NCBI GenBank assembly: GCA_947175145.1 | Contig: CAMWLY010000013.1 | Coordinates: 1 to 36,910, forward strand | Reading direction: 5' to 3' | DNA: 36,910 nt | Source: an uncultured Muribaculaceae bacterium | GTDB taxonomy: Bacteria > Bacteroidota > Bacteroidia > Bacteroidales > Muribaculaceae | Shown: piece by piece, positions 1 through 36,910 of the stretch | How positions within the stretch are numbered: the first letter of the stretch is position 1 | Layout: each line of letters begins with the position of its first letter | Notes under the pieces: model-generated | The model's database searches: none | The model's input: the letters and a program-made list of their open reading frames with translations, nothing else | What the model was told of the DNA's origin: nothing | Made by a program: the position numbers and the translations under genes

Positions 1-377
1 GGGGTATATATGATTTCTTGAAAAAGAAAAATCTTTCAAGTCTTAATGAACTTGAAAAAGCCGGCTCACCGGTTAAAAACTCATCAATAACCGAAACTAC
101 TGCTGTTGATGCAACTCAAACACCTGAAACAGGAAAATTGAGCTATGCTGCACAGAAGGAAAAAGCCAGGGCTCTTGGAAAAGCGGAAAGGCAAGTTAAG
201 ATGATAGAAGAAAAAATATCTGAACTTGAAATAGAAATAGCGGAACTTGAAAGCAAAATGGCTTCGGGCGATGCTTCTGAGAACACACTTGCTGCATACT
301 CCAATGCCCGGACAAAATTAGAATCCGAAATGGAGCAATGGGAATTAGCTAATGAAAATTTAGAAAAATTGAAATGA
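1..377 (+). CDS. ABC-F family ATPase, C-terminal end only (partial)
   Basis: The reading frame is open to the left edge, so this is the tail of a longer gene, about 124 residues. It begins with a GIYDFLKKKN-like stretch, which in Bacteroidetes ABC-F proteins follows the second nucleotide-binding domain. A low-complexity linker comes next, then a charged two-helix coiled coil (roughly KARALGKAERQ to the end) like the C-terminal domain of Uup/EttA-type proteins. ABC-F proteins are soluble ATPases that act on the ribosome rather than transporters. The Walker motifs lie outside the window, so the subfamily cannot be told. The stop codon overlaps the next start (ATGA), suggesting coupled translation with the M13 peptidase. 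A TTG at base 18 could be mistaken for a start, but the homology-like sequence continues upstream of it. Confidence 0.75.
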   Translation, partial: GIYDFLKKKNLSSLNELEKAGSPVKNSSITETTAVDATQTPETGKLSYAAQKEKARALGKAERQVKMIEEKISELEIEIAELESKMASGDASENTLAAYSNARTKLESEMEQWELANENLEKLK

Positions 378-2335
378 AAAAAGGTATAGATATTTCCAAT
401 TTAGACATATCAGTCAACCCGAAACAGGATTTTTATGACTATGCTACCGGAGGTTGGCGTAAAGATAATCCACTACAGGGTGAGTATGCTTCATTCGGAG
501 TCTTCAATCAATTGGCTGAAGATGCACGTGATAATGTGCGCAATATAATAGAAAATCTGTCTGAGCACCCGGAAGCGGGTATCAGAGGCTCTATAGCTCA
601 AAAGATTAGCGATTTGTATTCTCTTGGCATGGATATCGAGAGAAGAAATAGTGAAGGCATTCGGCCATTAAAGCCTATTCTTGAAAAAATCGAAAATTAC
701 ACCAAAAAGGAGACTACTGAATATATTGCATGGTTATCGAAAGCAATAGATAATACTTTCTTCTCATTTGGTGTTGGGCCTGATCCTGCAGATTCAAAGA
801 TGAACATTCTTCATCTTTCGGAGGCCGGCCTGGGGCTTGGAGACAGGGATTATTATCTCGAAAAAAATGAGAATAACGATAAGATTCTAAATGCGTATCG
901 CATATATCTTACTCGAATTATGACTCTCGCCGGATATTCAGCTGAGGATGCTTCACGCATGGCGGATACTGTGATACAAGTTGAAACAGAATATGCAAGT
1001 CATAAAAAGACACGTGAAGAACGACGTGACCCGGTGAAGAGCTACCATATAATGAGTATGGAGGAGCTTTGCACCACTTATCCCAATTTTGACTGGGAAG
1101 AAATCTTTAGGAAGTCCGGTCTGAATGTTCCCGCTACTCTGAATGTTTCATCTCCAAAATTCGTTGAATTTGTTAACGAGTATTATCCCAAACTCAACGA
1201 ACGACAAATCACTGACCTTATGCTTGTCGGAGCCGTAACATCAGCCACCGGCACCCTGAGTGAAGATTTCTACGATGCTGATTTTGAGATGTTCTCACGT
1301 GTCATGTCGGGAACTGAGGATAAAAAGCCTCTATGGAAACGAGTTATGGCTGTGCCCAACGCCATGTTTGGCGAAGCGGTTGGACAACTGTATGTAGAGA
1401 AATATTTTCCTGAAGAGAATAAAACATATATGAAAGGCCTTGTGGAAAATCTGCGCAAATCTCTCGGTAAGCATATCGCGGAATTACCATGGATGAGCGA
1501 AGAGACAAAAACAAAGGCCCTCGAGAAACTCGCCGCTCTGAAAGTTAAAATCGGATATCCTGATAAATGGAAGGACTATTCTGGGATTGATATTGACCCG
1601 ACAGAAAGTTATCAGAGCAATGTGCTCAAAGCCGCGGAATGGTTTGCTCTTGATAATTACAGTAAGCTCGGGAAACCTGTCGATGAAACTGAATGGTTCA
1701 TGTATCCTCAGACTGTCAATGCATATTATTCTCCTCAGATGAACGAAATATGTTTCCCTGCCGGCATCCTGCAACCACCATTTTTTGACATGACTGCAGA
1801 TGACGCTCAGAATTATGGAGCGATAGGCACTGTGATCGGTCATGAAATGACACACGGCTTCGATGATTCAGGGAGAAAGTTCGATAGCAATGGCAATCTG
1901 AATGACTGGTGGAGCAAAGATGATACCAAGAAATTTGAAGCACTGACCGATAAACTTGTAACTCTATTTAATGAAGTGGAGGTAGCTCCGGGTGTAAAAG
2001 CAAACGGTAGATTTACACTCGGTGAAAATATCGCTGACCAGGGGGGACTTAGAGTTTCACTCACTGCATATGACATGGCCATGGAGGGTAAAGAACAACC
2101 GGTCATAGATAATTTTACCCCTCGCCAGCGTTTCTATCTTTCATACGCTTCCGTTTGGGCTAACAATATCAGAGATGAAGAAATTTTGGTCAGGACTAAG
2201 ACAGACCCCCATTCACTACCACGAAACCGAGTGAATGTGACACTTTCTAATATCGCTGAATTTTTAGAAGCATTCAATATTGAAGAAGGCGATAAAATGT
2301 GGCGTGCACCTGAGAAAAGAGTCGTGGTATGGTAA
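374..2335 (+). CDS. pepO: M13 family (neprilysin/PepO-like) zinc metallopeptidase
   Basis: This is a 653-residue endopeptidase of the neprilysin family, which cleaves peptides rather than folded proteins. The zinc motif HEMTH lies at residues 490-494 inside VIGHEMTHGFDD. The third ligand motif ENIAD is at 551-555, followed by QGG. The N-terminal DFYDYATGGW and C-terminal APEKRVVVW ends are typical, so the enzyme looks complete. Most Bacteroidetes members are exported, but this protein starts directly at the mature domain (MKKGIDISNLDI) with no hydrophobic signal segment, so a cytoplasmic location is inferred. The start is fixed by its ATGA overlap with the ABC-F gene. The gene overlaps aroE by 7 bases. 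The family assignment is secure; the location and substrate are inference. Confidence 0.93.
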   Translation: MKKGIDISNLDISVNPKQDFYDYATGGWRKDNPLQGEYASFGVFNQLAEDARDNVRNIIENLSEHPEAGIRGSIAQKISDLYSLGMDIERRNSEGIRPLKPILEKIENYTKKETTEYIAWLSKAIDNTFFSFGVGPDPADSKMNILHLSEAGLGLGDRDYYLEKNENNDKILNAYRIYLTRIMTLAGYSAEDASRMADTVIQVETEYASHKKTREERRDPVKSYHIMSMEELCTTYPNFDWEEIFRKSGLNVPATLNVSSPKFVEFVNEYYPKLNERQITDLMLVGAVTSATGTLSEDFYDADFEMFSRVMSGTEDKKPLWKRVMAVPNAMFGEAVGQLYVEKYFPEENKTYMKGLVENLRKSLGKHIAELPWMSEETKTKALEKLAALKVKIGYPDKWKDYSGIDIDPTESYQSNVLKAAEWFALDNYSKLGKPVDETEWFMYPQTVNAYYSPQMNEICFPAGILQPPFFDMTADDAQNYGAIGTVIGHEMTHGFDDSGRKFDSNGNLNDWWSKDDTKKFEALTDKLVTLFNEVEVAPGVKANGRFTLGENIADQGGLRVSLTAYDMAMEGKEQPVIDNFTPRQRFYLSYASVWANNIRDEEILVRTKTDPHSLPRNRVNVTLSNIAEFLEAFNIEEGDKMWRAPEKRVVVW

Positions 2336-3084
2336 GTGAGTGCAGATTAGGTCTCATAGGTAGGAAATTAGGCCATTCTTATTCAAAAATATTGTTTGAA
2401 AAGAAATTCTCGGCTCTTAATATTAGTGGTACGTATGATCTTTGTGAAATCGAAAAAATTGAAGATCTGGAAATATTTTTAGATAAAAATAGCGATTTCA
2501 CAGGATTTAATGTTACGGTACCCTATAAGAAAAGTATACTCCCCTATCTTGATTATATAGATTCTCATGCTAAAGCCATCGGCGCAGTAAATACTGTAAA
2601 AATCATCAGAACTACTGATGGACAAATCAGTCTTTCAGGCTATAATACAGACTGGAGCGGATTTCTCGAGACGCTCCGTACTTTTGACCTGACAAGAATA
2701 AAAAGAGCTGTGATTCTTGGCACAGGAGGTGCATCGAAAGCTGTGGCTTATGCCCTGACTCAATTAGGTATTAAAACCACATTTGTGTCTCGAACCGAGA
2801 AAGATAATGTTATCACGTATCAGAATCTGACTAAAGATACCTTTGATGCCCACCAACTTATAATAAATACTACACCTCTCGGCATGTATCCTGACACAGA
2901 AGATGCTCCACACATACCCTATGAATACATCAAGGCCGAACATATTTGCTACGATCTGATATATAATCCCGGTGTAACAGAATTTCTTAGTAGATGCTCA
3001 AATCAAGGCGCAACAATTAAAAATGGATTTGAGATGCTTATCAGACAGGCTGAGAAGGCTTGGGAGATCTGGAGCCGCCGGTAA
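2329..3084 (+). CDS. aroE: Shikimate dehydrogenase AroE
   Basis: The 251-residue protein reduces 3-dehydroshikimate to shikimate with NADPH, the fourth step of the shikimate pathway to aromatic amino acids. Seen in the sequence: the shikimate-binding GHSYSK segment (S17, S19), NVTVPYKK with the expected catalytic lysine K67, NTD at 106-108, the nucleotide-binding GTGGASKA at 131-138, and the INTTPLGMYP signature. The length is slightly below the usual 270-280 but all motifs are present. The start at ATG 2329 lies inside the end of the upstream peptidase gene (7-base overlap), and no later methionine would keep the N-terminal shikimate site. comEC begins 9 bases downstream, so the two are probably co-transcribed. 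Confidence 0.95.
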   Translation: MVSECRLGLIGRKLGHSYSKILFEKKFSALNISGTYDLCEIEKIEDLEIFLDKNSDFTGFNVTVPYKKSILPYLDYIDSHAKAIGAVNTVKIIRTTDGQISLSGYNTDWSGFLETLRTFDLTRIKRAVILGTGGASKAVAYALTQLGIKTTFVSRTEKDNVITYQNLTKDTFDAHQLIINTTPLGMYPDTEDAPHIPYEYIKAEHICYDLIYNPGVTEFLSRCSNQGATIKNGFEMLIRQAEKAWEIWSRR

Positions 3085-3093
3085 TTCCGGAAT

Positions 3094-4620
3094 ATGAGAA
3101 CTGAGAGAATAGATCCTAAAGCCCCGATGCTGACACCTTTTATCTCATTTATATTGGGGTTAGGTGCAGGATATTTTCATGTAGCAGATTGGATTCTTCT
3201 CGCAGTAGCTTTCACCGGAATATTGGGATTCGTAATTATATCCCTGCTAAGCCGAAAGTCTCCGATACTGGGTTTCAGACTCGCACCGTTTTATCAGATT
3301 TGCATAGCTTCATTATTCTTTACTATCGGTGGTTTAGACTGGAATTTTTCCGCGCCTGAGGAGCTGCCATCTGATAAACTATCTGAAGCAGTGTGGATTA
3401 GGGGTGAAGTAGAAAGTATTCAAAACAAAACCTCGGGCGATAATGCAAAGATTAATGTGAGCGGTATTGCTTGTTCCGATGGCAAGTTATATCCGGTCAA
3501 AATGAAGATTCTACTTAAATCTGATATTATTAGCGCGCAAGTAGGGGATTTAATTGAATCAAGAGGCACACTGAAACCGATATCTTCGATATCAGACAAG
3601 ATACCTGAAGGATACATAACACACCTTGCTTCCAAAGGAATACATCATCAATTTCTCAGCAATAGCCATAAGATTGAAGTTGTAGACCACAGAAATTCTC
3701 TTTCATCCTGGGGTTTTGCTATTCGTTTGAAATTGGAAAGTATAATTGATAAAAGTAACCTGAGTCGCAATACACGTGATTTCCTTTGCACTGTACTTCT
3801 TGGAGACCGGGAATATCTTGACCAAAACTTGAAGGAATCATTTGCAAATGCAGGTGTTTCTCATATTTTGGCTCTAAGTGGTATGCACGTTGCCATAATT
3901 GCCACTATGCTTATGGTTTTACTATTCCCACTAAATTTATTTGGAAAATATAGGATAAGAATATTACTGACAGTAATTATTCTGATATTTTACGCCATTA
4001 TCACCGGATTTCAACCATCTACAATAAGAAGTGTCTTGATGTCGGTTTGTATGCTGACCGCTCTTTGGTATGAGCGCAAAAACACTGCCTGGAATTCTCT
4101 TCTAATCGCTACATTTATTATTCTGCTGATTTCACCGTGCTCGATAATGGATTTGGGATTGCAATTGAGTTTCTTAAGCGTAGCATCATTGATATTCTTC
4201 AGCAGGCAGCTTAACCCGATTGATCAGCATAAACATGAATATTTATATAAAATTTTTTCATTTATAATCACTACATTAGTTGCTACCTGCTGTATTTGGA
4301 TATTATCGGCATATTTCTTCGAAATTATTCCGCTATCATTTCTCGCAGCCAATATTTTGATACTACCATTTTTACCGGTATATATGTTTGCAGCAGTATT
4401 TTACCTGTTATTATCAGCGGGCGGCATTAACTTTTCGTTACTCGGTTCGATACTTGATAAAGTATTATCCTTCTGGCACACTTCAATTGATTGGCTAACA
4501 GATAATGGCAATGCCGTGATCAGATATTCACCATCAGTAGAATGGGTAATAGCATGGCTCATCATAGTCGGATTATTTGCAATATGGATTAACCGTCCGC
4601 TCCCCCACCGGCACATTTAG
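3094..4620 (+). CDS. comEC: ComEC/Rec2-family DNA uptake channel protein, short form
   Basis: The 508-residue polytopic membrane protein has the ComEC layout. Two or three N-terminal helices (about residues 10-80) precede a soluble OB-fold-like stretch (about 90-195). The multi-helix Competence domain follows, starting with the signature ILALSGMHVAII around residues 259-268. ComEC forms the inner-membrane channel for single-stranded DNA during transformation. Many ComEC proteins also carry a C-terminal metallo-beta-lactamase-like nuclease domain. That domain is absent here: the protein stops soon after the last hydrophobic segment with a short INRPLPHRHI tail. Bacteroidetes forms without the nuclease domain are known, so this need not be a truncation. 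It follows aroE by 9 bases. Whether the host is naturally competent cannot be judged. Confidence 0.85.
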   Translation: MRTERIDPKAPMLTPFISFILGLGAGYFHVADWILLAVAFTGILGFVIISLLSRKSPILGFRLAPFYQICIASLFFTIGGLDWNFSAPEELPSDKLSEAVWIRGEVESIQNKTSGDNAKINVSGIACSDGKLYPVKMKILLKSDIISAQVGDLIESRGTLKPISSISDKIPEGYITHLASKGIHHQFLSNSHKIEVVDHRNSLSSWGFAIRLKLESIIDKSNLSRNTRDFLCTVLLGDREYLDQNLKESFANAGVSHILALSGMHVAIIATMLMVLLFPLNLFGKYRIRILLTVIILIFYAIITGFQPSTIRSVLMSVCMLTALWYERKNTAWNSLLIATFIILLISPCSIMDLGLQLSFLSVASLIFFSRQLNPIDQHKHEYLYKIFSFIITTLVATCCIWILSAYFFEIIPLSFLAANILILPFLPVYMFAAVFYLLLSAGGINFSLLGSILDKVLSFWHTSIDWLTDNGNAVIRYSPSVEWVIAWLIIVGLFAIWINRPLPHRHI

Positions 4621-4672
4621 CTGTTAACAATTATTGGGGAACGGAGCCTAAGATATTTCAAAAATAATTTCG

Positions 4673-4680
4673 TATATTTG
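4673..4680 (+). promoter_or_regulatory. Bacteroidetes-type -7 promoter element before dapA
   Basis: TATATTTG matches the Bacteroidetes -7 consensus TAnnTTTG exactly and lies 42 bases before the dapA start, in the only intergenic gap of this part of the + strand run. No TTG is seen at the expected 19-21 base spacing upstream, so the call is tentative. It would start a transcript covering dapA and dnaG. Confidence 0.45.
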
Positions 4681-4722
4681 CAATACTTTCGCCCGGTGCG
4701 AAACTACTGAATAACCGCAGCT

Positions 4723-5613
4723 ATGGAGCAACTGAACCTACGGGGATTGGGGGTTGCATTGGTAACTCCTTTCAATACGGATAAAGAAATAGATTATAAT
4801 GCTCTCGAGCGTATGATCGAGCATATCATCGGTGGCAAAGCAGACTATATTGTTGTGCTCGGCACCACCGGTGAAACCCCTACTCTTACCACTGAAGAGA
4901 AAACAATTTTACGAAGATTCGTAGTTGAGAAAAACGGTAATAGAGTACCTCTCGTCTTGGGAATGGGTTCCAATAGTACACATCAATTGGTGAGCGAACT
5001 TAAAACGACTGATTTCACAGGATATTCAGGTATTTTATCAGTTACACCTTTCTATAACAAGCCTTCTCAGGAAGGAATGTTCAGACATTTCGCTGCAGTT
5101 GCCAATAACTCTCCGCTCCCAGTAATCCTCTATAATGTGCCCGGCCGCACCGGAGTCAATTTGCAAGCTCAAACTACTCTCCGCTTAGCTCAATCATATA
5201 CAAATATCTGCGGTATCAAGGAAGCCTCCGGACATTTTGATCAGATAGAGGAAATCATCAATAATAAACCCGATGGCTTTCAAGTAATATCAGGTGACGA
5301 TGCATTAACATACCCGCTAATGACCCTTGGAGCTGAAGGTGTAATTTCAGTTGTCGGTAATGCTTTCCCTCGGGAATTTGGTAAAATGGTAAGATTATGC
5401 CTCGCCGGGAAATATAAGGAAGCACTCCCTATCCACTATCGATTCTCAAAACTATATGAGAGTTTATTTAAAGATGGGAACCCGGCGGGAGTAAAATCAC
5501 TTCTTCATGATATGGGCCTGATCGAGAATGAATTAAGATTACCTCTCGTGGCCACGCGTATAGAAACCGGTGATGAAGTCCGCAAATTACTTCAGGAGCT
5601 GAATCAGGCATGA
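4723..5613 (+). CDS. dapA: 4-hydroxy-tetrahydrodipicolinate synthase DapA
   Basis: The 296-residue cytoplasmic enzyme condenses pyruvate with aspartate semialdehyde, the first committed step to diaminopimelate and lysine. Seen in the sequence: GTTGE at residues 47-51, the YNVPGRTG motif with catalytic Tyr137, GIKEASG with Schiff-base Lys166, and SGDDAL further on. The length and TIM-barrel motif order are those of a complete enzyme. The gene opens a new transcription unit (about 100 bases from comEC, with a -7 element in the gap), and its stop overlaps the dnaG start as ATGA. That overlap would couple a peptidoglycan/lysine precursor enzyme to primase translation. Confidence 0.96.
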   Translation: MEQLNLRGLGVALVTPFNTDKEIDYNALERMIEHIIGGKADYIVVLGTTGETPTLTTEEKTILRRFVVEKNGNRVPLVLGMGSNSTHQLVSELKTTDFTGYSGILSVTPFYNKPSQEGMFRHFAAVANNSPLPVILYNVPGRTGVNLQAQTTLRLAQSYTNICGIKEASGHFDQIEEIINNKPDGFQVISGDDALTYPLMTLGAEGVISVVGNAFPREFGKMVRLCLAGKYKEALPIHYRFSKLYESLFKDGNPAGVKSLLHDMGLIENELRLPLVATRIETGDEVRKLLQELNQA

Positions 5614-7823
5614 TTGATAGAGCCACTATAGAACGAATCACCTCTACTGCCGATATTGTGGAGGTGGTTGGGGACTATGTGCATCTGATAAGACGCGGTT
5701 CCAATTTTATGGGACTCTGCCCTTTTCACAACGAGCGAACTCCCTCTTTCTCTGTAAATAAGCAGCGAAATTTCTGCTATTGCTTTTCCTGTAAAAAAGG
5801 GGGATCTCCTGTTAATTTCATTATGGAAAAGGAGGGTCTCAATTATCATGAGGCACTTCTACATCTGGCCAAAAGATATGGTATAGATGTTGTGGAGCGT
5901 GAAATGACTGATGAGGAGCGCGAACGTCAGTCTATTCGGGAAGCTATGTTTGTGGCCAATGAATGGGCCATGAAACTCATGGAGAAGGATTTGCATGATA
6001 GCGACGAGGGTCGGGATGTAGGATTGCAGTATCTCACCCACCGCGGAGTCACTGATACCGCCATGAAGGCCTTTCATCTCGGCTATGCTACCGACAATGG
6101 GTCTCACCTTGTATCCGCTTCGCAGAAATCCGGTTTCGACATAAATATTCTTAAAAAAGTCGGACTCGTAGGAACTTCACAATCGGGTCGGGATTATGAC
6201 CGATTTCGTGGCCGGGTAATCTTTCCGATACAAAATCCGTCTGGACGCGTCATTGCTTTTGGAGGTCGGGATTTAAAGGGCGGTCTTGCTAAATATATCA
6301 ACTCTCCCGAGTCTGACCTATACAAGAAAAGTAATGAGCTTTACGGCATATTTCAGGCTAAATCATCTATCGTATCCGAAGATAAATGCTTTCTTGTAGA
6401 GGGTTATATGGACGTAATCGGTATGTGGCAAAGTGGCATGAAGAATGTTGTCGCATCATCAGGAACCGCTCTGACCGACGGTCAGATTGCTATGATCCAT
6501 AGGTTTACGAAGAATATTACCCTGATTTATGATGGCGATGCAGCGGGTGTTAAAGCCTCACTGCGTGGTATTGACATGCTTCTCAGTCATAAGCTTAATG
6601 TCAAAGTACTTTTGCTGCCCGATGGCGATGACCCGGATTCATTTGCCCGGAAGCACACCCCCGAGCAATTCAGGAAATATGTAGAAGAGCATGAAACTGA
6701 CATCATAAGATATAAAGCACTTGTGATGCTCGACGCTATGCGCGCAGACCCACAGAACCGAATCGCAGCCGTAAATAGCGTGGTTACTTCTATTGCACAT
6801 ATTCCAGATGGAGTGGCGAGAGATGTGTATGTGCAGGAGTGTGCCGCCCTGCTTGGTATCCCTGAAGAAACGATAGGTAAAGCTGTTGCAAAGGCCAGGT
6901 TTGCTCTTGTCGAGCAAATGAAAAAAGATCGCCGACGCAAGGAATTGGGATATCCCGTGGATGCTGAGCCAAAATCTGATATTTCTGATAATATTCTTGA
7001 TAAAGTTGTTGCTCCACATCAGGAAATCAATACCAAACAATCCGTTATCCCTAAGTCTCAGATAACTCAATACCCATATTATTCTGTAGAAAAAGAGGTA
7101 ATACGCTTATGTATTAGATATGCTTTCCTGCATTTTTGTCAGTACGAAGTTGAGACCGAAACCGGTGAAACCGAAATTGTCAAACTTGATGTACTGCAAT
7201 TTGTAAAGGAGGAACTTGAAGATGGCAACATGAAGTTTTCGGTTCCGGTATTTGGCCAAATCTTTCAGTTGCTGCAAGATATGCGCGAGGGCTATGAGAT
7301 ATACGCCACACAGCGAAGACACGAGATTGAAAAGAAAATAATTTTATATCGCGCGGAACAAATAATTGAGATCGGTTCCAGAGATTTATCACTTACAGCA
7401 ATTCGCAAAGCCGAAAAGAAACTTGAAAGCGAAATTGAAGCTATGAGAGTAGATGGCGCGGTTGAAGCAGCGAAAGAGTACCCTATCCGTATACTCGGAA
7501 GTCATGAAAATGATGAAGTGAGGTCTTTATCTTTGTCGCTAAGTATCGAACGCCATCAGCTAAGTGCAATCTTTACAAAAGACCATAATACAGAAACTGA
7601 AGAGGAGAAACTCAATGTCTTGCTTATCAGGGCTATCGATGTGTGGAAGAATGAAACGCTCAATTATCGTGTCAGCGAAATCATGAAACAGATGAATGAA
7701 ATCGCAGGCAAGGGTAATCATGATCTCGAAATTCAATTGCAAGAGGAACTTAAAAAGTTGATGAGCATACGTTCAAGCATGGCCAAGCACATAGGCGACA
7801 GAATTCTCTTTAACAAAAGATAG
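5610..7823 (+). CDS. dnaG: DNA primase DnaG
   Basis: The 737-residue primase makes RNA primers at the replication fork. The N-terminal CHC2 zinc finger is visible as C37, H40, C58 and C61. The catalytic core follows, and its TOPRIM elements are LVEGYMDVIGM (Glu264) and YDGDAAG (Asp308, Asp310). The C-terminal third is the less conserved helicase-interacting region, rich in charged helices. The length is a little above the usual 600-680, with the extra residues in the C-terminal half. ATG 5610 overlaps the dapA stop, and no alternative start would keep the IERI segment that precedes the zinc finger. The next gene starts 10 bases downstream. Confidence 0.96.
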   Translation: MIDRATIERITSTADIVEVVGDYVHLIRRGSNFMGLCPFHNERTPSFSVNKQRNFCYCFSCKKGGSPVNFIMEKEGLNYHEALLHLAKRYGIDVVEREMTDEERERQSIREAMFVANEWAMKLMEKDLHDSDEGRDVGLQYLTHRGVTDTAMKAFHLGYATDNGSHLVSASQKSGFDINILKKVGLVGTSQSGRDYDRFRGRVIFPIQNPSGRVIAFGGRDLKGGLAKYINSPESDLYKKSNELYGIFQAKSSIVSEDKCFLVEGYMDVIGMWQSGMKNVVASSGTALTDGQIAMIHRFTKNITLIYDGDAAGVKASLRGIDMLLSHKLNVKVLLLPDGDDPDSFARKHTPEQFRKYVEEHETDIIRYKALVMLDAMRADPQNRIAAVNSVVTSIAHIPDGVARDVYVQECAALLGIPEETIGKAVAKARFALVEQMKKDRRRKELGYPVDAEPKSDISDNILDKVVAPHQEINTKQSVIPKSQITQYPYYSVEKEVIRLCIRYAFLHFCQYEVETETGETEIVKLDVLQFVKEELEDGNMKFSVPVFGQIFQLLQDMREGYEIYATQRRHEIEKKIILYRAEQIIEIGSRDLSLTAIRKAEKKLESEIEAMRVDGAVEAAKEYPIRILGSHENDEVRSLSLSLSIERHQLSAIFTKDHNTETEEEKLNVLLIRAIDVWKNETLNYRVSEIMKQMNEIAGKGNHDLEIQLQEELKKLMSIRSSMAKHIGDRILFNKR

Positions 7824-7833
7824 TAAAATACAG

Positions 7834-8604
7834 ATGAATAACTCCAATGGTTTATCCATGGACATAAATAAAGCAGTTGCTGAATACAGAAAGAATTTTT
7901 CAGACCAAGGCCTTGAAATAAAAGCAGGTCTTAAAGCTGCACTTATAGATATGGACGGTGTCCTTTATGATTCCATGAAATATCACACGCTTGCATGGCA
8001 ACGAATGGTTTCAGAACAAGGTATTGCTAGCAGTCGCGATGAGTTTTATCTCTATGAAGGAATGACCGGTCAGGAAACGATAGAATTGATATGGCGCAGG
8101 GAAACCGGCAAGATTCCCGATGCAGATACAATAAGAAAGCTTTATTCGATTAAGGCCAAATATTTCATCGAGATGGGGGAAAAGGAGCTGATGACTGATG
8201 CCGATAGAATGCTTCAGGCACTGGTTGATGCCGATGTTAAGAGGATTTTGGTAACAGGTTCTGCTCAAAGTAGTCTTCTTAACCGCCTTGACCATGATTA
8301 TCCGGGTGTTTTCCTTGATGGATATAAAGTTACAGCTCACGATGTAATACATGGGAAACCCAACCCGGAACCATATCTTCGCGCTCAGAAGATTTCAGGA
8401 ACACGCCCCGAAGAAACCATTGTGATTGAAAATGCTCCTCTTGGCGTAAGAGCCGGGGTAGCAGCCGGATCCTTTACCATAGCGGTAACTACAGGTCCGA
8501 TACCAATTGAATACTTTGAAAAAGAGAAACCTGATCTTATATTCCCCTCCATGTCAGCGCTTGCAGATGCAATGCCGAATATCATCTATACGCTTAGAAA
8601 CTAA
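7834..8604 (+). CDS. HAD-superfamily phosphatase/phosphomutase (beta-phosphoglucomutase-like)
   Basis: The 256-residue protein is of the haloacid dehalogenase superfamily. Motif I is IDMDGVLYDS with nucleophile Asp39 and acid/base Asp41. Helical cap residues follow (about 50-115). Motif II is VTGSAQ, motif III lysine is in HGKPNPEPY, and motif IV is VIENAPLGVRAG. The Asp-Gly-Val and ENAPLG signatures are those of the beta-phosphoglucomutase/sugar-phosphatase branch, so a small sugar phosphate substrate is likely but not proven. About 30 residues precede the core; a second ATG at 7858 would shorten this extension. The stop overlaps the glycosyltransferase start by one base (TAATG), which hints at joint work in sugar metabolism. 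Confidence 0.88.
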   Translation: MNNSNGLSMDINKAVAEYRKNFSDQGLEIKAGLKAALIDMDGVLYDSMKYHTLAWQRMVSEQGIASSRDEFYLYEGMTGQETIELIWRRETGKIPDADTIRKLYSIKAKYFIEMGEKELMTDADRMLQALVDADVKRILVTGSAQSSLLNRLDHDYPGVFLDGYKVTAHDVIHGKPNPEPYLRAQKISGTRPEETIVIENAPLGVRAGVAAGSFTIAVTTGPIPIEYFEKEKPDLIFPSMSALADAMPNIIYTLRN

Positions 8605-9935
8605 TGAGAGTATTACATTATACCGTTGGCCTGCCAACCATGCGCAATGGAGGAAGCATCAGATATGCAGCTTCTCTTGCGCAAGCACAAGCTCGTTTGG
8701 GTCTTGATGTAAGTATTCTCACGGCCGGTGATACTCTTTTTAAGTCAGGTAAAAGCCGAATAAAATCTGCTATACAATTCAAAGGCATTCCACATTTCCA
8801 GATTACCACTCCCATTACACCAACGCTGGTGTATGGAAGTAGGGACATTAACAAGCAAATAAATGAGCCAAATATTGACGACGATAAAATTAAGAATTGG
8901 ATAAAGGAGCAAAAGATTGATATTCTTCATGTGCACTCATTTCAGGGATTACCTCTTAAAATACTTAAGTTATTTAAAGATTGTGGTGTGAAAATTATAT
9001 ATACAACCCACGATTTTACCGGATTATGCCTCAAGTATAATTTCATTAACAATAAAGGAATCTGCAACAAAAAGCCGAATCCCAATATATGTGCACATTG
9101 CTTATCTCATGCTCCATCAGACTTTTTCCTTAGGCTGCTTAACTCCAAATTATATAGGCTTTTTAAGAAAGCGGGATTTGGTAAACTTCTTAAGAAAATA
9201 TCTTTGGGAAAAATTATGAAGGAGAACACAAGCAAGCCTGTTTCCGATAATTCCGTGAATTTACTCATGGAAAAATTCAGGGGTTACTTCAGTCTCGTGG
9301 ATACTTATCATTTCAATAGTCTGCAAACCAGAGATGAATTCGAAAAACATTTAGGAGCTCTTACGGGGAAAGTAATACATCTCACTATGCCGGGACTTGA
9401 AGATAAATATAAACCCGTCAGGATCGAACATAATCGACCTATTAACATGGGTTATTTCGGTAACAAAAGTGTTCATAAGGGATTTGAGTTTATCAAGGAG
9501 TTAAGCAGACAGTTATTGCAAGATAGTGATTATAATATCAATATTACCGCATTTTCCGGAGATACAGACTTTATAATACACCCCGCATTTAAGACTAAAC
9601 CATCATTTGATCCTGACAATCTGTCTAAAATTCTTTATTCTCTTGATGTATTAATTGTACCTTCAATATGTCTTGAAACATTCTCACTTGTGGTAATTGA
9701 AGCTCTTGCACATGGAAGACCCGTGATTATATCATCAAGAGTCGGAGCGAAAGATATCGTCAAACAGATTACCCCTGACTTTATTTATAATAGTTCTGAT
9801 GATCTCAAGAGATTGCTATTGACTATAAGCAGGGATTCCTCTGTATTAGAAAAAGCAAGTGGCCTGATTAATCAAAGTAATCTTAATTATTCATTTGATA
9901 AACACACCTATGATATATTAGAACTTTATCAGTGA
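8604..9935 (+). CDS. Glycosyltransferase family 4-like protein
   Basis: The 443-residue protein has the two-Rossmann (GT-B) arrangement. The N-terminal half opens MRVLHYTVGLP with a glycine/asparagine loop and contains ILHVHSFQGLP and TTHDFTGLC. The C-terminal half contains GYFGNKSVHKG and the donor-site signature LETFSLVVIEALAHGRPVI with the usual acidic residue. A cysteine-rich insert (about residues 145-172: CLKYN, GIC, NICAHCL) follows the His-Asp motif; such inserts occur in some cell-surface glycan GT4 enzymes and may bind metal or form a loop. It is predicted to transfer a sugar to a surface glycan at the cytoplasmic face. The specific substrate cannot be inferred, and no other polysaccharide genes adjoin it. 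Confidence 0.88.
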   Translation: MRVLHYTVGLPTMRNGGSIRYAASLAQAQARLGLDVSILTAGDTLFKSGKSRIKSAIQFKGIPHFQITTPITPTLVYGSRDINKQINEPNIDDDKIKNWIKEQKIDILHVHSFQGLPLKILKLFKDCGVKIIYTTHDFTGLCLKYNFINNKGICNKKPNPNICAHCLSHAPSDFFLRLLNSKLYRLFKKAGFGKLLKKISLGKIMKENTSKPVSDNSVNLLMEKFRGYFSLVDTYHFNSLQTRDEFEKHLGALTGKVIHLTMPGLEDKYKPVRIEHNRPINMGYFGNKSVHKGFEFIKELSRQLLQDSDYNINITAFSGDTDFIIHPAFKTKPSFDPDNLSKILYSLDVLIVPSICLETFSLVVIEALAHGRPVIISSRVGAKDIVKQITPDFIYNSSDDLKRLLLTISRDSSVLEKASGLINQSNLNYSFDKHTYDILELYQ

Positions 9936-9979
9936 ACCAATCCGTAAAACCATGCGTTGAATATTAAAAAGATTACGCT

Positions 9980-10357
9980 ATGACTAAAGATGAAATGTTG
10001 GCCAGAATGACCATGTTTGTTCAACGCTATATTGATGATTTTGATCAATACGGACACGATCCGGCACTTGTGATCGATCCCAAGGATTTCTATATGGAAA
10101 TTCAGACAGCTGCTGATCGCGATAATGATATTTACAACTCCGATGCTACTGTAGAGGCCTCAGCAGTTTCCGAGGGTCTTGCCAATCAAGATGGCATGGA
10201 TTATCAATCATCACGAAACTGGGATATTTATCCTCTGAAGTCTTTATTATTCACGGAGAAATCGGGCACAGTTGTTCCGGATAAGACAACAATCAAAAAG
10301 ATAGTTGAGAAATACATCAAATATCCTGATAATTCAAGAACACCCTACACTTATTGA
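9980..10357 (+). CDS. Hypothetical protein, 125 aa, small and acidic
   Basis: I do not recognise this protein. It is soluble-looking, with no signal peptide and no membrane segment. An N-terminal amphipathic helix (MTKDEMLARMTMFVQRYI) is followed by an acidic, aspartate-rich middle and a basic C-terminal helix around KTTIKKIVEKYIKY. The start is 44 bases after the glycosyltransferase stop, so it may be the last gene of that run. Its final codons and stop (TAC ACT TAT TGA) form one arm of a perfect palindrome whose other arm encodes the end of miaA. Coding is supported by an open frame of normal composition and an ordered position, but not by homology I can name. Confidence 0.65.
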   Translation: MTKDEMLARMTMFVQRYIDDFDQYGHDPALVIDPKDFYMEIQTAADRDNDIYNSDATVEASAVSEGLANQDGMDYQSSRNWDIYPLKSLLFTEKSGTVVPDKTTIKKIVEKYIKYPDNSRTPYTY

Positions 10358-10374
10358 TTTTATCAATAAGTGTA
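10346..10374. terminator. Perfect 13-bp palindrome at convergent gene ends (possible bidirectional terminator)
   Basis: TACACTTATTGAT and ATCAATAAGTGTA are exact reverse complements separated by TTT. Both flanking stop codons lie inside the arms, so the two proteins share the ending Tyr-Thr-Tyr. No run of T follows on either strand, so simple intrinsic termination is not certain. The RNA hairpin could instead protect the 3' ends. Confidence 0.6.
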
Positions 10375-11289
10375 ATTGTCATACAGATATTTTACTTGCC
10401 TAATAAAATCTGATTCTGATAAATCATAGGGTAACCAGTGAATATTGGTTGCCCTTTTTTGCATCCCCCTAAACCATGTCATTTGCCTCTTTGCAAACTG
10501 ATGAATTGCGGTTTCGAGTTCAGTTATCATACTATCTAATGATAACTTGCCAATTAAATATAATGTCACATACTTGTATTCAAGTCCGTAATAAATTAGA
10601 TCCTCCGGTGATATGTTTGAATCAAGTAAAGTCTTTACCTCATCAATCATACCTTCATTTATACGCGCAATTAATCTCTCGGTGATTCGATTTCGCCTTT
10701 CCTCTCGCGGAATATCAATCCCGATCACAAGAGCATTCAGAGGTATTGCATCAGAGGGCTTGGTCAACACCGCCTCTTCAGGGTGATTTATGTAATATGT
10801 CTGTATCTCGATGGCCCTTATTGCTCTCTGACGTGTATCTACATCAGTAGTATTATGCAGAGTTTTAATGGTTTTGAGATGTTCTATTAATTCGGGCAAA
10901 GATTTATCTTTGAGTCTATCGCGCAACTCTCGATTTTCAGGGACCTCCGGCATAATTACTCCCTTAAGAGCATTTTCCACATACATGCCGCTTCCTCCGC
11001 AAATTACTGGCATCTTCCCCCTTTGGAGCACATCGCGATATGCAGCCCTGAAGTCGCGAAGATAATTATGAAGATTATACTTGCTGCCGGCAGGCATTAT
11101 ATCTATAAGATGGAAAGGAATATCACCATATTCAATTAAATCCTTACCGGTGCCGATTGACATGCCTTTGTATACCTGTCGTGAATCGGCAGATATAATT
11201 TCTCCTCCGAAATGTTTAGCAATTTCAACGGCTCTACGAGTTTTCCCCGATGCTGTCGGTCCAACTACCGCTATTGAGTCAGGTATCAT
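10363..11289 (-). CDS. miaA: tRNA dimethylallyltransferase MiaA
   Basis: The 308-residue enzyme transfers the dimethylallyl group to A37 of tRNAs that read UNN codons. Seen: the P-loop GPTASGKT at residues 10-17, the D35-S-R-Q38 motif with VYKGMSIGTGK, CGGSGMYV around the dimethylallyl site, RQRAIRAIE, and the C-terminal AIHQFAKRQMTWFRG tRNA-binding signature. The length is normal for the family. ATG at 11289 overlaps the stop of the upstream membrane-protein gene (ATGA on this strand), so translation of miaA is probably coupled to it. The 3' end sits in the palindrome shared with the convergent 125-aa gene. Confidence 0.96.
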   Translation of the reverse strand: MIPDSIAVVGPTASGKTRRAVEIAKHFGGEIISADSRQVYKGMSIGTGKDLIEYGDIPFHLIDIMPAGSKYNLHNYLRDFRAAYRDVLQRGKMPVICGGSGMYVENALKGVIMPEVPENRELRDRLKDKSLPELIEHLKTIKTLHNTTDVDTRQRAIRAIEIQTYYINHPEEAVLTKPSDAIPLNALVIGIDIPREERRNRITERLIARINEGMIDEVKTLLDSNISPEDLIYYGLEYKYVTLYLIGKLSLDSMITELETAIHQFAKRQMTWFRGMQKRATNIHWLPYDLSESDFIRQVKYLYDNYTY

Positions 11290-12656
11290 CGGCGTCGCTG
11301 TATCTGACCTTCCTTATTCTTATCTTCCTTACCAAAGAATCTATTTACCCATTTCTTAAAATAGAATCCTCTCTGGTCAGAATTATACATTGCCACGCGT
11401 ATCCATTTATCATCCTGGAAATCGTAATCTTTCTCCTGAATCTCTTTAAGGTCAATAGTAGGAACGTATGACTTAACTTTCATCTTACGATATCCACGCT
11501 CGTCAAATAATTTTTGGGTAAGAATAATTGTCACCATTCTTGACAAATCGGTCAGGAACGTATTTGACAACGCTGCCGGCTTAGTATTATATATAGTCTT
11601 AATCACATTAAAATCCACCCATTCTCCATCAATATCCAACTTTGGAGGCTGACCATCTACTTCGTCCATGAAATAGAAGTATCGGAGGATTCTATGTTTT
11701 GCGATATCGAGAGACTTACGACCGAAAAAGAAACGCAACTTGGCATCTACACCGGTCATTCGTTTTATAATGCTGTGCACTTCCGATGTGGTAATACCGT
11801 TGACATTTCTTTTGGTAAGAAGAGGTGTGTCTATAACAAACATGCCTTGACGGCGGGGGTCAGCCACCTTGGGATTTATAAAAATTTTATTCCCGCAGAT
11901 TGCATAGAAGCGAAGATATGTTTTGGTAGTCATATCGCTCAGTTCGGCCTCAGTGATTATCTCTCCGCTATCTTGCAGGTCAAGATAAATATTATAATAT
12001 CTCGATGCGAAATATGCTAAGTCAAGCGCGATACCAATAATGTTAATCCAAACAAAAATATACCAATCTCTATTATTGACCAGTGCATTTTGATAATACC
12101 ATACGAAAAAGTAAGTCCAGACTGCTATGGAGAATATAAGGAATAACCAAAATAAATTCCGCAATTGCAATCTTGTCTCTATGGCGAGGATTTCACCTAA
12201 TTTTCCTCGTTCCATGGCCATACCCTTAGTGATACGGCAATCTACACAGATGCTTAACTTGTTGCCTCGTAAATTAATGATACCTAGAACTATTACAGTT
12301 ACCGGATCAAGCACTAACGAGCACATATATGGCTCATTAAAGAATGACAATTCCTTAGGAATCGGCACAACACTCCATATATCCAACACATTAATAATTA
12401 TGGAGACAAAAGAATATGCCACTATGCAGAAGAAAATGGCATAAATTACAATCGGGCAAGAGGAATTGGATCTTAGTCTGTTATTGTAAAGAACAGTATA
12501 AAGGAAAGCAGCGGCAATCAAGCCGATGATCGGGGAGAAATAAGACGGAAGCAATCTTGAAAGCAACAGTGTTGCCATCAAGACCATTAAGCTCAGCGTC
12601 AGGTTCTTCCAAAAAGCGAAGAGCTGGCCTGCGTTTACTTTCCCGAGATCCTTCAT
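11286..12656 (-). CDS. Uncharacterised polytopic membrane protein, 456 aa
   Basis: I do not recognise a named family. The N-terminal half holds about six hydrophobic segments: two around residues 16-60, then about 68-92, 108-127, 164-188 and 196-215. The C-terminal 240 residues look soluble and presumably face the cytoplasm. They contain motifs such as FYAICGNKIFINPKVADPRR and KRMTGVDAKLRFFFGRKSLD, and are rich in aromatic and basic residues. There is no signal peptide, P-loop or clear catalytic triad. The frame is intact, and the 4-base overlap with miaA shows that it belongs to that operon. A role in envelope or tRNA biology would be a guess. A search against Muribaculaceae and Bacteroidaceae would show whether it is a conserved orphan. 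Confidence 0.75.
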   Translation of the reverse strand: MKDLGKVNAGQLFAFWKNLTLSLMVLMATLLLSRLLPSYFSPIIGLIAAAFLYTVLYNNRLRSNSSCPIVIYAIFFCIVAYSFVSIIINVLDIWSVVPIPKELSFFNEPYMCSLVLDPVTVIVLGIINLRGNKLSICVDCRITKGMAMERGKLGEILAIETRLQLRNLFWLFLIFSIAVWTYFFVWYYQNALVNNRDWYIFVWINIIGIALDLAYFASRYYNIYLDLQDSGEIITEAELSDMTTKTYLRFYAICGNKIFINPKVADPRRQGMFVIDTPLLTKRNVNGITTSEVHSIIKRMTGVDAKLRFFFGRKSLDIAKHRILRYFYFMDEVDGQPPKLDIDGEWVDFNVIKTIYNTKPAALSNTFLTDLSRMVTIILTQKLFDERGYRKMKVKSYVPTIDLKEIQEKDYDFQDDKWIRVAMYNSDQRGFYFKKWVNRFFGKEDKNKEGQIQRRR

Positions 12657-12762
12657 TTAATCATCGATTAAAGCAATATTGCAATTAGCTCATAATCTCT
12701 CAATCCAATAATAAAGCAGCCTTCATTATAGATTGCGCTTAATATGGTATACATACTTCTAA

Positions 12763-12770
12763 CAAACTTA
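12763..12770 (-). promoter_or_regulatory. Possible -7 element for the membrane protein-miaA operon
   Basis: Read on the - strand this is TAAGTTTG, an exact TAnnTTTG match about 107 bases upstream of the 456-aa gene. The nearest TTTG (12796-12799) is 25 bases away, longer than the usual 19-21, so confidence is low. Confidence 0.3.
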
Positions 12771-12789
12771 GAACCGAATTTGTTCTGAA

Positions 12790-14964
12790 TTATCTCAAAT
12801 TTGTGTTAAGAAAATCCACAATTTTCGAATATAGCCTTGAGCGGGCATTACCCATTCGCAAACTATGCTCAAATCCGGCCATCACCATCATGTCAAACAC
12901 CTTACCCTCCTCGTTGAGTTTCGAAGAGTATTGCAATGTATTGTAAAAATGAACATTGTCATCATTTGTGCCGGACATAATCAGCAGCCTGCCCTGAAGT
13001 TTGTCACTACGATTAAGTGCCGAAGCAGCATTATATCCCTCCTCATTATCTTGAGGAGTACCCATATATCTTTCGGTATAAATTGAATCATAAAAACGCC
13101 AATCCGATACCGACGCCATGGCGATACCACACTTGAACTTGCTATCAGGATTAGCCATCTCCATCAGAGTCATGTACCCACCGAAACTCCAACCGAAACA
13201 TGCGGTGCGATTCGAATCTATATAAGGCTGAGAGGCAAACCACCTTGCACCGGCCAGTTGATCTTCTACTTCGAGTTGGCCAAGATTCCGGTATACACAG
13301 TTGGCCCATTCACGCGAGCGATTTCCGGTGCCTCTACCATCTACGCAAGCTACTATATAGCCACAGTCAGCGATATAATACGCGCCATCGAGTTTCCAGC
13401 TGTTCACCACAGTTTGCGAATCAGGCCCATTATATTGATACATGAGAAGAGGATACTTCTTATTGGCATCAAAATCATGTGGCTTAATTATATACGCATT
13501 CATTTCATCGCCCTTGGCATTAGGCACAGTCAGCAGTTCCATGCGCGGCGCATCGGAATATTTGGCCGCGTATGCCTCATTAAGTTCGAGATTTTTGATA
13601 ACCTTCCCCTTGGCAGTGCATATCGAATATTGCGGTGGAATTGTAATTGAACTGTATTTCCTTACAAAGTAATTGAAATCGCGGCTGAATGATGCTGACT
13701 CAGTGCCGGCAATTCCATTCAGCATTTGCACTTTACCTTTGCCATCAATACTCACTACATTTCTATTTACCGCACTAAGACCGGTAGTTTGAGCATAATG
13801 AATACCGGTCTTCGCATCAAGACCATAATAATCAGTCACATTCCAATCTCCCGAAGTAAGTTGGCGCAACAAATTACCATTATAATCATATTCATATAGA
13901 TGACGATAACCGGTTCTCTCGCTGGCTATCACAAAGCTGCGTTTGTAATAGTGAACCATCTGATAAGCTTCTGGGCTCAACCATGCATTGGAAATTTCGG
14001 TAATTACCGGATGTGCTATAGTAGAACCGGGATTTACCTTGTAGAGCTGAAGCCTGTTTTGCTCTCTGTTCAAGACCATTGCCATAAGGGTATTCCCTTC
14101 TCCGTCAAATTCAAGAGATGGCACATAATCCCGGCTATCTACTGGAAGATCCATTTTCTTTATGGTTCTATTGTCAATATTATACGCCAGAACTTGCACC
14201 TCGGAATTCGGATATCCGGCAAGCGGATATTTATATGAATAGCTTGAAGGATAAATATCTCCATAAGGAGACTTAGCATCATACGCCTTATATTCATCAA
14301 AACTGTATACCGGCACCCGGCTCTCATCAAATCTCATGAAAGCCAAAACTGCGTCGTCACCACTCCAACGGAATGAATTAATCATGCCGAACTCTTCTTC
14401 GTACGCCCAATCTGACGAGCCATAGATAATCTCATTAGCTTTGCCATCGGAAGTCACACGAACCTCGGACTTATAGTCTATATTAGTGACGTATACATTA
14501 TTATCGCGCATAAAAGCCACCATGCGGCCGTCGTGCGACATTGTGGCATCGCGCTGCGGACCATTAGCAGAAACCAATGCTAAAGTAGAACGCAGCACAT
14601 CATATACATAATACTGCGCAGTAAATGAATGACGATAAATCTTCTTGGTATTATTCCAGAGAAGCACCTTCTTTCCATTATCGCTGATATCAAATCCATC
14701 GAATGAGTCAATCTTCAAATCTCCTTTGACTCCGGAAATGGAAAAGATAGTTCCAATCTTTGATGCCGTTTTATAACTATACAGTTCGATAGCTTTGCCA
14801 TCGTCAGATAGAGCTGCAAAAGTCTCACCATCAGCAAGTGGATGAATATCTTTGATGCCTGCAGGAGCTGTTATTTTAACATTACAGAAATCATCTACAT
14901 TCAGCGCTGTCATTGAGCCAAGACCGGCGGTGGCAGCAAATATAAGGGAAGTAAGGCGTTTCAT
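12790..14964 (-). CDS. S9 family prolyl oligopeptidase, DPP-IV-like dipeptidyl peptidase
   Basis: The 724-residue exported serine peptidase begins with a Sec signal (about residues 1-19, ending SMTALN). A beta-propeller domain (about 40-480) contains the DWAYEEEF motif at 185-192; these glutamates bind the substrate N-terminus in dipeptidyl peptidase IV. The alpha/beta-hydrolase domain carries the triad Ser593 (GWSFGG), Asp668 (GTNDDNVH) and His700 (FEHSLRM). DPP-IV enzymes remove X-Pro or X-Ala dipeptides from peptides in the periplasm or outside the cell. The gene starts 13 bases after the proS stop and is probably co-transcribed with it, giving an unexpected but plausible proline link. No mutation of key residues is seen. 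Confidence 0.94.
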   Translation of the reverse strand: MKRLTSLIFAATAGLGSMTALNVDDFCNVKITAPAGIKDIHPLADGETFAALSDDGKAIELYSYKTASKIGTIFSISGVKGDLKIDSFDGFDISDNGKKVLLWNNTKKIYRHSFTAQYYVYDVLRSTLALVSANGPQRDATMSHDGRMVAFMRDNNVYVTNIDYKSEVRVTSDGKANEIIYGSSDWAYEEEFGMINSFRWSGDDAVLAFMRFDESRVPVYSFDEYKAYDAKSPYGDIYPSSYSYKYPLAGYPNSEVQVLAYNIDNRTIKKMDLPVDSRDYVPSLEFDGEGNTLMAMVLNREQNRLQLYKVNPGSTIAHPVITEISNAWLSPEAYQMVHYYKRSFVIASERTGYRHLYEYDYNGNLLRQLTSGDWNVTDYYGLDAKTGIHYAQTTGLSAVNRNVVSIDGKGKVQMLNGIAGTESASFSRDFNYFVRKYSSITIPPQYSICTAKGKVIKNLELNEAYAAKYSDAPRMELLTVPNAKGDEMNAYIIKPHDFDANKKYPLLMYQYNGPDSQTVVNSWKLDGAYYIADCGYIVACVDGRGTGNRSREWANCVYRNLGQLEVEDQLAGARWFASQPYIDSNRTACFGWSFGGYMTLMEMANPDSKFKCGIAMASVSDWRFYDSIYTERYMGTPQDNEEGYNAASALNRSDKLQGRLLIMSGTNDDNVHFYNTLQYSSKLNEEGKVFDMMVMAGFEHSLRMGNARSRLYSKIVDFLNTNLR

Positions 14965-14977
14965 TTCAACTTTCCGA

Positions 14978-16459
14978 TTAGTAAGATCTTGCGAACAGCA
15001 CCCTGCGAGCCGACGGTTTACCGGTCACCATGCACACACCAGGAGTATCATCTCCATCGAACGGTATGCATCTGATAGTAGCCTTGGTCTCCTCCTTGAT
15101 TTTTTCTTCAGTTTCCGGAGTTCCATCCCAGTGAGCCAAAATAAACACGCCATCTTCAATTTTATTCTTGAATTCTTCGTAGGAGTCCACTTTTATGGTT
15201 CGGCGTTCGCGATTCTCGAGGGCGCGCTTATATAGTGCGTTCTGAATATCGTCAAGTTCACGGGCTACATGATCTACTATACCTTCGAGGGGGACAATTT
15301 CCTTCTCCAGTGTATCACGCCGCATTATCTCAACAGTTCCTTGCTCTATATCTCTCTGACCGATAGCGAGACGCACCGGTACACCCTTAACCTCATAGTC
15401 TGCGAACTTGAAACCGGGACGCTTGTTGTCGGCATCATCATATTTCACACTGATACCGCGTTTGCGAAGTTCCGCTACTATTGGTTCCACCGTTTTCGAA
15501 ATCTCCTTGAGGCCTTCGTCATTCTTATAAATCGGAATAATGACTACCTGAATAGGCGCGAGTCTCGGGGGAAGCACCAATCCGTTGTCATCTGAATGTG
15601 TCATAATCAGGGCACCCATCAGACGTGTGGAAACACCCCATGAAGTAGCCCAGACATATTCCGGTTCATTGTTTTTATTCATGAAGGTGACATCAAATGC
15701 CTTAGCGAAATTTTGACCCAGGAAGTGAGAAGTGCCGCTCTGCAAGGCTTTGCCATCTTGCATCATAGCCTCTATGGTGTATGTTTCAAGAGCACCGGCA
15801 AATCGTTCATTTGCGCTTTTTACACCCTTTATCACCGGAACAGCCATGTAGTTCTGAGCAAAATCGCTGTAGACACCAAGCATCTTTATCGCTTCTGCCT
15901 CAGCTTCCTCTTTGGTAGCATGAGCTGTGTGGCCCTCCTGCCAAAGGAATTCTGCTGTGCGCAGGAACATTCTTGTGCGCATCTCCCATCTGAAAACATT
16001 AGCCCACTGATTTACCAGAATTGGCAGATCACGATATGAATGAATCCAGTTTTTATAAGTATTCCAGATGATTGTCTCTGAAGTCGGACGAATTATAAGC
16101 TCCTCCTCAAGCTTTGCAGCCGGATCTACTACAACTCCGTTACCCTCCGGATCATTTTTAAGACGATAGTGAGTAACTACGGCGCATTCTTTGGCAAAAC
16201 CCTCTACATGATCAGCCTCGCGACTTAAAAATGATTTTGGAATCAGGAGGGGGAAATAAGCATTTTGATGACCGGTTTCTTTAAACATATCATCAAGTTG
16301 TCTCTGCATCTTCTCCCATATTGCATAGCCGTAAGGTTTGATTACCATACAACCTCGCACAGCTGACTGCTCTGCGAGATCGGCCTTAACCACCAATTCA
16401 TTGTACCACTGCGAATAATTATCGGCTCGCTTGGTGAAATTTTTCAGTTCTTTTGCCAT
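14978..16459 (-). CDS. proS: Prolyl-tRNA synthetase, archaeal/eukaryote-like short form
   Basis: The 493-residue class II synthetase charges tRNA-Pro. It starts [19 protein letters not shown] and contains motif 1 around [16 protein letters not shown], motif 2 around [25 protein letters not shown] and the following AT repeat. A C-terminal anticodon-binding domain (about 285-390) precedes the extra C-terminal domain that ends RVLFARSY. There is no bacterial-type editing insertion, which matches the form used by Bacteroidetes. An upstream in-frame ATG at 16519 would add 20 residues, but I chose 16459 because the family begins here. A candidate promoter at 16552 leaves a leader of about 85 bases. 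The S9 peptidase follows 13 bases downstream. Confidence 0.95.
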
Positions 16460-16551
16460 GATTCTTTTTGGTTCGGTGTCGTTTTCTAAAATCAATCTAA
16501 ACAGCGATTGAATTAGCAAAAACTCATCTGCTCAGAAGAGCCATTTGACCG

Positions 16552-16559
16552 CAAAAATA
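16552..16559 (-). promoter_or_regulatory. Possible -7 element upstream of proS
   Basis: On the - strand the bases read TATTTTTG, an exact TAnnTTTG match 93 bases before the chosen proS start. No well-spaced TTG accompanies it, so this is a weak call. Confidence 0.35.
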
Positions 16560-16611
16560 CTAATTTTTCTTCAATCATTAAAACTATCATTAACACAAAT
16601 AATAATGCAAA

Positions 16612-16648
16612 AATCCGGATTTGCTATTTTTTGAGGCAAATCCGGATT
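16612..16648 (-). terminator. Intrinsic terminator of the TonB-dependent receptor gene
   Basis: A perfect 13-bp stem (AATCCGGATTTGC with its complement) encloses an 11-base loop. It lies 19 bases past the receptor stop, and on the - strand the stem runs into TTT, giving ATTTTTG. It separates the receptor from proS on the same strand. Confidence 0.75.
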
Positions 16649-16666
16649 AATAATTTGGCTAAATAT

Positions 16667-19069
16667 TTAGAATTCAATTGAAAGGCGACCATTGAATTGG
16701 CGTCTTGTCAGATAATTAGGCACCGCGTATTGCATACTGTTGACATCTGTTACCCAATAATAGCTGCTCACATTAGATATGTCCAGCAGATTAAAGACAT
16801 CAATTCCGAGCACGAGACTCTTTATATGCTTGAGTGCACCTTTGCGAGGTTTATCCGATGGAGCTCCGATAAATTGCCAACTTATGCCAAGGTCCACCCT
16901 TTTATATGCCGGTGCGCGGAAATATGTCTGCGACCTGCTTGTGTGGGGAGGTGTCATGGTCAAACCATCGGCCAAAACACCGCGTAAATTGAATTTTAAT
17001 TTCGGGAATTTCGGGAAATAATCGGTAAAATAGAGATTAATGGCGTATCTTTGATCTGTCGGCATAGGCACTTTTTTACCATGCAGGTCCTGTTGCGTTT
17101 TCATCAGTGATACACTAATCCATGAATCACTACCCTCAACAAACTGACCGAATAGTTTCAAGTCTATACCTGTCATGAACCCCTTGGAATCATTTTTCCC
17201 GCTATATACAACCTTCAGATTATCATATTCGTAGGAAATAATATCGGAAACATGCTTGAAATAAGCTTCCGCGGTAAGCTTAAACGGTCGGTTCATAGCC
17301 CTGAATGTGTAATCTGCACCGACTATAAACTGGAGACTTCTTGGGGACTTTATATTTTGATTAAGCTTGATTACGCAGTTTCCTAAATCATCAGTTACCA
17401 TTTCACGATATTCTTTATAAAATGGAGACTGATAGTATAAACCGGCGCCTATGCGGTAATACCAGTTGGGTGTAGCTACCGGATTCATCGAAAAATTCAC
17501 TCGGGGCGAGGTCAGAAATTCTTTATTAAATCCATTGTAGGAGAATCTCAGACCAGCGTTAAGTGTCATGTAAGCAAAATTATTGCTGAGATATATCGCA
17601 TCTTCAAGAAAAGCGTGGAAGCGCGAAAGCTTTATATTCTGCCGTGAGCTGAGATTATACACCAGATGCACACCTTCGGGAAGTGTAGGGAGAGAATAAC
17701 CGGCGGAATCTCGCCATTCCCATTCTTTAGTGCGGTCTGTAAAAGATTCATGTCGATATCCGACGCCATATGTGAAATTATTGGCACGATATTTTGCAGT
17801 TCCACTGAAGGCCACTTGAATCACAGCTGTTTTCAGCCGGTTGCGAGAGTGCTCCATATATTTGCCGACACCGATTTCACCTCCGATTCCGTTATCGCCA
17901 CCTGTTCCGGCCTGATTTAGCCAGTATTCGCCTGATATGTCGTAAGTTACCAATTCATTTGAAAGAAAGCCTGCAACAGCAAGAGTAAAGCTTGTGGCCT
18001 TATTCAATCTGTATGTTGCTGATGCCGAACCGAGATATGTCTCAAATTTATCTTTCTCGGCACCATCGAAATAAACCTTGAAGTTTTTAGCGTCTTCCGA
18101 AGTACCGAATGTTGTTTCTCTATCCTGGGGCTTGAAGTTGAAATGATTGAGTGCAATATTACCCAATACATTGAATGTCAGACGCTCATTTGGCTTATAA
18201 TTCAAATTTGTCTGGAAGTCAAAAAATGTCGGATCATATTCTCCCTTGGTTTCCATTGTGGAAAGCAAGGAGTTATTTTTCTTAAATCTGACACCTGATA
18301 ATTGAGAGAATTTACCTGAGTTGGTTCCAACTGCGGCTGATGCCCCCATTAGACTTACAGCTGCAGCTCCCTCAAAGGCCTGAGGGTCACGATAAGTGAT
18401 ATCAAGAGCCGACGACATTTTATCTGCGTAGCGGGCAGGGAAACCTCCTGATGAGAATTTAATATTTCCCACCATATCGGGATTAATGACTGAAAGCCCC
18501 TCTTGTTGACCGGTGCGCACAAGTTGCGGTCTGTAAAGCTCCACACCGTTGATATATACGGAGTTTTCATCAAATGAACCGCCACGCACGGAATATTGAG
18601 AACTCATCTCATTATTAGAGTTCACTCCGGGCATCGTAGTTATCATGGCCTCTACACTTCCACCCGATACATCAGGCGCAAGCTTATAGCTCTCGGTATT
18701 CATGGTTTGCATACCGTTAGAGTTCTGCCGGTATCCAACTACCTCTATCTCACGCAAATCCACATCCATCGGATATAGACGCACATTAAGAGTTATGTCA
18801 CCTTTAGGATTTACGAGAGTATGATGCACTGTCTTAAAACCGATACAGCTATAAATCATCTCTATAGTATCCTTCTGCGCCATCTGAATAGTATACATGC
18901 CCTTGAGGTCTGTATTTGTACCAATCGCAGAATTAGCCATTCGCACGGTGGCAAATTCCACCGGCTGATCGGCACTATCTACCACTTTACCCGATATGCG
19001 CACATTTGCAGCTTGCAACCATAAACTGCAAATAATCGAGGTTATAAGAAAAAGAAGCGTTCTTTTCAT
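16667..19069 (-). CDS. TonB-dependent outer-membrane receptor with carboxypeptidase-like N-terminal domain
   Basis: The 800-residue outer-membrane protein begins with a signal peptide (about 1-20, ending WLQAAN). A carboxypeptidase-regulatory-like domain follows (about 23-110: ISGKVVDSADQPVEFATV). The plug domain (about 118-230) contains TTMPGVNSNNEMSSQYSVRGGSFDENSVYINGVELY. The rest is a beta-barrel that ends in an aromatic residue (GRLSIEF). It takes up a substrate too large for porins using TonB energy. No SusD-like partner, regulator or hydrolase sits beside it, so it is not part of an evident polysaccharide locus, and metal chelates, peptides or vitamins are equally possible. It has a strong terminator downstream. 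The promoter was not identified. Confidence 0.93.
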   Translation of the reverse strand: MKRTLLFLITSIICSLWLQAANVRISGKVVDSADQPVEFATVRMANSAIGTNTDLKGMYTIQMAQKDTIEMIYSCIGFKTVHHTLVNPKGDITLNVRLYPMDVDLREIEVVGYRQNSNGMQTMNTESYKLAPDVSGGSVEAMITTMPGVNSNNEMSSQYSVRGGSFDENSVYINGVELYRPQLVRTGQQEGLSVINPDMVGNIKFSSGGFPARYADKMSSALDITYRDPQAFEGAAAVSLMGASAAVGTNSGKFSQLSGVRFKKNNSLLSTMETKGEYDPTFFDFQTNLNYKPNERLTFNVLGNIALNHFNFKPQDRETTFGTSEDAKNFKVYFDGAEKDKFETYLGSASATYRLNKATSFTLAVAGFLSNELVTYDISGEYWLNQAGTGGDNGIGGEIGVGKYMEHSRNRLKTAVIQVAFSGTAKYRANNFTYGVGYRHESFTDRTKEWEWRDSAGYSLPTLPEGVHLVYNLSSRQNIKLSRFHAFLEDAIYLSNNFAYMTLNAGLRFSYNGFNKEFLTSPRVNFSMNPVATPNWYYRIGAGLYYQSPFYKEYREMVTDDLGNCVIKLNQNIKSPRSLQFIVGADYTFRAMNRPFKLTAEAYFKHVSDIISYEYDNLKVVYSGKNDSKGFMTGIDLKLFGQFVEGSDSWISVSLMKTQQDLHGKKVPMPTDQRYAINLYFTDYFPKFPKLKFNLRGVLADGLTMTPPHTSRSQTYFRAPAYKRVDLGISWQFIGAPSDKPRKGALKHIKSLVLGIDVFNLLDISNVSSYYWVTDVNSMQYAVPNYLTRRQFNGRLSIEF

Positions 19070-19157
19070 CTTCTCTAAAACGATAATTAAGCCCGTGATA
19101 TTACCTATGCAATCGATAGGGAGGCATATCTGACGCTTACATTTAGGTGAAAATTGT

Positions 19158-19165
19158 TAAATTTG
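19158..19165 (+). promoter_or_regulatory. -7 promoter element upstream of rsfS
   Basis: TAAATTTG matches TAnnTTTG exactly, 109 bases before the rsfS start, in the 205-base gap between divergent genes. The -33 position reads GCTTAC rather than TTG, so the element is only half supported. No clear promoter for the divergent receptor gene was found in this gap. Confidence 0.42.
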
Positions 19166-19274
19166 CACAAAATAATGACCCCTAAAGAAAAATATTCCTC
19201 TTTTTGATGATAAATTTTAGGATTGGGTTGTTATAGTATTTAGCGATATTATAAAATTAGAAGAACGACCTATA

Positions 19275-19664
19275 ATGATAAAAGATACAACCGGGAGAAA
19301 TGCTACCCCGGAGACGGCCAAACTGATAGATACAACAATTGAAGCGATCCGAAATCGAAAAGGATGCCGCATTGTCAACATAAATTTCAGCGGCATGGAG
19401 ACTGCGCCGGCTCGAAATTTTATTATTTGTCAGGGCAATTCGACATCGCAGGTTGCTGCGATTGCAGACAATATCCGCGAAGAGGTAAGAGAAAAATTAG
19501 GACTTAAACCATTCAATTATGATGGATACCGCAATTCTCAATGGATTGTAATAGATTATGGTACAATAATGGTTCATGTCTTTCTGCCCGATATCAGGAA
19601 ATTTTACAATCTCGAGGATTTATGGAGCGATGCCGCTCAGTCTGAGTTGCCTGATGAGGATTAA
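19275..19664 (+). CDS. rsfS: Ribosome silencing factor RsfS
   Basis: The 129-residue protein of the RsfS/Iojap family binds ribosomal protein uL14 and blocks joining of the two subunits when nutrients are low. Seen: the N-terminal helix (IDTTIEAIRNRKG), ARNFIICQGNSTSQVAAIADNI, YDGYRNSQWIVIDYGTIMVHVF and a C-terminal YNLEDLWSDA, all family signatures. The length is normal. It precedes ftsH by 74 bases on the same strand, a pairing seen in other Bacteroidales (established by recollection, not checked). A -7 element lies about 110 bases upstream. Confidence 0.93.
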   Translation: MIKDTTGRNATPETAKLIDTTIEAIRNRKGCRIVNINFSGMETAPARNFIICQGNSTSQVAAIADNIREEVREKLGLKPFNYDGYRNSQWIVIDYGTIMVHVFLPDIRKFYNLEDLWSDAAQSELPDED

Positions 19665-19738
19665 CCTCTATGAAAAATTAATATAGGCAATTATTATTTG
19701 ATTACTAACCGACACAACAATATTCCAAATACACACTG

Positions 19739-21835
19739 ATGAGACCGAAACCGCAAAAGAATCGCAATCAAAATAAGAAGCCGTTATTCAACATGTATTG
19801 GATGTATGGCTTGATTGCAATGTCACTTCTTGCTCTTTATTATTTTCAAGACGGATCACAGACCAAAGATGTAGATTTCACCGAATTTGAAAAAGCAGCT
19901 GCAGAAGGCTATATAGATAAAATTGTAATTTTTTCTCAAAATGGAATTGCCGAAGGCTTTCTGACTGAACAGGGTGCAAAGAAAATACACTTTGACATGT
20001 CTCAGCAGATTACCGGAGATAAAAAGATAAAGACTTCAATCCCGTCTTCCGATAAATTGCAAGACAAGATTGACCAATGGAATACCAAACTTGCCGAACA
20101 AGGTAAACCTCAAATTAAGGTAAGCTATGAAAAGGGCTCCGATCTAATGAAAATTTTCTGGTATTTCGGCCCTATCGTACTAATCCTGGCGGTAATGATA
20201 TTTATGTCGCGGCGTATGACCGGAGGCGCGCCCGGCAGCGGTGGTATATTTAATGTAGGTAAATCAAAGGCATTAGTCTTTAACAAGGATAATGGCACAA
20301 ATGTGACCTTTAAAGATGTGGCAGGTCTCGCCGAAGCAAAGGTTGAGATAGAGGAAATTGTAGACTTCCTGAAGAACCCGGAGCGATATACCGAACTTGG
20401 TGCCAAAATACCAAGAGGGGCTCTGCTGGTTGGTCCTCCGGGAACCGGTAAAACTCTGCTGGCCAAGGCTGTGGCCGGAGAAGCTGATGTGCCTTTCCTC
20501 TCCATGTCAGGTTCTGACTTCGTGGAAATGTTTGTAGGTGTAGGTGCGGCTCGTGTTCGCGACCTTTTCAAACAAGCCAAAGAAAAAGCACCTTGTATCG
20601 TCTTTATTGACGAGATTGACGCTGTCGGTCGAGCACGCGGACGCAATCCGAATATGGGTTCCAACGATGAACGAGAAAATACACTTAACCAGATGCTGAC
20701 TGAAATGGACGGATTCCAGTCAAACAATGGTGTGATTTGTCTTGCGGCAACCAACCGCGCCGATATGCTTGATAAGGCTCTTCTGCGCCCCGGTCGTTTT
20801 GACCGTCAGATTTATGTGGATTTACCTGAACTTTCTGACCGAATCGAGATATTTAATGTGCACCTGCGCAATATCAAGGTTAACTCCAAGCTTGATGTCG
20901 AGCAGTTGGCACGTCAGACACAAGGCTTCTCCGGTGCCGATATTGCGAATGTATGTAACGAGGCAGCTCTGACCGCAGCTCGCAGCAATAAGCAAGCTGT
21001 GGACTGGAATGACTTCATGCAGGCAATTGACAGAATTGTAGGTGGTCTTGAGAAAAAATCTCGTATTATCACCGACGAAGAAAAAGTCTCTATCGCTACA
21101 CATGAAGCGGGACATGCTACTATTTCATGGATGACCAAATATGGTAATCCACTTGTTAAGGTTACTATTGTGCCACGTGGCAGAGCATTAGGCGCCGCAT
21201 GGTATGCTCCTGAGGCACGACAGATTATTCCTACACAAGCTCTGCTTGATACAATGTGCGGACTTCTTGGAGGTAGAGCGGCAGAAGAAGTATTCCTCGG
21301 GGAAATCGGAACAGGCGCTTCTGACGACCTTGAAAAGTGTACCAAAATTGCACGTTCGCTTGTCATGATGTATGGAATGAGTGATAAACTTCCTAATCTT
21401 AACTACAATGATTCGAGCGGACAAGAGATGGGATTCACCAAACCTTACTCTGAAGAAACTGCTGAAATTATTGACGCCGAGGTGAAGAGAATCGTAAATG
21501 AGCAATACGAACGCGCCAAGGAGATACTTCGTAAATATGCCGCTCAACATAACCAGATCCGCGATATGCTCGTGGAAAAAGAGGTTATATTCCATGATGA
21601 TGTAGAGAAGATACTCGGCAAGCGTCAATGGAAATCACGCACTGATGAGATTATGGAAATCAGCAAGCGCGATGAGGCAAAGGCTTTAGAGGCTAAATCA
21701 TCGTCAGACTCCGATGATAAAAAAGCGAAATCCAACCCTTCGGAGTCTGATAATTCACTTGCAGACAATTCTAAGATCGATAGTGATGAAGAAGATGCGG
21801 GGACTCCTCCCCCATTTGATGTAGAAGAAGTGTGA
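19739..21835 (+). CDS. ftsH: ATP-dependent zinc metalloprotease FtsH
   Basis: The 698-residue inner-membrane AAA+ protease extracts and degrades membrane and short-lived soluble proteins. Two transmembrane segments (about 20-37 and 138-157) flank a periplasmic domain. The AAA module has Walker A GPPGTGKT at 232-239, Walker B FIDEID with Asp291-Glu292, and the arginine-finger region [11 protein letters not shown]. The peptidase domain has HEAGH at 455-459. The C-terminal 60 residues are a low-complexity, serine- and aspartate-rich tail ([11 protein letters not shown] and similar), longer than in E. coli. The RND adaptor begins 52 bases downstream with no visible terminator between, so read-through is possible. 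Confidence 0.97.
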
Positions 21836-21887
21836 TAAGCTCGACGCTCACAACTATAAATTATAACATTCAACTAAATATCCATAT

Positions 21888-23009
21888 ATGAAATTGAAGT
21901 TTTTATGCGCAGTCGTAACAGTTTCGACAGCAGTTGTACTACTTATGCCCTCTTGTAAAGGGAAAGGTAATCAGCAGCAAGCGCAACAGGTTCCGGAATT
22001 AGCTGTACTGACAGTCAGCGAAGAAAATTCCACACTCGAATCAGGCATGCCCACAACTCTTGAGGGTGAAAACGATGTTGAAATCAGACCACAAATTACA
22101 GGTTTTTTAACTAAGGTTTGCGTTGAAGAAGGTCAAAGAGTAAGTAAAGGTCAGACACTCTTTGTGATTGACCAGGTATCTCTTCAGGCAGCTGTAGATG
22201 CAGCTCAAGCTGCTGTATCTGTGGCTCAGGCAAATGTGAATACCGCACAGACCAATATGAATAATAATAAAATGCTCTTTGATAAGAACATTATCAGCCA
22301 ACCCGCATACCAGACTTCGGTAGATTCATACAATGCAGCCAAAGCACAACTCAGTCAGGCCATGGCCAATCTGACATCGGCCCGCAAGAACCTGAGTTAT
22401 GCCGCTGTTACAGCTCCTGAATCAGGAGTGGTGGGAACAATAAATTTCCGTGAGGGCTCGCTTGTATCACCACAGTCCATGCTGACTATGCTGAGTGATA
22501 ATTCTGAAATGCGTGCCACATTCTCGCTCAACGAGAAGGAAGTTCTCGCCCTCACAGATGGTGGTAAAAGATCGCTGCAGGCGGCAGTGAAAGATATGCC
22601 TGCTGTCACACTGCAACTTGCCAATGGTGACAGGTATCCTTATCCGGGCAATATTATATCTGTATCGGGAGTAATAGACCGTTCCACCGGTTCTGCTACT
22701 GCTAAAGCATTGTTTCCCAACCCCGACGGAATGCTGCACAGCGGTAATACCGGACAGGTTCTTATTCCAGCCATTCGCAACAATGTGATTTCTGTGCCTC
22801 AGGCAGCTACTTACGACCTTCAGGGCATGAAATTCGTATATGTTGTCAATGACAGTAATATTGTACATTCGCGCGCAATCGAAATCAGCGATGAAAATGA
22901 TGGTGTAAATTATATAGTGCTTGGAGGCCTCAAACCGGGTGAGACAATTGTAACCGAGGGTGTGGGTATCACAGTCAAGGAGGATATGACTATCAAACCC
23001 AAGAAGTAA
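21888..23009 (+). CDS. RND efflux periplasmic adaptor (membrane fusion) lipoprotein
   Basis: The 373-residue AcrA/MexA-type adaptor links the inner-membrane pump to the outer-membrane channel. A lipoprotein signal ends at a lipobox (LLMPSC, Cys about 23). The barrel-sandwich half-motifs are EIRPQITGFLTKVCVEEGQRVSKGQTLF and APESGVVGTINFREGSLV. Between them is an alanine- and glutamine-rich helical hairpin (about 98-165: AAQAAVSVAQANVNTAQ). The beta-barrel and membrane-proximal domains follow. It is the first gene of a three-gene efflux operon, and the pump begins 15 bases downstream. No TetR- or AraC-type regulator adjoins it, so regulation is not apparent from the window. Confidence 0.95.
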   Translation: MKLKFLCAVVTVSTAVVLLMPSCKGKGNQQQAQQVPELAVLTVSEENSTLESGMPTTLEGENDVEIRPQITGFLTKVCVEEGQRVSKGQTLFVIDQVSLQAAVDAAQAAVSVAQANVNTAQTNMNNNKMLFDKNIISQPAYQTSVDSYNAAKAQLSQAMANLTSARKNLSYAAVTAPESGVVGTINFREGSLVSPQSMLTMLSDNSEMRATFSLNEKEVLALTDGGKRSLQAAVKDMPAVTLQLANGDRYPYPGNIISVSGVIDRSTGSATAKALFPNPDGMLHSGNTGQVLIPAIRNNVISVPQAATYDLQGMKFVYVVNDSNIVHSRAIEISDENDGVNYIVLGGLKPGETIVTEGVGITVKEDMTIKPKK

Positions 23010-23024
23010 GCCAAATCAGTAACT

Positions 23025-26000
23025 ATGAATCTTTCTAATTTCATAAAAAGGCCCGTACTTTCTACCGTAATCTCGATATTTATCGTGATTTTCGGTTTTC
23101 TCGGCCTGGTATCGCTCCCAATTGAGCAATATCCTAACATTGCCCCCCCGACTATACGAGTAAGCACTACTTACACCGGTGCAAATGCACAGTCGGTGCT
23201 GAATTCCGTTATCGCACCTCTCGAGGAGCAAATCAATGGTGCCGAAAACATGGATTACATGTATTCTTCGGCATCAAATAATGGTTCTGCAGAAATCAGC
23301 GTCTACTTCAAGTCAGGCACTGATCCCGACATGGCAGCTGTCGATGTGCAGAACAGAGTAGCGAAGGCTGCAGCCTTTCTTCCCGCTGAGGTAAACCAAG
23401 TTGGTGTTACGACACAGAAGCGTCAGTCATCGATGCTTATGGTGTTTAACGTATATACCGAGACTTCGAAGTACTCACAGGAATTTGTTGAAAACTACAT
23501 GTCTATCAACATTATTCCGGTTATTAAGCGTGTGCCCGGTGTAGGTGATGCCACAGTGCTCGGTGCCGATTATTCTATGCGTATATGGCTCAAGCCTGAC
23601 GCTATGGCTCAGTATGGTCTTATTCCTTCTGACGTATCTGCTGCGCTTGCCGAACAGAATATCGAAGCAGCTCCCGGCCAATTTGGTGAAAATGGAAATC
23701 AGTCATTCCAATACACCATGAGATATAAAGGTCGCCTGCAGGAGGCTCCCGAATTCGAGAAGATTGTGATCAAAGCATTGCCTAACGGTAATATGCTCTA
23801 CCTCGGAGATGTGGCCGATGTGGAACTCGGACGACTGACTTACGGCTTCAGTTCAACTACCAATGGTCATATCGGTGTGGCTGCTATGATTATGCAGGCT
23901 GCCGGTTCAAATGCGACTGAGGTTGTAAATACTATCCAGAGTGAGCTTGATAAATTTAAAAAGGAAGCACCCGACGGCATCAAGATTATTACTACAATGG
24001 ATGTCAACCAGTTCCTTTTCGCTTCAATTCATGAGGTTGTCAAAACTCTGATAGAGGCATTCGCGCTGGTGTTTTTAGTAGTATTCATCTTCCTTCAGGA
24101 TTTCCGATCAACAATCATACCTATGATCGCCATTCCCGTGGCATTGATTGGTACATTCTTCCTGATGAAGATATTCGGGTTTACCATAAACCTGCTCACA
24201 CTTTCCGCTCTTGTGCTTGCAATCGCGATTGTGGTCGATGATGCGATAGTGGTTGTAGAGGCGGTTCATGCCAAACTTGACGAGGGATATAAATCTGCAC
24301 GCTCGGCATCAATTGATGCTATGAATGATATTGCGGGTGCACTCGTGTCTATCACTCTTGTCATGATGCTCGTGTTTATCCCGGTATCATTTATGGGTGG
24401 CACCTCCGGTGTGTTCTACCGCCAGTTCGGTCTGACCATGGCGATGGCCATATTCCTCTCTGCGGTCAACGCTCTGACTCTTTCACCCGCTCTCTGCGCG
24501 GTATTCCTCAAGCCTCATAAGACTGATGATGGAGAGGAGAAGAAACTCGGTCAGCGCATGAAGGAAGCTTATACAGCTGCCGGTGAAGCATATAAAGAAA
24601 CCGTAAAGAAAAGAGCGCGACTTTCTATGCCCCCGATCGTAACACTGATTTTCCTGGTTGCTGCCGTAACTTTCCTGGTGCTCGGCTGGTATGAGTTTGA
24701 GAATGTGGCTGAATCCATAATTGCAATAGTGGTTGCACTTATCGGTGTATACGGAATGTTCCAGAAGAATTTCATCGACGCTTTTAATCGTCAGTTTGAG
24801 AAGCTTCTTAAGGTCTATTCCTCTGCTACACGCTTCTTTATCAACCATAAGATTTTAGGATTTGGTCTTGTTGCCGCTTCAATCGGAGCTCTTGTATGGC
24901 TGATGTCTGTAACCGCCACATCTCTTGTGCCTAATGAAGATACCGGCACACTGATGGGCGTGGTCGACATGCCGCCAGCTACCTCAAAAGAACGCACACA
25001 GAAAATTCTAAATGAAATAGACTCTATAGCAGGAACAATACCGGCAATTCAGATCCGTAATGCCATAACCGGTTATTCATTTGTAGCCGGTCAGGGAAGC
25101 ACCTACGGCTCTATGATTATCAAGCTGAAACCCTGGGCGGAACGAGACCTTAAGAATGAGGGAGCTCAAGCCGTGCTGGCTCAGCTGATGCAGAAAACTT
25201 CGACAATCAAAGATGGACGTATCATGTTCTTCCAGCCCCCTATGATTTCGGGTTATTCTGCTACCAACGGTTTTGAAATTAAACTTCAGGATAAAACCGG
25301 TGGTGACCTTAATCAGTTCTTTAAAGTTTATCAGAACTTTATAGCCCAACTGAATGCACGTCCGGAGGTTGCGATGGCTTATTCTACCTTCAATCCTGCC
25401 TTCCCCCAGTATCTTGTGACCCTCGATGTGGCTAAGATTAAAAAGGCCGGACTGACTCAGAATGCAATTCTCTCGACACTTCAGGGATATTACGGAGGTA
25501 TGTATGTATCAAACTTTAACAAGTTTGGCAAGTTATATCGCGTGATGATGCAGGCCTCACCTGAAGCTCGCGTATCACCGGAGACTCTGAAGCGCATCAA
25601 AGTGCGCAATGGCTCGGAAATGGCGCCTATAGACAACTTCGTGTCACTTTCAAGAGTGTATGGTCCTGACGTGATCAATAGGTTCAATATGTTTACAACC
25701 ATTGCGGTTACCGGTACTCCGGCTCCCGGGGTTTCTTCGGGTCAGGCTATCCAGGCCATCGAAGAGGTAGCCGCCAACTCTCTGCCTGTAGGTTATGGTT
25801 ATGAATACTCCGGTCTGACACGTGAGGAGGCTACCAACTCAAGCGGTAGCACCGGATATATCTTCGGACTTGTACTACTGTTTGTATATCTCCTTCTGTC
25901 CGCCCAATACGAAAGTTACATTATTCCGTTCGCAGTAATTCTCTCTGTACCGTTCGGTCTGATGGGCACCTTCATATTCGCACAGATCATGGGCATAGAC

Positions 26001-26417
26001 AATAATATCTATCTGCAGATTGCACTTATCATGCTTATCGGTCTGCTCGCCAAGAATGCGATCCTTATTGTAGAGTTCGCGCTCGAACGCCGTCGCACCG
26101 GTGTCAGCATCGTAAATGCGGCTATACTTGGTGCGAAAGCACGTCTGCGCCCGATTCTCATGACCTCGCTTGCCATGATTATCGGTCTTCTACCTCTGAT
26201 GTTTGCCACCGGAGCAGGTGCAAACGGTTACAATGCACTTGGCACAGGAGCAATCGGCGGTATGCTGATAGGTATGATTCTTCAAGTGCTTGTAGTGCCT
26301 GCCTTGTTTGTGGCATTCCAGATTATACAGGAGAAAATCACTCCGGTTACTTGGAATGATACCGACAACAGCTATCTGCAGTCCGAACTCGAACAGTATA
26401 ATCGTCACAAGGACTAA
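23025..26417 (+). CDS. RND multidrug efflux pump, HAE1 family (AcrB-like), with an extra insert
   Basis: The 1130-residue proton-driven pump exports hydrophobic or amphipathic compounds. N-terminal FIKRPVLSTVISIFIVIFGF and porter-domain motifs (IRVSTTYTGANAQSV) are typical. The proton-relay aspartates are Asp405-Asp406 (VVDDAIVVVEAV), and the partner lysine is Lys1010 (LLAKNAILIVEFA). E. coli AcrB has 1049 residues. Most of the excess here lies between TM6 and TM7 (about residues 505-582), where two additional hydrophobic stretches (about 536-557 and 563-579) occupy the site of AcrB's short amphipathic helix. The helix itself seems to follow the insert (FIDAFNRQFEKLL). The substrate is unknown. 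It lies between its adaptor and outer-membrane factor, all on the + strand. Confidence 0.96.
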   Translation: MNLSNFIKRPVLSTVISIFIVIFGFLGLVSLPIEQYPNIAPPTIRVSTTYTGANAQSVLNSVIAPLEEQINGAENMDYMYSSASNNGSAEISVYFKSGTDPDMAAVDVQNRVAKAAAFLPAEVNQVGVTTQKRQSSMLMVFNVYTETSKYSQEFVENYMSINIIPVIKRVPGVGDATVLGADYSMRIWLKPDAMAQYGLIPSDVSAALAEQNIEAAPGQFGENGNQSFQYTMRYKGRLQEAPEFEKIVIKALPNGNMLYLGDVADVELGRLTYGFSSTTNGHIGVAAMIMQAAGSNATEVVNTIQSELDKFKKEAPDGIKIITTMDVNQFLFASIHEVVKTLIEAFALVFLVVFIFLQDFRSTIIPMIAIPVALIGTFFLMKIFGFTINLLTLSALVLAIAIVVDDAIVVVEAVHAKLDEGYKSARSASIDAMNDIAGALVSITLVMMLVFIPVSFMGGTSGVFYRQFGLTMAMAIFLSAVNALTLSPALCAVFLKPHKTDDGEEKKLGQRMKEAYTAAGEAYKETVKKRARLSMPPIVTLIFLVAAVTFLVLGWYEFENVAESIIAIVVALIGVYGMFQKNFIDAFNRQFEKLLKVYSSATRFFINHKILGFGLVAASIGALVWLMSVTATSLVPNEDTGTLMGVVDMPPATSKERTQKILNEIDSIAGTIPAIQIRNAITGYSFVAGQGSTYGSMIIKLKPWAERDLKNEGAQAVLAQLMQKTSTIKDGRIMFFQPPMISGYSATNGFEIKLQDKTGGDLNQFFKVYQNFIAQLNARPEVAMAYSTFNPAFPQYLVTLDVAKIKKAGLTQNAILSTLQGYYGGMYVSNFNKFGKLYRVMMQASPEARVSPETLKRIKVRNGSEMAPIDNFVSLSRVYGPDVINRFNMFTTIAVTGTPAPGVSSGQAIQAIEEVAANSLPVGYGYEYSGLTREEATNSSGSTGYIFGLVLLFVYLLLSAQYESYIIPFAVILSVPFGLMGTFIFAQIMGIDNNIYLQIALIMLIGLLAKNAILIVEFALERRRTGVSIVNAAILGAKARLRPILMTSLAMIIGLLPLMFATGAGANGYNALGTGAIGGMLIGMILQVLVVPALFVAFQIIQEKITPVTWNDTDNSYLQSELEQYNRHKD

Positions 26418-26434
26418 TCTGATTTAAATTAAAG

Positions 26435-27811
26435 ATGAAAAAGAGTTCATTATTATTGATAAGCTGCATAGCATTCATGCTATCAAGCTGCCATATATAC
26501 AAGGAATACTCACTTCCGACCGATAACTCCTATGTAAAGACATTCGACGAATCGGTTAATGCGGAAAAAGATTCCACATCTCTCCCCTATCTATCGTGGG
26601 AAAAAGTGTTCACTGATCCGATACTCAAGCAATACATCAGAACTGCGCTTGATAATAATAAGGATCTTGACAATGCACTGAAGAACATTGATGTAGCGCG
26701 TGCTCAACTTCAGGGTGCGAAACTCAGCTATTTCCCCTTGGTGGCTCTTGGACCCAATGGAGGCATTTCCAAATTTCAGGGTATGGATTGGACCAAGTGG
26801 TCTTATACAATACCTGCATCAGTGCAATGGGAAATCGATATTTTCGCAAAGATTCTCAATAGAAAGCGCGGAGCCAAAGTCGGCGTCGACCTGATGGAGG
26901 AATATAAAAGCGCCACTCAGTCACAATTAGTGTGTGGCGTGGCGAGTTGCTACTACACACTGATGCTGCTTAATCAGCAGCTTGACCTCACCGAACGCAC
27001 AGCTGTGATCTGGAAAGATCAGGTAGAATCTATGAAACTGATGAAGACAGCAGGTCGTGTGAATGAGGCCGCTGTTGTGCAGAGTGCTGCGAATTACTGG
27101 AACATCATGGGAACTATCCCCGACCTGAAGAACCAGATTCGCCAAGTGCAAAACTCCATGTCACTGCTTTTGCACTCGTATCCCAAAGAGTGGGAAGTTT
27201 CTGACAATATGGATTTTTCACTCCCGGTAGATTTGTCGAAGGGTATGCCCATAACCTATCTTGGTGCAAGACCCGATGTGAGAGCTGCCGAACGCAAGCT
27301 CGCGAGTGCTTATTATACAACCAATTCGGCAAGAGCTGCTTTTTATCCCGGATTGAGCATTTCTGCCAACGGTGGATTTACCAATCTACTCGGACAGATG
27401 GTCTCAAACCCTGGAAAATGGTTTATTTCACTTGCCGGTTCTTTAGCCGCTCCCCTATTTTCTCGCGGTCAAAACATCGCTAATCTCAAAGTTGCTAAAA
27501 TTCAGCAACAGCAGGCGATGAATGATTTCGAAAAAGCTGTTCTCTCTGCTTCTGCCGATGTGTCAAATGCTTTAGCCGATTATAATTACAGCATTGAGAA
27601 AAGAGAATGTATAATGCAGCAGATAGACCAACTTGAAAAATCTGTGGAATACACTCAGGAACTTCTGATGCTTGATCCCAAGACTACTTATCTTGAGGTG
27701 CTTACTGCAAGATCAAGTCTGCTGAGCGCTCAGATGGCAAGTCTGGCGGCATGGCATACCAAAGTGGCTGCTCTTATCTCTCTTTACCAAAATGCGGGAG
27801 GTGGTCGCTAA
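26435..27811 (+). CDS. RND efflux outer-membrane factor lipoprotein (OprM/TolC family)
   Basis: The 458-residue outer-membrane channel completes the tripartite pump. A signal with lipobox (MLSSC, Cys about 19) implies lipid anchoring, as in OprM. The two-fold repeated outer-membrane efflux domain is visible in the paired helical segments (LDNALKNIDVARAQLQGAKLSYFPLVAL, and later the related RPDVRAAERKLASAYYTTNSARAAFYPGL). VQWEIDIFAKILNRKRGA is the first beta-strand hairpin. The length is normal. It starts 17 bases after the pump gene and is followed by a hairpin with a T-rich tail. Confidence 0.94.
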   Translation: MKKSSLLLISCIAFMLSSCHIYKEYSLPTDNSYVKTFDESVNAEKDSTSLPYLSWEKVFTDPILKQYIRTALDNNKDLDNALKNIDVARAQLQGAKLSYFPLVALGPNGGISKFQGMDWTKWSYTIPASVQWEIDIFAKILNRKRGAKVGVDLMEEYKSATQSQLVCGVASCYYTLMLLNQQLDLTERTAVIWKDQVESMKLMKTAGRVNEAAVVQSAANYWNIMGTIPDLKNQIRQVQNSMSLLLHSYPKEWEVSDNMDFSLPVDLSKGMPITYLGARPDVRAAERKLASAYYTTNSARAAFYPGLSISANGGFTNLLGQMVSNPGKWFISLAGSLAAPLFSRGQNIANLKVAKIQQQQAMNDFEKAVLSASADVSNALADYNYSIEKRECIMQQIDQLEKSVEYTQELLMLDPKTTYLEVLTARSSLLSAQMASLAAWHTKVAALISLYQNAGGGR

Positions 27812-27848
27812 ACTTTAGAGGTTTTTTTGAATAAATCTTCAAAAAATA

Positions 27849-27898
27849 TTCCGAGGCTTTATGTTTCACAACATATAGTCTCGGAATTGTCATTTTTG
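27849..27898 (+). terminator. Likely terminator of the efflux operon
   Basis: TTCCGAGGCTTTATG pairs with CATATAGTCTCGGAA apart from two mismatches, giving a stem of about 15 positions with an 8-base loop. It is followed by TTGTCATTTTTG and preceded by an A6 run, so it could act on both strands. Confidence 0.6.
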
Positions 27899-27938
27899 TA
27901 GGTTAAATTAGCATTATAAACCCAATATTACATGCAAT

Positions 27939-28727
27939 ATGTCTAATATCAGCCCTAATGCATTTGTACACCCCGAAGCGAAAATCGGCGAAGATGTTAC
28001 AATAGAGGCATTTGCCTATATTGATCGCAATGTTGAAATTGGAAATGGTTGCCATATACATCCGCATGTGAGCATTTTATCCGGAGCTCGCATAGGCAAC
28101 AATAATTCATTTTATGATGGTTGCATAATAGCAGCTACTCCACAGGATTTTCGATGGAAAGGGGAAGACTCATTTGTAGTAATCGGTGATAATAACACTA
28201 TACGTGAACATGTTATCATCAATCGATCAATATACAAGGAAGGGAAGACAAGCATAGGCAATGAAACCTTCGTCATGGCACAAAGCCATATATCTCATGA
28301 TTCGGAAATAGGTAATTCCGTGGTAATCGGAAATTCAGTGAAAATAGCCGGTTCATGCAAGGTGTCAGACAATTGCATAATCTCTTCTGCTGCACTGATT
28401 CATGAGAAGTGCGAAGTTGGTCCGTGGGTTCTTGTAAAAGGAGGGTGTCGTGTCAATGGGCATGTGCCTCCGTTTGTAATTGTGGCCCACAATCCGATAT
28501 CATATTTCGGTGTCAATGCGTTTATCATGCGCCGCGCCGGATTTAAAGATGAAATTATCGATGATATCGCCAAATGCTATCGTCATATTTATCAATCGTC
28601 TACTTCGCCATTCAACGCCATATTGCGTGTAAAGGCAGATGTCGATCAGGGCACTGAGAGAGACGCAATAGTAGATTTTGTAGAAAATCATAATTTCAAA
28701 ATCGCTGCCCTGACAGATAAATCATAG
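27939..28727 (+). CDS. lpxA: LpxA-family acyl-ACP:UDP-GlcNAc O-acyltransferase
   Basis: The 262-residue left-handed beta-helix acyltransferase carries hexapeptide repeats over about residues 8-190 and a C-terminal helical tail. LpxA adds the first hydroxyacyl chain in lipid A synthesis. Catalytic-site features are kept: SHISHD with His117 and His120 (equivalent to E. coli His122 and His125), QDFRWKGED, IGDNNTIREHV, and NPISYFGVN before the tail. The segment around SAALIHEKCEVGPW is more divergent than in classical LpxA. The gene stands alone, away from lpxD, lpxC/fabZ and lpxB, so it could be a second copy with a different acyl or sugar preference. The family is sure; the exact role is not. 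Confidence 0.85.
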   Translation: MSNISPNAFVHPEAKIGEDVTIEAFAYIDRNVEIGNGCHIHPHVSILSGARIGNNNSFYDGCIIAATPQDFRWKGEDSFVVIGDNNTIREHVIINRSIYKEGKTSIGNETFVMAQSHISHDSEIGNSVVIGNSVKIAGSCKVSDNCIISSAALIHEKCEVGPWVLVKGGCRVNGHVPPFVIVAHNPISYFGVNAFIMRRAGFKDEIIDDIAKCYRHIYQSSTSPFNAILRVKADVDQGTERDAIVDFVENHNFKIAALTDKS

Positions 28728-28757
28728 ATTCCCGAAATCAGGTGCGAATTCTGTTAA

Positions 28758-28789
28758 TTTGCGAGAATTGAAATTATTAATTACTTTTG
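28758..28789 (+). promoter_or_regulatory. Canonical Bacteroidetes promoter for the 260-aa lipoprotein gene
   Basis: TTTG at 28758-28761 and TACTTTTG at 28782-28789 are separated by 20 bases, matching the TTG-N(19-21)-TAnnTTTG pattern. Transcription would start near 28795, about 58 bases before the ATG and at the base of a hairpin. Confidence 0.75.
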
Positions 28790-28819
28790 TGCCGGTTTGG
28801 CGATACTGCCGAACCGGTA
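28790..28819 (+). promoter_or_regulatory. Hairpin at the predicted 5' end of the lipoprotein mRNA
   Basis: CCGGTTTGGC and GCCGAACCGG pair over 10 positions with one G-U wobble around a GATACT loop, and two further outer pairs are possible. It sits at or just after the predicted start site. A 5'-terminal stem of this kind can protect mRNA from decay. It could also be the terminator of lpxA, but no T run follows. Confidence 0.5.
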
Positions 28820-28852
28820 ACTATTTAATTAATATTTAACATTACAAACGGA

Positions 28853-29635
28853 ATGAAAAAACTTGCACTCGCTCTCGTTGCGCTTCTTCCCCTCGCAGCA
28901 TCTTGCTCCAAAGATGGAGAAATCACACTCGAGCAAGACAATGTAAGCGTAGACTACTATTCAAAAGTAACCGTAAAAGCAAGCGACAATGATTGCAGAT
29001 GGGGTTCAGAAGATGAATTCATCGCAACTGTAAGCGAAAAGGGTGAAATTAAAGGTGAACACGTAGGCACTACCCGCGTATATGCCGAAAAAGATGGTAA
29101 CCGCGCATATTGCACTGTAACCGTTAACCCCGTTTACGACACATTCTTCTTCCCGACAATGTCATGGGGTGCATCAAAGCAGGCTGTGAAGGATGCACAG
29201 AACCCCTCACTCGTAAGCTACTGGATGGAAGATCAGGATGAAAACGGCATTATATATAAGTCTCTTGGCTTTAACTATCCCAACGGAATGCCTTGGGTAA
29301 TTTATACCTTCGATAATAACAACCGCCTCTTCGGTTCAGGTCTTACACTCCCGATGTCGGCCGATGATATGTTCTGGAACTGGCTGGTTCAGTACTATTA
29401 CAAATCGGACTATGAAACTCCCACCGGTGGAATGATACTTCTTGACGCATACACTCTGACCGACTCAGACAATGCATGTGTTTACGAACCCAGCGCTGAC
29501 TATACTCAGGTTATCGCTACATTCATCGCTACTCAGCATCTTCAGCCCACAAGCAGCAACGGCAAGAAGAAAGCTCCTCTGGCTTTAAAGGCTGTTGAGT
29601 CTATTAAAAATATCGCTGCTAAAGCCGCTAAGTAA
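28853..29635 (+). CDS. Putative lipoprotein with bacterial Ig-like N-terminal domain
   Basis: The 260-residue protein starts with a lipoprotein signal (lipobox LAASC, Cys about 18). Residues 22-85 form a short Ig-like domain of the Big_2 type (ITLEQDNVSVDYYSKVTVKA, then ATVSEKGEIKGEHVGTTRVYA), common in Bacteroidetes surface proteins. The rest (about 95-235) is aromatic-rich and starts at TFFFPTMSWGASKQAVKDAQ, a motif that suggests a small alpha/beta domain; I cannot name its family. The tail is lysine- and alanine-rich. A canonical promoter and 5' hairpin precede it, suggesting strong expression. It is followed after 28 bases by a second lipoprotein gene. Confidence 0.8.
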   Translation: MKKLALALVALLPLAASCSKDGEITLEQDNVSVDYYSKVTVKASDNDCRWGSEDEFIATVSEKGEIKGEHVGTTRVYAEKDGNRAYCTVTVNPVYDTFFFPTMSWGASKQAVKDAQNPSLVSYWMEDQDENGIIYKSLGFNYPNGMPWVIYTFDNNNRLFGSGLTLPMSADDMFWNWLVQYYYKSDYETPTGGMILLDAYTLTDSDNACVYEPSADYTQVIATFIATQHLQPTSSNGKKKAPLALKAVESIKNIAAKAAK

Positions 29636-29663
29636 GTCTAACTCGATAAGCAATTTATAAATC

Positions 29664-30080
29664 ATGAAGAAAGTATTCGCATTCGCATGCGCCGGTGCAC
29701 TTGCACTTCTCGGCACCTCTTGCGGTGGTAACAAGGAAACAAAAACTACTGATTCAGATTCAGTAGCTGTAGAATCAACCGAAGTTGTGGCTGAAACTCC
29801 CGACACTGACACTATAGTTACCGTGGTAACTGAGGAAACAACTGTTGAGGTAACAGAAGAAGCGCCCAAGGCTCCCGCTACAACTACATCCACAAAGACC
29901 ACAAAACCCAATGTTAAGGATCAGGTTAAACAGGGTGTAGATAAAGTAACTGAAGCTGAAAAGAAAGTTGAAGATGAGGGTCGTGCAGCAATCAAAGCTG
30001 TGAAAAAGACTGCAGAACAGGGTGTAAGTGACGCTGAGGAGAAAGCAAAAGCTTGGCGCGATAAACACAGCAACAAATAA
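29664..30080 (+). CDS. Small lipoprotein with Thr/Glu-rich linker and charged helix
   Basis: The 138-residue protein has a signal with lipobox LGTSC (Cys about 20). A disordered linker rich in Thr, Val and Glu follows (about 25-85: EETTVEVTEEAPKAP). The C-terminal half is a lysine/glutamate-rich helix (about 88-138) of the kind seen in stress-related or surface-spacing lipoproteins. No enzyme motif is present. It is predicted to be anchored in the outer membrane with the helix in the periplasm or at the surface. The short distance to the upstream lipoprotein gene suggests shared transcription. A hairpin lies about 40 bases downstream of the stop. Confidence 0.78.
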   Translation: MKKVFAFACAGALALLGTSCGGNKETKTTDSDSVAVESTEVVAETPDTDTIVTVVTEETTVEVTEEAPKAPATTTSTKTTKPNVKDQVKQGVDKVTEAEKKVEDEGRAAIKAVKKTAEQGVSDAEEKAKAWRDKHSNK

Positions 30081-30120
30081 TTCTCAAACAACACGCACTG
30101 ATTAGTGCCAATATTTAATG

Positions 30121-30164
30121 ATCGCGGGTTGTTGCTCTCTTAAACGGGGAGTGCAACCCGCGAT
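30121..30164 (+). terminator. Hairpin between the lipoprotein and transporter genes
   Basis: ATCGCGGGTTG pairs perfectly with CAACCCGCGAT (11 bp), with a partial inner stem. It ends 37 bases before the transporter ATG. No T run follows directly (TTCTCAATTTTC), so it is either a weak terminator for the lipoprotein unit or a leader structure for the transporter. Confidence 0.5.
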
Positions 30165-30201
30165 TCTCAATTTTCAATTATCCTGTTTTTTATTTATTCA
30201 G

Positions 30202-31554
30202 ATGAAAGAATCCACAAAACAACGAGCTCTATTTGCAACTAAATTTGCTGCCATAGCCTCTACTGTCGGATCAGCAGTCGGTTTGGGGAATATATGGCGA
30301 TTCCCTTACGAAGCCGGCACTCATGGAGGGGGAGCATTTCTAATCTGCTACCTGGCGTTTGTGATTCTGATTGGCGTTCCGGTCTTATGTGCTGAATATT
30401 GCTTGGGACGCGCCACACGCAGCAATATCTTCGGAGCGTATCGTGCAGCGATCTCGGGTCGGTTACTCCATAAATTAGGATACCTAGGCATCATATCATC
30501 ACTCCTGATTCTGAGTTTCTATGCAGTGGTAGCAGGGTGGACTCTGGAATATTGCATTGAGTCATTAATGGGAAAACTTGATTTCAGCAACCCGGAAGAA
30601 GGACATCAACAATATCTGACACTCACCACCGGTTGGAGACCTGTGATCTGGACCGTAATTTTTATGCTATGTAATGCCTTCATCTTATTGAAAGGAGTTA
30701 CCAAAGGCATCGAACGAGTATCAAACATATTTATGCCGGTTCTTTTTGTTCTGCTTCTGTTGTTCTGTATTAATTCACTGACATTACCGGGAGCTAAAGA
30801 GGGGATTGACTTCCTTTTCGTGCCTGATTTCTCAAAAATTTCATCAAAGGTACTTCTCGGAGCACTCGGCCAGGCATTTTTCTCACTAAGTTTAGGATTG
30901 GGTTGTATGATCACATACGCATCATATTTCTCTGACAGTACCAAGCTTGCCGGAACTGCTTTGCTGACAGCTCTGCTTGATTCTGCTGTTGCAATACTCG
31001 CCGGCATAATAATTTTTCCGGCGGTGTTCTCTTTCGGTGTATCACCTCAGGCCGGACCTACACTTGTATTTGAAGTGCTACCCAATATTTTCTCACAGCT
31101 CACTGCAGGCGGAGTATGGTCTACCCTATTTTTCCTTTTACTGTTTATTGCATCGATAACATCTACTGTATCAGTAAGCGAAATATCGGTAACATATCTT
31201 TGTGAGGAGAGAAAGCTTACACGCACCAAAGCAGTATTGATATCTACTGTGATTTCGCTTGCAGGTGGTGTGCTCTGTGCCATGAGTTTCGGCCCATTGC
31301 GCGACTTTACAATATGTGATAGAAATATATTTGACATATTTGATTATGTAACCTCAAATATTTTCCTGCCCATCGGAGGCATGCTTTGCTCCTTGGTTGT
31401 AGGCTGGGCTTTGGATAGAAAGACTCTTAAAACTCAATTTACCAACAATGGCAGCATACGCTTCAGATTCTTACCTATTTTGGTATTTTTTCTGAAGTGG
31501 ATATGCCCTGCCGCAATTTTTCTTGTATTTCTGGATTCAATAGGCATCATTTAA
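30202..31554 (+). CDS. Neurotransmitter:sodium symporter family transporter
   Basis: The 450-residue inner-membrane protein has about 11-12 hydrophobic segments and the LeuT-fold signature at its start: STVGSAVGLGNIWRFPYEAG, the TM1 sodium- and substrate-binding region, followed by GGGAFLICYL. Later segments fit the family (SFYAVVAGWTLEY, ALGQAFFSLSLGLG, ASITSTVSVSE). Bacterial members import amino acids with sodium; the specific substrate cannot be read from the sequence. An in-frame ATG at 30118 would add 28 residues, but this extension is encoded by a strong hairpin and has no family resemblance, so I chose 30202 (MKESTKQRALF). It ends just before the tRNA operon promoter region. Confidence 0.93.
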   Translation: MKESTKQRALFATKFAAIASTVGSAVGLGNIWRFPYEAGTHGGGAFLICYLAFVILIGVPVLCAEYCLGRATRSNIFGAYRAAISGRLLHKLGYLGIISSLLILSFYAVVAGWTLEYCIESLMGKLDFSNPEEGHQQYLTLTTGWRPVIWTVIFMLCNAFILLKGVTKGIERVSNIFMPVLFVLLLLFCINSLTLPGAKEGIDFLFVPDFSKISSKVLLGALGQAFFSLSLGLGCMITYASYFSDSTKLAGTALLTALLDSAVAILAGIIIFPAVFSFGVSPQAGPTLVFEVLPNIFSQLTAGGVWSTLFFLLLFIASITSTVSVSEISVTYLCEERKLTRTKAVLISTVISLAGGVLCAMSFGPLRDFTICDRNIFDIFDYVTSNIFLPIGGMLCSLVVGWALDRKTLKTQFTNNGSIRFRFLPILVFFLKWICPAAIFLVFLDSIGII

Positions 31555-31639
31555 TTATGTGAACAAAGAAAGTTATATGCTGATATTTTGGGAATTGACG
31601 ATTATAGAGAGAATCTTCAAATAAAATATCGGGATATAT

Positions 31640-31670
31640 TTGGAAAATTCGCAGGAAACGCTTAACTTTG
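31640..31670 (+). promoter_or_regulatory. Canonical promoter of the tRNA-Ser pair
   Basis: TTG at 31640-31642 and TAACTTTG at 31663-31670 are 20 bases apart, an exact fit to the Bacteroidetes consensus. The start site would be near 31677, about 34 bases before the first tRNA. A second -7-like TATATTTG (31635-31642) overlaps the -33 element. Confidence 0.8.
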
Positions 31671-31710
31671 CAATCGCAAAACGGAGAGATACTCTGCAAT
31701 GCATACTTAA

Positions 31711-31800
31711 GGAGAGGTGGGTGAGTGGCTGAAACCACCAGTTTGCTAAACTGACGTAGGAGCAATCCTACCACGAGTTCGAATCTCGTCCTCTCCGCCA
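31711..31800 (+). tRNA. tRNA-Ser (anticodon GCT)
   Basis: This is a class II tRNA. The acceptor stem GGAGAGG pairs with CCTCTCC, followed by discriminator G and an encoded CCA. The anticodon GCT is at 31745-31747 in the loop TTGCTAA and reads AGC/AGU. The long variable arm is GTAGGA-GCAA-TCCTAC, and the T arm is CGAG-TTCGAAT-CTCG. The outermost pair of the anticodon stem appears to be a C-A mismatch. Confidence 0.96.
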
Positions 31801-31813
31801 TACAGACTAAACA

Positions 31814-31902
31814 GGAAAGATGCCGGAGTGGTCGATCGGGGCGGTCTCGAAAACCGTTGTGCCTTTTAGGTACCGGGGGTTCGAATCCCTCTCTTTCCGC
31901 CA
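31814..31902 (+). tRNA. tRNA-Ser (anticodon CGA)
   Basis: This is a class II tRNA. The acceptor GGAAAGA pairs with TCTTTCC, followed by discriminator G and an encoded CCA. The anticodon CGA at 31848-31850 lies in the loop CTCGAAA and reads UCG. The variable arm is GTGCC-TTTTA-GGTAC, and the T loop is TTCGAAT. It lies 13 bases after the first tRNA-Ser. Its 3' end (TTCCGCCA) and downstream flank recur at 34246. Confidence 0.96.
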
Positions 31903-31976
31903 CTGAAATACAAAGCCCACTGAGTCCCCAGCGGATTTTTTTTTGTCCTTACCATTACCCAACCAAACGTCCGCGA
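31895..31976 (+). repeat. Direct repeat copy 1: tRNA-Ser 3' end, terminator and flank (possible att site)
   Basis: The segment starts at TTCCGCCA of tRNA-Ser(CGA). Its first 41 bases are identical to those beginning at 34246, and most of the rest agrees: a T9 run, GTCC and ACCATTACCCAACC are shared, with scattered differences towards GCGATC. The two copies flank about 2.27 kb of other sequence, in the same orientation. Confidence 0.85.
31917..31943 (+). terminator. Terminator of the tRNA-Ser operon
   Basis: CCACTG and CAGCGG can pair, with one A-C mismatch, around AGTCCC, followed by nine T. It lies directly after the second tRNA and fits an intrinsic terminator. The same structure recurs in the second repeat copy, where no tRNA precedes it. 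Confidence 0.6.
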
Positions 31977-31977
31977 T

Positions 31978-32651
31978 CAGGTAAATGCAAATTCCGCTGA
32001 TACATAAGCAATTCTATCTTTTTTTTGAAAATGTAATAGCTGATTACTTTGACAAATTCGGAAGATTTACGCTAAGACGTAGAAATATTAACAGTCTCAT
32101 AGAGTCTAAAGACACTTGACTCTTGTAGAAAGGCTCTTGAATCATACTCCAGAAAGAACAGCGATCTCTGCTATACTTTGGAAGAGTTTAGCTTTATGAA
32201 TGATTAACCCAACGGAAAGGTATGCGACAACTATAGTATGCCTTTTCTTTTTTTATGTTCCAAAATCTGGTAAACTCCTAATTAATGAAAGAATAAATGC
32301 TTCAGAAGAGCGGTAAATCCAATAATTTTTGCTTACTTTACATACCTTTTGGGGAGAAATCCAGAAGGTTAGGAAAAGCGTTAGCTTTCTTTCGAGGTTA
32401 GGAGAAATCGCCAAATAATATTCACAAGACCCTGGAAGGAAGGATTTACGCTCTTCTGTTTTGTCTATTGCATTCGCGCTTCGCCATTCGCATACAGACT
32501 CAACAGAGAGGGTATTTATTCTTTCTTTTTCAATGGTCTTAGGCGTTTGGCGATGCCTTCCGGATAATGAAAAAGGCGATGAAGTCCTCTCTTTTCTTAT
32601 GTCCAATCATAACAGCCAAATCCGGAGGGCAATAGGCAGACCAAAAGTAAT
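31978..32651. other. Gene-poor 0.67-kb stretch inside the tRNA-flanked segment
   Basis: No convincing gene is seen. There is a strong terminator at 32216-32254, and two weak open frames overlap on opposite strands: 117 codons on - at 32253-32606 and 64 codons on + at 32461-32655. The + frame ends in an ATGA overlap with the next gene. The two cannot both be real as drawn, and neither has family-like motifs. The stretch may hold a small RNA ending at the terminator, a promoter region or decayed mobile DNA. Confidence 0.5.
32216..32254 (+). terminator. Strong intrinsic terminator without an upstream gene
   Basis: AAAGGTATGC pairs with GTATGCCTTT (10 positions, two G-U wobbles) around a 10-base loop, followed by TCTTTTTTT. 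The nearest upstream annotated + strand gene is tRNA-Ser, which has its own terminator 270 bases earlier. Confidence 0.68.
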
Positions 32652-34100
32652 ATGAAGCAGTTCGTGAAGTATCTATTATCTTTGGCTGTTGTGCTATTAT
32701 CTGCACTCACAATTGTCCTATTTGGAATTACAGCAATCTCTTGCACTTCCCGTGCTTCTTCAAAAGACAGAAATGGTTGGGAACGAGGATATTTAATAAA
32801 TGAGAGTGGATCTGAAGACAAGAACTACCCTTGTGTCAGCAAAGCTTTCTCCACGGAGAAGGGCAACATAGTGATATCATTTACAAGAAATGGTTTTATC
32901 TTGGATGGAGATTGGTTGCCGTCTGAGCTTAGCCGTGTCCAAATGAATGATTCAAAAACTGGGTTAATTTATTCTTCCGAATTAACAAAGAACCCAGATG
33001 GCAGATTCGAGGCTGATTTTTCTAAAGTAAGAACTACTTTGATAAACAGTCTAGAGTGTGAAGAGTCACTGCTTAGTGTAATTGAATTAACCGGAATCTT
33101 TAATGGGTTGAAAAGGACCATCAGCGTGTTTATCAATCCGAAGGGAGGAAAAGGCCTTGAAGAAGCTATCTCAACTCATATTAACGGGATTGCCAATGAG
33201 GTTGAATCAAATTTGGAGCCATCATCATGCATGGAGCGAGTCGCGTATTCTATCGGTGTTAAATACATAACTGATCCGCAAATAACTGAGTCGCTTAGAG
33301 AATATCTTCGAAACGAACTAGAAGCAATTACTGGTGCTTCAAAATATGACAATCAGTTAGAACGATTTGCCCGAAAGGGATATATCGATGCTTTCAATGA
33401 TAAACTGATGTTTTCTAAATCTTACTGTGAGCGTCTATTGACACTCGCGGAATGTGAAGGCTCTATTCTTAAGAATGAGATAAGTATACGCAACGAACGA
33501 GATCCGCGGTTGACTGAGCGATTCCATATTTCAATGAACTGTAACTATAGAGACTTGGATAAACTCATAAAAGAAAACTCTGATATCAACTATTGGCCAG
33601 ACAGAATCGTAAATTATGCTCATAAAAGAGATAGTATATTTTCTCTACCTCCGGATAAGTTCAAAACATCAAGCACAGCGGACTCATCACAAGAGGAGCC
33701 AATGGTAGCTTCGAAACCTAGTATCGGAAATTGGACTCTTAAAGATGGTCAGTATGAATCTCCCGTGATAAAAGAGATTGATGGTAAAGGATGTACCGTT
33801 CAGTTTGTTTTGAGAAAGGGGAACATCATAGCCAAATTCAACAGAGTAATTGAGGCAGAATATGACATAAACATTTTGTCAAGTGGCAACGAACATACCA
33901 TCAAGGGAGTACGTAAGGGAAGGACATTTACAATTAGCTCATCTGCCGAGATTCCTATTATATTATCCGCTATGGATCGAGGTAATTTCACTTTCCAATA
34001 TATGTTCTTAGAAAATGGTTCGTCCCATTATGGATGGTTTGATTTTAAAATAGGTCCTCAACTTAAATCTGCATCAGAAGCTTATAAGTCGCTCAACTAA
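32652..34100 (+). CDS. Unrecognised secreted or membrane-anchored protein, 482 aa
   Basis: I cannot assign a family. Residues 7-31 are strongly hydrophobic and end AISC, an imperfect lipobox (Ala at -3), so the protein is either a lipoprotein or anchored by this helix. Residues 45-165 look like a beta-rich domain (GNIVISFTRNGFILDGDW). Residues 175-310 are helical and contain several Cys. A Ser/Thr linker follows (about 338-358). A second beta-rich domain (365-475: GNIIAKFNR, FTFQYMFLENG) may be a distant relative of the first. The frame is clean and of normal length, so the gene is probably real. It is the only substantial gene between the two tRNA-flank repeats, and its wording and AT-rich codons look unlike its neighbours, which suggests transfer. 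The start is supported by the signal segment; no Shine-Dalgarno was seen. Confidence 0.75.
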   Translation: MKQFVKYLLSLAVVLLSALTIVLFGITAISCTSRASSKDRNGWERGYLINESGSEDKNYPCVSKAFSTEKGNIVISFTRNGFILDGDWLPSELSRVQMNDSKTGLIYSSELTKNPDGRFEADFSKVRTTLINSLECEESLLSVIELTGIFNGLKRTISVFINPKGGKGLEEAISTHINGIANEVESNLEPSSCMERVAYSIGVKYITDPQITESLREYLRNELEAITGASKYDNQLERFARKGYIDAFNDKLMFSKSYCERLLTLAECEGSILKNEISIRNERDPRLTERFHISMNCNYRDLDKLIKENSDINYWPDRIVNYAHKRDSIFSLPPDKFKTSSTADSSQEEPMVASKPSIGNWTLKDGQYESPVIKEIDGKGCTVQFVLRKGNIIAKFNRVIEAEYDINILSSGNEHTIKGVRKGRTFTISSSAEIPIILSAMDRGNFTFQYMFLENGSSHYGWFDFKIGPQLKSASEAYKSLN

Positions 34101-34122
34101 TTGGTTATTATAAAACAAAATC

Positions 34123-34152
34123 AGCAGCTCACTCTTAACCGAGTGGGCTGTT
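34123..34152. terminator. Hairpin downstream of the 482-aa gene
   Basis: AGCAGCTCACTC pairs with GAGTGGGCTGTT (12 positions, two G-U wobbles) around TTAACC, 22 bases after the stop. A T-rich tract follows only on the - strand (GATTTTGTTTTAT), so its direction is unclear. Confidence 0.5.
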
Positions 34153-34245
34153 ATACTTATGGTGAGTAAAAGAAAAATGAAGTGTCGCAATCAATCCCCT
34201 TCGGATTAACTTAGCTCTTCTCTTGGGGCAGCTTCAGTTTTAGGC

Positions 34246-34330
34246 TTCCGCCACTGAAATACAAAGCCCACTGAGTCCCCAGCGGACTTTTTTTTTGTCC
34301 CAACCATTACCCAACCCACATGTCTGCGAT
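34246..34330 (+). repeat. Direct repeat copy 2: tRNA-Ser 3' tail and terminator without the tRNA
   Basis: This copy starts with TTCCGCCA and CTGAAATACAAAGCCCACTG exactly as at 31895, and continues through the terminator hairpin, T9 run and CCATTACCCAACC. Upstream of TTCCGCCA the sequence is unrelated to a tRNA (GCTTCAGTTTTAGGC), so only the last 8 bases of the tRNA are present. One extra C precedes the T run. Confidence 0.85.
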
Positions 34331-34449
34331 CTAAGGGCTCAATGGGCTCAATATAAAAAGAACGGTGCAATGTGAAAGCACAGCACCCCAAAGGTTCATT
34401 GACTTTTGGAGTGCTGATTCAGTTCTGCACGCTTAATAAGTGCCTATCA
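34331..34449. other. Intergenic end region with imperfect hairpin
   Basis: Together with the repeat above, this fills the gap between the 482-aa gene and the GH32 gene. AGCACCCCAAAGG (34382-34394) pairs imperfectly with CTTTTGGAGTGCT (34403-34415) and may end the - strand GH32 transcript, although the T-rich tract lies some distance beyond. No gene was seen. Confidence 0.4.
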
Positions 34450-36910
34450 TTACTTAATCACATACTTTTTGGTAGCTGAACCCTTGCGACAGATGTAAAC
34501 TCCGGGAGCGCCGGGAGCTGCAACCTTAATACCGTGAAGTGTAAACCATTCCTCAGGTGCATCCTCCAACTCCTCAAAGGTGTCAAGTGTTCCGGTTACT
34601 ACAGCTTCAACGGGTGAAAGATAACTGATAATATTAGCGGAAAGTTTCTTCACATTGTCGATTGCAGTATTCTCTACATGGAATTCGTGAGCTGCAAGAC
34701 CATTGGTCATAATTGTGCCACGACGTGCATCTATCATATCCTTTGAGGCAGCACGGTGCTGAGCATTGGCTGAACTGCGAGGTAAGAACTCTACAAGGCC
34801 GGCAAACTCCTGACCCCCATTGTGACCCCATGTGCCAATCACTCTTGCATTGTTTTCACGGCAGAAATTGTCGTGTCCTCCGCACTCATTCAGACGCCAC
34901 ATGCAATTGTGATCTTCACGCCAATAGTTGCTTTCGGCAAGAAGCACCAACACACCATGTGATTCGCGCGTTGTTTCGATACCTTGGAAAATAGCATGTC
35001 CAGACCAATCTGCATCTTCATGATGTGCGATATTCATTTGCCAAGGATCCGAATTAACACCACCATTTCCACTGTTGAACTCAGTCAGGTCATGACCGGT
35101 ACGTTCCATAGCCACTACAAGCTGAGAAGCCATTTTTGAGAGATATACATTACCACCATCGTTATTGAAATCTGTCAGATTATCCACGATGCTTGTATAT
35201 GTGGCAGGAAGATTACGCCAACCCTGCGGTAGCCCCTTGCGATCGCAATGTACCCAAATACAATCGAAGTATTCAGTGTTCAGACGGTCGAAGTCACCGG
35301 TATAAAGTACTTCTCCTGTCGGGAATGCAGACTTAAAGAAATCATATATCAGCTTATCCTGAGGATAATTCTGCTCTGAAGCTGTAATGAAATCGCTCTC
35401 TGACTCATAACCTAAATAAAGAGCCACTTTACCGGTTGATTCCAATACTTCACTTGGTTCTTCAGGATCTTCCGGTTCCTCGGGAGGTGTTACAACGGAT
35501 ACATGGGGATTCTCCGGCTTCTGACCATCTTTATTAGCAAGATACACAAAAGCATTAGCAGTAAGAAGCATCAGATTCTCGGCATCGCTGTTACCTGCAC
35601 CCTCAACATGCCACTGACATGCTGCAAGACCGTTAGCTAAGATTGTTCCTGACCATTTATCGCTGTCTGCATCTACTTGTGTCGGATAGAACTCGATAAT
35701 ACCTGCCCAACCATCAGATTGCTCCTGACCCCAGGTGCCAAGCACTTTGGCTGCGTTATCCTCTTCGAATCGTTTGATGTTATCATCAGCAGTTGAAGTA
35801 TAGACAAAATCAGACAGATGCCACATACAATTGTGATCCTCTCGGCGAATTTGCTCACCACCACCATAAAGCATACCGTAAGTAGTCCATGCATAGCAAT
35901 CGCTTCTCTCAAGGTCAGAGTAAATCCGGTGTCCTGTGCGGTCATACTTACCTCCTATTAACCATGGATTGACAGTCCATTCATCATCACCGTCATTACC
36001 GTCACCGGCATTATATTCGTTGGGCGCAAACGATGAGGAAATACGATTCAAGGTTTCAAGAAGCTGAGTAGCCTGACCGGTGAGATAAAGATTACCGCCA
36101 TCAGCCACATACTTCTTGAGTGAAGCTACCAATGCACCATCTATAAATTCACCGGGAAGATTAGATGCGCCTTTGGGGAGACCCATACGGTCAATATGAA
36201 TCCACACGCAATCAAAATCAGATGCCTTGATTTTCTGAGGTTCCGAAGTTAGAATGATGTTGTTGTTTTTCAACTTGCCGGTAAAGAACTCACGGGCAGC
36301 CTGCTCTTGAGCGCTCATACCATCAGCTACGCACAGGAATGCCACTTTGCCCGAGTTGGCCGGAAGTGAGAATTCTTTGGGAACGATTGGCTCACTGCTC
36401 ATATCTCCATTTCCAAGCACGTATGCCTCGGCGGAAGCAAGAGTAGTTTGACCATTAGAGAACAGTTCAATCAAATCGGCATTGTCATCGTCCGGGAAAA
36501 TACGCACTGATGCTGCATAACGATCATTTACAAAGATGTCTACAATCGAGTGATCGATAAATACATGGAGTTTCAATTCCTCTCCTTTGCGGGGGCCGAG
36601 ATCAAGAACTGTGCGGAAAGAGGTCTTGCCATTGTCATAATGCGCTATTCGGCTGTAGTCTACCACAATTTCGCGATTAGCCGGATTGTAGGAAATATAT
36701 GCTGTCTTTCCTTTGGCGTTCTTGAAGAAATTGAGACCGACTGTAGCATCGGAAAGAATAAATCGAGCGCAAATTTCGGCCTCACGACCGCGAACCGGAT
36801 TCAGATTAAGAGTGCCGTCAAGATTTGTTTGACCGACATTCATTTTCATTGTAGCATGTCTATACGCTTTGATACCCTCGTATGGTTTCTGAAGAAGACG
36901 TCCCTCTGAA
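34450..36910 (-). CDS. GH32-family glycoside hydrolase, C-terminal part with two accessory domains (partial)
   Basis: The frame is open through the right edge of the window, so the N-terminus and catalytic five-blade propeller lie outside. Residues are counted from an internal Met at 36849. The first 150 form the GH32 C-terminal beta-sandwich (KLHVFIDHSIVDIFVNDRYAASVRIFP), seen in levanases, inulinases and invertases that cleave fructans or sucrose. Two homologous domains follow (about 167-440 and 472-747). Each starts GKVA(F/L), has FDC(V/I)W(I/V)H.DR.GLP and the near-identical REDHNCMW, and ends in a WHVE/FHVE-A-N-like stretch. They resemble the DUF4960-type modules of Bacteroidetes GH32 proteins (from memory, unverified). 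A Pro/Glu linker separates them. The C-terminal 50 residues end GVYICRKGSATKKYVIK, like a type IX secretion sorting tail. The role is extracellular fructan use. Confidence 0.85.
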   Translation of the reverse strand, partial: SEGRLLQKPYEGIKAYRHATMKMNVGQTNLDGTLNLNPVRGREAEICARFILSDATVGLNFFKNAKGKTAYISYNPANREIVVDYSRIAHYDNGKTSFRTVLDLGPRKGEELKLHVFIDHSIVDIFVNDRYAASVRIFPDDDNADLIELFSNGQTTLASAEAYVLGNGDMSSEPIVPKEFSLPANSGKVAFLCVADGMSAQEQAAREFFTGKLKNNNIILTSEPQKIKASDFDCVWIHIDRMGLPKGASNLPGEFIDGALVASLKKYVADGGNLYLTGQATQLLETLNRISSSFAPNEYNAGDGNDGDDEWTVNPWLIGGKYDRTGHRIYSDLERSDCYAWTTYGMLYGGGEQIRREDHNCMWHLSDFVYTSTADDNIKRFEEDNAAKVLGTWGQEQSDGWAGIIEFYPTQVDADSDKWSGTILANGLAACQWHVEGAGNSDAENLMLLTANAFVYLANKDGQKPENPHVSVVTPPEEPEDPEEPSEVLESTGKVALYLGYESESDFITASEQNYPQDKLIYDFFKSAFPTGEVLYTGDFDRLNTEYFDCIWVHCDRKGLPQGWRNLPATYTSIVDNLTDFNNDGGNVYLSKMASQLVVAMERTGHDLTEFNSGNGGVNSDPWQMNIAHHEDADWSGHAIFQGIETTRESHGVLVLLAESNYWREDHNCMWRLNECGGHDNFCRENNARVIGTWGHNGGQEFAGLVEFLPRSSANAQHRAASKDMIDARRGTIMTNGLAAHEFHVENTAIDNVKKLSANIISYLSPVEAVVTGTLDTFEELEDAPEEWFTLHGIKVAAPGAPGVYICRKGSATKKYVIK

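Follow-up and report, generated by a model that had tools for sequence, protein, structure and literature searches.

The tRNA-Ser locus and its direct repeat

The window, the whole stretch of 36,910 nucleotides that was analysed, is contig C13 of genome G000 (2.07 Mb, 139 contigs). It contains two adjoining tRNA-Ser genes, with tRNA-Ser(GCT) directly preceding tRNA-Ser(CGA), and behind them a segment enclosed by a direct repeat that holds the tail of a gene, a copy of a structured RNA, a cargo gene and a 3' element:

31711-31800, + strand: tRNA-Ser(GCT) (ARAGORN; Rfam tRNA 54.6 bits)
31814-31902, + strand: tRNA-Ser(CGA) (ARAGORN; Rfam tRNA 53.1 bits)
31895-31978, + strand: repeat copy 1, the final 8 nt of tRNA-Ser(CGA) and 76 nt of flank with a T-run
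32103-32207, + strand: 3' end of an upstream gene, frame ...SDLCYTLEEFSFMND, then stop
32291-32604, + strand: structured leader RNA copy, probably decayed (model R1, 185.7 bits)
32333-32341, + strand: degenerate TAnnTTTG (-7-like) box
32407-32415, + strand: ATCGCCAAA, 5' strand of the pseudoknot
32546-32554, + strand: TTTGGCGAT, loop of P7 and 3' strand of the pseudoknot
32652-34100, + strand: cargo gene, 482 aa, one N-terminal hydrophobic segment and no known domain
34119-34220, + strand: 3' element, a terminator-like hairpin and a GAAGTG..GCTCTTC palindrome
34246-34331, + strand: repeat copy 2, with no tRNA body 5' of it

An earlier sequence-only reading of this DNA had proposed that about 85 bp from the 3' end and flank of tRNA-Ser(CGA) recur 2.35 kb downstream, and this was confirmed. 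The two copies are spaced 2351 nt apart from start to start and their gapped alignment of 86 columns contains 79 identities, five mismatches and two single-base gaps, with the tRNA accounting for 8 nt (31895-31902) and downstream flank with a T-run for the remainder. A DNA search of the genome itself listed copy 1 and copy 2 and no third copy. We regard the RNA of ~310 nt, together with the variable gene or operon that follows it, as a putative module, and 51 module loci were all examined alike for a long direct repeat between upstream and downstream sequence. Such a repeat was found in the window (47 points over 50 nt) and in none of the other 50, the runner-up anywhere among the 51 loci scoring 16, and a control using reversed sequence gave none; the repeat is therefore not due to chance. 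A further direct repeat pairing 31799, in the tRNA spacer, with 32491 was rejected as a fortuitous resemblance to a part of the leader RNA that is conserved.

The absence of a tRNA body before copy 2 also held up. Local alignment of the preceding DNA to both tRNA-Ser bodies found no relic, the best score for either being 14, a value reached by 114/300 shuffles for the CGA and 159/300 for the GCT gene. The alternative that a second tRNA with the same flank has been lost would explain why flank of identical type follows both places, but with no relic before copy 2 and no second tRNA among 28 loci examined around relatives' tRNA-Ser genes we find it scarcely credible.

ARAGORN identified tRNA-Ser(CGA) in 25 of these 28 loci, and all 25 lack both the segment and its flank, although in three cases the contig stops no more than 46 nt from the tRNA; the possibility that relatives carry the same segment in place was thus not borne out. 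BLAST returned no match in the relatives' tRNA-Ser loci to the flank (31903-31990) or to the stretch after copy 2, and matched the segment solely at a contig end of G009 (L209), by way of the 3' element, while the leader model gave only noise there (best 12.8 bits). The insertion seen in the window is not shared by the relatives examined. A clean empty site was not seen among the 25 tRNA-Ser(CGA) loci, all of which are without the window's flank. The two tRNA-Ser genes were not seen side by side in the relatives' tRNA-Ser(CGA) stretches, which indicates that the region has been rearranged.

Within the segment, the DNA block at 32083-32254, which includes the gene tail, shares 72-75% identity with the DNA that precedes the leader RNA in L080/L255, L253 and L298. 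The cargo gene is the one convincing ORF of the enclosed DNA, and the lack of an integrase inside the segment, as first proposed, stands. The cargo protein matched no Pfam family at E values up to 1 and, by sequence, a single PDB entry at E 0.26; its predicted structure, made from two sequences, has a mean pLDDT of 47.3. Among 198 family genomes one relative was found, in G249, which is 32% identical over 365 residues and lies behind the same leader RNA. The 3' element has 79-89% identity to sequences in G284 (L080), G330 (L089) and G009 (contig end).

Other origins were considered and rejected. Positions 31900-34400 had no match in plasmid and phage collections, and the RNA pattern had none in viral contigs. 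As for a defence system, PADLOC gave only weak matches for ten proteins, of which the dynamin-like LeoA/LeoBC was best (E 8.9e-11) and the others weaker.

A structured RNA in front of the cargo gene

The RNA was searched for with R1, a sequence-only model built from 16 copies that include the window's own. The window sequence at 32290-32650 folds with a z of -5.9 relative to shuffles, and 43 of 51 strong copies were brought into an alignment (A3), from which L072, L079, L085, L087 and L175-L178 were left out. The aligned copies begin with the left arms of P1 and P2, the TAnnTTTG box, hairpin P3, AAAAGYGT with GCTTT, and ATCGCCAA, continue with the right arm of P2, then P5 as a stem, the P6 5' strand and the P1 right arm, and end with hairpin P7, whose loop carries TTGGCG, followed by the second P8 strand, the P6 3' strand and CTTTTC.

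When this structure was held fixed on the 43 copies, 89.5% of cells were paired and 24 of 62 pairs had changed on both sides, a level that 0/500 shuffles reached. Controls with slid partners paired at 32-49%, a comparison biased towards the fixed structure as its helices were chosen by eye on the same alignment. The pseudoknot CGCCAA/TTGGCG is paired in 43/43 copies. P8 was noticed later and tested separately, by pairing the segment directly before ATCGCCAA with that directly behind P7. Over 70 strong copies, some of them near-identical, own partners scored 19.18, against a mean of 12.24 and a maximum of 13.30 in 200 partner shuffles, and over 28 distant copies 18.08, against 12.54 and 14.07; 1/71 strong and 1/29 distant copies could not be parsed, and two distant copies (L183 and L184) were mis-parsed, which counts against the result. 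The sequence of P8 differs between copies while its pairing is kept. The copies thus have a conserved fold with compensatory changes, as expected of a cis-acting leader RNA.

P6 followed by CTTTTCTT has the G+C stem and T-run of an intrinsic terminator or attenuator, and its inner pairs are present in 43/43 copies and its outer pairs in 37/43. In P1, 13/43 copies retain at most 8 of the 11 pairs, and the TAnnTTTG box, present in 44 of the 46 copies with a full 5' end (it is absent in the window and L072), lies 3' of the left P1 and P2 arms; for these reasons the left arms may be outside the main transcript. A further helix, P0, would join AAAAG to the 3' CTTTT; 7-10 of its 10 positions are paired in the 43 copies, but with hardly any variation and at an offset selected as the best, so that it is only suggestive.

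Bacteroidales invertible promoters are flanked by inverted repeats, and positions 32291-32604 resemble them in having complementary left and right arms, P1 and P2, around a promoter-like box. A DNA-level invertible promoter is nevertheless very improbable here and was rejected, since no copy among those aligned is inverted: all have one order rather than both orientations, the partial matches examined proved to be contig ends or truncated copies, and the additional helices P3, P7 and P8 covary and lie outside the logic of the arms.

The window's copy differs from nearly all others in two places. Its P8 score of 9.3 is the lowest of the 70 strong copies and its TAnnTTTG box is broken as well as P8, and the window RNA is therefore probably worn out, as judged from sequence. 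The cargo ORF downstream is nevertheless intact, and the module is thus not necessarily dead.

Distribution of the RNA and the genes behind it

The noncoding part before the ORF matches DNA in 26/297 family genomes, and R1 has matches in at least 148/297; both this count and that of 51 matches above 85 bits in 36/297 genomes (the others listed reach at most 62 bits) are lower bounds with rough E-values, five candidates having been scored per genome. At order level at least 33/295 genomes match. Neither the window stretch nor any of 11 loci had an Rfam 15 match to the leader. Scanning named genomes for the pattern returned 60 stretches, 58 of them in records labelled as Bacteroidales-type MAGs apart from L266. 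The latter, labelled Clostridium sp., is contig C11 of G176, a genome of the window's own family, and the label looks wrong. Two stretches, L254 (Maribacter, another order of Bacteroidota) and L283 (Acidobacteriales), had no model match and were taken as chance.

Copies also occur in tandem (L307 6103-6891, L300 218-960, L289 2731-4359 and L086 7264-7796), at a spacing of ~100-150 bp in L307 and L300. Truncated copies with only the first 95 model positions, comprising the left arms, box and P3, were seen at L149 4150-4242 and L231 4494-4585. Contigs end inside or beside the RNA in G219:C29, G328:C99, L088, L168, L178 and L150, as would happen with a repeated or variable element.

A same-strand ORF starts between -60 and 300 nt from the model end in 53/61 loci, so that the RNA lies close before a gene, as a leader does, and in 31/58 loci the first downstream ORF begins 40-80 nt past the model end. 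The genes that follow are unrelated to one another in many cases: the first genes of 53 loci form 37 clusters, although clusters may have been merged through residues encoded within the RNA. Proteins encoded downstream include SPFH, tubulin-like, dynamin-like, PP2C, SHOCT, BspA-type leucine-rich repeat and PEGA types, and many are without a family. Some cargo families follow both strong and distant copies of the RNA (e.g. L076, L159, L184 and L188), which speaks for the distant copies being genuine relatives.

Its place and structure lead us to propose that the RNA forms the transcribed 5' leader of the gene behind it and regulates that gene in cis. Control could operate through the pairing of P6 and of the CTTTTC tract on the 3' side, which directly precedes the ribosome-binding region, either by attenuation or by access to the start site. 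Riboswitches and transcription attenuators are positioned 5' of operons, and the RNA shares with them this position, the terminator-like P6 with its T-tract and the tandem copies (L307, L300), but the genes behind it have no obvious common metabolic theme and its T-tract can pair with the upstream AAAAG.

Large structured leader RNAs have reportedly been found by comparative genomics (Weinberg et al. 2010, PMC2864571; Fremin and Bhatt 2021, PMC8040213). The present RNA is like these in its covarying fold and its intergenic position upstream of genes, and some of them are palindromic and terminator-like in Bacteroidetes, as here; Fremin and Bhatt 2021 mention palindromic candidates in Bacteroidetes. 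The present RNA differs in having no Rfam match, a length of ~310 nt, a pseudoknot, a long-range helix and an inconstant gene behind it, although overlap with the motifs of these studies is possible. Among the papers listed by the literature searches, none describes the leader RNA by title or abstract, and we make no claim that it is absent from print.

If the leader works as proposed, it would be a control layer, family-wide in abundant gut bacteria, that has no Rfam 15 entry, and the RNA would mark horizontally variable genes of unknown function. One RNA model also serves as a handle for collecting cargo genes. A broader and speculative reading, which we think unlikely, is that shuffled operons of membrane, secreted and GTPase type are led, across Muribaculaceae-like Bacteroidales, by a large pseudoknotted regulatory RNA of a new class. 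One signal would then switch many unrelated genes that are traded horizontally, and what is traded and parked behind tRNA genes would be the RNA-led unit itself.

Placement behind tRNA genes and origin of the segment

Of 80 copies examined, seven start 86-511 bp behind a same-strand tRNA (the window, L089, L152, L165, L182, L220 and L226), and the other three possible arrangements of tRNA and RNA within 700 bp did not occur. At an assumed density of 45 tRNAs per 2.5 Mb about 0.45 such copies would be expected, so that the RNA is in excess behind tRNAs, though the estimate is rough and the count includes the window itself. There was no tRNA in 17 further loci with 20 copies, making the total 7/100 copies that start within 700 bp behind a same-strand tRNA. 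L088 has a further tRNA, cut by a contig end. Modules with different cargo lie behind a tRNA of this kind in two other genomes: behind tRNA-Ser(CGA) in G330 (L089), and in G249 (L088), whose contig opens within a tRNA that shares its 3' part. The repeat at the tRNA end was absent from the 7 other tRNA-linked copies, each examined over 2.7-18.8 kb of downstream sequence.

Some integrative elements and satellites use the 3' ends of tRNA genes. The window has in common with them a direct repeat that encloses foreign-looking DNA and has one copy at the 3' end of a tRNA, but it differs in that no integrase or recombinase of its own is present, the sole convincing ORF being without a family, the repeat lies mostly outside the tRNA, and related modules do not have the same boundaries (1/51 module loci; 0/7 other tRNA-linked copies). 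The sequence-only reading had considered a minimal element moved in trans, a satellite or a remnant. In a minimal element or satellite the repeats would be working attL and attR sites, and an integrase elsewhere would excise and move the 2.35 kb. A repeat at a tRNA 3' end with no integrase inside, and modules that recur behind tRNAs, are what such an element would give. Against a minimal element or satellite are the confinement of the repeat to the window locus, the seven differences between its copies, distances from tRNA to RNA of 86-511 bp that do not fit one integration point, and the lack of phage, plasmid or viral-contig matches for segment and RNA pattern, and we consider it improbable; an autonomous or trans-moved element is unsupported here. 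The earlier interpretation therefore survives in part: the repeat, the missing integrase, the link to tRNA 3' flanks and the character of a remnant stand, the last through a leader broken at two points that nearly all other copies keep and an upstream gene of which only the 3' tail survives, whereas movement in trans does not.

We conclude that the segment is probably the relic of a leader-plus-cargo module behind tRNA-Ser(CGA), a kind of site at which such modules are found repeatedly. Insertion at the tRNA flank would have brought the module there, and either this event or a later recombination may have left the 85-bp repeat as its scar. A tRNA-flank repeat without an integrase is thus no sure sign of a working element, since a decayed regulatory module can lie between its copies.

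Two other histories compete with this relic. The segment could be the deletion scar of a larger integrative island that kept attL and attR, lost its integrase and most genes, and left one leader-plus-cargo unit. The truncated upstream gene, the broken leader RNA, the diverged repeats and a serine recombinase upstream of the RNA in L253 (PF00239), with a close homologue in L070, are consistent with this, but no remains of an island were recognised and no relative examined has a full one behind tRNA-Ser(CGA), leaving it possible, if on balance doubtful. Alternatively, ordinary recombination may have duplicated the tRNA terminator block locally, before or after the module arrived, in which case the repeat would be unrelated to mobility. 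Nine tenths of the repeat is flank rather than tRNA, and the absence of the adjacent tRNA-Ser pair in relatives points to a rearranged region, yet copy 1 coincides precisely with a tRNA 3' end, and copy 2 lies immediately past the 3' element of the module; we regard a local duplication as rather doubtful.

The serine recombinase lies at 3529-4245 in L253 and its close homologue at 6087-6845 in L070, and these two loci have neighbouring genes in common. The 3' element was found behind or near modules in four genomes (window 34119-34220, L089 3597-3691, L080 4297-4398 and L209 9156-9216); the G009 instance occupies a contig end, and the contig that carries tRNA-Ser(CGA) in this genome also stops right behind the tRNA. 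Beyond copy 2, toward the contig end, the gene at 34450-36849 encodes a GH32 C-terminal domain and DUF4960. The loci of six relatives of this gene contained no tRNA; relatives occur in 89/111 genus genomes, with six matches in its own genome, and the nearest has 48% identity.
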